NCBI RefSeq assembly: GCF_009755885.1
Contig: NZ_VYIX01000002.1
Coordinates: 540,875-604,874 of the forward strand
From: Brachyspira sp. SAP_772
GTDB taxonomy: Bacteria; Spirochaetota; Brachyspiria; Brachyspirales; Brachyspiraceae
Length of the DNA: 64,000 bases
Reading direction: 5' to 3'
This document shows positions 1 to 64,000 of this stretch, piece after piece. The notes beneath the pieces were generated by a model. The model did no database searches. It was not told the DNA's origin and worked only from the letters and a program-made list of their open reading frames with translations. The first letter of the stretch is position 1; each line of letters opens with the position of its first letter. The translations under genes and the position numbers were made by a program.

Positions 1-483
1 GGAGAGGCTGGAGTTAAAGCTGATTATGAAAAAGCTGTTCAAATCTGTACTAAATCTGCTCAAAAAGAGATGATTGTTCCTTCTGTACTTGCTATAGTTG
101 TACCTGTTGTTGTTGGTTTTATATTTGGTGTACCTGCTGTTATAGGTATGTTAGTGGGTGGTTTAACTTCTGGTTTTGCTATGGCTGTTATGATGTCTAA
201 TGCTGGTGGTGCTTGGGACAATGCTAAAAAATATATTGAAGCTGGTAATTTAGGCGGTAAGAAGATAGTTGATGAAAATGGTAACAAAATCACTAACCCT
301 AATCATGCTGCTGCTGTTATAGGTGATACTGTTGGTGACCCATTCAAAGATACTTCTGGACCAAGCTTAAACATTCTTATTAAACTTATGAGCTTAATAA
401 GTGTTGTATTTGCTGGTGCGGTTGTTGCTTTCTCACCAAAAATTCAAGCTTTACTTGGTATAGCTGACCAAATTATTAAGTAA
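1..483 (+). CDS. hppA: Membrane-bound ion-pumping pyrophosphatase, C-terminal part (partial)
   Basis: The reading frame is open from base 1, so only the last 160 residues are present. The protein hydrolyses pyrophosphate and pumps H+ or Na+ across the inner membrane. The segment [18 protein letters not shown] (about residues 109-126 of the fragment) is a signature of the membrane pyrophosphatase family, and [14 protein letters not shown] before it is also typical. Three hydrophobic helices surround these motifs. The gene ends with TAA at 481-483 and is followed by a strong hairpin terminator. Whether it pumps H+ or Na+ and whether it needs K+ cannot be judged, because the deciding residues lie upstream of the window. 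Confidence 0.95.
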
Positions 484-508
484 TAAATTTTATTTAATAT
501 AAATATAT

Positions 509-545
509 AAGCTGCTTGACTATAAAAGTTGGGCAGCTTTTTTTG
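509..545 (+). terminator. Rho-independent terminator of hppA
   Basis: A 12-bp stem (AAGCTGCTTGAC pairing with GTTGGGCAGCTT, with G-T wobbles) and an 8-base loop are followed by a run of T, directly downstream of the pyrophosphatase stop codon. Confidence 0.85.
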
Positions 546-664
546 TATAAAGTTCAATATTTATAATAATTAGAATAAATGTTCTATATGTACTATTTTT
601 ATTTAATCTAATTAAATCATAATATTATATTTACATAATCTAAATATAAAAATTACATATTGTG

Positions 665-691
665 TTGACATTAAACAAATTTTAATATAAA
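665..691 (+). promoter_or_regulatory. Possible sigma70-like promoter of the chemoreceptor gene
   Basis: A perfect TTGACA at 665-670 is followed 15 bases later by TATAAA at 686-691, and the gene starts about 40 bases further on. The spacer is shorter than the usual 17, so the -10 assignment is tentative. Confidence 0.35.
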
Positions 692-728
692 CTCGCACTC
701 TATACAACAACAATATAAGGAATACATT

Positions 729-2555
729 ATGAAAAATAGACACTCTATTAGGGTTAAGATGCCTATAGTAATCAGCTTGCTTAGTACATTTTTTTTAGTT
801 TTGATAGTTGTTATATTGTCCATTAGATCCAATAAAATAATAAAAGAATCCACTTTATCTGGATTTGATAATACAGTTACTGGTTATAAAGAAATGTTGG
901 ATACTTGGTTAGATGATCAGAGAAATTTAATAAGAACTTATTCAGTATCTCCTACTGTAATATCGTATCTTTTGAATAGAGATGCTGTTGATATAAGGCC
1001 TGTGCTTGCTGAGTTCGAGGCAATTAATGATTTGGTTTTAGATATAGGTTTAACTGATACAAATGGTATAATATTAGATAACGTAAATGGAGTAAAAATA
1101 GGTGAGAATATTATTACCATTAGAACAAATATTTTAAATATATTAAAAGCTAACAATAATCAAGCTTCTTTTGATGATCAATTACAAAAATCTGTTGCGG
1201 ATAATAAATGGTCTTTGGCAGCTCTTTCTGGAGTATTTTATAATGGGGAGCATATAGGAAATGTATATATTATAATGGATTGGGAAGATTTATCTATAAG
1301 GCTTCAAGATTTAAAACTTCCTGAAAGAACAAGGATATTTGCTGTAGATGATGATAGGAATATAGTTTTAGATACTAAAAATGAGCTTAATACTAAAGCT
1401 AATGAGGCTTATGAACAAATTATTACTTCTAATAAATTATCTGGATATATGACTTACATATCTTCTGTTAGTCATGATTCAAGAACAGCTGTTTATACAA
1501 GAATAGATAATGTGCCTTGGTATTTAATTATGGCAATGGATGATAGAATTATTTATCAGGCTAATAATGATTCTATAAAGATATCAATAGTTATTTGTAT
1601 ATTATCTATTATTTTTATAAATATTTTTGCTTTTCTATATATTAAAAGAGTTACATATCCATTAAAGAATTTAATGATTCATGCTACAAATATATCTAAC
1701 GGAAATATAAAAAAGAGCAATATAACAAATTATAGAAAAGATGAGTTTGGAGAATTAGAGAGAGTTTTTGATTTGATGAGTAGTAGATTATCTGAGGTAG
1801 TTTCTAATGTTAATAATGCTTCTAATGAAATAATAGAGGCGGCAGAAAATATGATGGAAAGCAGCAATGAATTATCTCAGAGAACAGATTTACAATCATC
1901 AAGTTTAGAGGAGACAGCTGCTAGTATAGAAGAGATGGTTTCTAGTATTAAAATATCAGCAGAAAAATCCGTAGCTGGTAAAAATATGATGTCTGAGTCT
2001 ATTGTATTTATTGAAAATGCTGCCGATATAATATCAAAAACAGCTTCTAATGTGGAAGAAGTTTATCATTCTAGTGAAAAAATTAAAGATATTACTAAAA
2101 TAATAGAAGATATTGCTTTTCAGACTAATATACTTGCTCTTAATGCTTCAGTTGAGGCAGCACGTGCAGGAGATCAGGGTAAGGGTTTTGCAGTTGTTGC
2201 TTCTGAGGTGAGAAATCTTGCTCAAACTACTCAGGCTTCTGTAAAGGATATTACTGATTTAGTAGATAATACCACACAAAAAGTTGCTGTAGCTACAGAA
2301 ACTGCTAAAGAATCTCAAAAAATATTTGTTGATTTACAGAAAAAAGTAACTGAAACTTCTGAACTTATGGAGACTATTACATCAAATACTCTGGAACAAG
2401 AATCTGGTACTAACCAAATAAGTATAGAAGTTAATAATATGGAAAGTGCTACATCTCAAAATGCAAGTTTAGCAGAGAGTTCTTATGAGGTGTCAAAATC
2501 TTTATTAGAAAAGGCTAAGTTTTTAGAAAAGAGTATAGAATTTTTTAAAATTTAA
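729..2555 (+). CDS. Methyl-accepting chemotaxis protein
   Basis: A 608-residue chemoreceptor that senses an extracytoplasmic ligand and controls the CheA kinase. A first membrane helix lies at about residues 11-33, then a roughly 250-residue periplasmic sensor that looks like a Cache-type domain, a second helix at about 285-305, a HAMP linker, and a long methyl-accepting coiled coil. The hairpin tip that contacts CheA/CheW is clear: [20 protein letters not shown] followed by [15 protein letters not shown] (about residues 460-500). No C-terminal CheR-tethering pentapeptide is seen. The ATG is preceded by an AAGGA ribosome site. The ligand is unknown. The gene is flanked by terminators and appears to be a single transcription unit. 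Confidence 0.95.
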
Positions 2556-2574
2556 ATTATTAATTAACTTTATA

Positions 2575-2622
2575 TAAAGCTATCTCATTTTTTATAATAA
2601 TAATAATGAAGATAGCTTTTTT
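2575..2622 (+). terminator. Terminator after the chemoreceptor gene
   Basis: The stem AAAGCTATCT...AGATAGCTTT with an A+T loop is followed by a T tract, about 20 bases after the stop codon. Confidence 0.75.
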
Positions 2623-2759
2623 ATTATAATAATCAATTAGACATATTTTAAAAATAATATTTTATTAAATTTATAAACATTATTTAATATATTATACTAT
2701 TGCAAAAATATAGTATATATTTTAGTATATAAAAAATATTTTTTAGGAGATTAAAGTTT

Positions 2760-3551
2760 ATGAGAATTATTGATATCAATACTAGTAAATTACATTCTAT
2801 ACTTTTTATACTGCTTCCTATTGTTTTAATAGTAGGATTTTTAATTTTTTCTAGCGTTACAATAGTATCAACTGGTGAGGTTGGAATAAGAAGCAGATTA
2901 GGTAAAGCAATATCAGAAGAGGAGCCGGGACTTCATTTTAGAATACCTTTTATAGATAAAATTAGACCTATGGAAGTGAGGGAGCAAACTGTTGAAAAAA
3001 CTTATGCTGTATCTTCTAAGGACATGCAAACTATATCAATGACTTTGAATGTTCAATATTCTATAACTGGTGATGCTTTAGATTTATATAGAAAATTTGG
3101 TACAGATTATAAAAACAAATTAGTTAATCCAAGAATATCAGAGAGTCTTAATGCTGTTTCTGCAAGATACACAATAGAAGAGTTTATAACAAAAAGAAAT
3201 GAGATGGCAGGAGAATTATTAAAAGAAGTTATGGCAGATTTTCAGGATTACGGCATTACAGTTGCGGCTTGTTCTATTATAGAGCATGATTTTTCTGATG
3301 AGTTTGACCAAGCAATAGAGAGAAAATTAATAGCTTCTCAAGATGCTCTAACAGCACAAAATGCATTAGAAAAAGTAAGATATGAAGCTGAAGCTGAAAT
3401 TACAAAAGCTAAAGGTATAGCTGAAGCAAACAGAATAATGCAGGAATCTTTAACACCTCTTCTTATACAAAGAATGTATATAGAAAAATGGGACGGTAAA
3501 ATGCCTCAAGTTTCTGGTTCTGGCGTTACTCCTATGATACAAGTTAAATAA
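2760..3551 (+). CDS. SPFH/Band 7 (prohibitin/HflC-like) membrane protein
   Basis: A 263-residue protein with one N-terminal membrane helix (about residues 11-35) and an SPFH domain (about 36-215): STGEVGIRSRLGKA, then EEEPGLHFRIPFIDKI, and a C-terminal helical part rich in Ala/Glu/Lys (EAEAEITKAKGIAEANRIM), all typical of prohibitin, stomatin and HflK/HflC proteins. Such proteins form oligomeric cages on the membrane and often modulate the FtsH protease. No NfeD partner or second SPFH gene lies next to it, so a stand-alone prohibitin-like role is most likely. The ribosome site AGGAGA at 2745-2750 supports the ATG start. A terminator shared with the convergent M23 gene follows. Confidence 0.88.
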   Translation: MRIIDINTSKLHSILFILLPIVLIVGFLIFSSVTIVSTGEVGIRSRLGKAISEEEPGLHFRIPFIDKIRPMEVREQTVEKTYAVSSKDMQTISMTLNVQYSITGDALDLYRKFGTDYKNKLVNPRISESLNAVSARYTIEEFITKRNEMAGELLKEVMADFQDYGITVAACSIIEHDFSDEFDQAIERKLIASQDALTAQNALEKVRYEAEAEITKAKGIAEANRIMQESLTPLLIQRMYIEKWDGKMPQVSGSGVTPMIQVK

Positions 3552-3556
3552 AAAAT

Positions 3557-3595
3557 AAAGAGGTAATTTAATATAATTAAAATTACCTCTTTTTA
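3557..3595. terminator. Bidirectional terminator between the SPFH and M23 genes
   Basis: The perfect inverted repeat AAAGAGGTAATTT / AAATTACCTCTTT has T tracts in both directions and lies between two convergent genes. Confidence 0.85.
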
Positions 3596-3619
3596 TTATT
3601 CTCATATATAATTTATTTA

Positions 3620-4648
3620 TTAAAATCTTGCATTCAAATAAGGCATAGGGTTTTTATGGTCGCCTGCTATTCTCACTTCAAAGTGGCAGTGTATACCAGT
3701 TGTTCTTCCAGTATTTCCAATCATAGCAATTTTTTGTCCTCTTTTTACTTGTTGACCACCATGCACCAAAAGCTCTGAATTGTGACCATAACCAGTTTGA
3801 TAACCATTAGCATGCTCTATAAGTACAAACCAACCATAACCATTTTTCCAACCTGCAAATGTAACTTTTCCATCTGCAGCTGCTAGTATTGGTGTGCCAT
3901 AAGGACCTGCAATATCAACACCATAATGATAACTTTTTTCTTGTGTAAATGGTGAAAGTCTTGCCCCAAATCCACTTGATATTCTTCCGCCTCCTGCAAC
4001 AGGCCAGCCTACTGGTATTTCTTTATGTATTACTGAAGGAACATTCATAAATGTTAAAATGTTCTTTTGATATCTATCTATTTCATTCAAAGTTTTATTT
4101 ATATCATTATCATTATTGCTATTATTATTGAAAGAAGAGTTGTTATTATAGTCTATTAAATAAGAAATATTTTTTATAGTATCATTATATTCTTTTAGAG
4201 ATTTTGAATATCTATTAAGTGAATCTTTATATTCTGTAATTAAACTATATGTTTTAGCTTCTGTAGCAGATAATGTATTATAAAAATCTCTTGCTTCTTT
4301 TTGTTTATAATAAGCATCAAAACCTGTATAGATTAAAGATGCAAAGATTAATACAAAAAATAGTATCATAAAATTATTGATAGGTAAGCTTAAACCTTTT
4401 TCTTCATTATTATAAAATATTAATATGCTTCTTTCATGATTACCTTTTTTCATGATAGCTGATATTATTTTATTAAAGAAATTTCTTATGGGTAAAGTTG
4501 AATCATATATTTTAGAAATAGATATTTTTAAATGATAGAGTTTATTATGATTTTTTTTGTAGTTTGCTTTTTTATTATAATATTTTGGATATTTTGCAGC
4601 TTGCTTTTTATTATTAGATTTAAAATTATTTACAAATTTACTAGCCAC
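3620..4648 (-). CDS. M23 (LytM/NlpD-type) peptidoglycan endopeptidase
   Basis: Membrane-anchored cell-wall hydrolase or divisome-type activator. From the GTG at 4646-4648 the protein has 342 residues: a basic Lys/Asn-rich cytoplasmic N-terminus, one membrane helix (about residues 97-115), a periplasmic coiled coil (about 115-195) and a C-terminal M23 domain (about 220-335). The zinc and catalytic motifs HYGVD (about 238) and HCHFEVR (about 320) are intact, so it should be an active metalloendopeptidase. The GTG has no convincing ribosome site. The frame stays open for another 31 codons upstream, to a good GGAGG placed 6 bases before an in-frame ATT at 4733-4735, with no in-frame ATG, GTG or TTG between. 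The true start may therefore be ATT (371 residues). The gene lies 14 bases downstream of ruvB when counted to that ATT and is probably co-transcribed with it. Confidence 0.9.
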   Translation of the reverse strand: MASKFVNNFKSNNKKQAAKYPKYYNKKANYKKNHNKLYHLKISISKIYDSTLPIRNFFNKIISAIMKKGNHERSILIFYNNEEKGLSLPINNFMILFFVLIFASLIYTGFDAYYKQKEARDFYNTLSATEAKTYSLITEYKDSLNRYSKSLKEYNDTIKNISYLIDYNNNSSFNNNSNNDNDINKTLNEIDRYQKNILTFMNVPSVIHKEIPVGWPVAGGGRISSGFGARLSPFTQEKSYHYGVDIAGPYGTPILAAADGKVTFAGWKNGYGWFVLIEHANGYQTGYGHNSELLVHGGQQVKRGQKIAMIGNTGRTTGIHCHFEVRIAGDHKNPMPYLNARF

Positions 4649-4732
4649 TTTACTTTTATCTTTAGACGTTTCTTGTATATAATATTCATCTAATTTGATA
4701 TTAGATTTTGTTTCAAAAGTGTTTCTCGTTTG

Positions 4733-4746
4733 AATAATAAACCTCC
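4733..4746 (-). promoter_or_regulatory. Strong ribosome-binding site in front of a possible ATT start codon
   Basis: On the minus strand GGAGG occupies 4746-4742, followed by TTTATT and then ATT (4735-4733) in frame with the M23 peptidase. An alternative ATT lies one codon earlier (4738-4736). The later GTG at 4648 lacks such a site. Confidence 0.5.
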
Positions 4747-4749
4747 AAC

Positions 4750-5784
4750 TTATAAATCAAATAAAGTATTCTCTTTATAATTATCGTTATTTTTTACATT
4801 AATATTTAAATAGCTATAAGCTTTTATTGTAGCAACTCTTCCTTTTGGTGTTCTTTTAATAAAGCCAGATTGTATTAAATATGGCTCTATTACATCTTCT
4901 ATAGTTTCTATCTGTTCGGATAATGAAACAGATATAGTATCTACACCAACAGGTCCTCCATTATAATTTTTTATTATAGTATTTAGGTACTGTTTGTCAA
5001 GGGCTTCAAAACCATTTTTGTCAACCCCCAATTTCTCTAAAGAATCAGAGGCAAACTTTTCATCTATTTTTAAAACATCAGAAACTGTTGCAAAGTCAAA
5101 CACTCTTCTAAGAAGTCTATTAACTATTCTAGGGGTTCCTCTGGATCTTGATGCTATAGAAATTGCAGCTGAGTCTGTTATATCAATATTAAGAAACTTT
5201 GAGCTTCTTTTTACTATATCTGCTAAATCTTCATTAGTATAAAACTCAAGCCTCTCTACTATTCCAAATCTGTCGTATAATGGAGTGCTTAATAATCCGC
5301 TTCTTGTTGTAGCTCCTATTAAAGTAAATTTTGGAAGTTTTACTCTAAAGCTTTTAGCACTTGTCCCTTCACCTACCTTTATATCAACAAAAAAATCTTC
5401 CATTGCAGAATAAAGCACTTCTTCAACAACGGTTCTAAGTCTATGTATTTCATCTATAAACAATATATCTTTTTCACCTAATGTTGTTAGTATTGATGCT
5501 AAATCTCCGGGGCGTTCTATAACTGGTGCAGATGTTGCCTTGATATTGCTTCCTAACTCTTCTGCAATAATTTGTGCAAGAGTTGTTTTTCCTAAACCGG
5601 GAGGGCCGTAAAATAATATATGATCCAAAGAAACATCTCTTTTTTTAGCACTGTCTATAAAAACTTTTAATTTAGATTTTATATTTTCTTGCCCTATAAA
5701 ATCATTGAATCCTTTTGGTCTTATAGAAGAAGTATTAACATCATAAGAGTTTTCATTGGAGTTAGTTATACTTTCTTTATCCAA
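4750..5784 (-). CDS. ruvB: Holliday junction branch migration helicase RuvB
   Basis: AAA+ motor of the RuvAB complex that drives branch migration of recombination intermediates. It has 344 residues, normal for the family. The start of the conserved core is [18 protein letters not shown] (about residues 22-39), followed by Walker [10 protein letters not shown], Walker [10 protein letters not shown], the sensor-1 segment [18 protein letters not shown], and a C-terminal winged helix ending near [16 protein letters not shown]. The start codon is TTG at 5782-5784: a stop codon lies two codons upstream in frame, and the nearby ATG belongs to another frame. ruvA and ruvC are not adjacent. It lies upstream of the M23 gene on the same strand. 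Confidence 0.96.
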
Positions 5785-5941
5785 TATTTAAAATCCATAT
5801 TATTTAATTGTGCATATATTATATTATAAAAAATGATTAATAACAAATTTATTTTTTATATAAATATTATTATTTTTTATGTAAATAAATATAGTTTTAT
5901 TAAATTATATATTAGTTTTTTAAGTACTCTATTATAAAAAT

Positions 5942-8389
5942 TTACTTTCCATTTCTTTGAGCTTTTTTTAGAATATCTGCAATTTCTCTAAGTTTAAGAT
6001 TCTCTGCCATATCTAAAGCAGTATCTCCATCGTCATCTTCTATATTTACATCGGCTCCTTTTTCTACTAGAAATTTAACAAATGATTCATTAGATTTTCT
6101 TGTACAAGCCCACATTAAAGAAGTGTATCCATTATAATCTTGAGCATTAATATCTGCACCTTTTTCTAATAAAACTTCAGCTAATTTTATACGATTTTCC
6201 TGAAAACTTATATTATAAAAACTACCTTCAAGCATACCAAGATATATCAAAGGAGTATATTGGTTTTTATTCTTTATGTTTACATCAGCACCTTGCTCTA
6301 TTAAAAAATGAGCTATTTCAAAGTCTGGCATAGTAGTAAGAGTTTTGTTTAAAGCTGTGTATCCTTCATTATCTTGGGCATTTATATCAGCATTTTTTGA
6401 AACTAAATATTTTATTACGTCTATATTTATTTCCAAACGAGGCTTACATGCTAATATTAAAGCAGTACTTCCTCCTTTCTGAGAGTTTACATCAGCACCG
6501 TTTTCAACTAATAATTTTACTGTTTCTAAATTATTTACACCATACATTAAGGCTGTATTTCCATAATCATCGAAAGCATTTATATTTGCACCTTTTTGTA
6601 TTAGAAGTTCTACCACTTTTGTATTATGAACTCTAGAAGCATACATTAAAGGTGTCTCTCCATGATTATTTTTTACATTTATATCAGCACCTTTTTGTAT
6701 TAGAAGTTCTACCACTTTTGTATTATGAATTCTGGAAGCATACATTAAAGGTGTCTCTCCATGATTATTTTTTACATTTATATCAGCACCTTTTTGTATT
6801 AGAAGTTCTACCACTTTTGTATTATGAATTCTGGAAGCATACATTAAAGGTGTCTCTCCATGATTATTTTTTACATTTATATCTGCACCATTATTTATTA
6901 AAAATTCTGCAGCAGATGAATTTTCATTTTTATAATAATAATATCTAGAGTCAGGATGTTCATTATCTAATGAGAGTAATAGGGGAGTTTCTACTGAGCT
7001 ATATTCAGAATGTGTTTTGGCATTTACATCAGCACCTTTTTCAACTAAAAATTTAACCATATCATAGTCATTTCTTAAAGCTGCTATCATTAAAGGAGTA
7101 TAATCATAATCATAATGCTCCTCACCCTTTATTCTTGATTCTAAGTCAAAACCATTTTCTACTAATACTTTAAACATTTCTCTATTTAGTGCCAATTCTG
7201 TTGTATAAGCTGTATCAAGAAGTGATGCTCCATAATTGTCTTTAGTATTTACATCAGCACCATATTTTATTAATAAATTAAATATTTTTTTAGCATTTTC
7301 TAGCATTTCTTCTTTTTCGTAATGATCATAGCGAATATTATAATATAATACAGTGTTTCCATCATTATCTTTAGTATTTATATTGGCACCATTTTCTAAT
7401 AAAAATTTAACCATTTCATAGTCTCCTATCATAGCAGCGTTCATTAATGCTGTAAGACCGTGTTCATCTTGTGTGTTTATATTTGCACCTTGTTGTATAA
7501 GTAATTTTGAAATATCAAATTTTCCATAATCATTAGCAATCGTTAAAGCAGTTTTCTTTTCATTATTTGCTGTATTAGGATTGGCACCTTTATCAAGCAA
7601 ATATTTAACCATATCATAATCATTTCTTAAAGCTGCTATCATTAAAGGAGTATAATCATAATCAGATATACCCGTCTTTATTCTTGACTCTAAATCAAAA
7701 CCATTTTCAACTAATATTTTAAACATTTCTTTATTTTTATCAAAAGATTCTGAAATTCTATAGGATACATCAAGGAGAGATGCTCCATCATTGTCTTTAG
7801 TATTTACATCAACACCGTATTTTATTAATAAATTAAGTATTTTTATAGCATTTTCTTGTCCGAAACTATCATGCTGAATACTATAATATAATGCAGTTTC
7901 TCCTTCTGTATTTCTAATATTTACATCAGCACCATTTTTTAATAAAAATTCAACCATTTCATAATTTGTATTTCTAGCAGTATACATTAATGCTGTAGCA
8001 CCTGCATTATCTTTAATATTGACATCAGTACCTTCTTCTATAAGTAATTTTGCTATATCATCATATCCCATTAAAGCAGCGTACATTAATGCTGTAAAAC
8101 CGTATTCATCTTGAGCATTTGGATTTGCTCCTTTAGCTAAATATGATTTAACTCCTTCTATGTTATTATATCTTACAGCTGAAAAGAAAGTCTGAGAATA
8201 CATAGGATACATTTTTGTAACTTGAACATATTCATTAGTATTTGTAGTTGTTGGATTAATATATACTTGTTCATTTGTTTGAGTTTGATTAGTTTGAGTA
8301 TTTTCTGTTTGTTTAGTATTGCCGCTGTTACCGCCGCTGCAGGAAATTATCGAAACTATTAAAACAAAAATAGAAATAATATTTTTCAT
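5942..8389 (-). CDS. Large ankyrin-repeat lipoprotein
   Basis: I place the start at the ATG 8387-8389 (815 residues), because it is preceded by a GGGG ribosome site and begins a lipoprotein signal peptide with the lipobox SIISC (Cys17). A longer reading from 8464 would bury this signal. After a Gln/Thr/Asn-rich linker (about residues 20-55) the rest of the protein is about 20 ankyrin repeats with the usual G-TALMYA / LL-GAD-N pattern. Three consecutive repeats are almost identical, and a larger multi-repeat block is also duplicated. Ankyrin arrays bind proteins; anchored on the cell envelope this one may face the periplasm or the host. Surface exposure cannot be told from the sequence. Identical repeats could let the array change length by recombination. 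Confidence 0.88.
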   Translation of the reverse strand: MKNIISIFVLIVSIISCSGGNSGNTKQTENTQTNQTQTNEQVYINPTTTNTNEYVQVTKMYPMYSQTFFSAVRYNNIEGVKSYLAKGANPNAQDEYGFTALMYAALMGYDDIAKLLIEEGTDVNIKDNAGATALMYTARNTNYEMVEFLLKNGADVNIRNTEGETALYYSIQHDSFGQENAIKILNLLIKYGVDVNTKDNDGASLLDVSYRISESFDKNKEMFKILVENGFDLESRIKTGISDYDYTPLMIAALRNDYDMVKYLLDKGANPNTANNEKKTALTIANDYGKFDISKLLIQQGANINTQDEHGLTALMNAAMIGDYEMVKFLLENGANINTKDNDGNTVLYYNIRYDHYEKEEMLENAKKIFNLLIKYGADVNTKDNYGASLLDTAYTTELALNREMFKVLVENGFDLESRIKGEEHYDYDYTPLMIAALRNDYDMVKFLVEKGADVNAKTHSEYSSVETPLLLSLDNEHPDSRYYYYKNENSSAAEFLINNGADINVKNNHGETPLMYASRIHNTKVVELLIQKGADINVKNNHGETPLMYASRIHNTKVVELLIQKGADINVKNNHGETPLMYASRVHNTKVVELLIQKGANINAFDDYGNTALMYGVNNLETVKLLVENGADVNSQKGGSTALILACKPRLEINIDVIKYLVSKNADINAQDNEGYTALNKTLTTMPDFEIAHFLIEQGADVNIKNKNQYTPLIYLGMLEGSFYNISFQENRIKLAEVLLEKGADINAQDYNGYTSLMWACTRKSNESFVKFLVEKGADVNIEDDDGDTALDMAENLKLREIADILKKAQRNGK
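6591..6887 (-). repeat. Three tandem 99-bp near-identical ankyrin-coding repeats
   Basis: The unit starts at 6591, 6690 and 6789 (spacing exactly 99 bp, 33 codons). The copies differ at only a few bases, for instance in the His/Arg-Ile versus Arg-Val codon. The encoded unit contains NVKNNHGETPLMYASR and KVVELLIQKGA. Confidence 0.93.
7030..7860 (-). repeat. Duplicated multi-repeat block inside the ankyrin gene
   Basis: Two blocks of roughly 270 bp (about 7030-7300 and 7580-7850) encode matching series: NLLIKYG-DVNTKD, GASLLD, EMFK-LVENGFDLESRIK and YTPLMIAALRNDYDMVK. They are more diverged than the 99-bp repeats, suggesting an older segmental duplication within the gene. Confidence 0.75.
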
Positions 8390-8471
8390 ATATACCCCAT
8401 ATATCTTAAAACCAATTTGATTGTATATTGAAAAATATTCATTGTCAATAATTATAAATAGCAATCAAGTG

Positions 8472-10451
8472 TTATCTTTTCTTTTTAGATTTCTTTTTTT
8501 CTTTTCTGCTTTTGTTTTTTAAAGATTTAGATTTTCTTGAGTATATTTCTTTTTTATTATTACTGCTTTTCTTCTTCTTTAAAAAATCTCTGCTATCTAT
8601 TATATCTCTGTCGTCTAATGCATTATCAAATTCACTCGCAGGCAAAAAGTCTATAAATAACTCTTCTATATTTACCCTATGAACAACTATTCTTATTTTA
8701 TCTCCAAGAGTATACCATTTAGCTTCTTCATTGCTGTAGGCTGCTTGTTCATTTTCATCATAATGATAATGATGTCTTAAATCTGCATATCTTATTAAAC
8801 CCTCTATTCCTCTCTCTTCTATTTCAACAAATATACCAAATTTAGTGACGCCGCTTATAATGCCGTTATACTCTTTGCCTATTTTATCTTTCATAAACCT
8901 TGCAGCTTTTACTTTATATAAACTTCTCTCGCATTCCACAGCAACACGTTCTGTCTTAGAACACCATTTAGCACAATTATCAAACATCTTTTGCATAGAA
9001 GGTTTCATATTTTGAGCACCTTCTAATGATAGTTTTAAAAGTCTATGAGTAAGTAAGTCAGTATATCTTCTTATTGGAGAAGTGAAGTGTGTGTAATATT
9101 CAAAACCAAGACCGAAGTGTCCTATATTATTAACATCATATATAGCCTGTTTCATAGAACGAAGCAGAAGAGTTAAAAGCAGTTTTTCATCAGGCTTTCC
9201 AATAATTGATTCTATAAATGAATGAAAATCCAAATTGCCTTCATTGTCGCTTGTAAGTCTATAGCCTCTGTTGAATGCTATTCTTCTAAACGTGTCTAGC
9301 TTTTCAGAATCTGGACTGTCATGCACTCTATAAATAGCACCCTTTATATTTTTTAATCTCTTAGCAACTTCGCAGTTAGCAAGAAGCATAAACTCTTCTA
9401 TTATTTTATGAGTTTCTCGCCTCTCACCTATAAAAAAGTCTTTTGGGTTTCCGCCTTTATCTAATATTATTTGTGTTTCATTGAGATTAAACTCTATACT
9501 GCCGTTGTCTATTCTTTTTTGAAGAAGTATTTTTTTTATGTCATCAGCATTTCTTAAAAGTTCCAAAAGCCAATCTTCATCTTGTTCTATACCGTCCAAA
9601 ACATCTTGTGCATAATCATAAGTTAATCTTCTGCTTGATTTTATAACGCTTTTATGAAAAGTGCTTTCTTTTATATTTCCTTTATTATCTATTGTGATAA
9701 ACACTGTCATTGTGAATCTGCTCACTCCTTCATTAAGTGAACATATTCCGTTTGAAAGCTCATGCGGAAACATTGGGTATACTGTATCAATCAAATAAAC
9801 ACTATTTCCTCTCTTTCTTGCTTCCCTGTCTAATGCAGAACCCTCAGCTACAAAAAAACTTACATCAGCAATATGCACGCCTATCTTGTATCCGTCATTT
9901 AATTTATCTACACTTATAGCATCATCAAAATCTTTAGAATCAGCTCCGTCTATTGTTACGGTTCTTATATTTCTTAAATCTATTCTGTCAAACTCAAGCC
10001 CTACATTTTCCATACTGTCTGGAAGAATCTTTGCTTCTTCAAGGCATTTCTTTGGAAAATCAGTAGGCACATTATATGCATTAGCTACTATCTCAGCATC
10101 TTTTTTAGCATTGTTTATTTCTACTTTTATGTCAGGTTTTTCTATAACATTTGTTTTAGTGCTGTTTTCTTTTTTGGATGTTTTTTTTGGATAGCCTTTT
10201 TTTAACTCTTGTTTTTTTGAACTTTGTCTTGAATCTCTTTCATTACTGCTTGAATCTAAATAGTATTTTCCCTCTTTTGTGAGTTTTAATACATCGCCCT
10301 TTTTTATGATAAGCCCCATAGAACTAGCTTTATGAAGCATTTTATCAAATCTTAATTTATCTTTTTTGCTTTCAACATATTCAGCTTTATAGTCTTTTAT
10401 ACTTACTTGACCTTTTTTATCTATTCTTCTTAACAATTTAATCACTTTCAT
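8472..10451 (-). CDS. rnr: Ribonuclease R (RNB-family 3'-5' exoribonuclease)
   Basis: Processive exoribonuclease that degrades structured RNA. 659 residues: an N-terminal winged-helix-like segment (about 1-65), a Lys/Ser-rich linker, a cold-shock-like region, the RNB catalytic domain (about 145-470) with the metal-binding signature GADSKDFDDAISV near residue 170 and HFTSPIRRYTDLLTHRLL near 460, an S1 domain (about 545-620: GKEYNGIISGVTKFGIFVEI), and a very basic Lys/Ser tail. It is shorter than E. coli RNase R (about 800) at the N-terminus. It ends 83 bases upstream of the ankyrin lipoprotein start on the same strand; co-transcription is possible. Confidence 0.95.
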   Translation of the reverse strand: MKVIKLLRRIDKKGQVSIKDYKAEYVESKKDKLRFDKMLHKASSMGLIIKKGDVLKLTKEGKYYLDSSSNERDSRQSSKKQELKKGYPKKTSKKENSTKTNVIEKPDIKVEINNAKKDAEIVANAYNVPTDFPKKCLEEAKILPDSMENVGLEFDRIDLRNIRTVTIDGADSKDFDDAISVDKLNDGYKIGVHIADVSFFVAEGSALDREARKRGNSVYLIDTVYPMFPHELSNGICSLNEGVSRFTMTVFITIDNKGNIKESTFHKSVIKSSRRLTYDYAQDVLDGIEQDEDWLLELLRNADDIKKILLQKRIDNGSIEFNLNETQIILDKGGNPKDFFIGERRETHKIIEEFMLLANCEVAKRLKNIKGAIYRVHDSPDSEKLDTFRRIAFNRGYRLTSDNEGNLDFHSFIESIIGKPDEKLLLTLLLRSMKQAIYDVNNIGHFGLGFEYYTHFTSPIRRYTDLLTHRLLKLSLEGAQNMKPSMQKMFDNCAKWCSKTERVAVECERSLYKVKAARFMKDKIGKEYNGIISGVTKFGIFVEIEERGIEGLIRYADLRHHYHYDENEQAAYSNEEAKWYTLGDKIRIVVHRVNIEELFIDFLPASEFDNALDDRDIIDSRDFLKKKKSSNNKKEIYSRKSKSLKNKSRKEKKKSKKKR

Positions 10452-10520
10452 AATATTTTTATTATAGCAGTAAAAGAGATAATGTCAAATAGATGTTTTG
10501 CCCTAGTGTTGTTTGATGTT

Positions 10521-10557
10521 AATAAAAAATCAGCACCCCTACTATTGTAAAGGTGCC
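10521..10557 (-). terminator. Possible terminator for the 10747-11601 gene
   Basis: Read leftward, GGCACC pairs with GGTGCT around a 13-base loop and is followed by GATTTTTTATT. It lies about 190 bases past the stop codon. This fairly long gap (10452-10746) also contains an AACTAAC / GTTAGTT inverted repeat at 10632-10659, which could be an operator or part of the same transcript end. I see no gene in it. Confidence 0.45.
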
Positions 10558-10746
10558 AAAACAGTTTAATTAAATGAAGGTTATAAAATATATTGTATCA
10601 ATTTAAGGATACAAAAGAATTTGCTTAAAACAACTAACATATCTAACTAATTGTTAGTTTATTCTAACATAATTTTAGAATATGTCAATACTTTACTTCG
10701 AATTTATTTAAAAAAATTATTGTTTTTTGTTGATTTTTTTATATAT

Positions 10747-11601
10747 TTAATTTCTTTTTCCAGAAGCATATTCAAGAGTATTAATATCTAATATCTCTCT
10801 ATATGGCTTAGTTAAAGAGTTTTCGTATCTGCCTAACCATTTAACTCCACTAAATATGCTTTCTATTTCATCATTACTTTTTATGATGTTTCCATTTTCA
10901 AATATATAAGCAGCAATATTCATGGCATGCTGTACTATATCATTTGGGTTTAGATCATGGAAATGGTACTGAATATCAGAAAGCCCTATAGAATAAAGCC
11001 CAAAAGTATCAACTATCATATCATTAGTGTTTTGCACTTTAAAAAATCTAATATTTAATCCTGAATATAAGAATCTTAAATTTTTAGGATATTGATTTTT
11101 TAATAATTGTTCTCTAAGTAAAATTTTACCGCTTTGTTCGTTATATACGGCAACAGCATCAGGAAAAAGATTTAATGCTATATTAAGCCAATTATTGAGT
11201 AGGGTAGTTCTTTCTTTGTAATCTAATCCGCCAGCTAAAAAATCGCTTAGCATCACTTGATATTTACAGTCTTTTAATAATTCTTTAGCATCTTTTATAT
11301 CCCAAGCCTGATTATAAACTTCATCGCTTATAGTGTTATAATCAAACTCTATAGCTTCATACATAAAAACTTGAACACCTAATTCTTTATCATCTTGAAA
11401 TTTTACTTTAAGGTCATTAATCATTATGCTATATAGATTTTTATCTTCAGAGATTGCCTCTATGTTATTATATACGCCTCTTAATTTTTGTTTTACCAAT
11501 TCTATATTTGGAAGCTCTGGTTTATCTTTAAATAAAATTTTATAAAAATATACGTGAGAAAAAAGAGCTTCTTCAGTGTTTTCTAATTTTTTATTATCCA
11601 T
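10747..11601 (-). CDS. Conserved hypothetical protein, possibly DUF4261-like
   Basis: A 284-residue soluble protein with no signal peptide or membrane helix. The central DAVAVYNEQSGKILLREQLL (about residues 134-153) and the end GRYENSLTKPYREILDINTL (about 257-276) recall the DUF4261 family from memory, but this is a weak match. The function of that family is not known. The gene stands alone between a possible terminator and the repeat island at 11.7-12.05 kb. The ATG is supported by its position, but the ribosome site is weak (AGGAAT). Confidence 0.7.
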   Translation of the reverse strand: MDNKKLENTEEALFSHVYFYKILFKDKPELPNIELVKQKLRGVYNNIEAISEDKNLYSIMINDLKVKFQDDKELGVQVFMYEAIEFDYNTISDEVYNQAWDIKDAKELLKDCKYQVMLSDFLAGGLDYKERTTLLNNWLNIALNLFPDAVAVYNEQSGKILLREQLLKNQYPKNLRFLYSGLNIRFFKVQNTNDMIVDTFGLYSIGLSDIQYHFHDLNPNDIVQHAMNIAAYIFENGNIIKSNDEIESIFSGVKWLGRYENSLTKPYREILDINTLEYASGKRN

Positions 11602-11770
11602 TTTTATTCCTATTTTTTTAATATAAAATTAAATACAAAAATCATTATATTGAAACATATTGGTTTTGTCAATTTATATATTTTATAGATGTATTATTGA
11701 GTTTTTTGTTGACATATTATTTGGTAATATATTTAGATTTTGTTAATGCCGCCTTTTGATTCTTTGTATT

Positions 11771-12051
11771 GTTCTTTTTCCCGCCTTCGCTGTGCGGACT
11801 TCGTCAAAGAACCAAAAGTGCAAGTACTATAGCTTTGTATGTTTGGAATATAAATAAAATGTAAGATAATACCTGTATTTTAAGTAAAAAAATGCAAATA
11901 AAAATAATACTAAATCATAGTAATTATGTTTGATATGTAAGTATAAATTATTAAATTAAACTTAAATATAGCCTTTTTGCTTCTTTGGGTCACGCCACAA
12001 GGGCACTTCCTTCGGTCGCAAAAGAAGTGGGGTGTGGGGCAAAGCCCCACA
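11771..12051. repeat. G+C-rich structured repeat element, copy A
   Basis: This lies in the 616-base gap 11602-12217, otherwise A+T-rich and without a gene. Module 1 (11771-11851) is an inverted repeat GTTCTTT / AAAGAAC around a conserved core with CGCTGTGCGGACTTCGTC, ending in GCTTTGTATGTTTGGAATAT. Module 2 (11971-12051) has an outer stem CTTCTTT / AAAGAAG around a core containing TTCCTTCGGTCGC, and a perfect hairpin TGTGGGGC-AAA-GCCCCACA. Both modules recur inverted at 52804-53143. A 28-codon frame (11746-11832) crosses module 1, but there is no evidence that it is a gene. Confidence 0.85.
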
Positions 12052-12217
12052 AATATTTAAAATTAAAAATATAAAATTTTTAGTATGTACTAAAGTTTAT
12101 CACAAAATAAAAATATTTTAAATACAAAATTATAATATGGCATTCATTGACTTTTTGTATTTGTCTTATATACTATAAATAATAATATATAATATTTAAA
12201 TTAGAGATTTTAATTAA

Positions 12218-13687
12218 ATGTTTATTTATATATTGACTATTATATTTTTTCTATATGTCATATTAATAGCAATAAAAATGCTTCTTGAAAATAGACCGCC
12301 TTATTCTTTTATAGCTTGGCTTACTGTGTTGGTATTTTTGCCATATGTGGGTGCTATTTTTTATTTATTCTTGGGTGTAAATTGGAAAAAATCTAGAAGA
12401 AAACTTTCTGCAAGACTTCCTGAAGATATGATAAAAAAACATTTCTCTTCTTTGCTTGAAGAGCAGATGAATATCATAGACAACATGGGCGGTAATTATG
12501 CCAAACATACTAATTTAGTAAAGCTTGCAATAAAAAGCGGATACTCTCCAATTACTGTTCAAAATCAAGTTTATGTTTTTGATGAGGGTAAAGATTTATT
12601 TGATGATTTAATTAGCAATTTAAAACTCGCTGAAAAAACAATACATATGGAATATTTTATATGGAGAAGCGATGAATTAGGAAATAAAATAAAAGATATA
12701 CTGATAAAAAAGTCCAAAGAGGGAGTTAAGGTTAGGCTTATATTTGACGGACTTGGCTCTATGCTTAGAATAAGCAGAAAATATAAAAAAGAGCTTAGAG
12801 AAAATGGCATAGAGTTTTTATATTATCATGACCCATTTTCTATATTTTGGACTAGATATGTTAATTACCGCAATCACAGAAAGATAGTAGTTATAGATGG
12901 TATAATTTCCTATATGGGCGGAATGAATTTAGGACAGGAATATATTGACGGCGGAAAGAGATTTGCTTCTTGGAAAGACACTCATATGCGTATAGTGGGT
13001 GATGCTTGTAATCTTATACAGAATGTTTTTGTATGCGATTGGCATAATGCTGGCGGAAGAGATTTAGATAATTTGATGGATAATGTGGAAGGTTCTTCAC
13101 TTATGAAGGAATTATTTCCTCCTTCAAAAATAGATAAATACCTACCTATGCAGATAATATCTTCTGGGCCTGATTCTAAATGGGATTCTATACAAAAAAT
13201 TTATTCAAAAATGATAGATGATGCTAAGGAGAGTGTTTATATAGAAAGTCCTTATTTTGTTCCTGATGATGGTTTTTTGCATGATTTGGAGAATGCCGCT
13301 TTATCTGGAATAAATGTCAATTTAATGATTACGGGTAAGCCTGATAAATTAATAGCTTGGTGGGTTGCTCAAACTTATTTTGAGACACTTCTTAATGCGG
13401 GTGTTAATATTTATTTATATGAGAGCGGTTTTTTGCATAGTAAGTTTTGTGTTATAGACGGAAGAATTGTATCTTGTGGAACTTGCAATATGGATATAAG
13501 AAGTTTTTATTTGCATTATGAGATGAATGCGGTTATATATGATATAGATACTGCTTTGGAATTTGAAAGTATTTTTAAAGATGATATTTCAAGGTCTCAT
13601 AAAATAACTATGGAGGAATATCAAAAACAACCTATTTTAATTAGGCTTAGAAATTCAGCTTGTAGAATTATTGCCCCTGTGCTTTAG
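12218..13687 (+). CDS. cls: Cardiolipin synthase (phospholipase D superfamily)
   Basis: Joins two phosphatidylglycerol molecules to make cardiolipin in the inner membrane. 489 residues, the usual length: two N-terminal membrane helices (about 1-20 and 30-52), then two phospholipase D domains, each with an intact HKD motif: HRKIVVIDG (about residue 220) and HSKFCVIDG (about residue 406). The segment RPPYSFIAWLTVL between the helices is typical of ClsA. The ATG has only a weak ribosome site (TTAGAGA). The gene starts just after the repeat island and is followed after 20 bases by the leucine-rich protein gene, probably in one transcript. Confidence 0.95.
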   Translation: MFIYILTIIFFLYVILIAIKMLLENRPPYSFIAWLTVLVFLPYVGAIFYLFLGVNWKKSRRKLSARLPEDMIKKHFSSLLEEQMNIIDNMGGNYAKHTNLVKLAIKSGYSPITVQNQVYVFDEGKDLFDDLISNLKLAEKTIHMEYFIWRSDELGNKIKDILIKKSKEGVKVRLIFDGLGSMLRISRKYKKELRENGIEFLYYHDPFSIFWTRYVNYRNHRKIVVIDGIISYMGGMNLGQEYIDGGKRFASWKDTHMRIVGDACNLIQNVFVCDWHNAGGRDLDNLMDNVEGSSLMKELFPPSKIDKYLPMQIISSGPDSKWDSIQKIYSKMIDDAKESVYIESPYFVPDDGFLHDLENAALSGINVNLMITGKPDKLIAWWVAQTYFETLLNAGVNIYLYESGFLHSKFCVIDGRIVSCGTCNMDIRSFYLHYEMNAVIYDIDTALEFESIFKDDISRSHKITMEEYQKQPILIRLRNSACRIIAPVL

Positions 13688-13707
13688 TTTTTATAAATGG
13701 AGGAATT

Positions 13708-14637
13708 ATGAAAAACGTAAAAATCTCATCATTAAATGAAAATGATTTATTAGAATTAAAAACTTCCGAAGAGAGAATATCTTTATTTATAGATAATAGC
13801 GGCATATCAAAAGATATGATACCTTTTTTAAATGATATATTAAAAGAAAGACCTGATTTCTTTTTAAATATCTCTTCAGAAAAAGATAGTAGTTCTAATT
13901 TATCTGGAGAAGATATAATAAAGTTTATACCAGAAGTGAGAAACTTAACATTTTATGCTTCTCTTAAAAACCCTATAAGTAATTTAAATGTTTTTTCAAG
14001 ACTTGGCAATTTGATAAGTTTGCATATTAATGGAAATGTTGATAAAGATATTGCTTTAAGCCCTCTTGACAGCATTGAAACACTTAGCAGTTTTTATTTA
14101 GAGAATGGTTTTAGCTTAAAGCATTCTGTTTATATAGAAAATAGAAAAAGTTTTTGCGATATAGGGGCTTCAAATATTAGAGTAGAGCATTTCACTAAAA
14201 TTAGCCAATTAAAAAAATTATCCATACTTTCATCTGCCACTCATATTGAAGAGATTCCAAAAAGAATGCCGAATTTAGAAGAGATATATATTGAAAAGGG
14301 TAAGGGTATAAACACTTTAGATTTTTTAAATGATTTAAAAAACTTAAGAATAATAGAATTAAACTCTATATCAGAATTAAAATATATACCAGATTTATCA
14401 AAATTAGAAAACTTAGAAAAAGTGATATTAAGAAATTTAAGAAGTTTGGAAGATTTAGAGCCAATATTTAATAATAAAAAAATTAAAATACTTATATTAG
14501 ATAATGTTAAAGGTTTTAATATAGAAAAATTATCCGCTATGGAGAGTTTAAAATATATCACGGTTACAACTGATGATAAATTAGAGACGAATAGAATTAA
14601 AAAATCTTTGTTAGATAAAGGTTATTTAGAAGCTTAA
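13708..14637 (+). CDS. Leucine-rich-repeat-like cytoplasmic protein
   Basis: A 309-residue protein without signal peptide. From about residue 70 it shows irregular 22-24-residue Leu/Ile-rich units (for instance MPNLEEIYIEKGKGINTLDF, LKNLRIIELNSISELKYI, LENLEKVILRNLRSLEDL), as in leucine-rich repeats. The function is unknown; such folds usually bind protein partners. The ATG has a strong GGAGG ribosome site. It follows cls by 20 bases and overlaps the end of the convergent kpsF gene by 4 bases, so no terminator separates them. Confidence 0.72.
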   Translation: MKNVKISSLNENDLLELKTSEERISLFIDNSGISKDMIPFLNDILKERPDFFLNISSEKDSSSNLSGEDIIKFIPEVRNLTFYASLKNPISNLNVFSRLGNLISLHINGNVDKDIALSPLDSIETLSSFYLENGFSLKHSVYIENRKSFCDIGASNIRVEHFTKISQLKKLSILSSATHIEEIPKRMPNLEEIYIEKGKGINTLDFLNDLKNLRIIELNSISELKYIPDLSKLENLEKVILRNLRSLEDLEPIFNNKKIKILILDNVKGFNIEKLSAMESLKYITVTTDDKLETNRIKKSLLDKGYLEA

Positions 14638-15605
14638 AAGGCCTTTATTTTTAGAATGTCATGTATATGAACTATACCTATAGGTTTTTTGCCTTCTTTA
14701 GTGTCTTCAACAACTACAAGGTTTGTAATTTTTCCTTCCATTAAATGTAAAGCTTCACCTATAAGTGTATCTTGATATATTACTTTAGGGTTGTTATTCA
14801 TTATATCTTTTACTTTTGTTTCTAGAATATTTTCTATTTGTTTATCTTTTACCAATAATCTTTTTAAATCACCATCTACAATAATGCCTTTAAGAATATT
14901 GTTATTGTCCGTAATTATTGCAATACCAAGTTTACATTCTATGATTTTAAATAAAGCATCATATAAAGAGGTTTCTAAATTTATAATTGGCAAGTTATCA
15001 GTATGCATTATGGTTTTTACTTTAGCTAATTGTCTTCCCAAACTTCCGCCCGGGTGAAATATTGCAAAGTCTTCAGCTCTAAATCCTCTAATCTCCATTA
15101 AAGCAGTAGCCAAAGCATCAGATAAAGCTAAAGAAGCAGTTGTACTAACAGTAGGCGCTAATTTTAAAGGGCAAGCCTCTTCTTTTACATGCGTAAGCAA
15201 AGTGATTTTTGCATTTTTTGATAGAGTAGAGGATTCATCATTAGTAATGGCTATGTATGGTATATTTTGCCTGCAAGACCAGTTTACTAATTCTATTATC
15301 TCTCTAGACTCTCCGCCTTTGGAATATAATACTAAATAATCATCTTTAGTTATCATACCAAAGTCGCCATGCAAACATTCATTAGGGTCAACAAAAAAAC
15401 TAGGCGTTCCAGTTGAAGCAAAAGTTGCAGCAGCTTTCCTTGCAATATGTCCGCTCTTACCAACTCCAGAGGTTATTACTCTTCCTTTAATATTAAATAA
15501 TTCATTAACCGCTTTTTCAAAATTATTGTCTAATTTTTCAGATAATAATTTTAAGTTTTCACTTTCTAATAATAAAGTTAATTTACCTCTGTCTATTATA
15601 TTCAT
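14634..15605 (-). CDS. kpsF: Arabinose-5-phosphate isomerase (KpsF/GutQ family)
   Basis: Converts ribulose 5-phosphate to arabinose 5-phosphate, the first step of Kdo synthesis for lipopolysaccharide or lipooligosaccharide. 323 residues: a SIS sugar isomerase domain (about 30-170) with TSGVGKSGHIARKAAATFAS, PNECLHGDFGMI and LYSKGGESREIIEL, then a CBS domain pair (about 200-320). This is the standard three-part KpsF/KdsD layout. It is the last gene of the leftward operon starting at 21474. Together with the LpxL-type acyltransferase at 34.5 kb it suggests a lipid-A-like outer membrane. Confidence 0.93.
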   Translation of the reverse strand: MNIIDRGKLTLLLESENLKLLSEKLDNNFEKAVNELFNIKGRVITSGVGKSGHIARKAAATFASTGTPSFFVDPNECLHGDFGMITKDDYLVLYSKGGESREIIELVNWSCRQNIPYIAITNDESSTLSKNAKITLLTHVKEEACPLKLAPTVSTTASLALSDALATALMEIRGFRAEDFAIFHPGGSLGRQLAKVKTIMHTDNLPIINLETSLYDALFKIIECKLGIAIITDNNNILKGIIVDGDLKRLLVKDKQIENILETKVKDIMNNNPKVIYQDTLIGEALHLMEGKITNLVVVEDTKEGKKPIGIVHIHDILKIKAF

Positions 15606-15624
15606 TTTATGCCCTTAATTGTAT

Positions 15625-15753
15625 TTAATCTATAACAGCACTAATTAAGTGTCCAGCAAGCCTTTCTATAGCTTTATCTACATACTTTTTATCTTTTAAT
15701 TTCTTTTTATAAATTTCTATTTTTTCATAATTGATTTTAACAGCCGTTTTCAT
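15625..15753 (-). CDS. Small unannotated protein of 42 residues
   Basis: ATG at 15751-15753, TAA at 15625-15627. The product starts MKTAVKINYEKIEIYKKKLK and ends ERLAGHLISAVID. It has a GGGG ribosome site 6 bases before the ATG, fills the space between yraN (10 bases upstream) and kpsF (19 bases downstream), and is rich in Lys/Ile like its neighbours. The helical, charged first half and the hydrophobic end look like a short amphipathic helix pair. I recognise no family. The operon position and ribosome site argue for translation. Confidence 0.65.
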   Translation of the reverse strand: MKTAVKINYEKIEIYKKKLKDKKYVDKAIERLAGHLISAVID

Positions 15754-15762
15754 ACAATACCC

Positions 15763-16128
15763 CTATATAAAAATGTCTTCTACAAAAGAAATTTCTCTAC
15801 TATAGTTGGTATCGTCTATTAAAACTGCCCCAAAGGAACATTTTTGACTTAAACTTAATCCTTTTTTAATTAAGTATTCCTCAGCTGTCTCATAGAGCTT
15901 TTGTTTTTTACGCTCTGTTATAGCATCAGCTGCATATCCAAAACTTCCCTGTCTTCGATATTTTACTTCTACAAACACAATAACAACTCCTTTTGTCATT
16001 ATTAAATCTATCTCGCCTCTTGTTATGCTGCTTTTATAATTTCGCTCTAATAATTCATACCCAAGACTCTCGAGATAATTTAAGGCAATATCTTCTCCAA
16101 AATTGCCTATTTCTTTTTTACTTTTCAT
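15763..16128 (-). CDS. yraN: YraN/UPF0102 family endonuclease-like protein
   Basis: 121 residues, the normal size. It has the UPF0102 core: GNFGEDIALNYLESLGYELL near the N-terminus, then RGEIDLIM and VVIVFVEVKYRR, which form the D-ExK part of a restriction-endonuclease-like fold. In many bacteria yraN lies beside rnhB; here both are in the same operon with three genes between. The ATG overlaps no gene but directly follows the stop of the HD-GYP-like gene (TAA then ATG), indicating translational coupling. Its cellular role is not settled. Confidence 0.9.
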   Translation of the reverse strand: MKSKKEIGNFGEDIALNYLESLGYELLERNYKSSITRGEIDLIMTKGVVIVFVEVKYRRQGSFGYAADAITERKKQKLYETAEEYLIKKGLSLSQKCSFGAVLIDDTNYSREISFVEDIFI

Positions 16129-17358
16129 TTAATTGCCATCATTATTATCTTTTTTATTCAATAGTCTTGACTTTACCTCCTCTAAAATATTACTATCTTT
16201 ATCTACCCCGCTTATTAGCAATTTATTAGTTTCTATCAAATTAATTACTTCTCCGTCTTCAATAAAATTGTCATTTTCATCGGATACTATTTTTATTATT
16301 GGTCTAATAGGATAACTTACATTAGTAGCAAATACTAAGCCCTTTCTATTATCATTTAAAATTACAACTGTTCCTACAGGATAAACACTAAAAGTGCCTA
16401 CAACAAGTTTTGCTATTATAGGGTCAAATTTAATATTAGCTCCCTTTATTATTTCTCTTACAGCATCAGATAATGTTTTGTTTTCAATAGTTTTAGAACC
16501 ATTAACAATCTTAGAATATGTAGGAGTTTTTGTATTATCTTTTGATATTCTTATAGGTTTTAATATTTTTTCTAAAGAATGAGCAACGGCAACTATTTTT
16601 GGATATAAGTGTATTTGATTGCCGCTAATGCCTCTTGGATATCCTTTGCCGTTATAATGTTCATGATGCTCTAAAGGGATAACTGCTATTTCTTCTTCTA
16701 ATCTAAAATTTGTTTTTACTATTTTATAACCAAATACTGTATGTTTTTTTATTTCAATATATTCTTCGGGTGTAAACTGTTCATGTTTATTTAAAACTTT
16801 ATCTTGTATTCTAATAAGACCTATATCATATAATATAGCACCTAAACCTAATTTTTGTAATTTATCTTCAGGAAATTTCATTACTTTGCCAAGCATTAAG
16901 GATATCATAGCAACATTTAATGATCTTATATAATAATAGTCATTTCTATTTAAATCTTCTATATTTAATAATTCTATAGCAGCATTCATATTTTTATTAA
17001 TTAGGTCTAATACGCTATCTATTATTGATTTTAAATTGGATATATTAACTATATTATTATATCTAAAATCCCCCAAGCTTGTTTTTACTTTTTCTAATAT
17101 ACTAAAATATATATTTTTGTATACAAGGCATTCTCTAGAAAACTTCTCAAAATCTTCAGGAGTTTGATATCCTTCCGCATTAGCATCAGAGTCTTTTATA
17201 AATACTTCTTCTATATCCCATTTTTTTAATCTTTTAATATCTTCATCTATAGATTTTATATATTTGCTAATAGCCATAAAACCATTATAGATATAAATAT
17301 CCTGCTTATCAACTTTGGTTTTGATATCATCTACTTTAACACTAGTAATTTTTTCCAT
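16129..17358 (-). CDS. Degenerate HD-GYP-domain protein
   Basis: A 409-residue protein whose C-terminal two thirds follow HD-GYP phosphodiesterases, which cleave cyclic di-GMP. The HHEHYNGKGYPRGISG segment (about 226-241) and HTVFGYKIV are well kept. The metal-binding HD pair near residue 176 reads LYDIGLIRI, with Tyr in place of His, and the earlier helix that usually carries a His reads IRSLNVAMISLML. With these ligands lost, catalysis is doubtful and a cyclic-di-GMP-binding or scaffold role is more likely. The C-terminus has a small beta-rich domain (YPVGTVVILNDNRKGLVFAT) often seen after HD-GYP domains. The neighbouring FlhB-like gene suggests a link to motility. Confidence 0.82.
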   Translation of the reverse strand: MEKITSVKVDDIKTKVDKQDIYIYNGFMAISKYIKSIDEDIKRLKKWDIEEVFIKDSDANAEGYQTPEDFEKFSRECLVYKNIYFSILEKVKTSLGDFRYNNIVNISNLKSIIDSVLDLINKNMNAAIELLNIEDLNRNDYYYIRSLNVAMISLMLGKVMKFPEDKLQKLGLGAILYDIGLIRIQDKVLNKHEQFTPEEYIEIKKHTVFGYKIVKTNFRLEEEIAVIPLEHHEHYNGKGYPRGISGNQIHLYPKIVAVAHSLEKILKPIRISKDNTKTPTYSKIVNGSKTIENKTLSDAVREIIKGANIKFDPIIAKLVVGTFSVYPVGTVVILNDNRKGLVFATNVSYPIRPIIKIVSDENDNFIEDGEVINLIETNKLLISGVDKDSNILEEVKSRLLNKKDNNDGN

Positions 17359-17368
17359 AATTGTCTTT

Positions 17369-17629
17369 TTACTCTGCCTTTAATTTATATACATATTTTA
17401 ATATTATACTAACTGCTTCATAAACTGAATATGGTATCTCTTCTCCTATTCCTAAATGCATAAGCTCTTTTACAGTCTCCTCATCTGACACTATAGGTAC
17501 TTTATTTTTTTTGGCTATCTCTATCATTCTTTTAGCTAAGAGTTTCTCACCTTTTGATATTACTATTGGAGCATTATGTATTTCTCTCTCATAAAGTAAA
17601 GCAACAGCATTTTCAATCTCTTTTTTCAT
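17369..17629 (-). CDS. Stand-alone FlhB C-terminal-domain homologue (YlqH type)
   Basis: 86 residues matching only the cytoplasmic domain of the flagellar export switch protein FlhB/YscU: AVALLYEREIHNAPIVISKG, then IEIAKKNKVPIVSDEETVKE and IPYSVYEAVSIILKYVY. There is no membrane part and no NPTH self-cleavage site (the position reads NAP). Bacillus subtilis YlqH has the same form and also lies downstream of rnhB. Its role is unproven; it may act in flagellar export specificity. It overlaps the upstream gene by 17 bases. Confidence 0.88.
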   Translation of the reverse strand: MKKEIENAVALLYEREIHNAPIVISKGEKLLAKRMIEIAKKNKVPIVSDEETVKELMHLGIGEEIPYSVYEAVSIILKYVYKLKAE

Positions 17630-18674
17630 AACTTATCTCCAATTCTATATTATCAAACTTTTCTAACTCTTTATCTATATTTGTTTTTATATTCTTACAT
17701 TTTAAGAATAATTTTTTATCAAATAAAAATAAATTAATAATATATTTATTTTCTTTTACAATTTCTATTTTGCAAAGTTCTTTATTATTATCATAAGCTA
17801 TAAATTCTAAACTTTTAGCTTTATTATCTTTTCTATTTACATAAAGAAGTACCTCTTTTAATTCATTATTAACCATAAAAGGTATTGGTATTAAAAAAGA
17901 ACCTTCTCTAAAAGTTTTATTTTCCCTATTTGAGGATAATATCTTTAAAAGAAGATTAAGCATATTAGAACTATCAGAAGATAATTCATCTTGAAGCATA
18001 TCAAAGAGCATAAACCATACACTCAAATTTCCATTTGAAGATATGTAATTTTTTAAGCTTTTGTTAGTATCATTAATTTCTTTTAAAAGCGTTAGTAATA
18101 TTTCGGTTTTTTCAATATTTTTGTTAGATTTTTTTATGATAGAGTATAAATTATTGAATTTTGAAAAAATATTTTCAAACATTTCGAGTTCATCTATAGT
18201 AAAATATATTTTATTAGACATAGAATGCAGTATAAACTTCATTTTTTTATCATCTAATTGAGGTATATATTTTAAAACCCTCTCCAAATAAGCGATATTT
18301 TCTGGGCTTTGCTTTATTGAGTTCTTTAATAAAATGGAAGATGCTTCGCTATTATTTTCTTTATTGCTGTTTAAAACTAAAGTATCTTTCATAGCATTAT
18401 TATTAATAGTCTCTCTTGCTTCTTTGATACTGTTTACATCTTTAAGCAATTTTAATACTATATTACCATTTTCTCTGTTAATAACGGCAAAACCTTTATC
18501 TTGTATTCCATCTTTAAATAATGCCACAACTTTATTGCCCATTATATTAATAATAGCCTTATCATTATCCAATTTACGCATAAGAGAATATCTTACAATA
18601 TCTCCCTCTTTTATGTTTTGAGAGTTTTTGCTATTTATGATGATGTTTGAGTATTTGTTATTAATGTTTAGCAT
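17613..18674 (-). CDS. Unknown protein in the ylqG position (FliK-like context)
   Basis: 353 residues, no signal peptide. The N-terminus (about 20-80) looks like a beta-rich segment with GDIVRYSLMRKLDNDKAIIN; the middle is helical and Lys/Asn/Ser-rich; the C-terminus (about 260-350) has beta strands such as FLIPIPFMVNNELKEVLLYV. In B. subtilis the order rnhB-ylqG-ylqH places a comparable unknown protein between the same two neighbours, and such proteins resemble the C-terminal part of the hook-length protein FliK. I infer, without sequence proof, a FliK-like or export-related partner of the FlhB-like protein. Start ATG is 2 bases from the rnhB stop and has no clear ribosome site of its own, so coupling is likely. 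Confidence 0.68.
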   Translation of the reverse strand: MLNINNKYSNIIINSKNSQNIKEGDIVRYSLMRKLDNDKAIINIMGNKVVALFKDGIQDKGFAVINRENGNIVLKLLKDVNSIKEARETINNNAMKDTLVLNSNKENNSEASSILLKNSIKQSPENIAYLERVLKYIPQLDDKKMKFILHSMSNKIYFTIDELEMFENIFSKFNNLYSIIKKSNKNIEKTEILLTLLKEINDTNKSLKNYISSNGNLSVWFMLFDMLQDELSSDSSNMLNLLLKILSSNRENKTFREGSFLIPIPFMVNNELKEVLLYVNRKDNKAKSLEFIAYDNNKELCKIEIVKENKYIINLFLFDKKLFLKCKNIKTNIDKELEKFDNIELEISYEKRD

Positions 18675-18675
18675 T

Positions 18676-19332
18676 TTATATAAAAAAACTATTTTCTTCT
18701 TTTATAGATTTTATAGGTTCAAAAGATAATCTATGTAAATCGCTCGCACCATATTTTTTTATAGCTTCAATATGCTCTTTTGTGCCGTAGCCTTTATTTT
18801 TTGATATTTTGTATTTATCATATTCTTTGTTTTTTTCTGATAATGTGTTCATTGCTTTATCTCTGCTTACTTTAGCAACTATACTTGCACATGCTATAGA
18901 GTATGATTTTAAATCACCTTTTATTATGGACTCTTGTTTTATTTCAGTGTCAATTTTCATTGCATCTATTAACAATATATCAGGCTTTACTTTTAAACCT
19001 TCAACTGCTTTAAGCATAGCTAATTTTGTGGCATTATATATATTAATTTTATCTATAATATTTGCAGGCACAGAATATAGTGAATATGATAATGCTTTTT
19101 GAGTGATAATTGTATAAAGTTCTTCTCTTTTTTTGGCGGTAAGTTTTTTGGAATCGTTTGCCTCTTCTATTATATCATCATCTAAAGGCATTATAACAGC
19201 ACAGGCAGTCACCTCTCCAAAAAGCGAACCGCGTCCAACTTCATCTATACCGCAAATATATTTATAGCCCAAGTCTAAATAATATTTTTCATAATGCAGC
19301 TTATCTATTTCTTTATTATCAAAAAGGTACAT
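18676..19332 (-). CDS. rnhB: Ribonuclease HII
   Basis: Removes RNA from RNA-DNA hybrids and nicks DNA at misincorporated ribonucleotides. 218 residues, typical length. The catalytic motif CGIDEVGRGSLFGEV gives Asp30 and Glu31; ILLIDAMK and ASIVAKVSRDKAM supply the other acidic and conserved residues; the end SDLHRLSFEPI is typical of the family. It is the second gene of the leftward operon, 3 bases after the coiled-coil gene and just before the ylqG-position gene. Confidence 0.96.
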   Translation of the reverse strand: MYLFDNKEIDKLHYEKYYLDLGYKYICGIDEVGRGSLFGEVTACAVIMPLDDDIIEEANDSKKLTAKKREELYTIITQKALSYSLYSVPANIIDKINIYNATKLAMLKAVEGLKVKPDILLIDAMKIDTEIKQESIIKGDLKSYSIACASIVAKVSRDKAMNTLSEKNKEYDKYKISKNKGYGTKEHIEAIKKYGASDLHRLSFEPIKSIKEENSFFI

Positions 19333-19335
19333 AAT

Positions 19336-21474
19336 TTATAGTATCTGTAAAGCTATAACAACTACTATAACTACAGCAGCCAAAGAACCCATAATTATAG
19401 CAAAGTTATTAGCTTTATTTTTTTCTGATAATTCTGACTCTTTTTGTTTTATGAGCATAGCATCAGCTGTCTTAAACATACTATCGTATTGTCTAGCCAT
19501 ATCATCTCTAAACTCTTTGTTTTTTTGCTCTTGTTTTTCTATTTGTCTGTCTGTATATTCTTTTAATTTTTCTTTATCACTATTAAACTCATTTATAATA
19601 GTTTTAGCATTGTTTAGAGTTGCTATATAATCAGTGTTTTTTATGCTGTTTTCTTCTATTTTTTTATTTGTATATTCCATTAATGCATCATAATTTCTGT
19701 CATATTTTTTTAGCATATCATTCATTCTTGTTTCCATATGATTGCCAAAATCTCTGTTTTTTCTATCCTGCTCTTCCATTTTCAAGTTAACGCTATGATT
19801 AATATTTTTTATAAGCTCATCATTTTTGTTATTTTGCTCTTCTATCTTTTTATTTGTATATTCCATCAATGTTTCATAGTTTTTATCATATTTCTCAAGC
19901 ATATTATTTGTTTTAGATAATATTTCACTATGATTTTTATTCATCAAGTCATTAAACTCTTTATTTTTCTTGTCTTGCTCTTCAAGTTTTTCATTTATAG
20001 ATTTATTCATTGCATTGAAGAAGTCTTTATTTTTAGAGTCTTGTTCTTCTAATTTTTTGTTAGTATAATCAATTAATACTTCATGACTCTTATCATATTT
20101 CTCAAGCATATTATTTGCTTTAGAGAGTATTTCGTCATAATTCTTATTAATTAATTGATTAAACTCACTATTTTTTCTATCCTGCTCTTGCAATTTATCA
20201 TTCATTGCATTGTTTACAGTTTTTAAAAACTCTCTATTTTTAATATCTTGTTCTTCAAGTTTTCTATTTGTATAATCTATAACAGCTTCATGACTCTTAT
20301 CATATTTTTCAATCATACTATTTGTTTTTGCTATTATTTCATTATGATTTTTGTTTATTAAATCATTAAACTCTTTATTTTTCTTGTCTTGCTCTTCAAG
20401 TTTGATATTTACAGAATTATTAATAGTCTTGAGAAACTCATCATTCTTTTTAGCTTGTTCTTCCAATTTTTTATTAGTATAGTCAATCAATACATCATGA
20501 CTCTTGTCGTATTTCTCAAGCATCTCATTTGTTGTTTTGATTATTTCATTATGATTTTTATTTATTAAATCATTAAACTCTTTATTTTTCTTGTCTTGTT
20601 CTTCAAATCTTACATTTATAGAGTTGTTGATAGTTTTGAGAAACTCATTATTATTTTTAACTTGTTCTTCTAATTTTTTATTAGTATAGTCAATCAATAC
20701 CTCATGGCTCTTGTCATATTTCTCAAGCATCTCATTTGTTGTTTTTATGATGTTTTCATTAATGTCTTTATTTTTCTTATTGCTCTCTTCTAATTTGACA
20801 TCATTTCTTTTATCTTGTTCTTCAAGTTTTGTATTCATAATCTCATTAAGAGTTTTTATGAACTGTTCATTTTTAATATTTTGTTCTTTTAATTTTTCTT
20901 TAATTTCATCATTGATATTATTTATAAGTTCGCTGCCTTGTTCTTCTAGCTTTTTATTTGCATTTTGTATTAATATTTCATTTTTCTTAGTGTTTTCTTC
21001 TAATAGTTCTGCTGTTTTCTTTAATAGCTCTTCATTTAATTTAGTATTTTTTAAATTATTATCTTCTAATTTTAGATTTATTACTTCATTAATATTTTTT
21101 ACAATGTCATGATTTTTAATATTTTGTTCTTCTAGTTTTTCTTTAAACTTTTCATTTATAGATTTTTCAAATTCACTATTTTGCTCTTCTAATTTTTTAT
21201 TTGCATTTTGTATTAATATTTCATTTTTTTGAATATTCTCTTCTATTAATTCATTTGCTTTTTCTAATAGAATTTCTATTTTTAAGTCTATGTCATTTAT
21301 AGAATCTAGATTTCTATTTAAAGCTTCTATATGATATTGCAAATTATTTATTCCTTCTTCTGCATTATCTAATCTTTCAGAGTTTAACAATATTTTTTTG
21401 AATAATCTTTTATTCTTTTTCTCCATTTCTTCTAAATCTTCTCTTGATATATTATTGTTATTTTCTAATGACAT
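19336..21474 (-). CDS. Tail-anchored long coiled-coil protein with 69-residue repeats
   Basis: 712 residues, nearly all predicted coiled coil (Lys, Glu, Asn, Gln), ending in one membrane helix (about 690-711, NFAIIMGSLAAVVIVVVIALQIL in part) at the very C-terminus. From about residue 245 to 610 it has five to six copies of a 69-residue unit of the form MLEKYDKSHEVLIDYTNKKL...FLKTINNS...EEQDKKNKEFN; the N-terminal part carries shorter versions. No signal peptide is present, so it should be tail-anchored with the rod in the cytoplasm. It may act as a cytoskeletal or spacer filament; this is inference. ATG with AAGGA ribosome site; first gene of the operon, divergent from holB. Confidence 0.78.
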   Translation of the reverse strand: MSLENNNNISREDLEEMEKKNKRLFKKILLNSERLDNAEEGINNLQYHIEALNRNLDSINDIDLKIEILLEKANELIEENIQKNEILIQNANKKLEEQNSEFEKSINEKFKEKLEEQNIKNHDIVKNINEVINLKLEDNNLKNTKLNEELLKKTAELLEENTKKNEILIQNANKKLEEQGSELINNINDEIKEKLKEQNIKNEQFIKTLNEIMNTKLEEQDKRNDVKLEESNKKNKDINENIIKTTNEMLEKYDKSHEVLIDYTNKKLEEQVKNNNEFLKTINNSINVRFEEQDKKNKEFNDLINKNHNEIIKTTNEMLEKYDKSHDVLIDYTNKKLEEQAKKNDEFLKTINNSVNIKLEEQDKKNKEFNDLINKNHNEIIAKTNSMIEKYDKSHEAVIDYTNRKLEEQDIKNREFLKTVNNAMNDKLQEQDRKNSEFNQLINKNYDEILSKANNMLEKYDKSHEVLIDYTNKKLEEQDSKNKDFFNAMNKSINEKLEEQDKKNKEFNDLMNKNHSEILSKTNNMLEKYDKNYETLMEYTNKKIEEQNNKNDELIKNINHSVNLKMEEQDRKNRDFGNHMETRMNDMLKKYDRNYDALMEYTNKKIEENSIKNTDYIATLNNAKTIINEFNSDKEKLKEYTDRQIEKQEQKNKEFRDDMARQYDSMFKTADAMLIKQKESELSEKNKANNFAIIMGSLAAVVIVVVIALQIL
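19640..20742 (-). repeat. Tandem 207-bp repeats in the coiled-coil gene
   Basis: Five to six in-frame units of about 207 bp (69 codons) encode the MLEKYDKSH...KKLEEQ...KEFND pattern. Neighbouring units around 20300-20740 are most alike, which suggests recent expansion. Confidence 0.85.
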
Positions 21475-21604
21475 AATAAAATCCTTAAAAATTTATTTCT
21501 TATACTATATAATATATAATATATATGTAAAATATCAAATTTATATTGCTATAAATTTTGTTATAATTTATAAATTAAATATAAAAAAATGGAGAGATAA
21601 ATAA

Positions 21605-22987
21605 TTGGCTAAAGTATTAGGGCAAACAACGCCACTTAAAATAATGTCTGGTATATATAAAAGCGGCAGGCTTCATCATGCTTATTTGTTTTATGGGGAA
21701 GAGGGAGTTGGCAAATATGAGAGTGCTTTAAATTATGCTAAAGTTTTATTATGTGAAAGAAATAACGGTACTTATTGCGATGAATGCTCTTCTTGCAAAA
21801 TGATAGATAATTATAAGCACCCTGATGTTGTAGTGGCTGGAACTGATGAGAGATTTAGAAATGCTGAAATATATTTTAATCAGTATTTAGAATATAAGCT
21901 TCCGCACTTGTTTAATAATTTTTACACAGAATGCCGTTCTATACTTTATAAAGTGGAATCTATGCTTTTTGACAGTTATGATAACTATCCTTCAAGTGAG
22001 CCAAAAGAGTATATGCTTGGAAACAAAAAAGAAAGCTCAAGATATGCTTTAATAGAGCCTTATTATTTGGCTGTTAATTACACATTAAATGAACTTAATG
22101 AAGATAATGTTGAGTTTATAGATTCTATTTTTAGGACCAAATCCAAAGATGCTATTAATATAGTAAAAGCTAAAGGCGGTAAAAAGAAATATTCTATAGA
22201 TGGTGATTTTTTCACAGCATTAAAGAAAATACATTATAATATAATTCATACAGTTATACCATTAGACACAATTAGAAACATAATAGAGATGACATATAGA
22301 AAGCCAAGACTAGGAAGAAAGAGGGTAGTGATAATTGAAGGCATAGAATTAATGGATAAAAGAGCCCCCAACATTTTTTTGCGTACTTTAGAAGAGCCAT
22401 CTGATAATAATATATTTATTTTGATAACTTCAGATACAAATAAATTAGTTCAAGATGGAATGAAGCCTTTAATATCTCGTATGATGGAGCTTAAATTTTC
22501 AGCACTTTCAGAGAAAACTTTAAGGTCTATATTAATGAAAAGATTAAGACTAAATGAAGAAAAAACAGCCCTAGCACTTCAATATTCTTCAGGAAGTATG
22601 TCTAAAGCTATAAAATATTTGCTTGACAAAAAATCAAATACAAGCGATAATATTAGGGAAGTATTATTGTCTTTCATAGATGCAAGTTTAAAGAATAATG
22701 CCTCAAAAGTGTCTTCTATCATTACACTCCTTTCAGAAGGTGAGTATGATATTTTGGATACTATAAGAGAATTAATTAATATTCTTAAAAAATCTTTGGA
22801 AGATAAATATTTGGAAATAGAAGAAAGAAGCTATATACTTCCTAATTCCGTTTCCGATATAAGTATTATATGGGCTATAGATGAATTAGATTCTTTAATT
22901 AATACTTTATTAAATACTAATAGTCAGCCAAAAATGATACTTTATAAGGCTTTAAGCAACATTTATATATGGCTAAATAATTATTAA
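21605..22987 (+). CDS. holB: DNA polymerase III delta prime subunit with a large insertion
   Basis: Clamp-loader subunit. The start is TTG at 21605-21607 with GGAGAG 8 bases upstream. 460 residues: Walker A region YGEEGVGKYESA, the four-cysteine zinc module between about residues 50 and 65 (CERNNGTYCDECSSC), then RVVIIEGIELMDKRAPNIFL, RTLEEPSDNNIFILITSD and LISRMMELKF as in clamp-loader AAA+ folds. Usual delta prime proteins have 320-340 residues. Here about 120 extra residues sit between the zinc module and the RVVII strand (about residues 80-205), rich in Tyr/Asn/Lys. The insert may be lineage-specific. It is followed 19 bases later by a secreted-protein gene. Confidence 0.88.
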   Translation: MAKVLGQTTPLKIMSGIYKSGRLHHAYLFYGEEGVGKYESALNYAKVLLCERNNGTYCDECSSCKMIDNYKHPDVVVAGTDERFRNAEIYFNQYLEYKLPHLFNNFYTECRSILYKVESMLFDSYDNYPSSEPKEYMLGNKKESSRYALIEPYYLAVNYTLNELNEDNVEFIDSIFRTKSKDAINIVKAKGGKKKYSIDGDFFTALKKIHYNIIHTVIPLDTIRNIIEMTYRKPRLGRKRVVIIEGIELMDKRAPNIFLRTLEEPSDNNIFILITSDTNKLVQDGMKPLISRMMELKFSALSEKTLRSILMKRLRLNEEKTALALQYSSGSMSKAIKYLLDKKSNTSDNIREVLLSFIDASLKNNASKVSSIITLLSEGEYDILDTIRELINILKKSLEDKYLEIEERSYILPNSVSDISIIWAIDELDSLINTLLNTNSQPKMILYKALSNIYIWLNNY

Positions 22988-23006
22988 AAACCTATAGGAG
23001 TTATAC

Positions 23007-24035
23007 ATGAAAAAGCTATTTCTTGTATTAAGTGTAATGATCTTATCATTAAATCTTGTTTATGCTCAGGATGAAGCACAACAAACTACTGAACAGCAGA
23101 CAACAACTCAAGAACAAACTACTACCGATACTGCTGCAACAGAAAATACAAATACTGTAGAAGGTATAGTGCCTTTCTCACCTAATTTTGCAGATTTGAG
23201 AAATGTAGACGATGCTAATTTAGATAGAGAATATAATCTTCTTCAAACTAATTTAAATATTATAAAAGATGATTATCTTTTTAGAGTATTATATAAAGCT
23301 AATAAAATATTACAAAATTATACTAATGTTAATTTTACAGATACTAATGAAATGTTTTATAATGCTATCAATTATTATGATTTAGTAGCTAGACCTATAG
23401 CTAATGATAATAATGTTGATTTAGGACTTAAAGAAATTTATAAAGCTATTGATTTATATGAGCAAGTTAGACCTACTTATGAAATTTTAGGCAAAACTAA
23501 TGAACTTGCTAAAACTGATTATGAATTAAATCTTTATGCTGGTATACTTAATTTATTTAAAGGTTCTCCTAGTTATTATTCAGTAAGCAGATATCACTTC
23601 AATAAAGCTTTATCAAATGAAATAAATAATCAAAATTCTACTACTAATTTAATAATGCTTAATACTTATTTAGCTGGTGTTAATTATTTATTAGCTAACA
23701 ATGTAAATACTGGTGATATTAGAAGAGTTTATTATCTTAATGAGATGTTTAATAACTTATGGGATTTAACTACTTTGAAAAATGAAGATGAAAATATTAA
23801 ATCTGCTAAATATAAACTTCTTATCACTAAATATCATAAAATATTATATACAACTTCTGACAGATTTAGAGCTATATATTCTAAATATTATGATGAGTTA
23901 GGTTTTGTATATGCTAATACAGAAGATGAGGTATTATCTAGAGAGGTAGCTCCTGTTTATAAAGAAGGAGAAGCAAACGAAGCTAATACAGCAGATACAA
24001 CTACTACTACAGAAAATACAGAAACAGCACAATAA
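23007..24035 (+). CDS. Secreted helical protein of unknown function
   Basis: 342 residues with a cleavable signal peptide (MKKLFLVLSVMILSLNLVYA, cut after about residue 20), a Gln/Thr-rich linker (about 21-50), a helical body (about 60-315; possibly TPR-like helical pairs, with an Asn/Tyr-rich composition) and a Thr/Glu-rich tail. It should be periplasmic or surface exposed. No domain is recognised. ATG has TAGGAG 7 bases upstream. It follows holB closely and ends at a terminator. Confidence 0.75.
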   Translation: MKKLFLVLSVMILSLNLVYAQDEAQQTTEQQTTTQEQTTTDTAATENTNTVEGIVPFSPNFADLRNVDDANLDREYNLLQTNLNIIKDDYLFRVLYKANKILQNYTNVNFTDTNEMFYNAINYYDLVARPIANDNNVDLGLKEIYKAIDLYEQVRPTYEILGKTNELAKTDYELNLYAGILNLFKGSPSYYSVSRYHFNKALSNEINNQNSTTNLIMLNTYLAGVNYLLANNVNTGDIRRVYYLNEMFNNLWDLTTLKNEDENIKSAKYKLLITKYHKILYTTSDRFRAIYSKYYDELGFVYANTEDEVLSREVAPVYKEGEANEANTADTTTTTENTETAQ

Positions 24036-24053
24036 TTAAGAATAAAAAATAAC

Positions 24054-24090
24054 TTAAGGCATGTCAATTTTAATTGGCATGCCTTATTAA
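24054..24090 (+). terminator. Hairpin terminator after the secreted-protein gene
   Basis: TTAAGGCATGTCAATT pairs with AATTGGCATGCCTTA (one G-T pair). The T tract is interrupted. The tail CATGCCTTATTAATAT is shared with the hairpin at 28733. Confidence 0.7.
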
Positions 24091-24133
24091 TATATATTAC
24101 TAATAAGTTAATTGTATTATTTAATAAATACAC

Positions 24134-24161
24134 TTGACATAAATGAAAAATAGTTTAATAT
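24134..24161 (+). promoter_or_regulatory. Promoter of the sod-rbr operon
   Basis: TTGACA at 24134-24139 and TAATAT at 24156-24161, spacer 16, about 33 bases before the sod start codon. Confidence 0.6.
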
Positions 24162-24193
24162 TTTTAATGTTTAATAAATAAAGGAGATAAAAT

Positions 24194-24790
24194 ATGTTTG
24201 AATTAATGAAATTGCCTTATGGTAAAGAGGATTTATCACCATATATGTCTTCAAATACTTTAGACTTCCATCATGGCAAACACTTAAATGCTTATGTAAC
24301 AACAGTTAATGATTTGGTATCTAAGGATAAGTCATTAGAAGGAAAAAGTATAGAAGAGTTAATACTTCTTTCTCATAACAATAGCGAAAAGCAAGCATTA
24401 TTTAACAATGCTGGTCAGGTTTATAACCATGAAGAGTTTTTCAAAATGTTGAAGAAAGACGTTGCTATACCTGCTGAAGTAAAAAGCAAAATAGAAGCAG
24501 ATTTTGGCAGCTTTGATGCTTTTAAAGAAGCATTTACTACAGGCGGTAAAACACAATTTGGTTCTGGCTGGGTATGGTTGGTATTAAATAACGGTAAATT
24601 AGAAGTTAGAAAATATGCTAATGCTATGAACCCTGTTGCTGATAAAGTACATGGTGTTTTAACTTGCGATGTTTGGGAGCATGCTTATTATTTAGATTAT
24701 CAAAATAGAAGACCTGATTTCCTTACTACTTTTGTAGAACATTTAGTAAATTGGGATTATGTTGCAGAGAGATTAAATAAGGCAAAATAA
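24194..24790 (+). CDS. sod: Iron/manganese superoxide dismutase
   Basis: Converts superoxide to peroxide and oxygen in the cytoplasm. 198 residues, no signal peptide. All four metal ligands are present: His26 (in TLDFHHGKH), His79 (in QVYNHEEFF), Asp159 and His163 (in CDVWEHAYYLDYQ). The pattern GGKTQFGSGWVWLV is common in the iron group, but metal choice is not safe from sequence. A strong ribosome site (AAAGGAGAT) precedes the ATG. The rubrerythrin gene follows after 36 bases, so the two should form one oxidative-stress operon. Confidence 0.96.
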   Translation: MFELMKLPYGKEDLSPYMSSNTLDFHHGKHLNAYVTTVNDLVSKDKSLEGKSIEELILLSHNNSEKQALFNNAGQVYNHEEFFKMLKKDVAIPAEVKSKIEADFGSFDAFKEAFTTGGKTQFGSGWVWLVLNNGKLEVRKYANAMNPVADKVHGVLTCDVWEHAYYLDYQNRRPDFLTTFVEHLVNWDYVAERLNKAK

Positions 24791-24826
24791 GTTAATTTTT
24801 AATAATACAATTTAAGGAGAAATAAA

Positions 24827-25363
24827 ATGAAAGATTTGAAAGGAACAAAAACAGAAAAGAACTTACAAGATGCTTTTGCTGGCGAATCTATGGCTAGGAA
24901 TAAGTATACATATTTTGCAAGCGTTGCTAGAAATGAAGGTTATGAGCAAATAGCTGCAATATTCCTTGAAACAGCAGAAAACGAAAGAGAACATGCTAAA
25001 GTACATTTTAAATATCTTAACGGTATAGGTGATACTCTTCAAAACTTACAATCTGCTTGGGAAGGCGAGAACTATGAGTATGAAGAAATGTATCCTACTA
25101 TGTCTAAAGAAGCTGCTGCTGAAGGTTTCGATGAGATAGCTAATTCTATGAGATTAATCGGCGATGTTGAAAAAGAACATAGAGAGCGTTATGCTAAATT
25201 AAGAGAAGCTGTAAAAAACGGTACAGTTTTCAAAAGAAATACTAAAGTTCAATGGAAATGCAGAAACTGCGGATATATATATGAAGGTGAGGCTGCTCCT
25301 GAAATTTGTCCTGCTTGTAAACATGCTAAAAAATTCTTTGAAGTTAGAGTTGAGAATTATTAA
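24827..25363 (+). CDS. rbr: Rubrerythrin
   Basis: Non-haem di-iron peroxidase that removes hydrogen peroxide in anaerobes. 178 residues: a ferritin-like four-helix domain (about 1-140) with the di-iron glutamates in FAGESMARNKY, ETAENEREHAKVH and DVEKEHRERY, and a C-terminal rubredoxin-like domain with two CxxC knuckles, WKCRNCGYIYEG and CPACKHAKKFFE. ATG with AAGGAG. It follows sod and is closed by a terminator, a logical pairing because sod generates the peroxide that rubrerythrin reduces. Confidence 0.97.
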   Translation: MKDLKGTKTEKNLQDAFAGESMARNKYTYFASVARNEGYEQIAAIFLETAENEREHAKVHFKYLNGIGDTLQNLQSAWEGENYEYEEMYPTMSKEAAAEGFDEIANSMRLIGDVEKEHRERYAKLREAVKNGTVFKRNTKVQWKCRNCGYIYEGEAAPEICPACKHAKKFFEVRVENY

Positions 25364-25388
25364 TTTGTAATAACTAATTAGAAATAAT

Positions 25389-25418
25389 AGGGGGCTTGAA
25401 TAAGGCCTCCTTTTTTTG
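25389..25418 (+). terminator. Terminator of the sod-rbr operon
   Basis: GGGGGC and GCCTCC form a short G+C-rich stem followed by seven T. Confidence 0.85.
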
Positions 25419-25514
25419 TGTGTTTTTTATTTTTATTTAAAAATATAATATTGAAAATATTTAAATTGAGTTTATTATATTTCAAAAATTTAAAATGGAA
25501 TAATAAATTAATTT

Positions 25515-26375
25515 ATGTCAAACAATAATAACAAATCTATTTTTATAGCAGCTAGTGCTTATATAATGTGGGGGCTTCTTCCTATATATTGGAAGGCTGT
25601 TCAGAATTTTGATTCTGCTTTTGTGCTTGGGGTGAGAGTTATCACTACTTTTATATTTACTCTTATTATAATAATATTTAAAAAAGCTAATCTATACAGA
25701 GGCATGAAGCCTTTAATTTTAATTTTTATAGCTGGTATTTTTCTTGGAGTTAATTGGTTTTTATATATTTACACTGTAAACTCTGGTCATGTATTGGAAG
25801 CAGGACTTGCTTATTATATTGCTCCTATTTTAAGTATATTAATAGGCATAATATTTTTTAGAGAGAAAAAAACTCTATTAGAATATTTAGCTATTGTTTT
25901 AATGTTTATTGGAATGATATATCAAACTATTACATTAGGCAAACCTCCTGTAATGGCGTTTTTTATAGGTTTAACTTTTTCTATATATGGAATATTAAAA
26001 AAGATGACTATATACTCAGGCTGGGAGAGTTTATTTTTGGAGACTTTATCTATACTAATACCTTCAATTATTTTATCTAAACTTTATTTTCCAACAACAC
26101 CTCAGCCTACTAGTACTTGGATAACTTTAATGTTTGCAGGAATTGCAACAGGCATACCATTATATTTATATGCAAAGGCTGCTAAATCTTTAGAGGTTTC
26201 TACTTTAGGCTTTTTACAGTTTTTTGTTCCTTTGCTTGCAACATTGCTTGCTATATTTGTTTATAAAGAGGAGTTGAATTTAAATAGAGCTATTACATTG
26301 GCTATTATTATATTGGCAGCTATTCTTTATGCTGTGTCAATATTTAGAAAATCTAAGACTAACAAGAAAATATAA
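25515..26375 (+). CDS. rarD: RarD-type EamA transporter
   Basis: 286-residue membrane protein with about ten helices in two EamA halves, named after chloramphenicol-sensitive RarD proteins; the transported compound is unknown. The N-terminus AASAYIMWGLLPIYWKAV and the later GVNWFLYIYTVNSGHVLEAG are typical of RarD. The stretch before the ATG (TGGAATAATAAATTTATG) has only a weak ribosome site. A single-gene unit ended by a hairpin. Confidence 0.9.
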   Translation: MSNNNNKSIFIAASAYIMWGLLPIYWKAVQNFDSAFVLGVRVITTFIFTLIIIIFKKANLYRGMKPLILIFIAGIFLGVNWFLYIYTVNSGHVLEAGLAYYIAPILSILIGIIFFREKKTLLEYLAIVLMFIGMIYQTITLGKPPVMAFFIGLTFSIYGILKKMTIYSGWESLFLETLSILIPSIILSKLYFPTTPQPTSTWITLMFAGIATGIPLYLYAKAAKSLEVSTLGFLQFFVPLLATLLAIFVYKEELNLNRAITLAIIILAAILYAVSIFRKSKTNKKI

Positions 26376-26385
26376 ATTAAAAAAT

Positions 26386-26428
26386 AAAAGGGCTATACAT
26401 AAAGTAAAGCCCTTAAATAATTTTTTAT
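26386..26428. terminator. Terminator between rarD and the first fabV (both directions)
   Basis: AAAAGGGCT pairs with AGCCCTT(A), followed by TAATTTTTT on the plus strand. An A-rich stretch on the other side could serve the leftward fabV gene. Confidence 0.7.
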
Positions 26429-26438
26429 TAATTAAAAA

Positions 26439-27614
26439 TTATATTTCTACATCCTTAGAATAATCTATTCCTTCAACTTCAAATCCATGCATATTCATAT
26501 AATCTTTTCTAAACATAGACATATCAGCTAACTCTTTTAAATTATCCTGATTAAGTATTTTCCACACATTTAATACTTCTTCTTGAACATCTTTTTTAAG
26601 TTCCCAATCATCAAGCCTAATTCTATTAACAGAGTCTAAAGGTATATCGCCTCCATTATATAATTTATCACTTAATAATCTATACATCTGCTCAATACAG
26701 CCTTCATGTAATCCTTTAGCCTTCATTATTTTAAATAATATTCCAATATAAAGAGGCACTGTAGGTATAACAGAAGAAGCCCTTGTTACAACAGCTTTAT
26801 TAACAGATATATAAGCATGTCCGTTTATCTTTTTTTGCATCTCTTTATCAAGTCTATGAGCTGTGTTTTCTATATCGTCTTTAGCTCTTCCAATAGTTCC
26901 GTCTCTGTAAACTGCTTTAGTGATTTCTGGTCCTATATAAGAATAAGCTATATTAATTGCATTTTCTGCAAGTAAATCTGCTTCAAGTAAAGCATTAGTC
27001 CAAAGCTCCCAGTCTTCTCCTCCCATAACCTTTACAGTGTTTTTTATATCTTCATCGTTAGCAGGCTCTATAGAAACATTTAATAACTCTTCAGTCATAA
27101 AATCTATTCCCATACCTTCATATTTTTTTCCTATAGGCTTTAATGTAGAACGATGCAAAATACCAGTTTTTTCATCTGTTCTCACAGGAGCAGCTAAACT
27201 ATATATAAATAAATCTATCTTTCCATCAAAAAATTTTTTAGCTTCTTTTATAACTTCTTCTTTTGAAGCATTTAAAAAAGCGTCCAAATTAAGACTTACT
27301 TCTTCTATACCATCTCTTTTAGCAAACTCACTGAAAGCCATATTATTATACCAGCCCGGTGTAGCTGTTCTTCTCTCTGTAGCTGCTTTTTCTAATGAAA
27401 CTCCCATAGTTTTAGCTCCAAGTCCATAAGCTATAGCAATTCTGCTAGCAAGGCCGTATCCTCCAGAGCTTCCTAATATAAGAGCATTTTTTACATTTGA
27501 TTTTATTTTTCCTTTTGATTTTACATAATTAATTTGATTTTCTACTTCCTTTCTGCATCCTAATGGGTGAGCTGTAGTACATATATTATTCAATATTTTA
27601 GGCGCTACTATCAT
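26439..27614 (-). CDS. fabV: FabV-type enoyl-ACP/CoA reductase, paralogue 1
   Basis: NADH-dependent trans-2-enoyl-ACP (or CoA) reductase, the last step of fatty acid elongation; FabV enzymes are generally tolerant of triclosan. 391 residues. Motifs: the N-terminal CTTAHPLGCRKEVENQI, the nucleotide-binding ALILGSSGGYGLASRIAIAY, and the catalytic Tyr-X8-Lys in YSYIGPEITKAVYRDGTIG. The ATG has AAAGGAGAT. A second complete paralogue lies at 28802, with an FkbM methyltransferase on the opposite strand between them. Confidence 0.96.
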   Translation of the reverse strand: MIVAPKILNNICTTAHPLGCRKEVENQINYVKSKGKIKSNVKNALILGSSGGYGLASRIAIAYGLGAKTMGVSLEKAATERRTATPGWYNNMAFSEFAKRDGIEEVSLNLDAFLNASKEEVIKEAKKFFDGKIDLFIYSLAAPVRTDEKTGILHRSTLKPIGKKYEGMGIDFMTEELLNVSIEPANDEDIKNTVKVMGGEDWELWTNALLEADLLAENAINIAYSYIGPEITKAVYRDGTIGRAKDDIENTAHRLDKEMQKKINGHAYISVNKAVVTRASSVIPTVPLYIGILFKIMKAKGLHEGCIEQMYRLLSDKLYNGGDIPLDSVNRIRLDDWELKKDVQEEVLNVWKILNQDNLKELADMSMFRKDYMNMHGFEVEGIDYSKDVEI

Positions 27615-27769
27615 TTATGTATCTCCTTTAATAAAATTATTATCTTAAAATATATCTATACTTTATAATAGAATTGTATTTTTTTCAATAAAATAAAATT
27701 ATATCAAAATAATAATTACATAATATTCTTTTATATGTTATACTATATAAAAAAAATTATGGTGTTTTT

Positions 27770-28726
27770 ATGAGTATATCAAATGATTTATTAAATGACT
27801 GCAGAAAAAAATTAGGAAACAAGTTTACAAAAGAATTTATAAAAGAAAAAGAGAATAGCGATAATTTTATAAATGCATTAATTAATACAGATAATTTTGA
27901 TATTTTTTATAATATGCTTGAAGAAGATTATTCTAAGAATATTTTTAGGAAAGTAGTATTATATAGGTATATGCTTGCTTTTAATCCTAAGGTGCATAAA
28001 AATTTATTAAAGGAAATATTATTTAGTTTTAAATACGGCATCATATCAACATTTAAATGGATTATAAAAATGATATCTTTTTTAATTACTAAGAGATTTA
28101 AACTTCCTAAAGAAATAGGAGCTTGGGCATTATATTATATATTTTATTTAGAGCAGTATAATGTAAGAGATGTGTTTGAAGTGAATGGGGATAATGTATT
28201 ATTTGATGTTGGTGCTTGGAAGGGAGACAGCAGCTACTTTTTTTCTAAGAGAAGCTCTAATAATGCAAAAATATATGCTTTTGAGCCAGATAATAATGCA
28301 TACAATGTTCTTAAAAATATTAAAGATAAATATAATCTCAATAATGTAATACTTCAAAATGAGATTCTTTTAGATTGTGAAAAGGATATAGATTTTGTTT
28401 CTATGATACCAAATACTCCTACAGTAAAAAAGCATGCTATTACTTTAGATATGTTTGTAGAGAAAAACAACATAGAAAATATTGATTATATAAAAATGGA
28501 TGTTGAAGGGGCGGAACAAAAAATTTTGGAAGGTGCCGTAAACACAATAAAAAAATATAGGCCGAGTTTAGCTATAGCGATTTATCATGGCGGAGAGCTT
28601 TTTATGGAAGATTTTTTTAAGATACCAGTATTTATAAAAAGCATTGCAGATGATTATGAGTACTACATAAGAAGCTATTCACCTCGGGGTGGGGAGACTA
28701 TTCTTTTTTGTAAGCCAAAAGAGTAA
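27770..28726 (+). CDS. FkbM-family methyltransferase
   Basis: 318-residue SAM-dependent methyltransferase. The C-terminal half (about 135-310) has NVLFDVGAWKGDSSYFFSKR (SAM-binding loop), IYAFEPDNNAYNVL, and YIKMDVEGAEQKILEGA, followed by the family end SYSPRGGETILFC. The N-terminal 120 residues are helical and unfamiliar. FkbM proteins commonly methylate sugars or polyketides at a hydroxyl group; the substrate here is unknown. It is the only plus-strand gene between two fabV genes, so it may have arrived between duplicated copies or simply be a neighbour. The ribosome site is weak. Confidence 0.88.
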   Translation: MSISNDLLNDCRKKLGNKFTKEFIKEKENSDNFINALINTDNFDIFYNMLEEDYSKNIFRKVVLYRYMLAFNPKVHKNLLKEILFSFKYGIISTFKWIIKMISFLITKRFKLPKEIGAWALYYIFYLEQYNVRDVFEVNGDNVLFDVGAWKGDSSYFFSKRSSNNAKIYAFEPDNNAYNVLKNIKDKYNLNNVILQNEILLDCEKDIDFVSMIPNTPTVKKHAITLDMFVEKNNIENIDYIKMDVEGAEQKILEGAVNTIKKYRPSLAIAIYHGGELFMEDFFKIPVFIKSIADDYEYYIRSYSPRGGETILFCKPKE

Positions 28727-28732
28727 TTAAAA

Positions 28733-28770
28733 ATAAAGGCATATCTAAAAAATAGACATGCCTTATTAAT
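28733..28770. terminator. Hairpin between the methyltransferase and second fabV genes
   Basis: AAAGGCATATCTA pairs with TAGACATGCCTT. Its right half and tail (ACATGCCTTATTAATAT) are close to the terminator at 24054. Confidence 0.65.
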
Positions 28771-28801
28771 ATTTCCTTATTATATATATTATATTTTATT
28801 A

Positions 28802-29980
28802 TTATATTTGAACGTCAGCGTTATAATCAATGCCGTCTAAACCAAAGCCGTGAAGATGTAAATACTCATCTCTAAATTGATTTAAATCTGCATTTTCTTT
28901 TAATGTAGTATTATCTTTAATTTTATCCCAAGCAAGAGCAACCTCTTTTTGTACGTCTTCTCTAAGCTCCCAGTCATCTAATCTTAATCTTTGTTTTTCA
29001 TCAAGTATAAAGCCTTTGTCAGAATAGATTTTTTCTGCGAATTGTCTATACATTTGCTCTATACAGCCTTCATGAATATTTTTATCTTTCATTACTTTAA
29101 ACAATATGCTTATATACAAAGGCATAGCAGGTATAACAGCAGAAGCTCTAGTAACAACCGCCTTAGCAACACTTACATAAGCATGACCATGAAGTTTTTC
29201 TTGCATCATCTTATCAATATTTATAGCAGTCTCTTCTAAATCATCTTTAGCCCTTCCAATAGTGCCGTCTCTATATATAGCCTTAGTCATCTCTGGTCCT
29301 ATATAAGAATAAGCCAAAGTTAAAGCATTCTCAGAGAGCATATCTTCTTTTATTAGAGCCTCAATCCATAATCTCCAATCATCTCCGCCCATTACTTTTA
29401 CAGTAGCTTTAATCTCTTCTTCACTAGCAGCAGGCATGTTTACCTGTATAAGCTCTTCAGTCATAAAATCAACACCAAATCCGCTATAATCTTTTCCTAT
29501 AGGTTTTAAAGTAGAACGATATGTAATGCCCTCTTTTTCATCTTTTCTAATACCAGTAGCCAAACTATATATAACACAGTCTATTTTGCCATCAAAAAAG
29601 TTTTTAGCTTCTTTAATAATATTTTCTTTTGAAGATTCTAAAAAAGCATCTCCTACTATAGTTTTTTCTTTAATGCCGTCTCTTTTAGCAAACTCACTAA
29701 AAGCCATATTGTTATACCAGCCCGGTGTAGCAGTTTTTTCTTCTGATGCTGCTCTTTCAAATGATACGCTTAAAGTATTTGCATTCATACCATATGCTAA
29801 CACTATTCTGCTTGCAAGACCATATCCGCCAGACCCTCCAAGTATTAAAGCGTTTTTTATGTTTGACTTTATCTTTCCTTTTGATTTAACATAGTTAATC
29901 TGATTTTCTACTTCTTTTTTGCATCCTAATGGATGAGAAGTTCTGCATACATTATTTGCTATTTGAGGTTTTACTACCAT
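28802..29980 (-). CDS. fabV: FabV-type enoyl-ACP/CoA reductase, paralogue 2
   Basis: Full-length second copy. Motifs CRTSHPLGCKKEVENQI, ALILGGSGGYGLASRIVLAY and YSYIGPEMTKAIYRDGTIG match paralogue 1 throughout. I chose the ATG at 29978-29980 (392 residues) instead of the one two codons upstream: AGAGAGGA is 9 bases from it, only 3 from the first, and MVVKPQIANNVC then aligns with MIVAPKILNNIC of the first copy from residue 1. Both copies keep the active-site Tyr-X8-Lys, so both should work. They may differ in ACP versus CoA substrate, as some related proteins act as trans-2-enoyl-CoA reductases in butyrate or wax-ester routes. Confidence 0.96.
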   Translation of the reverse strand: MVVKPQIANNVCRTSHPLGCKKEVENQINYVKSKGKIKSNIKNALILGGSGGYGLASRIVLAYGMNANTLSVSFERAASEEKTATPGWYNNMAFSEFAKRDGIKEKTIVGDAFLESSKENIIKEAKNFFDGKIDCVIYSLATGIRKDEKEGITYRSTLKPIGKDYSGFGVDFMTEELIQVNMPAASEEEIKATVKVMGGDDWRLWIEALIKEDMLSENALTLAYSYIGPEMTKAIYRDGTIGRAKDDLEETAINIDKMMQEKLHGHAYVSVAKAVVTRASAVIPAMPLYISILFKVMKDKNIHEGCIEQMYRQFAEKIYSDKGFILDEKQRLRLDDWELREDVQKEVALAWDKIKDNTTLKENADLNQFRDEYLHLHGFGLDGIDYNADVQI

Positions 29981-30110
29981 AATCATTAATCCTCTCTTTA
30001 ATTTTTAATTAATTTTTTATTTTACATTAAGGATATATCATATTATATATTTTTCAATAGCAAATATATGATAATTAGTCTTTTTATTGTTACAAAATAC
30101 ACTTTTTTTA

Positions 30111-30323
30111 TTAAAATTTGGAAATTATCCACATTATAAGAGACAATATTATACTAGCTATTATAGAAGTTACTATTGGAAATGCAAAAGTGAAATTTTC
30201 TTTTTTTATAACAATATCTCCCGGAAGTTTTCCGATTGGGATTTTTAATAATATTAATATGCCTATTATTATAGCAATGATTCCTACAACAATAAGCATT
30301 TTTGCAAAGTAGTTATTCATCAT
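30111..30323 (-). CDS. Small membrane protein, DUF2905 family
   Basis: 70 residues with two membrane helices (about 9-29 and 48-68) joined by a short loop, KIPIGKLPGDIVIKKENFTF, that is the DUF2905 signature. Start may be the first or second ATG (30323 or 30320); the second has the better spacing to AAGAGA. Function unknown. It lies 57 bases downstream of the TrkA-type gene on the same strand. Confidence 0.85.
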   Translation of the reverse strand: MMNNYFAKMLIVVGIIAIIIGILILLKIPIGKLPGDIVIKKENFTFAFPIVTSIIASIILSLIMWIISKF

Positions 30324-30379
30324 ATTCTCTTATTAAATTATATTACTTTTTATTTATTTAAAAAATGTTTTATAAAAAA

Positions 30380-31066
30380 TTATTCAGAGAGTTTTCTATT
30401 TAATTTTTCTATGTCTTTATCGTGCCCAGCTATTACAAGTATGTCCCCCTCAACCATAGACTCTTCAGGGTCAGGAGTACAATCAACTATAATCTTTTTC
30501 TCTCCCAATATACTAGTTGTTTCTTTTTTTATAGCTACAACATTAATTTTATATTTCTTTCTCAAATCAAGTTCTTTTAAGTTTTTGCCAGCAAGCCCAG
30601 CATGCACAGGAAACTCTACTATTGAGTGGTATTCTGTTAAGTCGTATAAAAGCAGAGAATCTCCAACTTCAAGCTGTTCAGCTATATGTATTCCCATTGA
30701 CTCTTCCGGACTTACAAGGTGGGTAATTCCTATTTTGCTTAATATAGCTTTATGTCTTTCATCAGAATATCTTGCTATTATATTTTTTACGTTGAGTTCT
30801 TTTAATATTAGTGAAGTTAATATGCTTGTCATAATATCTTCACCTATAGTAACTATAACAGCATCAAATTTATTAATTTCTATAGCCTCTAATGCTTCTC
30901 TTTGAGTAGAGTCTAATTTCAAAGCCTGAGTAACATTATTTTTTATAGCTTCTATTTCATTAATGTCATTATCTATTGCCAATACTTCTATTGAAGGTTT
31001 ATTCATTAATCTATTTATTAGAGCCTTACCTAAAGTACCAACTCCTATAACTGCATATTGTAGCAT
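30380..31066 (-). CDS. TrkA/KtrA-type potassium uptake regulatory subunit
   Basis: 228-residue cytoplasmic RCK protein that gates a Trk/Ktr potassium channel. The N-terminal Rossmann domain (about 1-135) starts YAVIGVGTLGKALINRL and continues EVLAIDND, KLDSTQREAL and DAVIVTIGEDIM; the C-terminal RCK_C domain (about 140-228) contains DCTPDPEESMVEGDILVIAG. A membrane partner (TrkH/KtrB) is not in the window. ATG start; two genes in the same direction with the DUF2905 gene. Confidence 0.93.
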   Translation of the reverse strand: MLQYAVIGVGTLGKALINRLMNKPSIEVLAIDNDINEIEAIKNNVTQALKLDSTQREALEAIEINKFDAVIVTIGEDIMTSILTSLILKELNVKNIIARYSDERHKAILSKIGITHLVSPEESMGIHIAEQLEVGDSLLLYDLTEYHSIVEFPVHAGLAGKNLKELDLRKKYKINVVAIKKETTSILGEKKIIVDCTPDPEESMVEGDILVIAGHDKDIEKLNRKLSE

Positions 31067-31283
31067 CTGTGAATACCTCTATAAAAATAATTTTTTTTAA
31101 TTGTTATTTAATTTAGTTCAATTATGTTTTTATTATAGTTTAATATAAAAAATTGTCAAAAACAAAATTAAAATATAGGTGTTATATGTATTATAATATA
31201 ATATTAAATTTTGATTTAAGCTATTGCAATCATATTATTAATATATATAATATTAAATATATTAATAAACGGAGGTACGCTAT

Positions 31284-31787
31284 ATGAAAAATAACAAATT
31301 GTACTTACTTATAACTATTATGATGATGATAGTATTAACTTCTTGCGGAACAGGTGTGAGCAGAAACAATCCTGAAGGTTGGATAAATGATGATACTTTT
31401 AGAGTAATGGGGATGGGTTCGCCTAGTGATGATATAGATGTTGATGATAAGTTTAGAAGAGAAGTTGTATCAAGACAGGCTGCAGAGTTAGATGCTAAAA
31501 ATAAAATAGTAGCTAAGATAGTTGGTTCTTATGTAGAATCTTTAAGCTCTACAGAAAAGGGAATGATAGATGAATATGTAATACAAGAGAGAGTTGCAGG
31601 AAGAGTGAGGGGAGTATCTATAATTGAGAGCAAATGGGACTCTAAACAAAATTGTACAGTTGTAGCAGAATTATATTCAAAGGGCTTAAAAAAACAAATG
31701 GATACTTTAATTTCAAAATATCTTCAAGAGGTTGGTATGCAATACACTGCAGAAGATGTTGCTGGCAGAGTAAGAACTGCTGAATAA
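31284..31787 (+). CDS. Small lipoprotein, possibly LPP20-like
   Basis: 167 residues. A lipoprotein signal peptide with the lipobox VLTSC (Cys21) is followed by WINDDTFRVMGMGSPSDD and a helical part AAELDAKNKIVAKIVGSYVE, resembling LPP20/LPP-type lipoproteins in which an Ala-rich helix packs on a sheet. The resemblance is by eye only. ACGGAGGT provides an excellent ribosome site. First gene of an apparent operon with the SDR, the 623-residue protein and the acyltransferase. Confidence 0.72.
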   Translation: MKNNKLYLLITIMMMIVLTSCGTGVSRNNPEGWINDDTFRVMGMGSPSDDIDVDDKFRREVVSRQAAELDAKNKIVAKIVGSYVESLSSTEKGMIDEYVIQERVAGRVRGVSIIESKWDSKQNCTVVAELYSKGLKKQMDTLISKYLQEVGMQYTAEDVAGRVRTAE

Positions 31788-31809
31788 ATAATTATAAAGG
31801 CAAGTTTTT

Positions 31810-32589
31810 ATGTATAAAGAAGATATTAAAGGCAGATTGGCTTTTATTTCTGGAGCTAGTGCTGGTATTGGTGAAGCTGTTGCGAAGATGCTTGCTTCTA
31901 ATGGTGTTAATCTTATTCTAACAGCTAGGAGAATTGAAAAATTAGAGTCTCTTAAAAGTATGTTAGAGAAAGATTATAATATAAAAGTAAAAGTTATCAA
32001 AGTAGATTATGCCGATGTTAATAGCATAAAAAATGCTGTATCTTCATTAGAAAATGAATGGAAGAATATAGATATACTTATCAATAATGCAGGGCTTGCT
32101 TTGGGTAAGGATTATTTTTATAACAATGATATAGAAGACAGCTTGCAGATGATAAGAGTAAACTGCGAAGGTTTGATAGTATTAACTAGAATGATAATAC
32201 CTCTAATGCTTAATAGTAAAAATGCTGATATCATTAATTTAGCTTCTACTGCTGCAGACGAGGCTTATTTTGGAGGAGCCATTTATTGTTCTAGTAAATC
32301 TTTTGTAGAGATGTTTGGAGATGTTTTAAGAGTTGAGTTAATAGACAAGCCTATAAGAGTAACAAATATAAAACCGGGTGCTGTAAACACAGAGTTTTCT
32401 ACTGTTAGATTTAAAGGAGATAAAGAGAAGGCTGATAATGTTTACAAGGGTTTTGATCCTTTATATGCAGAAGATATAGCCGATAATATAGAATACGTTA
32501 TCACTAGAAAAAGACATGTTCAAGTATCTAGTATGACTATTTTAGCAGGTAATCAGGCTACAGCCACTATGATACATAGGGGTAAATAA
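31810..32589 (+). CDS. Short-chain dehydrogenase/reductase (YdfG-like)
   Basis: 259-residue NADP-type oxidoreductase. Cofactor loop ISGASAGIGEAVAKMLAS (about 13-30) with the TARR segment after strand 2 favouring NADP; NNAGLALG; catalytic Ser and Tyr-X3-Lys in ASTAADEAY...YCSSKSF. The best fit is the serine/3-hydroxy-acid dehydrogenase YdfG group; the substrate is unproven. It is 22 bases downstream of the lipoprotein gene and 29 before the next gene. Confidence 0.9.
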   Translation: MYKEDIKGRLAFISGASAGIGEAVAKMLASNGVNLILTARRIEKLESLKSMLEKDYNIKVKVIKVDYADVNSIKNAVSSLENEWKNIDILINNAGLALGKDYFYNNDIEDSLQMIRVNCEGLIVLTRMIIPLMLNSKNADIINLASTAADEAYFGGAIYCSSKSFVEMFGDVLRVELIDKPIRVTNIKPGAVNTEFSTVRFKGDKEKADNVYKGFDPLYAEDIADNIEYVITRKRHVQVSSMTILAGNQATATMIHRGK

Positions 32590-32618
32590 TTATATAATAT
32601 TTTTAGGAGTTATTTTCT

Positions 32619-34490
32619 ATGGGTGATATAGATAATACTAGAAATAGATTAAAGCTAGATAATCTTAAAGAAGATGATAGAAGAAATTTATTTAATAAGT
32701 TTGTAGATGCAGGCGGTGAGGTAATAACCAACAGAAAAAAGCAATCTACACTTGACTATTCATCTAAAAAAACTACTTCTAGTTATAATAAACCTAAAAA
32801 TAATAATTATTCTAATAGCACTCCAAGAGGAAATTATGTTTATACTAATGCCTCTCAAGCTCCAAAAAAGGAAAAGCCAACTAGTACATTAATTGTAAAA
32901 AAAAGAAAAAGTGTATTTTTAAGCTTAAAATTATGGCTTGATGCTTTATCTAATAAAACAATAACAACCTTTGGAGGAAATGTACATAATAAGTTTTTGG
33001 GCTTTATAGATAAGAATGTTATATCAGCATTTTTGGAGATGGATACTTTTATATTTAATGCTCTAAATCCAATGGATGATAATTCTCTAGAGCCTAAAAG
33101 TAAAAAAGAAAAAATATTAGCTCAATTTGCTAATGATTTGGAAGATGTTGAACTTTTAGAGCGTATAAAAGATCAATATGATGAAAATATTTATAAGACT
33201 TTTTTAAGACAGTATAAAGATTTACATTCCCCTACAAAAGCAAGCAGTTATGTGAATGAACTTAAGGCTATGTTTAAGCCTTTATATATTTTGCATGCTT
33301 ATTCTTCAAAATTAAAATTGGCAGGAGAAAAAGCTTTGCTTGCATATTCTATAGTAGATAATATTAGTAAGGGAGTTATTAATCCTAGAATATCTAATTT
33401 TAAAAAAGATGTAGATTTAATATATTCAAAATATTATCCTAGATTATTCTCTTTGCTTCAATATGCTTCTAAAGAAAAACTTGAAACATTGTCTGATATT
33501 AATAATTTTCTAGGTATCACAGAAACAGATGTAGTTGGATATTATACTAAAATCAAAAAAGAAAAAGAATTAAAGCAAAAAGAAGAAATTACAAAACAGC
33601 AGCAAGAAGAAACAAAAGAGACTCAAACAGCTGAAGACAATGAAGAAGAAAAATTAATGAAAATAGAATCTATAGGCGTAAAACTTATAGAGAAAGTGGT
33701 TTCATTTAGAAAAGCAGATAATAATATAGAAATAGAAAGTGATCCTTTTTTTAAAGTATCAGATGATGATAAAATATATAGAATAAAAGTATTATTAGAT
33801 TTTTTAGATAGAGAGTATTCTGTATTATTTGTTTCTAATAAAGTAAAATATAATTTGCTTTATGATAATTTGGTGAGAACAGATTATAAGAGTGATTTTA
33901 ATAACATATTTTTATCGCTATCAGATTCTAATTCTAGATTTTTAGAGTACAGTGATATGTGCAAAAATGCTTTAAAAATAGAACAAGATACTACTATGAG
34001 ATTTGAGCAAAGAGTATCTATGTTGGCTGAAAAAAATGGGCAAATATCTTACACTGCTAAAAACCTAAAATCACATATAGTTTCTATTATATCATCTCTA
34101 AAAAAGAAATTAGATAAACTATTATTAGATAGAGAAGAGAGAGAAAGGATAATAGCAAATCCTAATGAGATATTAACATTCTTTTCTGATGTTAGCGGCA
34201 GTAAAAAAAGAATACAGGGATATAATGTATTAAAAGCTTTAACAGAGGCTTATTATTTTGTATCTGGTTTTTATTATTTAATTACAGCAGGAGAATTATC
34301 TGGAGCTGGAATATTAATAGAAGGTGCTAAAAAATCAGAAGAAAATGTTGCTAAACAAAAAGAAGAAAATAGTGTTAAAGATGAAAAAAAAGATGATTTA
34401 GACGATAATTTAAAAAATATTGAAGAAGAATTAACAAATGAATCTGATGAATCTGAGTTGAAGAAAGATGATGATAATGTTCAGGAGTAG
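32619..34490 (+). CDS. Large cytoplasmic protein of unknown function
   Basis: 623 residues, no signal peptide or membrane helix. Layout: a Lys/Asn/Ser-rich disordered N-terminus (about 1-95), a helical block (about 100-310), an acidic Glu/Gln linker (about 318-350), a second helical block (about 350-570), and a highly acidic tail. I recognise no domain. The ATG has TTAGGAG. It sits between an SDR gene and an LpxL-type acyltransferase, 3 bases from the latter, so it is likely co-expressed with envelope lipid genes. Confidence 0.75.
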   Translation: MGDIDNTRNRLKLDNLKEDDRRNLFNKFVDAGGEVITNRKKQSTLDYSSKKTTSSYNKPKNNNYSNSTPRGNYVYTNASQAPKKEKPTSTLIVKKRKSVFLSLKLWLDALSNKTITTFGGNVHNKFLGFIDKNVISAFLEMDTFIFNALNPMDDNSLEPKSKKEKILAQFANDLEDVELLERIKDQYDENIYKTFLRQYKDLHSPTKASSYVNELKAMFKPLYILHAYSSKLKLAGEKALLAYSIVDNISKGVINPRISNFKKDVDLIYSKYYPRLFSLLQYASKEKLETLSDINNFLGITETDVVGYYTKIKKEKELKQKEEITKQQQEETKETQTAEDNEEEKLMKIESIGVKLIEKVVSFRKADNNIEIESDPFFKVSDDDKIYRIKVLLDFLDREYSVLFVSNKVKYNLLYDNLVRTDYKSDFNNIFLSLSDSNSRFLEYSDMCKNALKIEQDTTMRFEQRVSMLAEKNGQISYTAKNLKSHIVSIISSLKKKLDKLLLDREERERIIANPNEILTFFSDVSGSKKRIQGYNVLKALTEAYYFVSGFYYLITAGELSGAGILIEGAKKSEENVAKQKEENSVKDEKKDDLDDNLKNIEEELTNESDESELKKDDDNVQE

Positions 34491-34493
34491 GAA

Positions 34494-35423
34494 TTGGCTT
34501 ACAAATCAAATAAAATTATTATGCTTGAGTATATTCCATTAAGAATATTAATGGAAGTTATATCGTTTTTTCCTTATATTTTTGTGATATTTTTTGCAAA
34601 GATTATAGGGATTTTGATGTTTTATGTAGCTCCAAAGACAAGGAAAATTGCTTTAATTAATTTGAAGCAGGCTTTTCCAGAGAAATCTTATTTGGAGAGA
34701 AGGCTTATTGCTAGACGTTCTATGAAATCTATGATGATGACTTTTGCCGAGTTTATAAAGGCTTCAAGGATGTCAGATGAACAAATATTAAAACGTATAA
34801 AGATAGAAGGCAGAGAGATATTCGATAAGGCTTTAGAAGAAAATAAGGGAGCTGTAGTTATTACAGGGCATATTGGTAATTGGGAGTTTATAGCTTCATA
34901 TTTTGGCATTCATGGATATAATCCTAGTGTTATAGTGAGGCCTTTAGATAATCCTAAACTAGATGCTTATATGAAGTCTTGGAGAGAAAAAAGAGGGGCT
35001 AAATGTATTGCTAGGAAGGGCAATTTAAAAGATATATTTTATGCTTTGAGAGAAAATAAGCCTGTTGCTTTTTTATGCGATCAGAATTACATAGATGGAA
35101 TTTATGTTGATTTTTTTGGTGAGAAATGTGCTACTGCTGTTGGACCTGTTGCAGTTGCCATGAAGACCAAAGCTCCTATAGTTATAATGTATGATGTGCC
35201 TGATAGGTATGGTCATCATAAAATAATTGTTTCTGAGATGATGTATATAGAAGAGAAAGAGACTAAAGAGGAGACTTTATATTATAATACTCAAAAATAT
35301 ACTAAGAAATTAGAAGATATTATAAGAAAGTATCCTGAAAATTGGCTTTGGGTGCATCCAAGATGGAATACTCGTCCTAATGGAGAGCCTGAAGTATTTT
35401 ATAAGCATAATAATTACAGATAA
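34494..35423 (+). CDS. Lipid A-type lauroyl/myristoyl acyltransferase (LpxL/HtrB family)
   Basis: 309 residues. One N-terminal membrane helix and the catalytic HX4E motif in VVITGHIGNWEFIASYFG (about 120-137), followed by the family segments NPKLDAYMKSWREKRGAK and FLCDQNYIDGIYVDFFGEK, and the end NWLWVHPRWNTRP. These enzymes add secondary acyl chains to lipid A. The start codon is TTG at 34494-34496 with CAGGAG placed 7 bases before; this start lies 3 bases after the preceding stop. With kpsF this supports a lipooligosaccharide-containing outer membrane. Confidence 0.92.
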   Translation: MAYKSNKIIMLEYIPLRILMEVISFFPYIFVIFFAKIIGILMFYVAPKTRKIALINLKQAFPEKSYLERRLIARRSMKSMMMTFAEFIKASRMSDEQILKRIKIEGREIFDKALEENKGAVVITGHIGNWEFIASYFGIHGYNPSVIVRPLDNPKLDAYMKSWREKRGAKCIARKGNLKDIFYALRENKPVAFLCDQNYIDGIYVDFFGEKCATAVGPVAVAMKTKAPIVIMYDVPDRYGHHKIIVSEMMYIEEKETKEETLYYNTQKYTKKLEDIIRKYPENWLWVHPRWNTRPNGEPEVFYKHNNYR

Positions 35424-35526
35424 TTTTTACTTTACTTTTTTATAACAGGTTTATATAGTGAAATCATCATTCAATCAATATAATAAAATTAAAAATAAAC
35501 TACAATTATAGGAGGTAGTTATATAT

Positions 35527-37035
35527 ATGAATCAAAATAAAAAATCGTTTATGTTTTTTCTAAATCTTGGTCTTACATTCACTTTATTAGGAATAATAAT
35601 ATCATTTTTTATATTTTCTTATGAGAAGAACTCTAAAGACGGAGATTTTATTGTACATGCACAGGCTGCACCAGAAAAGGCTGCTTTTAATGGTTCTTTA
35701 GATGGGGCTTTAGAGGTTGAGAGTGCTATTAGAGAAGTTGTTAATAAGAATATGCCTGCTGTTGTTAATATATCTACAGAGATTGAGTCTGGTCAGACTT
35801 ATGAAGATAGATATGCTGATGAGTTTTTTAGATTTTTCTTTGGAGATCAAATGCCTAGACAAAGAAGAAGCCAAAAATCTTTAGGAAGCGGTTTCATAGT
35901 TAATGATGAAGGATATGTTCTTTCTAATTACCATGTTGTTAAGGGTGCTACTAAGATTATGGTTGTTTTATATGGTGAAGATGAGGAGTTGCCTGCTAAA
36001 TTAATAGGTTATGATGAGGCTTATGATTTAGCTTTATTGAAAATAGAATCTGATAGAGTATTTCCTTATGTAGCTTTAGGAGACAGTGATGCTATTGAAC
36101 CCGGTGAATTTGCTATCGCTATTGGTAACCCTTATGGTTTAAATAATACTGTTACTTTTGGTATAGTTAGTGCTAAAGGTAGAAGCGATGTTGGAGCTAA
36201 TAGATATCAGAGATACATTCAAACTGATGTTGCTATAAACCCCGGTAATTCTGGCGGACCTTTATTTAATATACATGGTCAGGTTATAGGAATTAATACT
36301 TTGATATATTCTACTTCCGGCGGAAGCATTGGTATAGGTTTTGCTACTCCTATTAACATTGCTACTTCTGTTATGAAAGATTTAAAAGAAAATGGAAGAG
36401 TTACTAGAGGTTATTTAGGAATATATTTACAAGACATTGATGAAAATCTTTCTAGAGGTTTAAATGTTAAACAAAATACTGGTGTATATGTAAGTGAGGT
36501 TATACCTAATTCACCTGCTTCTAAGGGCGGTTTACAAGATGGTGATATTATTATTGAGTTTGATGGCGAGAGAATGACTAAGAGTGTTGACTTATTTAAT
36601 AAAGTTGCTACTACTAAAGTTGGAAGCAAAGTTGAAGTTAAATATTTAAGAAATGGAAAAGAAAGAGTTACAAGAATTACAATAGAGGCTAGAGAAGAAG
36701 ATGAAGATGTTGTACCTAGTTCTAATTCATCACAAAGCTCAAGAGATGCTAATGCTTGGATGGGTTTAGATGTTTCTGAGGTTACTCCAGAGATATCTCA
36801 AAGACTTCAGATTAGAAGCAATGAGAGGGGTGTTGTTGTATTAAATATGACTCAAAGCTCTAAAGCTTATGCTGCAGGACTTAGACCTGGTGATGTAATT
36901 AAGGCTATTAATGGAATAACAATATCTAATATTGATGATTATAATAAGTTTGTTAAATCTTATGGTGATGATAAGTCATTTACAATTACAATAAAACGCT
37001 CTAGAATGACTTATGTTATTATTATAGAAGAATAA
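35527..37035 (+). CDS. htrA: HtrA/DegP-family periplasmic serine protease
   Basis: Envelope quality-control protease. 502 residues: an N-terminal membrane anchor or uncleaved signal (about 10-35), a trypsin-like domain with the triad His (SNYHVV, about 137), Asp (YDLALLKIE, about 168) and Ser (NPGNSGGPLFN, about 243), and two PDZ domains (about 290-390 and 410-500). The residues between anchor and protease include a loop rich in Arg/Gln. The ATG follows a perfect AGGAGG. Single gene with its own terminator. Confidence 0.96.
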   Translation: MNQNKKSFMFFLNLGLTFTLLGIIISFFIFSYEKNSKDGDFIVHAQAAPEKAAFNGSLDGALEVESAIREVVNKNMPAVVNISTEIESGQTYEDRYADEFFRFFFGDQMPRQRRSQKSLGSGFIVNDEGYVLSNYHVVKGATKIMVVLYGEDEELPAKLIGYDEAYDLALLKIESDRVFPYVALGDSDAIEPGEFAIAIGNPYGLNNTVTFGIVSAKGRSDVGANRYQRYIQTDVAINPGNSGGPLFNIHGQVIGINTLIYSTSGGSIGIGFATPINIATSVMKDLKENGRVTRGYLGIYLQDIDENLSRGLNVKQNTGVYVSEVIPNSPASKGGLQDGDIIIEFDGERMTKSVDLFNKVATTKVGSKVEVKYLRNGKERVTRITIEAREEDEDVVPSSNSSQSSRDANAWMGLDVSEVTPEISQRLQIRSNERGVVVLNMTQSSKAYAAGLRPGDVIKAINGITISNIDDYNKFVKSYGDDKSFTITIKRSRMTYVIIIEE

Positions 37036-37058
37036 AACTTATAAATATATTATTATTT

Positions 37059-37095
37059 GGGAGCTGGGATATTATTATTTCTCAGCTCTTTTTTA
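37059..37095 (+). terminator. Terminator of htrA
   Basis: GGGAGCTGGGA pairs with TTCTCAGCTC, followed by six T. Confidence 0.85.
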
Positions 37096-37219
37096 TTTTT
37101 AGTATTTTGTGTAATAATTAAAAAATACTTATTAAAAAATATTACTATAATAATAATTTGACTTAATTTATTATTATAGTATGATTATTCAAATATAATT
37201 TTTACTAGTATAAATAATA

Positions 37220-37963
37220 ATGACAAATATAAAAATAACAATACAATATGACGGCACAGATTTTTATGGCTGGCAGATACAGCCTAATTTGAGAACGGTT
37301 CAGGGTGAAATTTACAAGGCGGTTCAAAAAATATATTCAAAAAAAAGCACCATATATGGATGCGGACGAACTGATGCTGGGGTGCATGCTTTGGGGCAGG
37401 TGGCTAATTTTAGGGTTGAAAAAATGCTTGTGCCTATAGAAAGGGTTACTAGGGCTTTAAACTCTTCTCTTCCTAAGGATATAAGAATAATTAATGCTGA
37501 AGTGGTTGATGATAGTTTTAATGCAAGAGCTTCTGCTACTTTTAGAGAATATATTTATGTAGTACAAAACAGTGATATATCGGTTCCTTTTTATGAGAGA
37601 TATTCTTGGTTTTATAGAAAAAATATTATAAATGAAAAGCTTATAAATGAATATGCAAAATATCTTATAGGTGAGCATAATTTTACATCTTTTTGCTCTA
37701 CTGAAGATGAGAATGATTCTAAGTTTAGATATATTGAGAGAGTGAGAGCTATAAGAAAAAAAGATACTATATATTTTATTATAAGGGGCAATGCTTTTTT
37801 GCATAATATGGTTCGTATTATAGTTGGTACATTGGTTGAAGGACAAAGAAAGAATATGCCTATTAATTTTATAGAAGAGATATTAAAAAAAGAGGATAGA
37901 ACTCTTGCTTTTGTAACTGCTCCTGCTCATGGGCTTTATTTTAGAAGGGCTTTTTTTAAATAG
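37220..37963 (+). CDS. truA: tRNA pseudouridine38-40 synthase
   Basis: Makes pseudouridine in the tRNA anticodon arm. 247 residues. Motifs YDGTDFYGWQIQPNLRTVQG near the start, GCGRTDAGVHALGQVANF with the catalytic Asp near residue 53, and the end FVTAPAHGLYFRRAFF. The ATG is preceded by AAATAATA, without a good ribosome site, but it matches the normal N-terminus. It is followed 41 bases later by the DAHP synthase gene. Confidence 0.95.
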   Translation: MTNIKITIQYDGTDFYGWQIQPNLRTVQGEIYKAVQKIYSKKSTIYGCGRTDAGVHALGQVANFRVEKMLVPIERVTRALNSSLPKDIRIINAEVVDDSFNARASATFREYIYVVQNSDISVPFYERYSWFYRKNIINEKLINEYAKYLIGEHNFTSFCSTEDENDSKFRYIERVRAIRKKDTIYFIIRGNAFLHNMVRIIVGTLVEGQRKNMPINFIEEILKKEDRTLAFVTAPAHGLYFRRAFFK

Positions 37964-38004
37964 AAAATATATAAAATAATATTATTTTTTAAGGAGATTT
38001 TATT

Positions 38005-39048
38005 ATGATAGTAGTAATGAAACCAAATGCCAAAGAAGAGCATATAGAAAGTATTATAGAAAGATTAAAAAATGCAGGTTTAGGAATACATAAAAGTGTT
38101 GGTGTGGATTATACAGTAATAGGAATGGTTGGTGATACTTCCAAGATAGACAGAGAATTAATAGCATCTTTACCCGGAGTATCAAAAGTTTTAAAAGTAC
38201 AAGAGCCATTTAAAAGGGCAAATAGGGTATTTAAAAAAGAAGATACTATAGTAGATGTGTCTGGTGTAAAAATAGGAGGAGAGAAACCCGTAATAATAGC
38301 AGGACCTTGTTCTGTAGAAAGTGAGGAACAATTAATAAGCATAGCAAAAAGCGTAAAAGCTTCAGGAGCTTCAATGCTTAGAGGGGGAGCTTTTAAGCCA
38401 AGAACTTCACCTTATGCTTTTCAGGGCTTGGCACTTGACGGACTTAAAATATTAAAACTTGCAAAAGAAGAAGTTGGCATTCCTATAGTAAGTGAGATAG
38501 TATCTATTAGACATTTAGAAGATTTTGAAAATACTGTTGATATGATTCAAATTGGGGCAAGAAACATGCAAAACTTTGAGCTTCTAAAAGAGGTTGGAAA
38601 ATTAAAAAAACCAATACTTTTAAAAAGGGGCTTAGCTAACACTATAGAAGAATGGCTAATGAGTGCTGAGTATATACTTAATCAGGGTAATGATAATGTG
38701 GTATTATGTGAGAGAGGAGTAAGAACATTTGAAACTTACACAAGAAACACTTTTGATGTATCGGCAATACCAGCAATAAAGCGTTTGAGCCATTTACCTG
38801 TTATAGGTGACCCTTCGCATGCAAGCGGTAAATCTTGGATGGCACTTCCTTTAACTCTTGCTACCATTTCTGCAGGTGCTGACGGTATGATTATAGAAGT
38901 GCATAATGACCCTGAGCATGCTTTATGTGATGGGGCACAATCTATAAGGCCAGAGGTGTTTGATGATATTATGCAGTCTGTTAATATGATATCTGATACT
39001 GTTGCAAAAATAAAAGAAAAACATAATGGCAAGATTTATACTAAATAA
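38005..39048 (+). CDS. aroF: 3-deoxy-7-phosphoheptulonate synthase (DAHP synthase, type I-beta)
   Basis: First enzyme of the shikimate pathway, joining phosphoenolpyruvate and erythrose 4-phosphate. 347 residues: an N-terminal ferredoxin-like regulatory domain (about 1-75, MIVVMKPNAKEEHIESIIER) and a TIM-barrel synthase with VIIAGPCSVESEEQL, GGAFKPRTSPYAFQG, KRGLANTIEEWL and GDPSHASGKSWM. The N-terminal domain is the kind that allows feedback control by aromatic amino acids in Thermotoga-type enzymes. AAGGAG ribosome site. Other aro genes are not in the window. Confidence 0.95.
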   Translation: MIVVMKPNAKEEHIESIIERLKNAGLGIHKSVGVDYTVIGMVGDTSKIDRELIASLPGVSKVLKVQEPFKRANRVFKKEDTIVDVSGVKIGGEKPVIIAGPCSVESEEQLISIAKSVKASGASMLRGGAFKPRTSPYAFQGLALDGLKILKLAKEEVGIPIVSEIVSIRHLEDFENTVDMIQIGARNMQNFELLKEVGKLKKPILLKRGLANTIEEWLMSAEYILNQGNDNVVLCERGVRTFETYTRNTFDVSAIPAIKRLSHLPVIGDPSHASGKSWMALPLTLATISAGADGMIIEVHNDPEHALCDGAQSIRPEVFDDIMQSVNMISDTVAKIKEKHNGKIYTK

Positions 39049-39159
39049 ATTATATAAGTATAAAAAGATGAAATTAGGTTTGATATATTGTTATTTGTGC
39101 TAATTTAAATAAAAAATATAAAATTCATGTAATTTATGTGAAGTAAACTATAAAAAAAT

Positions 39160-39188
39160 TTGACTTCATTAGTTATTTATGCTATAAT
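39160..39188 (+). promoter_or_regulatory. Strong promoter of the rplM-rpsI operon
   Basis: TTGACT at 39160-39165 and TATAAT at 39183-39188 with an exact 17-base spacer, about 62 bases before the rplM start. Confidence 0.88.
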
Positions 39189-39250
39189 TACTCACTCGTT
39201 ACATTTTAGAATAAAAACCACAATATTTAAAAACTTTTAGAAGGTGTATT

Positions 39251-39706
39251 ATGGATAAGAAAACATTAAAAACAAAAGATAATACTTATGTTTTATCCCA
39301 AAAAGATATAAAACAAAACTGGCTTATTATAGATGCTAAAGGTAAATCTTTAGGAAGAGTTGCTAGCAGAGCAGCTTATTTATTAAAAGGAAAACATAAA
39401 GTTGATTATGCTTACAACTTAGATAATGGTGATTATGTTATTATTATAAATGCTAAAGATATAGTATTAACAGGAAATAAAAAGAAAGGCAAAATACATT
39501 ACAGACACACAGGTTATCCCGGCGGTATAAAATCTGTAAGCTATGGTGAGCTTTTAGAGAGAAATCCTGAAAGAATGGTTAAAATAGCTGTTAAGGGTAT
39601 GCTTTCACATAATCCATTAGGCAGACAGCATCTTAAAAAGTTAAAAGTATATGCTGGCAGCGAACATCAGCATGAAGCTAATAAACCTACAGTTGTAAAT
39701 ATATAA
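39251..39706 (+). CDS. rplM: 50S ribosomal protein L13
   Basis: 151 residues. NWLIIDAKGKSLGRVASRAA, GDYVIIINAKDIVLTGNKK, YRHTGYPGG and GMLSHNPLGRQHLKKLKVYAG are unmistakable L13 segments. About 15 extra N-terminal residues precede the usual start (WLIID); the ATG has AGAAGG upstream. The rplM-rpsI order is nearly universal. Confidence 0.98.
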   Translation: MDKKTLKTKDNTYVLSQKDIKQNWLIIDAKGKSLGRVASRAAYLLKGKHKVDYAYNLDNGDYVIIINAKDIVLTGNKKKGKIHYRHTGYPGGIKSVSYGELLERNPERMVKIAVKGMLSHNPLGRQHLKKLKVYAGSEHQHEANKPTVVNI

Positions 39707-39720
39707 TTAGGAGTTAAAAA

Positions 39721-40119
39721 ATGGCATCTAAACAATTAACTATATTCACAGGCAAAAGAAAAACTGCTAATGCTAGAGTTCGTATAACTTTAGGCAGCGG
39801 CAAAATTTTAATAAATGGTAAGAATTATGCTGAATATTTCTGTAATAGAGCAGCTTTACTTAAAGTTGTGGAAGACGCTTTAAAAGTAACAGGAAATTTA
39901 GGTAAATATGACGTATATGCTAATGTACGCGGCGGCGGAGTTTCTGCTCAAGCTGATGCTGTTAGACATGGTATAGCTAAAGCCTTAATAGGTGAGAGTC
40001 AAGACTTTAGAACTACTTTAAAACGTAATGGTTTCCTTACAAGAGACTCTCGTGTGGTTGAACGTAAAAAATACGGTAGATCTGGTGCTAGAAAGCTATT
40101 CCAATTCTCAAAACGTTAA
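39721..40119 (+). CDS. rpsI: 30S ribosomal protein S9
   Basis: 132 residues. GKRKTANARVRITLGSGKIL at the start, DVYANVRGGGVSAQADAVRH in the middle, and a basic end KKYGRSGARKLFQFSKR, which reaches the ribosomal P site. 14 bases after rplM with TAGGAG. Confidence 0.98.
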   Translation: MASKQLTIFTGKRKTANARVRITLGSGKILINGKNYAEYFCNRAALLKVVEDALKVTGNLGKYDVYANVRGGGVSAQADAVRHGIAKALIGESQDFRTTLKRNGFLTRDSRVVERKKYGRSGARKLFQFSKR

Positions 40120-40162
40120 TTATATATTATTCTCTTAAAATATTATATAAGGTGTTTAAGAA

Positions 40163-40528
40163 ATGAATGCTAAAAAATTAAAGAAATTTAAAGATTTAAT
40201 CTTAGAAGAAAAAAGAAAGACTTTAGATGAATTATTAAGCGGTAATGAATCTTACGAAACACTTAAAGAAGATGCTCATGGGGATTTGGCTGATATAGCT
40301 TTTCAGGCTTACGAAAAACAAAATTTAGTATCTTTTTCACAAAAAGAAAGAGACAGATTAGATATGCTTAATAATGCTCTTAAAAGAATTGAAGATGGCT
40401 CTTATGGTAAATGTATAGATTGTAAAGAAGAAATTAATGAAGAGAGATTAACTGCTATACCATATACTTTAAGATGTATTAATTGTATGTCTAAATATGA
40501 AGATAAAAAACGTCGTGAAAAAATGTAA
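40163..40528 (+). CDS. DksA/TraR-family zinc-finger protein
   Basis: 121 residues: an N-terminal coiled coil (about 1-85) and a C-terminal zinc finger CIDC...RCINC (CxxC-X17-CxxC). The tip carries HGDLADIAFQAYEKQ, resembling the acidic DksA coiled-coil tip that enters the RNA polymerase secondary channel, but less acidic than E. coli DksA. Likely a modulator of RNA polymerase in a stringent-type response. It lies in the ribosomal protein operon, and its stop codon overlaps the priA start (TAATG). Confidence 0.9.
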   Translation: MNAKKLKKFKDLILEEKRKTLDELLSGNESYETLKEDAHGDLADIAFQAYEKQNLVSFSQKERDRLDMLNNALKRIEDGSYGKCIDCKEEINEERLTAIPYTLRCINCMSKYEDKKRREKM

Positions 40529-42522
40529 TGTATGTTAAAGTTGTTTTTAACCTTCCTATAGATAAGGTACTTACATACAAAAAACCTGATGATATAAATG
40601 ATAGTTTGATAGGCTGTAGGGTTATAGCTCCTATAAGAAATAGAGGCACTAAGGGTATTGTAATAGAAGAGACTGATGACCTTGATGGAGATTATAAAGT
40701 ACTGCCTATCACTACTAGAATAGACCTTGAACCTATATGCTCTGAAAATGAATTTAATTTAGCTAAATGGATGAGCAGATATTATCACTCTTCCTACGGT
40801 GAGGCATTATTTGCTGCTTTACCCGCTGGAAATCCTTCCAAAAAGAAAACTACTCCTAAACCTATAAAAGTTAAACAAAAACCTTACCTTAAACTTAATG
40901 ATGAACAAGAAAATGTTTTAAATATAATATTAAAAAGCATAGAAAAAGAAAAAAAAGCTAAAAGTTTTTTGCTTCATGGTGTTACTGGAAGCGGTAAAAC
41001 AGAAGTTTATTTGCAGGCTATAAAAAGGGTAGTGGATTTAGGAAAACAGGCTATAGTTATACTTCCAGAAATATCTCTAACCCCTCAAACCATAAAAAGA
41101 TTTGCTGAAAGGTTTGAAGGAAAGATTGCTGTGCTTCATAGTAAATTATCTCCTACTGCTAAATATAGATATTGGCAGATGATAAGAAATAATGAGATAA
41201 AAATTGTGATAGGAGCAAGAAGTGCTATATTTTCTCCTACCCCTAATCTTGGTATTATAGTGATAGATGAAGAGCATGAAACTAGTTATAAATCAAATGA
41301 AACTCCGAGGTATCATGCTAGGCAAATTGCTTTCTATAGAAAAGAGAGAGAAAATGCTACACTTATTTTGGGAAGTGCTACTCCTTCTCTTGAAAGTTAT
41401 TATCATGCTTTAAATGGCACTATAGAGCTTCTTACTCTCACTAAAAGAGCAGCATCAATTAATATGCCGGAAGTTAAGATTTTGGATTTAAAAAAAGAAA
41501 AGAGGGCTGATTCTTTTCCAATGCTTACCCAAACACTGGTGGAAGAGATTAATAAAAAATTAGAGCTTAAAGAGCAGATAATATTATTTTTAAACAGAAA
41601 AGGATATGCACCAGTGGTGAGCTGTTCCCATTGCGGAGTGGTGTTGGAATGTCCTAATTGTTCTGTTTCGCTTACCTATCATAAAAAAAAGAATGTTGTT
41701 ATGTGTCATTACTGCGGATATACTCAATTTGTAGAGGAGCTATGCGATAAATGTAACATTGGGCATTTTGAGAGAATTGGCACTGGTACAGAAAAAGTTG
41801 AAGAGAATCTTAATACTTTATTTCCAAATGCTGTTATAGAGAGAATGGATCAAGAAACTGTTGGCGGAACAAAAAAATATGAAGATATATTTAAAAGATT
41901 TGCAGACAAAGAAATAGATATTTTAATTGGAACTCAAATGATAGCTAAGGGGCTTGATTTTCCTAATGTTACTTTGGTTGGTGTTTTGCTTGCCGATATG
42001 TCGCTTCATATACCTGATTTTAGAAGTGCTGAGAGAACTTTTAATTTAATAACTCAAGTTGCGGGAAGAAGCGGAAGGGGAGATAAAAAAGGAGTTGTTT
42101 ATATTCAAGCATTTAATACTAATCATTATGCTATACTTTATGCTAAAGAGCACGATTATATTTCTTTTTACAATAGAGAAATAGAAAATAGAAAACATAC
42201 TGCAGGTTTGCCTTATCCTCCTTTTTTGAGATTGGTGAGGATTGTTGTACGAGGAATAGATGCCAAAAAAGTAGAAAGTGATGCCAACATTATAGCAGAT
42301 TTAGCTAGAACTCTTACATATAAATATACTGAAAAAGTAGAAATATTGGGTGCTACTCCTTGTACTATGAGTAAGCTGAATAAATATTATAGATGGAATA
42401 TTTTAATAAAAACTCTTTCGCATTCGCTCCTAAAAGAATTCTTTGAAAGTTTAAACAAATCCTTTATAGCTCAAAAAGGAAACTATATAGAAATAGATAT
42501 AGACCCAATTAGTATGCTTTAA
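40528..42522 (+). CDS. priA: Primosomal helicase PriA
   Basis: Restarts stalled replication forks. 664 residues, shorter than E. coli PriA (732), mostly in the N-terminal DNA-binding part. Walker A LLHGVTGSGKTEVYL (about 146-160), DEEHETSYKSNETPRYHARQ as motif II, two-zinc cluster CSHCGVVLECPNCSVSL ... MCHYCGYTQFVEELCDKC (about 365-410), and helicase motifs IGTQMIAKGLDFPNVTLVG and TQVAGRSGRG. The start overlaps the previous stop by one base (TAATG), so it is translationally coupled. It overlaps the convergent response-regulator gene by 4 bases. Confidence 0.96.
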   Translation: MYVKVVFNLPIDKVLTYKKPDDINDSLIGCRVIAPIRNRGTKGIVIEETDDLDGDYKVLPITTRIDLEPICSENEFNLAKWMSRYYHSSYGEALFAALPAGNPSKKKTTPKPIKVKQKPYLKLNDEQENVLNIILKSIEKEKKAKSFLLHGVTGSGKTEVYLQAIKRVVDLGKQAIVILPEISLTPQTIKRFAERFEGKIAVLHSKLSPTAKYRYWQMIRNNEIKIVIGARSAIFSPTPNLGIIVIDEEHETSYKSNETPRYHARQIAFYRKERENATLILGSATPSLESYYHALNGTIELLTLTKRAASINMPEVKILDLKKEKRADSFPMLTQTLVEEINKKLELKEQIILFLNRKGYAPVVSCSHCGVVLECPNCSVSLTYHKKKNVVMCHYCGYTQFVEELCDKCNIGHFERIGTGTEKVEENLNTLFPNAVIERMDQETVGGTKKYEDIFKRFADKEIDILIGTQMIAKGLDFPNVTLVGVLLADMSLHIPDFRSAERTFNLITQVAGRSGRGDKKGVVYIQAFNTNHYAILYAKEHDYISFYNREIENRKHTAGLPYPPFLRLVRIVVRGIDAKKVESDANIIADLARTLTYKYTEKVEILGATPCTMSKLNKYYRWNILIKTLSHSLLKEFFESLNKSFIAQKGNYIEIDIDPISML

Positions 42523-43127
42523 ACATCTATATAAAATCTCAAAGCATTCTTAATTCTAGCATTTAACTCATTTTGACCAACAGGCTTTTGTACATAATCG
42601 CAAGCACCCTTTTCAAGTCCATTAACTACATCATCTTCATTATATTTTTTTGTGATTATAATAATAAGTGCCATTCTTAAGCTTATTTCTTTTTTTATCT
42701 CGTCTAATAAATAAAAATAATCCTTATCATCAGATAAATTAATATCCATTAGAATAATATCTGGAAGTATCTTTTTTAATTCATTTAATGGATTAGTTAA
42801 ATTAGAAACTATAGAAACCTCATAATCTTCTCTAAGCCATTGCAAATAGTTCTTTCTTGTAATTTCAATAGGCTCTATAATTGCTATTTTATATTTAGAT
42901 ACTCTTCTTTTTAATTTAGCTCTCTTGTCTCTTTTATTGAATGCTAAAAATACTTTTAAATCTGCATATCTAATTTTGTATCTTTTTCCTGGTGTAACAT
43001 CAGCTTTAAGTCCATAATGTCTTACCCAATAATTTACAGTAGTCCTCGATACTCCTAATATCTTTGAAACGTCTATTGGAGAGAGTAAATCATCATCTTC
43101 ATATATAACATTTTTATCTAAATCCAT
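42519..43127 (-). CDS. Response regulator with N-terminal MerR/excisionase-type DNA-binding domain
   Basis: 202 residues. The N-terminal part (about 14-65) is a helix-turn-helix with wing, SPIDVSKILGVSRTTVNYWV and RYKIRYADLKVFL, as in MerR or excisionase proteins. A basic linker (about 66-78) follows, then a receiver domain with phospho-acceptor Asp128 (IILMDINL), Thr159 and Lys181 (VQKPVG). The acidic pair that binds Mg2+ reads EP (85-86) instead of DD or EE, which may weaken phosphorylation. Domain order is reversed from usual regulators. No histidine kinase is adjacent. AAAGGA ribosome site. Confidence 0.85.
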   Translation of the reverse strand: MDLDKNVIYEDDDLLSPIDVSKILGVSRTTVNYWVRHYGLKADVTPGKRYKIRYADLKVFLAFNKRDKRAKLKRRVSKYKIAIIEPIEITRKNYLQWLREDYEVSIVSNLTNPLNELKKILPDIILMDINLSDDKDYFYLLDEIKKEISLRMALIIIITKKYNEDDVVNGLEKGACDYVQKPVGQNELNARIKNALRFYIDV

Positions 43128-43227
43128 TAAATATCCTTTATTTTTTTATAAATAAATAAAAAGATAGAATAATATATAGCTGTATATTTGTCAATAAATA
43201 TAAATAATATATATCTATACTTTAAAT

Positions 43228-44013
43228 TTAAAAAAGTTTTTTAATATTTCCAATAAGATTTTCTATTTTTTCTAAAATATTATTGTTATTTATAATATCT
43301 TCTATGTCTTTATCAAAATTATTAGGCAATTTCTTACATAATTTCTTAGCATAATCTATAAGTTTTTTCTCACCAACATGAAGCTCTTCATTTATAGCAA
43401 ATAATATGTCAAAATATGATGCTAATATAGCACTTGTTCTATGATTAATACTAACAATATCGTTTCTTTTTATTGCATTTTTTAATTGTTCGTAGAATGA
43501 TGCCGATTGTTTGAGATACATAACATTATAATTTTTTTCTATAATATTATCTTTAAGTTTTTTTGGATAATCTTTAGTCAGTTCTTTTTGAAGTGTTCTA
43601 AAATAATCATTACTTTCATAAAGTATTTTTGAGTTCTTTATATTATATAAAAATGCTGTAGTGTAACCTATTTTTGAATTGCATTTTCTCCATACATAAT
43701 CAATTTCATTTTCTATATAAGAAATATCTCTATACATAAAATCTAAACAAATATTACTTTCTTTTAATATAATTTCATCACCATATTCAAAATAATTGTT
43801 TGCTAATTCATAATTCAGAGAATATTTTTTGGCAAATTTTTCTCTCATTTCTATATTTACTTTTTCTTTGGAATAAACATAAATATCATAATCTGACATA
43901 CTATCATTAATTAAACTAGTTTTAGAGCCGGAAAGAACTATAGCATCTATATTATTTTTTTGCGTTGCATGTTCTATGTAATCATTTATTATTTGTTTTA
44001 TATTATTATTCAT
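43228..44013 (-). CDS. Nucleotidyltransferase-fold protein
   Basis: 261 residues. The N-terminal domain shows the minimal nucleotidyltransferase signature AIVLSGSKTSLINDSMSDYD (about 24-43; Gly-Ser and two Asp) and a later ICLDFMY carrying the third acidic residue. The helical C-terminal half (about 120-255) resembles DUF4037-type domains, which follow such folds. Possible roles are aminoglycoside-type adenylylation or a toxin/antitoxin-like nucleotidyl transfer; no partner gene is adjacent. AGGAT ribosome site. It begins the accessory region. Confidence 0.72.
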   Translation of the reverse strand: MNNNIKQIINDYIEHATQKNNIDAIVLSGSKTSLINDSMSDYDIYVYSKEKVNIEMREKFAKKYSLNYELANNYFEYGDEIILKESNICLDFMYRDISYIENEIDYVWRKCNSKIGYTTAFLYNIKNSKILYESNDYFRTLQKELTKDYPKKLKDNIIEKNYNVMYLKQSASFYEQLKNAIKRNDIVSINHRTSAILASYFDILFAINEELHVGEKKLIDYAKKLCKKLPNNFDKDIEDIINNNNILEKIENLIGNIKKLF

Positions 44014-44165
44014 ATATAAATATCCTAATTTGTTTGTATATATTATAATATAATTTTTCTAAAAATATAATAAACCTATTACTAAAAATAATTATCTTAT
44101 ATATATGCGAATTTTACCGAATATAATAAACAGAATTATACTAAAAATATTATAGGATTGGTTTT

Positions 44166-44918
44166 GTGCTTTTGGGAAATGACGCTTACAACAAGTTTAT
44201 CGAATACGTAGAAAACAATATTAATTTTGAGTTTCTATCTCATATACCGGGCTATGATAAAAGTTATGAAGTTCAAAGAGAATCTATTATTAAACTTATA
44301 AAAAAATCTAATAATAATGAGTCTTTTATAGATTATACAGCATATACTTATCAAACTCTAAAAAGCAATATAATAAAACAGATAGTACTTAGTCGTTTAA
44401 AAAATGAAAATGGTGAAGAGTATTCTTTTATTAATGATGATAAATTTAATCTTACAGATGATGAATTAGTTGATTATTTATCTGTACTTTTAATATTAAA
44501 AGATATAATGCATACGAGCTATATAGCGTATCTTCCTATTTATAATGAGTATAAGTATGATGTTAAAGAGTTTAGAGATAAAGCAAAGGAAATGATAGAT
44601 AATTCTATTGATAATATATCTACTTTAGAGAATATTAATCCAATATTTATAGCAATAGCTGCAAAAAGTATATTGCCATATTCGATAAAGAATGATGAAT
44701 TATCTTCTTCATCAAGGCTTATATCAATTTTGTTTAATATATCTAGGATAATATCATCATATCCATATGTTGAAGAAAATATGATAAATACTCAGCCTAT
44801 ATTTGTAAGTGCTATATATAATTTGGTAAATAATGCTTCATTTTTGGGATTAGATTATAATATGATTAAAAAATTGTATGATATAGTAAAAATAGGGGAA
44901 ATAGAGTGGAAAAACTAA
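44166..44918 (+). CDS. Unknown helical protein
   Basis: 250 residues, start GTG at 44166-44168 with TAGGAT about 8 bases upstream. No signal peptide. Mostly helical, Asn/Ile/Ser/Tyr-rich; segments such as ADD and DVKEFRDKAKEMIDN give no family recognition. Its end overlaps the next gene by 13 bases, so the two are co-translated and probably work together; the partner is a membrane protein. Confidence 0.65.
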   Translation: MLLGNDAYNKFIEYVENNINFEFLSHIPGYDKSYEVQRESIIKLIKKSNNNESFIDYTAYTYQTLKSNIIKQIVLSRLKNENGEEYSFINDDKFNLTDDELVDYLSVLLILKDIMHTSYIAYLPIYNEYKYDVKEFRDKAKEMIDNSIDNISTLENINPIFIAIAAKSILPYSIKNDELSSSSRLISILFNISRIISSYPYVEENMINTQPIFVSAIYNLVNNASFLGLDYNMIKKLYDIVKIGEIEWKN

Positions 44919-45943
44919 TTAAACATAATATTAATTTTATAGCAGCGGCAATATCTTCTTTAACTATTATATCTATGTGTGCGTATATGATACTTGATAT
45001 TAATAAATATGTAATGAATATATTAATTTGTGTAGAGTTTTTATGTTCATTTTATTTTGTATGTGTATTCTTCTATAATGTTAAAAAATATTCTAGGATA
45101 GAATTATTTTTTTATTTGGTTATTTATTTAATGCCTTTTATATTGTCTATATTGGGACTATTTTATGCTTTTAATTTCTTTTCGCTTGATAGAATATTTT
45201 TAAGAGAAAGTATAATTGCTTCTTTTTTAACTAGACTTTATCATGTAATATTTATTTTTTATATTGGTCATATAATATATTTTTTCTATTTATTTAGTAT
45301 TGAAAATAACAATACTTTTTTCTCTCTTTTATCATCAAATTTTGTAGTATGTGTATCAATAGTAATTGCTTTTATATTTATAATATTATATAGCATTTTG
45401 AATTGGGCATTTGATGGAAAGATTTCTAGTTCTTATGCTAATATAAGAGATAATATTATATATGAGGCTCAAACTACTTTTTCATTAGAGTCTGAAAATA
45501 TAGAGTATGAGGGATTTGCTAATACTTATGATGTGGCTTTGATATATTATGATAATGAGCTTAAATATCAGATAGATGATTGGAATAATTTTAAAAAGAA
45601 ACATTTATTATTTGAAACAGCTATATATCAGGGAGAAGGTTTCTTTATACTTAGCAGCGGGAAAAAATTTACATATTCTTATTATATTTTTATTTTGGCG
45701 TATGTTATAGTTAATTCTTTGATTTTAGTATTTTCTATATTTTTCTTTAAGATATTTTTGGAGAAAAAATTTAATAGCTATATGAATATTATGATAAAAG
45801 GTTTTAAAGAAGATAGTTATATTTATGCAATAGATACAGATAAAATGGATAATACAGAAATAAAAGAACTTTCTGAGCTATATAATAAAAAATTATTAAG
45901 CTATAAGTATAGAGAAAGATATGTTAAGATGTTTACAAGGTAA
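44906..45943 (+). CDS. Membrane protein with extracytoplasmic domain and HAMP-like stub
   Basis: 345 residues, start GTG at 44906-44908 with AGGGG 5 bases before. About five helices lie in the first 170 residues, a soluble extracytoplasmic domain at about 170-250 (EAQTTFSLESENIEYEGF), a further helix at about 257-280, and a short cytoplasmic helix pair ending NKKLLSYKYRERYVKMFTR. The last part looks like the start of a HAMP-type linker that stops without any kinase, cyclase or methyl-accepting domain. The stop codon is 6 bases from a palindromic element, so truncation of a longer sensor is possible. It overlaps the previous gene. Confidence 0.65.
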   Translation: MEKLIKHNINFIAAAISSLTIISMCAYMILDINKYVMNILICVEFLCSFYFVCVFFYNVKKYSRIELFFYLVIYLMPFILSILGLFYAFNFFSLDRIFLRESIIASFLTRLYHVIFIFYIGHIIYFFYLFSIENNNTFFSLLSSNFVVCVSIVIAFIFIILYSILNWAFDGKISSSYANIRDNIIYEAQTTFSLESENIEYEGFANTYDVALIYYDNELKYQIDDWNNFKKKHLLFETAIYQGEGFFILSSGKKFTYSYYIFILAYVIVNSLILVFSIFFFKIFLEKKFNSYMNIMIKGFKEDSYIYAIDTDKMDNTEIKELSELYNKKLLSYKYRERYVKMFTR

Positions 45944-45948
45944 CTTCT

Positions 45949-46029
45949 CCGCACGTTGAATTGATTTAAAAATATAAGTTTATTTATAGAAATAATTTTA
46001 TTTTTTATATAAATTCATTCAGCGTGCGG
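45949..46029. repeat. 81-bp palindromic element with CCGCACG ends
   Basis: CCGCACGTTGAATTGATTTA at the left pairs with the complement of the right end (ATTCAGCGTGCGG and the A+T bases before it), a roughly 20-bp imperfect stem around an A+T loop, followed by TTTTATT. It sits 5 bases after a stop codon and could also terminate transcription. A related CGCACG hairpin is at 57235. Confidence 0.75.
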
Positions 46030-46127
46030 TTTTATTGACTATAAAAATAAATTATATTTTCTATTAATAAATATATTCATTAAAACTGAACAAAACTACA
46101 CCCATGTTTTTATTTTGCTTTTATTCA

Positions 46128-46167
46128 TTGACAAAATAGTTTATAGTGTTAAACTGAACATTGTTCA
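46128..46167 (+). promoter_or_regulatory. Promoter with overlapping 13-bp palindrome (operator candidate)
   Basis: TTGACA at 46128-46133, a weak TAAACT at 46150-46155 (spacer 16), and immediately TGAACATTGTTCA (46155-46167), a perfect TGAAC-N3-GTTCA dyad where transcription would start. It lies about 40 bases before the lipoprotein gene. Confidence 0.5.
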
Positions 46168-46205
46168 TTTAGATGGGCAAATTTTATATATTAAGGAGTT
46201 TGTCA

Positions 46206-46496
46206 ATGACAAAGATTATAGTTTTATTATTAGCTCTAAGCATATTTGCTATTTCATGTTCTTATCAGCATAGGCATTTAATAGGTGACGGACCTCAAAG
46301 CGGTGTTGAATTAACAAGAAAGCAATGGTATGCACTTTGGGGATTGGTTCCTGTTAATGATGTTAATGTAACAGAGTTGGCTGGCAATTCAGAAAATTAT
46401 GAGGTCTATTCAAGAAGAAGTGCGGGTGATGTATTTATAAATCTTATCACAGGTTTAGTTAGTTTTACAAGCAGAACTGTTACTGTAACAAAATAA
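46206..46496 (+). CDS. Small Bor-like lipoprotein
   Basis: I place the start at ATG 46206-46208 (96 residues) because AAGGAG is 7 bases upstream and the product begins a lipoprotein signal, MTKIIVLLLALSIFAISC (Cys18). The mature part has HRHLIGDGPQSGVE, KQWYALWGLVPVNDV and a Thr/Val-rich end. The KQWYALWGLVP pattern recalls small Bor/TraT-neighbour-type lipoproteins, but the match is weak. Ten bases separate it from the next lipoprotein gene, so the two share the promoter at 46128. Confidence 0.7.
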   Translation: MTKIIVLLLALSIFAISCSYQHRHLIGDGPQSGVELTRKQWYALWGLVPVNDVNVTELAGNSENYEVYSRRSAGDVFINLITGLVSFTSRTVTVTK

Positions 46497-46505
46497 AAAG
46501 AGATT

Positions 46506-47072
46506 ATGAAAATATTTTATTTTTTATTACTATTAATAATTTCATGCAGTCAAAATAATAATTATGATATATTCTCTAATAATAATATAAGATTTAAAAA
46601 ATTAGATTTGGACAATAATATTTTATATAAAAATAAATATGATGTAACGAATGTAAATGCAAAACTTATTCCATTAAATAATTCTATAAAACTATCTGAT
46701 GAAGAGAGAGATTACATAATAGAGACTACGGGATATGTAAAAGATTTATTTTTTGTAGAAAGTATTTTTTTGGAAGAAGAAAGTCAAACGAGCTGTTTAA
46801 TAGGTTATATGAAAGCAGAAAATAATTCTTTAGAAAAACTTATAAACTACATAGAGAGTATTAAAAATAATATATCTAAAAATTATTTTAGTATTAATGG
46901 TAATAAAAATATACAATATAAAATAATATTAGAAAATACAATATTGTTTTTTTCTATATTTGAAGAGAAAAGGTCAAATTATCTCATATTAAGCTACACA
47001 TTTCCAAAAGATAATGAATATATATCTATGGAGCAAGTAGCCAATTCAATTAATTCGGTAGAGTTTTATTAA
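46506..47072 (+). CDS. Lipoprotein of unknown function
   Basis: 188 residues with a short lipoprotein signal peptide, MKIFYFLLLLIISC (Cys14), and an Asn-rich linker. The mature part mixes strands and helices (KLSDEERDYIIETTGYVKDL, YISMEQVANSINSVEF) without a known domain. A weak ribosome site (AAAGAG). Second gene of a two-gene lipoprotein operon, closed by a hairpin at 47075. Confidence 0.68.
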   Translation: MKIFYFLLLLIISCSQNNNYDIFSNNNIRFKKLDLDNNILYKNKYDVTNVNAKLIPLNNSIKLSDEERDYIIETTGYVKDLFFVESIFLEEESQTSCLIGYMKAENNSLEKLINYIESIKNNISKNYFSINGNKNIQYKIILENTILFFSIFEEKRSNYLILSYTFPKDNEYISMEQVANSINSVEFY

Positions 47073-47074
47073 TT

Positions 47075-47110
47075 TAAAGAGGAGATTATTTAATAATTTC
47101 CTCTTTATTA
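47075..47110 (+). terminator. Terminator after the second lipoprotein gene
   Basis: AAAGAGGAGATTATT pairs with AATAATTTCCTCTTT, followed by ATTA; the T tract is weak. Confidence 0.65.
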
Positions 47111-47207
47111 TAAGTTATTTTCAATAAATATTTCTATTGATAATTTTTAATATATCTTTCAATAATTTTCAATTTAATTATTAACCAAACAAGCAGTATT
47201 TTAAAAT

Positions 47208-47310
47208 GGCTTGAAACCCTTGTTTTTGAGGGAGTGCGGAATTACAATAATAGTACGAATATAGACTTTATTTTACGCGGGCTTGAAACCCTAGTATATA
47301 GAAGGGAACA
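47208..47310. repeat. Two copies of a GGCTTGAAACCCT hairpin motif
   Basis: Identical 13-mers at 47208-47220 and 47280-47292, 72 bases apart. Each forms a small CCCT...AGGG hairpin (GTTTTTG and GTATATAGA-type loops). They lie upstream of the tandem lipoprotein genes in the 287-base gap 47073-47359, which has no other gene. Confidence 0.6.
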
Positions 47311-47359
47311 TTTTTTAAGAATGTTTATAATAAAAATTAATTTTAAGGAGAGTTCATTT

Positions 47360-47776
47360 ATGAACAAAAAAATCTTATCAATCATTTTTAGTTTATTTTT
47401 AGTAGGTGTATTTAGTATAAGCTGTTCCAGTAAAGAAGATCCAAAAGGCATAGAGCAGTATAATGGAAATATTTATGCTTCAGAAAGTAAAGATATTTTT
47501 GGCCGTTATTTGTGGCTACAAGTAAAAGGTAAGCAAATAGCTTTTGTTAGTCCTAGTGACAATACTTCTATGCCAGATTTTAGTGGTGAAACATATTTTG
47601 ATGTGGAAGGTTCTGGCAGTTCATATACAGTTAAGATCCCTGATAGTGTTGGTATGCCAAAATTTACACTAGAATTTTCAGCTGATGGCTCTACTGTTAA
47701 TGCTGAAATTACTTATCTTATAAACGATGGTACAGAACCACATAATGAAAAATATCAATGTGTTAAAAAAAATTAA
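47360..47776 (+). CDS. Tandem lipoprotein paralogue 1
   Basis: 138 residues from ATG 47360-47362; AAGGAGAG lies 8 bases upstream, and a longer reading from 47234 would run through the repeat and bury the signal. Lipoprotein signal peptide ending SISC (Cys22). The mature part shares DPKGIEQYNGN-Y, LWLQVKG and an end with C-KK with the next two genes, and has a beta-rich, Ser/Asp/Thr-rich composition, perhaps a small barrel. Function unknown; likely exposed at the membrane. It is followed by its own terminator of the shared type. Confidence 0.8.
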   Translation: MNKKILSIIFSLFLVGVFSISCSSKEDPKGIEQYNGNIYASESKDIFGRYLWLQVKGKQIAFVSPSDNTSMPDFSGETYFDVEGSGSSYTVKIPDSVGMPKFTLEFSADGSTVNAEITYLINDGTEPHNEKYQCVKKN

Positions 47777-47790
47777 AGTTGATTAACAAA

Positions 47791-47840
47791 AAAGGCTTTG
47801 CTTGAAGGTTTAAAAATTTTCAGGTGAAGTCTTTTGTTTT
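47791..47840 (+). terminator. Terminator of tandem lipoprotein 1
   Basis: AAGGCTTTGCTTGAAG pairs with TTTCAGGTGAAGTCTTT, then T-rich DNA. The same stem design recurs after the next two genes. Confidence 0.75.
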
Positions 47841-47905
47841 CAAATATTTTTATAGTAAACTATATGTAAAAATTATATAAAAATTAATTTTAAGGAGAGT
47901 TAATT

Positions 47906-48322
47906 ATGAACAAAAAAAAATTATCAATCATTTTTAGTTTATTTTTAGTAGGTGTATTTAGTGTAAGCTGTTCCAATTCAGAGCAAACAGATCCCAAAGG
48001 CATAGAGCAGTATAATGGAAATACTTATGTATCAACAGGAACTTTTGCAGATCAACAATCTTCAGAAGTATATTTATGGGTATCAGTAAAAGATAATAAA
48101 GTTGGTATGGCTCCTAATGCTAATAATACAACAGCACCAGATTTTACTGGATCATATATGAGTGGTATAACAGGTTCTGGTTCTGATTATAGTTTTGATT
48201 CTGGTGATGGTATTGTAGCAGGTACTCTAAAATTTACTGATACTTCTGTAACAGTTAATTTTACAAAAAATACGGTAGTACCTTCTACAATAGGTCAAGA
48301 TATAATTTGTAATAAAAAATAA
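47906..48322 (+). CDS. Tandem lipoprotein paralogue 2
   Basis: 138 residues. The DNA from about 30 bases before the ATG to the lipobox (AAAATTAATTTTAAGGAGAG and the signal MNKKKLSIIFSLFLVGVFSV) is nearly identical to paralogue 1, while the mature part beyond IEQYNGNTYVS diverges, although LWVSVKDNKVGMA and the C-terminal CNKK still align. Cys22 is the lipid site. This looks like a recent 5' duplication or gene conversion with a changing mature region. Confidence 0.8.
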   Translation: MNKKKLSIIFSLFLVGVFSVSCSNSEQTDPKGIEQYNGNTYVSTGTFADQQSSEVYLWVSVKDNKVGMAPNANNTTAPDFTGSYMSGITGSGSDYSFDSGDGIVAGTLKFTDTSVTVNFTKNTVVPSTIGQDIICNKK

Positions 48323-48344
48323 TAATCAATAAATATTTTTACTA

Positions 48345-48400
48345 AGAGGCTTTACTTGAAAGTTTTAAAAAAATTTTATGTGAAGCCTTTCATTTTTTAA
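48345..48400 (+). terminator. Terminator of tandem lipoprotein 2
   Basis: GAGGCTTTACTTGAAAG pairs with TTATGTGAAGCCTTT, followed by CATTTTTT; same design as the terminator at 47791. Confidence 0.78.
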
Positions 48401-48544
48401 ATATGAAAAATTATTCTTGTGTTTAATTAAAAATATTATATACTATGCCAAATTTATTAATACATTCTAATATTATTGTGTTAATAGATTAAAAAAATAT
48501 TACATCAAATATTATTTTTTAATAAAAAATTCAAGGATATTATT

Positions 48545-48997
48545 ATGAATAAGAAAATTCTAACGATCTTTTTAAGCCTATTTCTAGTAGGCATCTTGTC
48601 AATAAGTTGTTCAAACGTTGAGCAAACAAATCCAAAAGGCATAGAGCAGTTTAACGGTAATTCTTATGTATCAACAGAAGCTTTTGATCTCACTTCTATT
48701 CAAGGTAGTTCTGCGGACTATTTATGGATATCAGTAAAAGATGGTAAAGCTGCTATGACCACTGATACTGATAATACTACAGTACCCACTATTGCTGACA
48801 CACAGTACTTTAGTGTAACAGGTGGTGATACTGGTTATATTTTTTCGCTTCCTGATAGTAAAGGTACAGCTAATTCAGTTGTTGGGGTTTTGTACTTTGG
48901 CTTTGATGGTTCTATTGTAAAAGTTCGTTTTATGAAAAATACAGATGATATAGAAGGGGTAATGTTAGATAAAAATATAACTTGCAATAAAAAATAA
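48545..48997 (+). CDS. Tandem lipoprotein paralogue 3
   Basis: 150 residues; signal peptide with LSISC (Cys22), then SNVEQTNPKGIEQFNGNSYV, LWISVKDGKAAM and the C-terminal ITCNKK, clearly homologous to the two upstream genes but with a different upstream region. The mature part is about 12 residues longer. AAGGAT ribosome site. The 222-base gap before it is A+T-rich with nothing else I can name. Confidence 0.8.
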   Translation: MNKKILTIFLSLFLVGILSISCSNVEQTNPKGIEQFNGNSYVSTEAFDLTSIQGSSADYLWISVKDGKAAMTTDTDNTTVPTIADTQYFSVTGGDTGYIFSLPDSKGTANSVVGVLYFGFDGSIVKVRFMKNTDDIEGVMLDKNITCNKK

Positions 48998-49014
48998 TCA
49001 ATCATTAAAAAATT

Positions 49015-49066
49015 AAAAGGGCTTTACTTGAAAGTTTTAAAAAATTTCAGGTGAAGCCTTTATTTT
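49015..49066 (+). terminator. Terminator of tandem lipoprotein 3
   Basis: AAAGGGCTTTACTTGAAA pairs with TTTCAGGTGAAGCCTTTATTTTG; third member of the same terminator type. Confidence 0.78.
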
Positions 49067-49141
49067 GTCAAAAAATAAAAAATTATTCTAGTTTTAGTTT
49101 AACTTTAATATATAATTATAATAAAAATAAAGGAGTTTGTT

Positions 49142-49396
49142 ATGTCTCAAAATTTTTACTGTGAATACTGCGGAGCTAAATATTCTTCAATAGCTTCACT
49201 TACTAATGGTTATTGTCTCAGGCATCCAAATGGCCCTAATAAAGGAAAGCATAAACTTTATGAGGGAGGAGAGAAGTCAGAATATTTCTGTAAGTATTGC
49301 GGAGCTAAAAATAAATCTTTACAGTCATTAACTAATGGTTATTGTCTCAAACATCCTAATGGTCCTAATAAGGGTAAGCATTCGCCTGCTTTATAA
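49142..49396 (+). CDS. Small protein of two duplicated CCCH-type zinc fingers
   Basis: 84 residues made of two almost identical 43-residue units. Unit 1: Cys7, Cys10, Cys25, His28, His37; unit 2: Cys50, Cys53, Cys68, His71, His80. Each reads F-C-YCGAK followed by SLTNGYC and HPNGPNKGKH. The spacing CxxC-X14-CxxH suggests a zinc knuckle that binds nucleic acid or protein. The gene has AAGGAG and lies 14 bases before a PD-(D/E)XK nuclease gene, so it is probably its partner. I know of no named family for it. Confidence 0.78.
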   Translation: MSQNFYCEYCGAKYSSIASLTNGYCLRHPNGPNKGKHKLYEGGEKSEYFCKYCGAKNKSLQSLTNGYCLKHPNGPNKGKHSPAL

Positions 49397-49410
49397 TAGG
49401 GAGTTTATTA

Positions 49411-50595
49411 ATGAATTATAGAATAGAAGATTTAAAAAATACTTGGCAATTTCCATTCAATAAATCTAAAGAAATCATAAAAGATATTTTTTCTATTATA
49501 CAAAAATATGCTAAAGATGATATACTTAAGAAATATCGTGATTATATCAAGAAAAATACTTTTAAAGAAGATTATCCTTTTAATATATTTGAACTTATTT
49601 CTGATACATATTACAAAGAAAATTTTCATTCTGATATAATAGCAAAACTTTTAGAACATGAAACTGTATTAAAATATTTTCTTGATTTTATAGATGTTGA
49701 TGCTTCTAAATATTTAAATAATAATTATTCAGTTGTAAGAGAAGAAAATAAAATTGATATTTTAATTAAAACTGATACAAATTGCATAATTATAGAAAAC
49801 AAACTTAATTGGGCTAAAGATATGAAAGAGCAATTATCAAGATATTATAATGATTGTTTAAAAAATAATTTAGAACCTGAAGTAATATATTTATCTCCTA
49901 ATACATTAAAACAGCCTACACCTCAAAGTATTGGAAATATACCAAAAGAAAAAATCAAAATCATATACGGATATGATGGAGAAGATGAAGATTTTTATAC
50001 TAAAGTAATAGAAAACAGTTTAAATGATTTTATAAAAAATAATGAAGCTAAGGAATGGATATTATTAGCAGAGCATTATTTAAAAATATTAAGAGAAACA
50101 GGAGTAACTAAAATGGATAAATTAACACAAGATTTTTATAATGAAATAATAAATAATACTGATGAATACGAAAAAATAAAATTAATAGCGGATATGTATA
50201 ATAATTTAATTGTAACTCGTATCAATAACTTAGTTTCAAAATTTCAAGGTGATAATTGGAAAAATGAATGTTTTTACAAAGATTTTGAAAGCAAGAAAAG
50301 AGGGCTTAATTATGCTATAGCGATATACTTGGATAATGATTATTATTGGTTCAATTTATTTTCAAGAGGTGAAGATACTGGAGATGATCCAAAATTAATA
50401 AAAAAATTGGAGCAGGATAATAAAGATATAAAGGCTTGGCTTAAAAAACATAATTTATTTGACGATACTTTTTATTTTGATGGCAGATGGTCAAAAGAAT
50501 TTAAATTTCCACAGCAGGAAAAAGAATTATATGACTTTACTGAAAAAGTTATACAACTTCTAGAAAAAGAGGTTGAAAGTATATGCAGTAAATAA
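49411..50595 (+). CDS. PD-(D/E)XK nuclease superfamily protein
   Basis: 394 residues, no signal peptide. The nuclease core is clear: FHSDIIAKLLEH (about 72-83), KIDILIKT with Asp116, CIIIENK with Glu129 and Lys131, and QLSRYY with Gln141, the arrangement of PD-(D/E)XK nucleases that includes the RecB-like Q-YY motif. The C-terminal half (about 230-394) is unfamiliar and Trp/Asp/Lys-rich. The active-site residues are complete, so it should cut nucleic acid. Together with the small zinc-finger gene it forms a two-gene unit, closed by a terminator shared with ligA. A defence role is inferred, not shown. Confidence 0.85.
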   Translation: MNYRIEDLKNTWQFPFNKSKEIIKDIFSIIQKYAKDDILKKYRDYIKKNTFKEDYPFNIFELISDTYYKENFHSDIIAKLLEHETVLKYFLDFIDVDASKYLNNNYSVVREENKIDILIKTDTNCIIIENKLNWAKDMKEQLSRYYNDCLKNNLEPEVIYLSPNTLKQPTPQSIGNIPKEKIKIIYGYDGEDEDFYTKVIENSLNDFIKNNEAKEWILLAEHYLKILRETGVTKMDKLTQDFYNEIINNTDEYEKIKLIADMYNNLIVTRINNLVSKFQGDNWKNECFYKDFESKKRGLNYAIAIYLDNDYYWFNLFSRGEDTGDDPKLIKKLEQDNKDIKAWLKKHNLFDDTFYFDGRWSKEFKFPQQEKELYDFTEKVIQLLEKEVESICSK

Positions 50596-50602
50596 TTACA
50601 TA

Positions 50603-52633
<2,031 letters not shown>

Positions 52634-52720
52634 TTAAATCATTTTAAAATTTATTGTAAAACAATTTTATTATAATATAAAATGGTTTGAATTCAATAGT
52701 TAAATTTCTAGGAGATAAAT

Positions 52721-52906
52721 ATGTTCTTAGATTTGCCTTCAACATTAAAAAAAGTAGCTTTTAAGCATATAAAAAAAATACAAATATTATTTTATATTAA
52801 TACATATTCCAAACATACAAAGTTACAATACTTGCATTTTTTGCAACTTTTTGACGAAGTCCGCACAGCGAGAGCGACAAAAAAGTTGAATAAAAAACTT
52901 ATATAA
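52721..52906 (+). other. Doubtful short reading frame running into the repeat element
   Basis: An ATG with a good TAGGAGAT ribosome site opens 61 codons beginning MFLDLPSTLKKVAFKHIKKI, but from about codon 28 on the frame is repeat-element sequence (52804 onward). It could be the start of a gene cut off by insertion of the element, or chance. No homology is recognised. Confidence 0.25.
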
Positions 52907-53143
52907 AAGATATAGTTATTTCAGAATATACTGAAAATTTTAACTTTATTTATTTTAGTTGTTTGCAGGGCCTTGCCCCGCACCCCACTTCTTTTGCGAC
53001 CGAAGGGAGTGTCGGAGACGTGGCCCAAAGAAGCAAAAGGACTACATTGTTTAGCTTTAAATGTTGGTATTACAATATATTTTATACATATTCCAAACAT
53101 ACAAAGCTATAACATTTGTACTTTTTGCTATGGGAAAAAGTTG
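52804..53143. repeat. G+C-rich structured repeat element, copy B (inverted relative to copy A)
   Basis: This lies in the 590-base gap 52628-53217. Module 1 (52804-52888) carries AAACATACAAAG, the core GACGAAGTCCGCACAGCG and stem CAACTTTTT / AAAAAGTTG. Module 2 (52964-53040) carries the hairpin TGCAGGGC-CTT-GCCCCGCA and the core GCGACCGAAGGGAGTGTC. A second, loop-deleted module 1 (53088-53143) follows, with the same ATATTCCAAACATACAAAG. Relative to copy A the stem bases are changed on both sides so that pairing is kept. Confidence 0.85.
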
Positions 53144-53217
53144 AATAAAAAAACTTATTATATATTTGAAAACTTTTAGGTTTATCATACAATAATCAAT
53201 TTTTAATACAATTAAAT

Positions 53218-54783
53218 TTATTTACTATAATCAATATCATTTCTATAACAAAACTCTATACCCACACTGTCATTTTCTTTTGCAAGCTTTATCAAGTACT
53301 TTTCCATTTTTGGTTTTAATTTATCATTAGATATTTTGTACGCTTTTTCAAAATTTTCTAAAGATTCAGATTTTAATTTTTTATATTCTTCATCTGAAAT
53401 ACTTCCTTTTTGAATGTTGGCAAGTATATTTTTAATATATCCTATACTGTTAAAAGTTTCTGGTATTTCTTTTCCTAATTCTTCAACTTTACAAAAATCT
53501 TTTAAGCAGTCATTATACATTTTAACTGCTTTTTTTATATTTCCGTTATATCTTTCAATATTAGCAAGTTTAGTTTTAGCATATCCTCTAGTGTCATATA
53601 TTTCAGCATTATAATTAACTATTTTAATACCCTTACTACAATACTCTATAGATTCATTTAATAACTCTTTTGCTTTTGAAATATTATTATTTTTCAAGTC
53701 AATATTTGCTAATTTAATTTTACAGAAGCCTATTTGATTATAAGCATGTATATCACTTTTGTATGTTTCTATGCATTTACAAAAATCTTTAATCGCTTCC
53801 TCATATTGCTGTAAATTTATTTTAGCATCTGCTCTATTATAATAAGCATATAAATCATTATGATCTAATTCTATAGCCTTATCATAATCTTTTATAGCTT
53901 CCTCATACTGCTGTAAATTAAGTTTAGCATTTCCTCTACAAAAATAATCTAATGAATCATTATTATTTAATTCTATATCTTTATCATAATCTTTTATAGC
54001 TTCCTCATACTTCTGTAAATTAAATTTAGCAGTTCCTCTATAAAAATAAGCTAATGGATCATTATTATTTAATTCTATAGCTTTATCATAATCTTTTATA
54101 GCTTCTTCATACTGATACAAATCAGCTTTAGCTTTTCCTTTATAAAAATAAGCTAATGAATCATTATTATTTAATTCTATGGCTTTGTTATAATCTTTGA
54201 TTGCTTCTTCATACTGATACAAATCTGCTTTAGCATTCCCTCTATTATTATAATATTCTGGATTGCTGCTGTCTAATTCTATGGCTTTATCATAATCTTT
54301 AACCGCTTCTTTATACTGTTGCAGCTCTGTTTTAGCAATTCCTCTGTTATAATAAGCATAAATATAATTAGGTTCTAACTCTATAGTTTTACTGTAATAT
54401 ACTATAGATTCTTTATATTTTCCTTCATCATAAAATTTAAGTGCCTTATCAAAATAATATCTTGAATCTTTTCCGGAGTCATTTTCTATTAATGAATTAT
54501 TATTAATAAAATTATGTATATCTAAATCATTTTCAGTTCTTTTTAATGCCTGCTTTGCTTCTTTATAATTAGGATTTAATTCTATGGCTTTGTTTAAATT
54601 TCTTATAGCTTCCTCATATTGTTTTAAATGATTTTTATTTATTCCTATAAGATAATAAATTTTATAATTATCTTCTTGATAAAACAAAATTTTTTCAAGA
54701 TATTCTATAGATAATTCAAAATTATTATTATCAAATGCTTCTTTAGATTTACCTAATAATTCTTTAATAATATCATCAGCCAT
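53218..54783 (-). CDS. TPR-repeat protein
   Basis: 521 residues, no signal peptide. Residues about 7-100 and 105-330 form roughly ten tetratricopeptide repeats of 34 residues (pattern AYYNRGIAKTELQQYKEAVK and DYDKAIELN-N), several near-identical; the C-terminal 180 residues continue with more diverged helical pairs. TPR arrays bind partner proteins. This one is probably cytoplasmic with no known partner. The middle repeats are so alike at DNA level that copy number could vary. AGGAAT ribosome site. Confidence 0.88.
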   Translation of the reverse strand: MADDIIKELLGKSKEAFDNNNFELSIEYLEKILFYQEDNYKIYYLIGINKNHLKQYEEAIRNLNKAIELNPNYKEAKQALKRTENDLDIHNFINNNSLIENDSGKDSRYYFDKALKFYDEGKYKESIVYYSKTIELEPNYIYAYYNRGIAKTELQQYKEAVKDYDKAIELDSSNPEYYNNRGNAKADLYQYEEAIKDYNKAIELNNNDSLAYFYKGKAKADLYQYEEAIKDYDKAIELNNNDPLAYFYRGTAKFNLQKYEEAIKDYDKDIELNNNDSLDYFCRGNAKLNLQQYEEAIKDYDKAIELDHNDLYAYYNRADAKINLQQYEEAIKDFCKCIETYKSDIHAYNQIGFCKIKLANIDLKNNNISKAKELLNESIEYCSKGIKIVNYNAEIYDTRGYAKTKLANIERYNGNIKKAVKMYNDCLKDFCKVEELGKEIPETFNSIGYIKNILANIQKGSISDEEYKKLKSESLENFEKAYKISNDKLKPKMEKYLIKLAKENDSVGIEFCYRNDIDYSK

Positions 54784-54974
54784 ATTTTAATATTCCTATA
54801 TAATTTTAATTGTCATATTATATATAATTATAAAAATTATTAAATATTATTTTTATAGTTTTATGTATTGTGAGTCTGCTATAAATTTAAAAAAATTTTG
54901 GGCTGGCAGCTAAAATGGCAGTTTAAGTTGAAAATGAAAATTAAACTATAACACCAGAAAAAATAAAAAGCCTA

Positions 54975-55125
54975 GAGGGTGGGCAAGTGTAATTAAATTT
55001 TAAAACTTAATTTACATTCCCCGCCCTTTATTCTCTATAACTAACTTTTAAATTTTAATATCAACTATTTTTATAACTTAATTAGAATTTATTAGCACCC
55101 GCCCAAGCGTTATTTAAATTTAACA
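54975..55125. repeat. Palindromic repeat region upstream of the AAA gene
   Basis: In the 412-base gap 54784-55195, GGGTGGGCAAGTGTAATTAA (from 54977) pairs with the region ending CCCCGCCC at 55026, an imperfect palindrome with about 28-bp arms. A further GCACCCGCCCAAGCG (55095-55109) plus ATTTAAATTTAA resembles half of it again. No gene is seen in the gap. The sequence is more G+C-rich than its surroundings. Confidence 0.65.
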
Positions 55126-55195
55126 TTTTCTTAACTGTTTTATTAAAAAATATGATATAATAATTTGAAATAATTTATTATTAAGGAATAAAATA

Positions 55196-56626
55196 ATGTC
55201 ATACTCAAAACTTACAGTAAAAAATTTTGGAAAGATTAGAGAGGCTGAAATAGAACTTTCCGATTTAGTTTTATTTATAGGTGATAATAATAGTGGTAAA
55301 AGTTATTTGATGACATTAATATATGGATTTGCAAATTATTCAGAAAAAATCACAAATATTTTATTTCAAGATAAGGATTTTTTATTTAATTTAAAAGAGT
55401 ACAAAGATATAGAAAATATTATAAATAAGCATTTAGAATATAATAAAGAAAATTACTCTCAAATAATAAAAGCACATAATGATTATTTTATTAATGCTAT
55501 TAAAAATCATAGTATATTCTGTGCTGAGCAGACACTAGATGAAAGATTTTTTTTATCATTAGAAGAATTAACATTGATTAATGATTTATTTAATTTACTT
55601 CTTAATAAATACAAAGAAAAAATATTACAGTTTATATTTAACGATATTGATAATTTAATTAATTTAGATGATATAAATTTAAATATATATAAACCTGATT
55701 TTAAAATTTTATTAGAACATAACAGAAAAATAACTATTTTATATAAAAATCATATGAATGATTTTCCAATATCTGGTAATATTCCAAATTTTAGTGCATT
55801 AGATATTATAATATATATTTTTTCTATCATGACAAAATATTTATTTAATATTTATTATGACAAAAAAATATTTTTACCAGCATCAAGAACAGGATTTTTT
55901 TTGTCTTATAAGGAATTAGCTAAACAATCTATAACTTCTGCATTTAACATTGAAAACAAAAAAATTAAAACTTTATTTCAAAAGCCTATTAGTGATTTTA
56001 TAAATAATTTAATTGATTTATCAAAAGAGTATAAAGAGAATGAAGAATATACAGATATAATAAAAATATTTCATAATATGATTCAGGGAAATATTGAAGT
56101 TAATACTGAAACAGGAGGATATTATTATAAGCCTAATAATACAGATTTAAAAATACCTATGTATTTAAACTCAGCAGTAATTACAGAAATTGCACCATTA
56201 TATTTATTTTTAAAATATGGTAAAGATATTGGAACTCTTATTATAGAAGAACCTGAAATGTCTTTGCATCTTAAACTTCAAAAACAAATGGCTAGAATAA
56301 TTATTAATTTAGTAAATAAAAATATAAATCTCATGATATCAACTCATAGTGATACAATTTTAGAACATATAAATAATATGATTAAACTTAATTCTATAAA
56401 TGATAAAGATAAACAAAATAATTTATTAAAAAAATATTCCTACAGTGAAAATGACATTATAGATATTGAAAAGATAAGAATATATCAATTTAATACAGAT
56501 AAAGATAATATGACAAATATAATACAATTAAAGGGAAATAAAGAAACAGGTTTTTATATAGAAACTTTCCATGATTATATCAATAAAGCTTCAAATGAAT
56601 ATGATGAAATTATTGAGAATATTTAA
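55196..56626 (+). CDS. AAA15/21-type (SMC/OLD-like) ATPase
   Basis: 476-residue cytoplasmic ATPase of the ABC/SMC-like group used in OLD-family and other defence proteins. KLTVKNFGKIREAEIEL at the start, Walker A LFIGDNNSGKSYLMTLIY (about 28-45), a long central insert (about 60-300), a possible signature region, Walker B TLIIEEPEMSLHLKLQKQMA (about 344-363) and the switch ISTHSDTILEHINN (about 381-394). No TOPRIM domain is attached; the C-terminus is short. The start has AAGGAA. The next gene follows after 17 bases and encodes a small nuclease-like protein, so they form a two-gene unit. Confidence 0.86.
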   Translation: MSYSKLTVKNFGKIREAEIELSDLVLFIGDNNSGKSYLMTLIYGFANYSEKITNILFQDKDFLFNLKEYKDIENIINKHLEYNKENYSQIIKAHNDYFINAIKNHSIFCAEQTLDERFFLSLEELTLINDLFNLLLNKYKEKILQFIFNDIDNLINLDDINLNIYKPDFKILLEHNRKITILYKNHMNDFPISGNIPNFSALDIIIYIFSIMTKYLFNIYYDKKIFLPASRTGFFLSYKELAKQSITSAFNIENKKIKTLFQKPISDFINNLIDLSKEYKENEEYTDIIKIFHNMIQGNIEVNTETGGYYYKPNNTDLKIPMYLNSAVITEIAPLYLFLKYGKDIGTLIIEEPEMSLHLKLQKQMARIIINLVNKNINLMISTHSDTILEHINNMIKLNSINDKDKQNNLLKKYSYSENDIIDIEKIRIYQFNTDKDNMTNIIQLKGNKETGFYIETFHDYINKASNEYDEIIENI

Positions 56627-56643
56627 AAAGGTATTTAATTGTT

Positions 56644-57219
56644 ATGGAAAATTTTGAAAAACTTTATGATATTATTGATAATAACATGTGCAAATTTATT
56701 TTATTAAATAAAGATGATATTTTTAATATTAGAGATAAAAATTCTGAAATGGAAATAAATATTAAATTAACATCTAAATCTATATGTTCAAAAGATATAG
56801 AAGGAGAAAGGAAGTTTAACCATTTAAAAATAAAAAAATGTGCTGATGCAATTATTTTAAGAGCAAATCAAAATAATAATTTAGATTTGCATATAATAGA
56901 ATTAAAAAAAGATATACATGATGATAAATTAAAAAAATTATCAGATCAATATTTTGGGGCTTATTTAAGAATAATGTGTGTTTTATTAAATCAGCTAAAT
57001 ATAGAGAATATTTATTTATATTTAATATATGATAAGTTATTAAATACAGAAAACATTGATAGTACAAATCAAAAGAAAAATATAATATATGATAGAGATT
57101 TATTTTATCAATGTAAAATATATAATTCTTTTCATTATCTTAATATATCATTTTTTAATTTAAAAATATTAAATATTATAAAATACAATTTACAAGATAA
57201 TACAGACATAGTTATTTAA
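56644..57219 (+). CDS. Small PD-(D/E)XK-like protein, partner of the AAA ATPase
   Basis: 191 residues. The stretch KKCADAIILRANQNNNLDLH followed by IIELKKD gives Asp68-X17-Glu86-Leu-Lys88 on predicted strands, a plausible restriction-endonuclease-like active site. Flanking helices contain KKLSDQYFGAYLRIMCVLLN. The C-terminus is Asn/Ile/Tyr-rich. There is no other recognised domain, and the gene is found directly behind the ATPase. I infer a nuclease effector activated by the ATPase. Other possibilities are a non-catalytic adaptor. A CGCACG palindrome lies 16 bases downstream. Confidence 0.68.
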   Translation: MENFEKLYDIIDNNMCKFILLNKDDIFNIRDKNSEMEINIKLTSKSICSKDIEGERKFNHLKIKKCADAIILRANQNNNLDLHIIELKKDIHDDKLKKLSDQYFGAYLRIMCVLLNQLNIENIYLYLIYDKLLNTENIDSTNQKKNIIYDRDLFYQCKIYNSFHYLNISFFNLKILNIIKYNLQDNTDIVI

Positions 57220-57234
57220 ACTTAAAATATATAC

Positions 57235-57321
57235 ATCGCACGCAGAGTAAATATTTTAAATATATTATTGATTGATAAAATTAAATTTCTACTATCATTA
57301 AAAGCTAGTTCATCGTGCGTT
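57235..57321. repeat. 87-bp palindromic element with CGCACG ends
   Basis: CGCACG (57237-57242) and CGTGCG (57314-57319) flank an A+T interior, like the element at 45949. Only the end 6-8 bases pair well here. It lies between the nuclease-like gene and apt. Confidence 0.5.
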
Positions 57322-57411
57322 AATTATATTGATAATATATTAAATATAAAATTAAAACAAATTCCAACAGCAACACCTGTGACTCCTAAACATTTGTTTT
57401 TTATTTTCTAA

Positions 57412-57439
57412 TTGATTTTTTTATAAAACTTAATATAAT
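57412..57439 (+). promoter_or_regulatory. Probable promoter of apt
   Basis: TTGATT at 57412-57417 and TATAAT at 57434-57439, spacer 16, about 37 bases before the start codon. Confidence 0.6.
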
Positions 57440-57475
57440 AATATGCTGTGAGTTTAAAACAATTAGGAGTAATTT

Positions 57476-57988
57476 ATGGATTTAAAAAATTACATAAGAA
57501 ACATACAAGATTATCCTAAAGAAGGAATATTATTTAGAGATATCACAACCTTATTAAAAGATAAAGATGCTTTTAAGTTTGCAATAGACTCTATGGCTAA
57601 GCAAGTTGAAGATAAAAAAATAGATTATATAGTAGGAGCTGAGAGTAGGGGGTTTTTAATAGGTTCTGCTTTGGCTTATAGGTTAAACTGCGGTTTTGTA
57701 CCTGTTAGAAAAAAAGGTAAATTGCCTTGCAAAACTATATCAGAAGAATATGCATTAGAATATGGCACAGATTCTTTATATATGCATGAAGATGCTATAA
57801 ATAAAGGAGCAAATGTACTTATAGTAGATGATTTAATTGCTACAGGCGGCACTGCTTTGGCTATGATGAAAATGGTTGAAAGGCTTGGAGGCAATATAGT
57901 AGGCTCTTCTTTCTTAATAGAATTAAAAGAATTAAATGGAAGAAAAGATATAAGTAAATATCCTGTTAATGTTTTAATAGAATATTAA
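57476..57988 (+). CDS. apt: Adenine phosphoribosyltransferase
   Basis: Salvages adenine to AMP using PRPP. 170 residues, the family length. Motifs DYPKEGILFRDITTLLKDKD near the N-terminus, VGAESRGFLIGSALAYRL, VPVRKKGKLPCKT, and the PRPP-binding VLIVDDLIATGGTALAM. TAGGAG ribosome site before ATG. A bidirectional terminator follows. Confidence 0.97.
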   Translation: MDLKNYIRNIQDYPKEGILFRDITTLLKDKDAFKFAIDSMAKQVEDKKIDYIVGAESRGFLIGSALAYRLNCGFVPVRKKGKLPCKTISEEYALEYGTDSLYMHEDAINKGANVLIVDDLIATGGTALAMMKMVERLGGNIVGSSFLIELKELNGRKDISKYPVNVLIEY

Positions 57989-58017
57989 ACTTTTTTATTT
58001 TAATTTTATTTAAAGAA

Positions 58018-58056
58018 ATAAAGAATAGGAATTAGTATATAACTCCTATTCTTTTT
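58018..58056. terminator. Bidirectional terminator between apt and the binding-protein gene
   Basis: AAAGAATAGGA pairs with TCCTATTCTTT and is followed by T; A-rich on the other side for the leftward gene. Confidence 0.85.
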
Positions 58057-58083
58057 TATTGCATATTTTTTTGTTTATAAATT

Positions 58084-59685
58084 TTATTTAGCTAATTTAG
58101 CATAATAGAACTTATGAGAGCCAAGAGGGTCAAATATCACGCCTGTTAACTTTTTGCTAATCATTATAGGATCAGTATAGAAATAAAGAGGAATTAACCC
58201 CATATCATTCATGAGTATATCTTCTGCCTCATGCATAGCTTTCATTCTCACATTTTGATCTATAGTAGACATAGCAAGTTTTAATTTATCATCATAATTT
58301 TTATTATAATAACCGCCATTGTTTTGTACACTATAGCTTAAAAATACACCAAGAAAACTCATAGGATCATTATAATCAGCTATCCAACCATGGCGAGCAA
58401 TCATGTAGTTTTTATTTTGTCTAGTATCTTGGAAAGTAGCCCATTCTTCTTGAGCTATAGTAGAATCTATATTTAAATTTTCTTTCCACATCTGCTGAAC
58501 CGCTTCAAATATCTGTATATGTTCACCAGAATTAGATTTAAACTCTATAACAGGAAATCCATCACCATTAGGATAACCAGCATCAGCAAGGAGCTTTTTT
58601 GCCTCTTCTACATTTTTTTTATAGTCTTCAGGTTTTATGCTATAATAATCTCCACCAACCTCTCTAAAATCCCCATCAACATCATTAACTCCGCTAGGTA
58701 CCCAAGCACCCGCAGGCATTTGTCCGCCTCTTGTAACTTGTTCTACTAAGTAATTTCTGTCTATTGCTAAAGTTAAAGCTTTTCTTACTCTCACATCTTT
58801 TAATACACTATTTGTAATATTAATACAATAATAGTATGTACCTAAATATGGAGATATATGCATTAAACCTTCGCTTTGTAATGTTTCTATGTCTTGTAGA
58901 GGAGGATTATTTGCAAAATCTATAGAACCTTCTTTTATACCAGCAACAGCAGCAGTACCATTTTGCATAAGTATGAATACTAATTTTTCTGGTATAATAT
59001 TTTCACTGTTCCAATAATTAGTATTTTTTACCATTACAAGTCTATCATCAGTTCTTCTTTCTACTAAAGTAAAAGGACCATTGCCTATATATGTGTCTGG
59101 TGAAAGAGTCCAGTTATCTTTATTTTCTTCTATTATATCTTTTCTAACAGGGTAGAATGTAGGAAAAGCGGCAAGCTCTAAAAAATAAGCAGTAGGTGCA
59201 TTTAATGTAACTTCTAAAGTATTTTCATCTATTGCTTTAATACCCAAATCTTCAACAGGTTTTTTGCCAGAATTAATATCCATAGCATTTAATACAGGCT
59301 CAAATTGATAAGCATATTCAGAAGCTGTAATTGGATCAACAGCTCTCTGCCAAGAATAAACAAAGTCATCAGCTGTAATTTTTTTGCCGTCAGACCATTT
59401 AGCATTATCCCTTATATGAAATATATAAGTTAAACCATCTTCGCTTATATCCCAACTTTCTGCAACACCTGGTATTATTTTATTATCTTTATCTCTAGTA
59501 GCCAAACCTTCAAAAGCATGCTGAATATATATGCTTCCGTCAACTGTAGAGTTTAATGCAGGGTCTATAGTTTTTGGTTCTGGGCCTACATTAATATATA
59601 TTGCTCCTTCATCTGCTTTATTTCCGCCGCAAGATATTGATACAATCATTAAAACAGATAAGAGTAATAAAGTTAAATGTTTCAT
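58084..59685 (-). CDS. oppA: Oligopeptide-binding lipoprotein (OppA/SBP_bac_5)
   Basis: Periplasmic solute-binding lipoprotein of a peptide ABC transporter. 533 residues: lipoprotein signal MKHLTLLLLSVLMIVSISC (Cys19), then the family 5 binding domain with GPEPKTIDPALNSTVDGSIY, DNAKWSDGKKITADDFVYSW, and VRVRKALTLAIDRNYLVEQV. Transporter subunits are not adjacent, so it must use membrane components encoded elsewhere or act as an orphan receptor. ATG with AGGAGAA. Single gene. Confidence 0.93.
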   Translation of the reverse strand: MKHLTLLLLSVLMIVSISCGGNKADEGAIYINVGPEPKTIDPALNSTVDGSIYIQHAFEGLATRDKDNKIIPGVAESWDISEDGLTYIFHIRDNAKWSDGKKITADDFVYSWQRAVDPITASEYAYQFEPVLNAMDINSGKKPVEDLGIKAIDENTLEVTLNAPTAYFLELAAFPTFYPVRKDIIEENKDNWTLSPDTYIGNGPFTLVERRTDDRLVMVKNTNYWNSENIIPEKLVFILMQNGTAAVAGIKEGSIDFANNPPLQDIETLQSEGLMHISPYLGTYYYCINITNSVLKDVRVRKALTLAIDRNYLVEQVTRGGQMPAGAWVPSGVNDVDGDFREVGGDYYSIKPEDYKKNVEEAKKLLADAGYPNGDGFPVIEFKSNSGEHIQIFEAVQQMWKENLNIDSTIAQEEWATFQDTRQNKNYMIARHGWIADYNDPMSFLGVFLSYSVQNNGGYYNKNYDDKLKLAMSTIDQNVRMKAMHEAEDILMNDMGLIPLYFYTDPIMISKKLTGVIFDPLGSHKFYYAKLAK

Positions 59686-59945
59686 AATTTTTTATTCTCC
59701 TATTTTTTGTATTGATGTTATTATATTTTGTATGATGATATTGTCAATTAATATTTATGAAATAATTTATTTTGTAGTATAGGTTTTATAAAGTAATTAC
59801 ATTTTTAAAATATATTGATTTTATCATGTTTTTTATAATACAAAATTAGTGTATACAAAAGTTAATTAAAACTATATTTTATAACATAATATAGTTTTTG
59901 TATTAAATTATAAATTAATTATTTTTACATAATAAAAAATTCATA

Positions 59946-59974
59946 TTGACAAATTGAGTATTCCTATGTATTAT
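59946..59974 (+). promoter_or_regulatory. Promoter of padC
   Basis: TTGACA at 59946-59951 and TATTAT at 59969-59974 with a 17-base spacer. The rest of the 331-base gap 59686-60016 shows no gene. Confidence 0.85.
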
Positions 59975-59979
59975 TATAC

Positions 59980-59995
59980 ATGTAAATATAAACAT
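59980..59995 (+). promoter_or_regulatory. PadR-type operator (ATGT-N8-ACAT)
   Basis: ATGT (59980-59983), eight bases, ACAT (59992-59995): the published consensus of PadR repressor sites upstream of phenolic acid decarboxylase genes in Bacillus and lactic acid bacteria. It begins 5 bases after the -10 box, over the likely transcription start, where a repressor would block the promoter. The wider dyad is ACATGT...ACATGT. Confidence 0.8.
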
Positions 59996-60016
59996 GTTTA
60001 TTAAGAGGTGATTTTT

Positions 60017-60553
60017 ATGAGTAAAATATTTAAAGAACTTGATGATTTTTTGGGTACACATTTCATATACACATATGATAATGGATGGGAATATGAATGG
60101 TATGCAAAGAATGAAAATACTGTTGATTACCGTATTCATGGGGGAATGGTAGCAGGAAGATGGGTGAAAGACCAAAAAGCTAATATAGTAAAATTGACAG
60201 ACGGAGTATTTAAAATTACTTGGACTGAGCCGACAGGAACAGATGTGGCATTAGATTTTATGCCTAATGAAAAAAAATTGCATGGAGTTATTTTCTTTCC
60301 AAAATGGGTTCATGAACATCCTGAAATTACAGTATGCTTTCAAAATGAACATATACCATTGATGGAAGAATCCAGAGAGAAATATGAAACTTATCCTAAA
60401 TACGTTGTACCGGAGTTTGCTACTATAACTTATATTGGAAATGCTGGAAAAAATAATGAAGATGTTATATCTGAAGCTCCATACAAATCTATGACTGATG
60501 ATATAAGAAATGGAAAATATTTTGACGAAAATTATAAAAGGAAAAATAAATAA
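60017..60553 (+). CDS. padC: Phenolic acid decarboxylase
   Basis: Cofactor-free enzyme that decarboxylates p-coumaric, ferulic and caffeic acids to vinyl phenols, usually for detoxification. 178 residues from ATG 60017 (AGAGGTG ribosome site); a GTG at 60008 would add three residues. Family segments: [55 protein letters not shown] and [11 protein letters not shown]. It stands alone downstream of a PadR-like operator and ends at a terminator. A PadR regulator gene is not in the window. In a gut spirochaete it would serve against plant phenolics in the host diet. Confidence 0.95.
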
Positions 60554-60573
60554 GTTTTAGCCATTTAAAAAAT

Positions 60574-60609
60574 AAAAACTGGTTCATAATTTATGTTCCA
60601 GTTTTTTTA
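60574..60609. terminator. Terminator of padC (convergent with the EFR1-type gene)
   Basis: AAAAACTGGTTCATAA pairs with TTATGTTCCAGTTTTT and T continues; usable in both directions. Confidence 0.85.
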
Positions 60610-60621
60610 TTTTAAAGTATT

Positions 60622-61497
60622 TTATAATTGATTATTTTTGATTTTTTCTTCAGCATTTTTAAAATATCTGTCATAAGCTTTTTTACAATAATTTTCATGT
60701 TTGCTTTTTTGATTTGTTGTAGGGTTTTCAAATTTGTATGGTCCATTTACTTTCCAAGCTGTGAGAATACCTATATTAATTGCATCCACTGGGCATCTAA
60801 ATGCACAGCTTGCACACATAACACATTTATTTTTAAATTTGATATTTCCATTATCATCATTATAAATATTATTAACAGGGCATTTTTTTACGCACAAATT
60901 ACAATGAGTACATATGTTTTTTACTTTAAAAAGGTTTCCATTAACTTTCATAGCAGGATGCTCTATTCTAAAAAGAAAAGCAATAAATCTGCCAAACGGG
61001 AATTTTTTAAGAAATACTTTTTTATTTTCTAATATTTCTTTTAACTCTATAGCACATAATTGTTTAGCAGTTTTCCACATTTTTGCGGCCATTTCATCAG
61101 TATGCCTAAATACCAAATTATAAGGCATAACATAATGATACTCATTTGTAAGAATATATCCCTTTTTATTTAATCTAGCCATTAAAGGTTCTGATGATAT
61201 ATTGTTTATTGTTAATGGCTCTCCAGATGTTTTTAATATAAATATTTCTTTCTCTTTAGTTTGAGGGAATAATTTTATTAAATCAAAAATCGGATATGGG
61301 GCATTAAAACCATGAATAGGGTAGGCTAACCCAACATAATTATAATCATTTGGATTTGGTAAATTATCAAAATTATCTGTAACTTTGTACATAGTTATAT
61401 CTATATTGTTTTCTTCAAAATTTTTTTTATATTCATTTACAACTTTTTCTGTATTGCCTGTGCCAGAAAAATAGTATATTATTGCATTTTTATTCAT
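60622..61497 (-). CDS. EFR1-type flavodoxin-ferredoxin fusion protein
   Basis: 291-residue electron-transfer protein. N-terminal flavodoxin-like FMN domain (about 1-150), IIYYFSGTGNTEKVVNEYK as the phosphate loop and YNYVGLAYPIHGF; a C-terminal part with two [4Fe-4S] clusters, CTHCNLCVKKCPVNNI and CVMCASCAFRCPVDAI (about 192-240). Such EFR1 proteins move electrons in anaerobes, with unknown partners. The ribosome site is poor; the ATG is the only start that fits the FMN loop. Confidence 0.9.
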   Translation of the reverse strand: MNKNAIIYYFSGTGNTEKVVNEYKKNFEENNIDITMYKVTDNFDNLPNPNDYNYVGLAYPIHGFNAPYPIFDLIKLFPQTKEKEIFILKTSGEPLTINNISSEPLMARLNKKGYILTNEYHYVMPYNLVFRHTDEMAAKMWKTAKQLCAIELKEILENKKVFLKKFPFGRFIAFLFRIEHPAMKVNGNLFKVKNICTHCNLCVKKCPVNNIYNDDNGNIKFKNKCVMCASCAFRCPVDAINIGILTAWKVNGPYKFENPTTNQKSKHENYCKKAYDRYFKNAEEKIKNNQL

Positions 61498-61659
61498 ATT
61501 GTTATAAAAACCTTTATATATTTTTTATTTTATTAATTATAACAAAAAAATATAATATTTAAAGTTTAATTATTATTAAGTCTTTTATATATTTTGTTTG
61601 CTTGACTTTTGCTAATAAATAGTTAAAATATATATAAAGATTAGGATATACTTTATATT

Positions 61660-62871
61660 ATGAATTTTAAATTAACTTTTATAACATTTTTCAGTTTAAT
61701 TCTCATTTCTTGTTATAGTCCGTTTTATTCTATTGATACTAATGGTTTTTCTGTATACAGAGCATCATCGTCTGGAAGCGGATTATCTTCAGATTTTGTA
61801 AAGGCTTCTATTGTTAAAGAAACTGAAAATTTAATTATATATGTAGAAAAAAATGAAAGTTATAGTTCCAGCAGTTTAGATTTAGTGTGCGATGAGTTTG
61901 AGAAACATTATTCAAAAGAAAAATCAATTTACGGTAATCATACAGATGTGGATAATAATGGTAAGATAATTATTTTGTTTTTAGATTTAAATCCTGAATC
62001 TGGCAGCAGTTCCATACTTAATGGTTATTTTAATCCTGCAGACTTAATAGAAGGGCAGGGTAATAATGCTGATATGCTTTATATGGACTTAGGAGGTCTT
62101 AATAGTTATCCTGATTATATGGCTGGAACAATATTACATGAATTGCAGCATTTAATAAATTACAATGTTAACGTATTAAAAAATGGCAAAGAGATGGATG
62201 TATGGCTTAATGAGGCTTTATCAGAATCTACTTCTGTTTTATTTAATAACGCAACAGTTAATAGCAGAAATAAAGAATTTAACAATATAAATTATTATTG
62301 TTTTTATACTTGGGATTTACCTATAAATGTATTTGCTAATTATCCTTCTGCTTCTGTTTTTATGAATTGGCTTTATGTTAAAAGTGATTATAATGAGAAT
62401 GTATTTAAAAATATTGCTGCCTTCAAAGATACTTCATCATATAATAGAGTTTTATCTCAAGTAACTTCTATTTCAGCTACTTGGGATGAATTATTGCTTC
62501 AATGGATAGCTGATGTTAATAGTGGTATTGTAACAGGGGCTAAAATTAATAAAATTAATAATAATTATATTAATACATCTATACCTTTATATCCGGGTGC
62601 TTTATTGGCTTTTGAGGCATCTAGTATAGTAAATGTTGACACTAGTAATTCTCTTTTGAAAACTAAACAAAATAATAAGGCTTTGATATTATTGAATAGT
62701 GATACATATATAGGAAGTAATCCTACTTCTATCAATATTGCATTAACTTCTATTAGCAGCAGTTCTATTTTAAGAAGTGCTAAATCATCAGCACAAACTA
62801 ATTCTTATTTGGAAGTGATAAGTAATACTAAGCCTAAATATAGAAATATATTATTAAATAAAATAAATTGA
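61660..62871 (+). CDS. Lipoprotein zinc metalloprotease, M30 (hyicolysin)-like
   Basis: 403 residues with a lipoprotein signal MNFKLTFITFFSLILISC (Cys18). The catalytic zinc site is GTILHELQHLINYN, an HExxH motif near residue 160, with DVWLNEALSESTSVLF carrying the likely third ligand Glu. Earlier, DVDNNGKIIILFLDLNPES matches the strand region of M30 peptidases. It should degrade protein outside the inner membrane, possibly host-derived. Similar lipoprotein proteases occur in other spirochaetes. ATG with TAGGAT. Confidence 0.85.
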   Translation: MNFKLTFITFFSLILISCYSPFYSIDTNGFSVYRASSSGSGLSSDFVKASIVKETENLIIYVEKNESYSSSSLDLVCDEFEKHYSKEKSIYGNHTDVDNNGKIIILFLDLNPESGSSSILNGYFNPADLIEGQGNNADMLYMDLGGLNSYPDYMAGTILHELQHLINYNVNVLKNGKEMDVWLNEALSESTSVLFNNATVNSRNKEFNNINYYCFYTWDLPINVFANYPSASVFMNWLYVKSDYNENVFKNIAAFKDTSSYNRVLSQVTSISATWDELLLQWIADVNSGIVTGAKINKINNNYINTSIPLYPGALLAFEASSIVNVDTSNSLLKTKQNNKALILLNSDTYIGSNPTSINIALTSISSSSILRSAKSSAQTNSYLEVISNTKPKYRNILLNKIN

Positions 62872-62886
62872 TAAATACTGATTAAT

Positions 62887-62932
62887 AAAAAAGGAGCTTC
62901 AATTAATATTAAAGCTCCTTTTAATTTTTTCT
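62887..62932. terminator. Bidirectional terminator between the M30 gene and ptsI
   Basis: AAAAAAGGAGCTTCAATTAAT pairs with ATTAAAGCTCCTTTTAATTTTTT; T-rich on both strands between convergent genes. Confidence 0.85.
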
Positions 62933-62940
62933 TAAATTCA

Positions 62941-64000
62941 TTAATAACTTATAGTTTCGCCTCTTTCATGCATTTCTAAGAATCTAAGCAACTCAGCTTT
63001 TACCTCTTCTGCAGTAGATAAAGTGAGAACTCTCTTAGCAAGCATAGCACATTCACTTTTGTCTAAAGATATAATCATTTTCTTAACTTCAGGCACAGAT
63101 ATAGCTGACATAGAAAATACATCAAGTCCTAAACCAAATAGTAAAGGCACAGCAAGTAAATCTCCAGCAAGCTCTCCGCACATTGATATAATAATACCAT
63201 TAGCATGAGCTCCATCTATAGCCATTTTTATAGCAATAAGCACAGAAGGGTTATAAGGGTCACATATAGAAGCTATTTTCTCATTACCTCTATCAGAAGC
63301 TAAAGTATATTGAGTTAAGTCATTTGTACCTATAGAGAAGAAATCAGCTTCTCTAGCAAAAGCTTCAGCTCTAAATACTACAGAAGGAGTCTCTATCATC
63401 ATTCCAAGCTCTAAAGCTTCATTGAAAGCTATGTTTTCTTTCATAAGTTCTAATTTACATTCATTAAATATATTTTTAGCCTTTCTCAATTCTTCTATAG
63501 ATACAATCATAGGAAGCATTACTTTAATTTTTCCAAAAGCAGAAGCTCTAAGTAAAGCCCTAAATTGAGTTTTTATAATAGCAGGCCTATCTAAACATAT
63601 TCTTAAAGCTCTCCACCCCAAAGCAGGGTTTTCCTCTTTCGGCATCTCCAAATAAGGTAAATATTTATCTCCGCCAATATCCATAGTTCTTATTGTAACA
63701 GTATGTCCGCTCATAGCTTCAGCAACTTCTTTATATGCTTTAAATTGCTCATCTTCTGTAGGGAAGTTTGTATTTTCCATAAAAAGAAATTCTGTTCTAT
63801 AAAGTCCAATACCATCAGCACCGTTTTTTAATACACCGCCTAAATCAGCAGGAGAACCAATATTAGCATAAACTCTTATTTTTGTTCCATCTTTAGATAT
63901 AGCATCTCTATGGGCATATTCTTTTAATAGAGCTCTTTTTTTATCAAATTCTTCTTTTAATTTTTCACACTCTTCTATAGATTGCTCAGTTGGATTTATA
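62941..64000 (-). CDS. ptsI: Phosphoenolpyruvate-protein phosphotransferase (Enzyme I), C-terminal part (partial)
   Basis: The frame is open to the window end, so about 353 residues of the C-terminal (PEP-binding) domain are present; the N-terminal phospho-histidine domain lies outside. Evidence: NGADGIGLYRTEFLFM, GWRALRICLDRP, MIETPSVVFRAEAFAREADF, FFSIGTNDLTQYTLASDRGN and the catalytic Cys in ISMCGELAGD. Enzyme I passes the phosphate of PEP to HPr and so starts sugar uptake. Residues before the internal Met at 63780 are true coding sequence, not an earlier gene. Confidence 0.97.
   Translation of the reverse strand, partial: INPTEQSIEECEKLKEEFDKKRALLKEYAHRDAISKDGTKIRVYANIGSPADLGGVLKNGADGIGLYRTEFLFMENTNFPTEDEQFKAYKEVAEAMSGHTVTIRTMDIGGDKYLPYLEMPKEENPALGWRALRICLDRPAIIKTQFRALLRASAFGKIKVMLPMIVSIEELRKAKNIFNECKLELMKENIAFNEALELGMMIETPSVVFRAEAFAREADFFSIGTNDLTQYTLASDRGNEKIASICDPYNPSVLIAIKMAIDGAHANGIIISMCGELAGDLLAVPLLFGLGLDVFSMSAISVPEVKKMIISLDKSECAMLAKRVLTLSTAEEVKAELLRFLEMHERGETISY

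Follow-up and report, generated by a model that had tools for sequence, protein, structure and literature searches.

Modular hairpin repeats of Brachyspira evolve by compensatory changes and are probably non-autonomous mobile elements

We analysed a stretch of 64,000 nucleotides from the genome of Brachyspira sp. SAP_772 (the window; its genome is referred to as G000, other genomes compared carry other G-numbers, and sampled stretches carry L-numbers). The window holds two copies, A and B, of a repeat made of hairpin modules. In the stems of this repeat it is the base pairing that is conserved, not the sequence, and its sites are stable but their occupants are not: related species keep the repeat in the same gaps, often as another copy and in either orientation. 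We consider it probable that this is a mobile repeat which is non-coding and non-autonomous, present in many copies and restricted to the genus, and in which the modules M1-S1-M2 stand between AT-rich inverted ends. Our best reading likens it to BOX, REPIN and MITE elements, as a non-autonomous mobile repeat whose cassettes are exchanged. Bacteria commonly carry small palindromic repeats, and the assignment of the present one to a new family within this known kind of mobile repeat is well supported. The family is unusual for its modular nested hairpins, its strand-specific covariation, and the swapped and flipped occupants of its conserved sites.

The repeat unit consists of a hairpin module M1 with two main stem types, a spacer S1, a double hairpin M2 (hairpin 1 and hairpin 2), and the AT-rich ends alpha (TATACTGAAAATTTTTAAGTTTGTCAA) and beta (CTAAACAACTATATTTTGTCA). 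S1 is AT-rich, occurs in several types, is mostly 80–110 bases long, and gave no structure in consensus folding. The loops may contain nested hairpins, e.g. ACCTAAAGGTACTTCCTACGGTCGC or ACCCTACGGGCACGCTTCGC. Reversed M1 resembles M2 (TGCA..CTTTTTGSTTCTTT) as judged by eye alone. There are 88 matches to copy A across the whole of G000, and 275 modules in 144 groups were detected when 1.26 Mb of DNA from three genomes (the window and L121–L180) were searched with a profile. As these stretches were mostly picked around copies, with synteny blocks in addition, densities derived from them are biased, whereas the whole-genome M2 counts are not. The groups alternate as M1-M2-M1-M2, and orientation is nearly always common to all modules of a group. 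In 143 arrays, alpha was present at 10 left and 21 right flanks (0 and 0 in shuffled flanks) and beta at 28 left and 13 right flanks (3 and 0 in shuffled flanks). Both are enriched on both sides, with a recognised end at both sides in only ∼8 of the 143 arrays. A further palindromic spacer type (CCGCACGGTAATGTTATG...CGTGCGGGG), which may be a separate repeat family, replaces S1 before some M2 modules (the L127:14818 region, L128:18287–18388 and L174:9689–9914).

The preliminary description of the window had reported that copies A and B share their cores but differ in their stems, which nevertheless stay paired. All the strings quoted there are present in the two copies, and the shared cores are exact. 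In copy A, on the plus strand, M1 (11771–11819; defined by sequence and covariation) has the outer stem GTTCTTT/AAAGAAC (GTTCTTTTT at 11771–11779, AAAGAAC at 11806–11812), the mini-hairpins CGC-TGT-GCG (11788–11796) and GAC-TTC-GTC (11797–11805), and then AAAAGTGCAAG. It is followed by the spacers S1a (TAGCTTTGTATGTTTGGAATAT...) and S1b (AATAATACTAAATCATAG...; together 11820–11969), which are joined at TGCA and conserved in sequence, no consensus fold being found for them. M2 (11970–12051; E 2.1e-12) comprises hairpin 1, GCTTCTTT (11979–11986) and AAAGAAGT (12021–12028) with a nested ACTTCCTTCGGTCGC loop, and hairpin 2, TGTGGGGC-AAA-GCCCCACA (12033–12051; arms 12033–12040 and 12044–12051). An AT-rich alpha end (AAAATTTTTAGTATGTAC) lies at 12073–12090 on the same strand. 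A truncated M2 left arm, AATGCCGCCTTTTGATTCTTTG (11745–11766, plus strand; identified by sequence), is fused directly to M1 and is the trace of an earlier module at this site; the orthologous site in G014 reads AATGCAGCCTTTTGGTTATTTG.

Copy B, on the minus strand, is a three-module array M1-M2-M1 whose outermost M1 is without half of its right arm. The first M1 (53081–53143) has the left arm CAACTTTTT, a right arm shortened to AAAAAG, and then the GTATGTTTGGAATATG spacer. M2 (52956–53048; E 9.2e-14) contains hairpin 1 and hairpin 2, TGCGGGGC-AAG-GCCCTGCA (52982–52964), and the second M1 (52801–52888) has CAACTTTTTT (52888–52879) paired with AAAAAGTTG (52852–52844), the core GCTGTGCGGACTTCGTC, and then spacer. 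The stem CAACTTTTT/AAAAAGTTG (52888–52844) differs from that of copy A and still pairs, and TGCGGGGC/GCCCTGCA replaces TGTGGGGC/GCCCCACA in the same sense. The latter copy B stem includes a G.T wobble that pairs solely on the strand named in the preliminary description.

Copy A lies between divergent genes, and its site is anchored by the gene of a PLD-domain protein (cardiolipin-synthase-like; 12218–13687, plus strand; Pfam PLDc_2, PLDc and PLDc_N, and orthologues). The anchor of site B is the gene of an NAD-dependent DNA ligase (50633–52627, minus strand; Pfam DNA_ligase_aden and others, and orthologues). A TPR protein gene with 102-base internal repeats (53218–54783, minus strand; Pfam TPR) ends 75 bases before copy B.

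We measured covariation over many copies. MAFFT misaligned hairpin 2 across the mixed AAA-loop and CTAG-loop types; the CTAG type was aligned alone, and the rest was re-aligned by covariance model. The resulting alignment of 146 distinct M2 copies leans to the structure because it was fitted to that model; in it, 96.7% of 2833 cells were paired, the covariation score was 0.267 compared with 0.112 when shuffled (0/500) and 0.022–0.048 in slid controls, and two-sided changes, spread over ten pairs, filled 302 cells compared with a shuffled expectation of 103.5. In the 19 CTAG-type copies, 98.5% of cells pair, with a score of 0.260 (0.126 shuffled, ≤0.052 slid). Double changes on the same branch (FastTree tree, parsimony) numbered 64 against a null mean of 22.9 and a maximum of 37 in 500, and 57 of them kept the pair. 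An M2 stem pair was C-G in 88 of the 146 copies, G-C in 48 and broken in 9. Stems of either type occur with TAT, GTG and GCG loops, which indicates that the arms stay matched while loops are exchanged. For M1, left and right arm types matched in 96 of the 102 scorable copies from the 1.26 Mb of three genomes (Fisher p 4e-22), GTTC/GAAC being found in 49, CAAC/GTTG in 47 and mixed arms in 6. The three-base mini-hairpin of M1 also covaries across copies (CGC/GCG and CAC/GTG). The selection on structure that had been proposed from two copies is thus borne out over ∼150, far above shuffled, slid and tree-aware controls, and covariation beyond phylogeny, the general mark of a structured RNA, is present.

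M2 was detected by covariance model in 23 of 26 genomes of the genus. With 150 candidates scored per genome, the larger counts are minimum values: G000 has at least 149, G014 145, G012 144 and G011 120, and the numbers descend to 6 in G017. No M2 was detected by the same model in G001, G003 and G019. Beyond the genus, nothing credible was found in 172 other genomes of the phylum, which gave three weak singletons, and phage and plasmid collections gave no match. Rfam gave no match above the gathering score in the window, and we found no description of the repeat in Brachyspira genome papers in the literature outside subscription journals. Along C1 of G011 the M2 copies are very uneven, with none in ∼0.40–0.71 Mb and 16 sites in 2.43–2.55 Mb.

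Next, we compared orthologous sites. Site A is the intergenic gap that precedes the PLD gene. G000, G014 and G011 each have a copy there, G012 has an inverted one and G013 an inverted M1 remnant, and 19 other congeners had no module at this site. The inverted G012 copy best matches copy A of G000 (212 bits compared with 113 for the next site), which shows that it flipped in place between two close species. It contains only the S1b version of the spacer, inverted, and homology between the two genomes resumes at the alpha end. We counted 32 orthologous pairs in which two of the genomes G000, G011 and G014 both had a copy. With ranks computed within the sampled parts of each genome, 10 had the same orientation and were best matches in at least one direction, 12 had the same orientation and were not best matches, and 10 were inverted and never in the top 3. 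In three inspected cases, the outer AT-rich end was common to both and the interior was swapped. The syntenic block around the window, which is contiguous and was not picked for copies, has five G011 groups in gaps that are occupied in G000. Some orthologous sites are empty; those examined showed no clean element boundary or target-site duplication, AT-rich flanks and divergence limiting this comparison. At site B of G012 (L113), the repeat is missing, and its place before the ligase gene is taken by unrelated AT-rich sequence containing small reversed ORFs. A terminator-like hairpin, ATGGGCTTGGC...GCTAAGCCCAT, is uninterrupted in a relative (L164:1168–1253), whereas at L137:13537–13594 its loop is split by an insertion that carries M2.

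These data can be accommodated if a trans-acting protein recognises the hairpins as single-stranded DNA or RNA, and such recognition would maintain their complementarity. New cassettes would enter, or replace old ones, at sites marked by palindromic ends, which would produce the random orientation and the build-up of arrays and mosaics. The exchange across the palindromic ends might proceed via transposition into old copies or via recombination on inverted ends. A more far-reaching proposal is a new kind of cassette system. In it, docking sites with palindromic AT-rich ends would be fixed between genes, and their hairpin cassettes would be exchanged from site to site and flipped by a factor that reads single-stranded hairpins and is neither Y1 nor reverse transcriptase. 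We put this forward tentatively, as a possibility of limited weight.

We then asked on which strand the hairpins are constrained. In a G-C pair, a C->T change gives G.U on the named strand, while G->A gives A.C there and G.U on the other strand, and neither change is favoured in the absence of selection. In variable M2 pairs we counted 118 G.U compared with 19 A.C (cells, not events). This excess among one-sided changes indicates that the constraint on M2 acts on a single strand in one sense, G.U pairs being tolerated on that strand alone. The plus strand folded more stably in 119 of 138 M2 copies, and four wobbles are near-invariant among the 146 (U.G in 138, 139 and 121, and G.U in 143). M1 showed no clear strand asymmetry, and therefore the single-strand argument rests on M2. 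The asymmetry favours recognition of the M2 plus strand as RNA or single-stranded DNA. Copies gave no clear signal of replication-strand bias in G011, where the origin is uncertain; this counts against our best reading, because a lagging-strand single-stranded DNA transposon predicts such a bias.

A structured RNA with a host function (e.g. in mRNA stability, in attenuation or in the sequestration of a protein), with transcription at many loci and only incidental mobility, is the strongest of the alternatives, and we think it unlikely. The strand asymmetry of M2 and its conserved U.G and G.U pairs are what would be expected of an RNA, and an action through their transcripts has been proposed for REP and BOX repeats (PMC3733652, PMC3049150). 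However, the copies are intergenic and, between co-directional genes, 29 groups run in the same direction and 31 in the opposite one; this indifference argues against a sense-strand regulatory RNA. The very unequal copy number with total absence from three congeners, the swapping and inversion of occupants at conserved sites, and the lack of an Rfam match in the window also speak against it, and promoter-like matches in the two loci are just modestly above those in shuffles. The preliminary description had offered a structured RNA and a transposable hairpin recognised by an unseen transposase side by side. The transposable hairpin is the better fit on presence and absence, arrays, mosaicism, inversion and random gene orientation, and the M2 strand asymmetry still lends some weight to the RNA proposal.

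It is less probable still that the palindromes are passive, their arms being matched by DNA template switching in the hairpin (quasi-palindrome correction) with neither selection nor a recognising protein. A single event of this sort would alter both partners of a pair, and any palindrome would be subject to it, which agrees with the matched M1 arms and the covarying three-base mini-hairpins. But the correction should erase G.T mismatches, and four M2 wobbles are near-invariant; it also has no strand preference, and the G.U to A.C asymmetry of M2 argues against a strand-blind process.

Transcription terminators, Rho-independent or bidirectional, are a very improbable explanation. The 114 groups occupy 39 convergent, 60 co-directional and 15 divergent gaps, against a background of 105, 334 and 154 (p 5.6e-5), so that convergent gaps are enriched (39/114 compared with 105/593, p 2e-4) and divergent gaps depleted (p 0.003). 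The enrichment between convergent genes and the one copy in the loop of a terminator-like hairpin would suit terminators. However, neither window locus has a terminator-like site, the sequence after the hairpins is A-rich and not T-rich, copy A lies between divergent genes, and an orientation bias is absent. This distribution over gaps also counts in favour of the mobile repeat. The pneumococcal repeats BOX, RUP and SPRITE show the same convergent excess, which was taken there to indicate that they are mobile parasites (PMC3049150).

Even less credible is that the repeat belongs to the REP/REPIN or IS200/IS605-type elements, with a Y1 (RAYT) transposase to move it. The repeat is inverted, hairpin-forming, intergenic and clustered as they are, and REPINs too show compensatory hairpin changes (PMC3116915). 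But the transposase domain PF01797 was found in 0 of 26 congeneric genomes, in a search whose controls matched in 5 of 14, and the base of the stem showed neither a GTAG nor a CGTC tag. The transposase of the earlier proposal was thus sought as Y1/RAYT and not found. A reverse transcriptase was rejected as the driver, being absent from G000 and from most repeat-rich genomes, and a search of these two families yielded no mobilising factor. M1-M2 gaps were also listed for an autonomous copy with a gene between the modules, and no recurrent candidate was carried forward.

Decayed protein-coding genes can be set aside: a few ORFs of 80–100 codons overlap arrays, but six array-overlapping ORFs had no Pfam match, the constraint falls on pairing, and loops of 9, 10, 31, 34 and 55 bases break any frame.

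Returning to the mobile repeat, its likeness to BOX of Streptococcus pneumoniae (boxA-boxB-boxC) is architectural: both are modular small repeats with a variable number of modules, predicted RNA stem-loops and a convergent-gap excess, but BOX differs by description in sequence and modules, its ends resemble an IS of the same host, and its description does not mention that occupants of conserved sites are exchanged or inverted (PMC3049150). REPINs, REP doublets accompanied by RAYT, similarly form inverted hairpin pairs in intergenic clusters with compensatory stem changes (PMC3116915), whereas the Brachyspira repeat has a much larger modular unit with nested hairpins and, in the genomes searched, lacks the Y1 (TnpA-REP/RAYT) gene and the tags that go with them. 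Bacterial MITEs (Correia, Nezha, QMITE2) are non-coding and intergenic, with AT-rich inverted ends and stable folded transcripts (PMC10969869). The present repeat is likewise short, non-coding, intergenic and dispersed, but it has a GC-rich covarying interior in an AT-rich genome, and neither a target-site duplication (at the empty sites examined, with the limits given above) nor a parent IS (among the Y1 and reverse transcriptase families) was found. Mosaic intergenic arrays of Neisseria with dRS3 (CGTC-1) also interleave palindromic units with other repeats (PMC3733652); the Brachyspira modules are unrelated to dRS3 by eye, longer and covarying.

The GC clusters or double-hairpin elements of fungal mitochondria are alike by description, with GC-rich double hairpins in an AT-rich genome and nested insertions, but are organellar. 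To our knowledge, neither the mover nor the reason for paired stems has been established for repeat families without a RAYT gene. How the present family spreads and what its hairpins do can be tested directly, since its compensatory evolution is clear, its copies number ∼150 or more per genome, congeners free of the repeat serve as natural controls, and occupants change and flip at orthologous sites. Recombination and assembly problems in Brachyspira genomes also have a hidden source in this repeat, which is a possible high-resolution typing marker.

Repeats of other kinds were also seen in the window. A gene at 5942–8464 (minus strand) has many degenerate 99-base repeats, ankyrin-like by period alone, and two paralogous genes (26439–27614 and 28802–29986, minus strand), 2366 bases apart, are ∼75–79% alike in parts.
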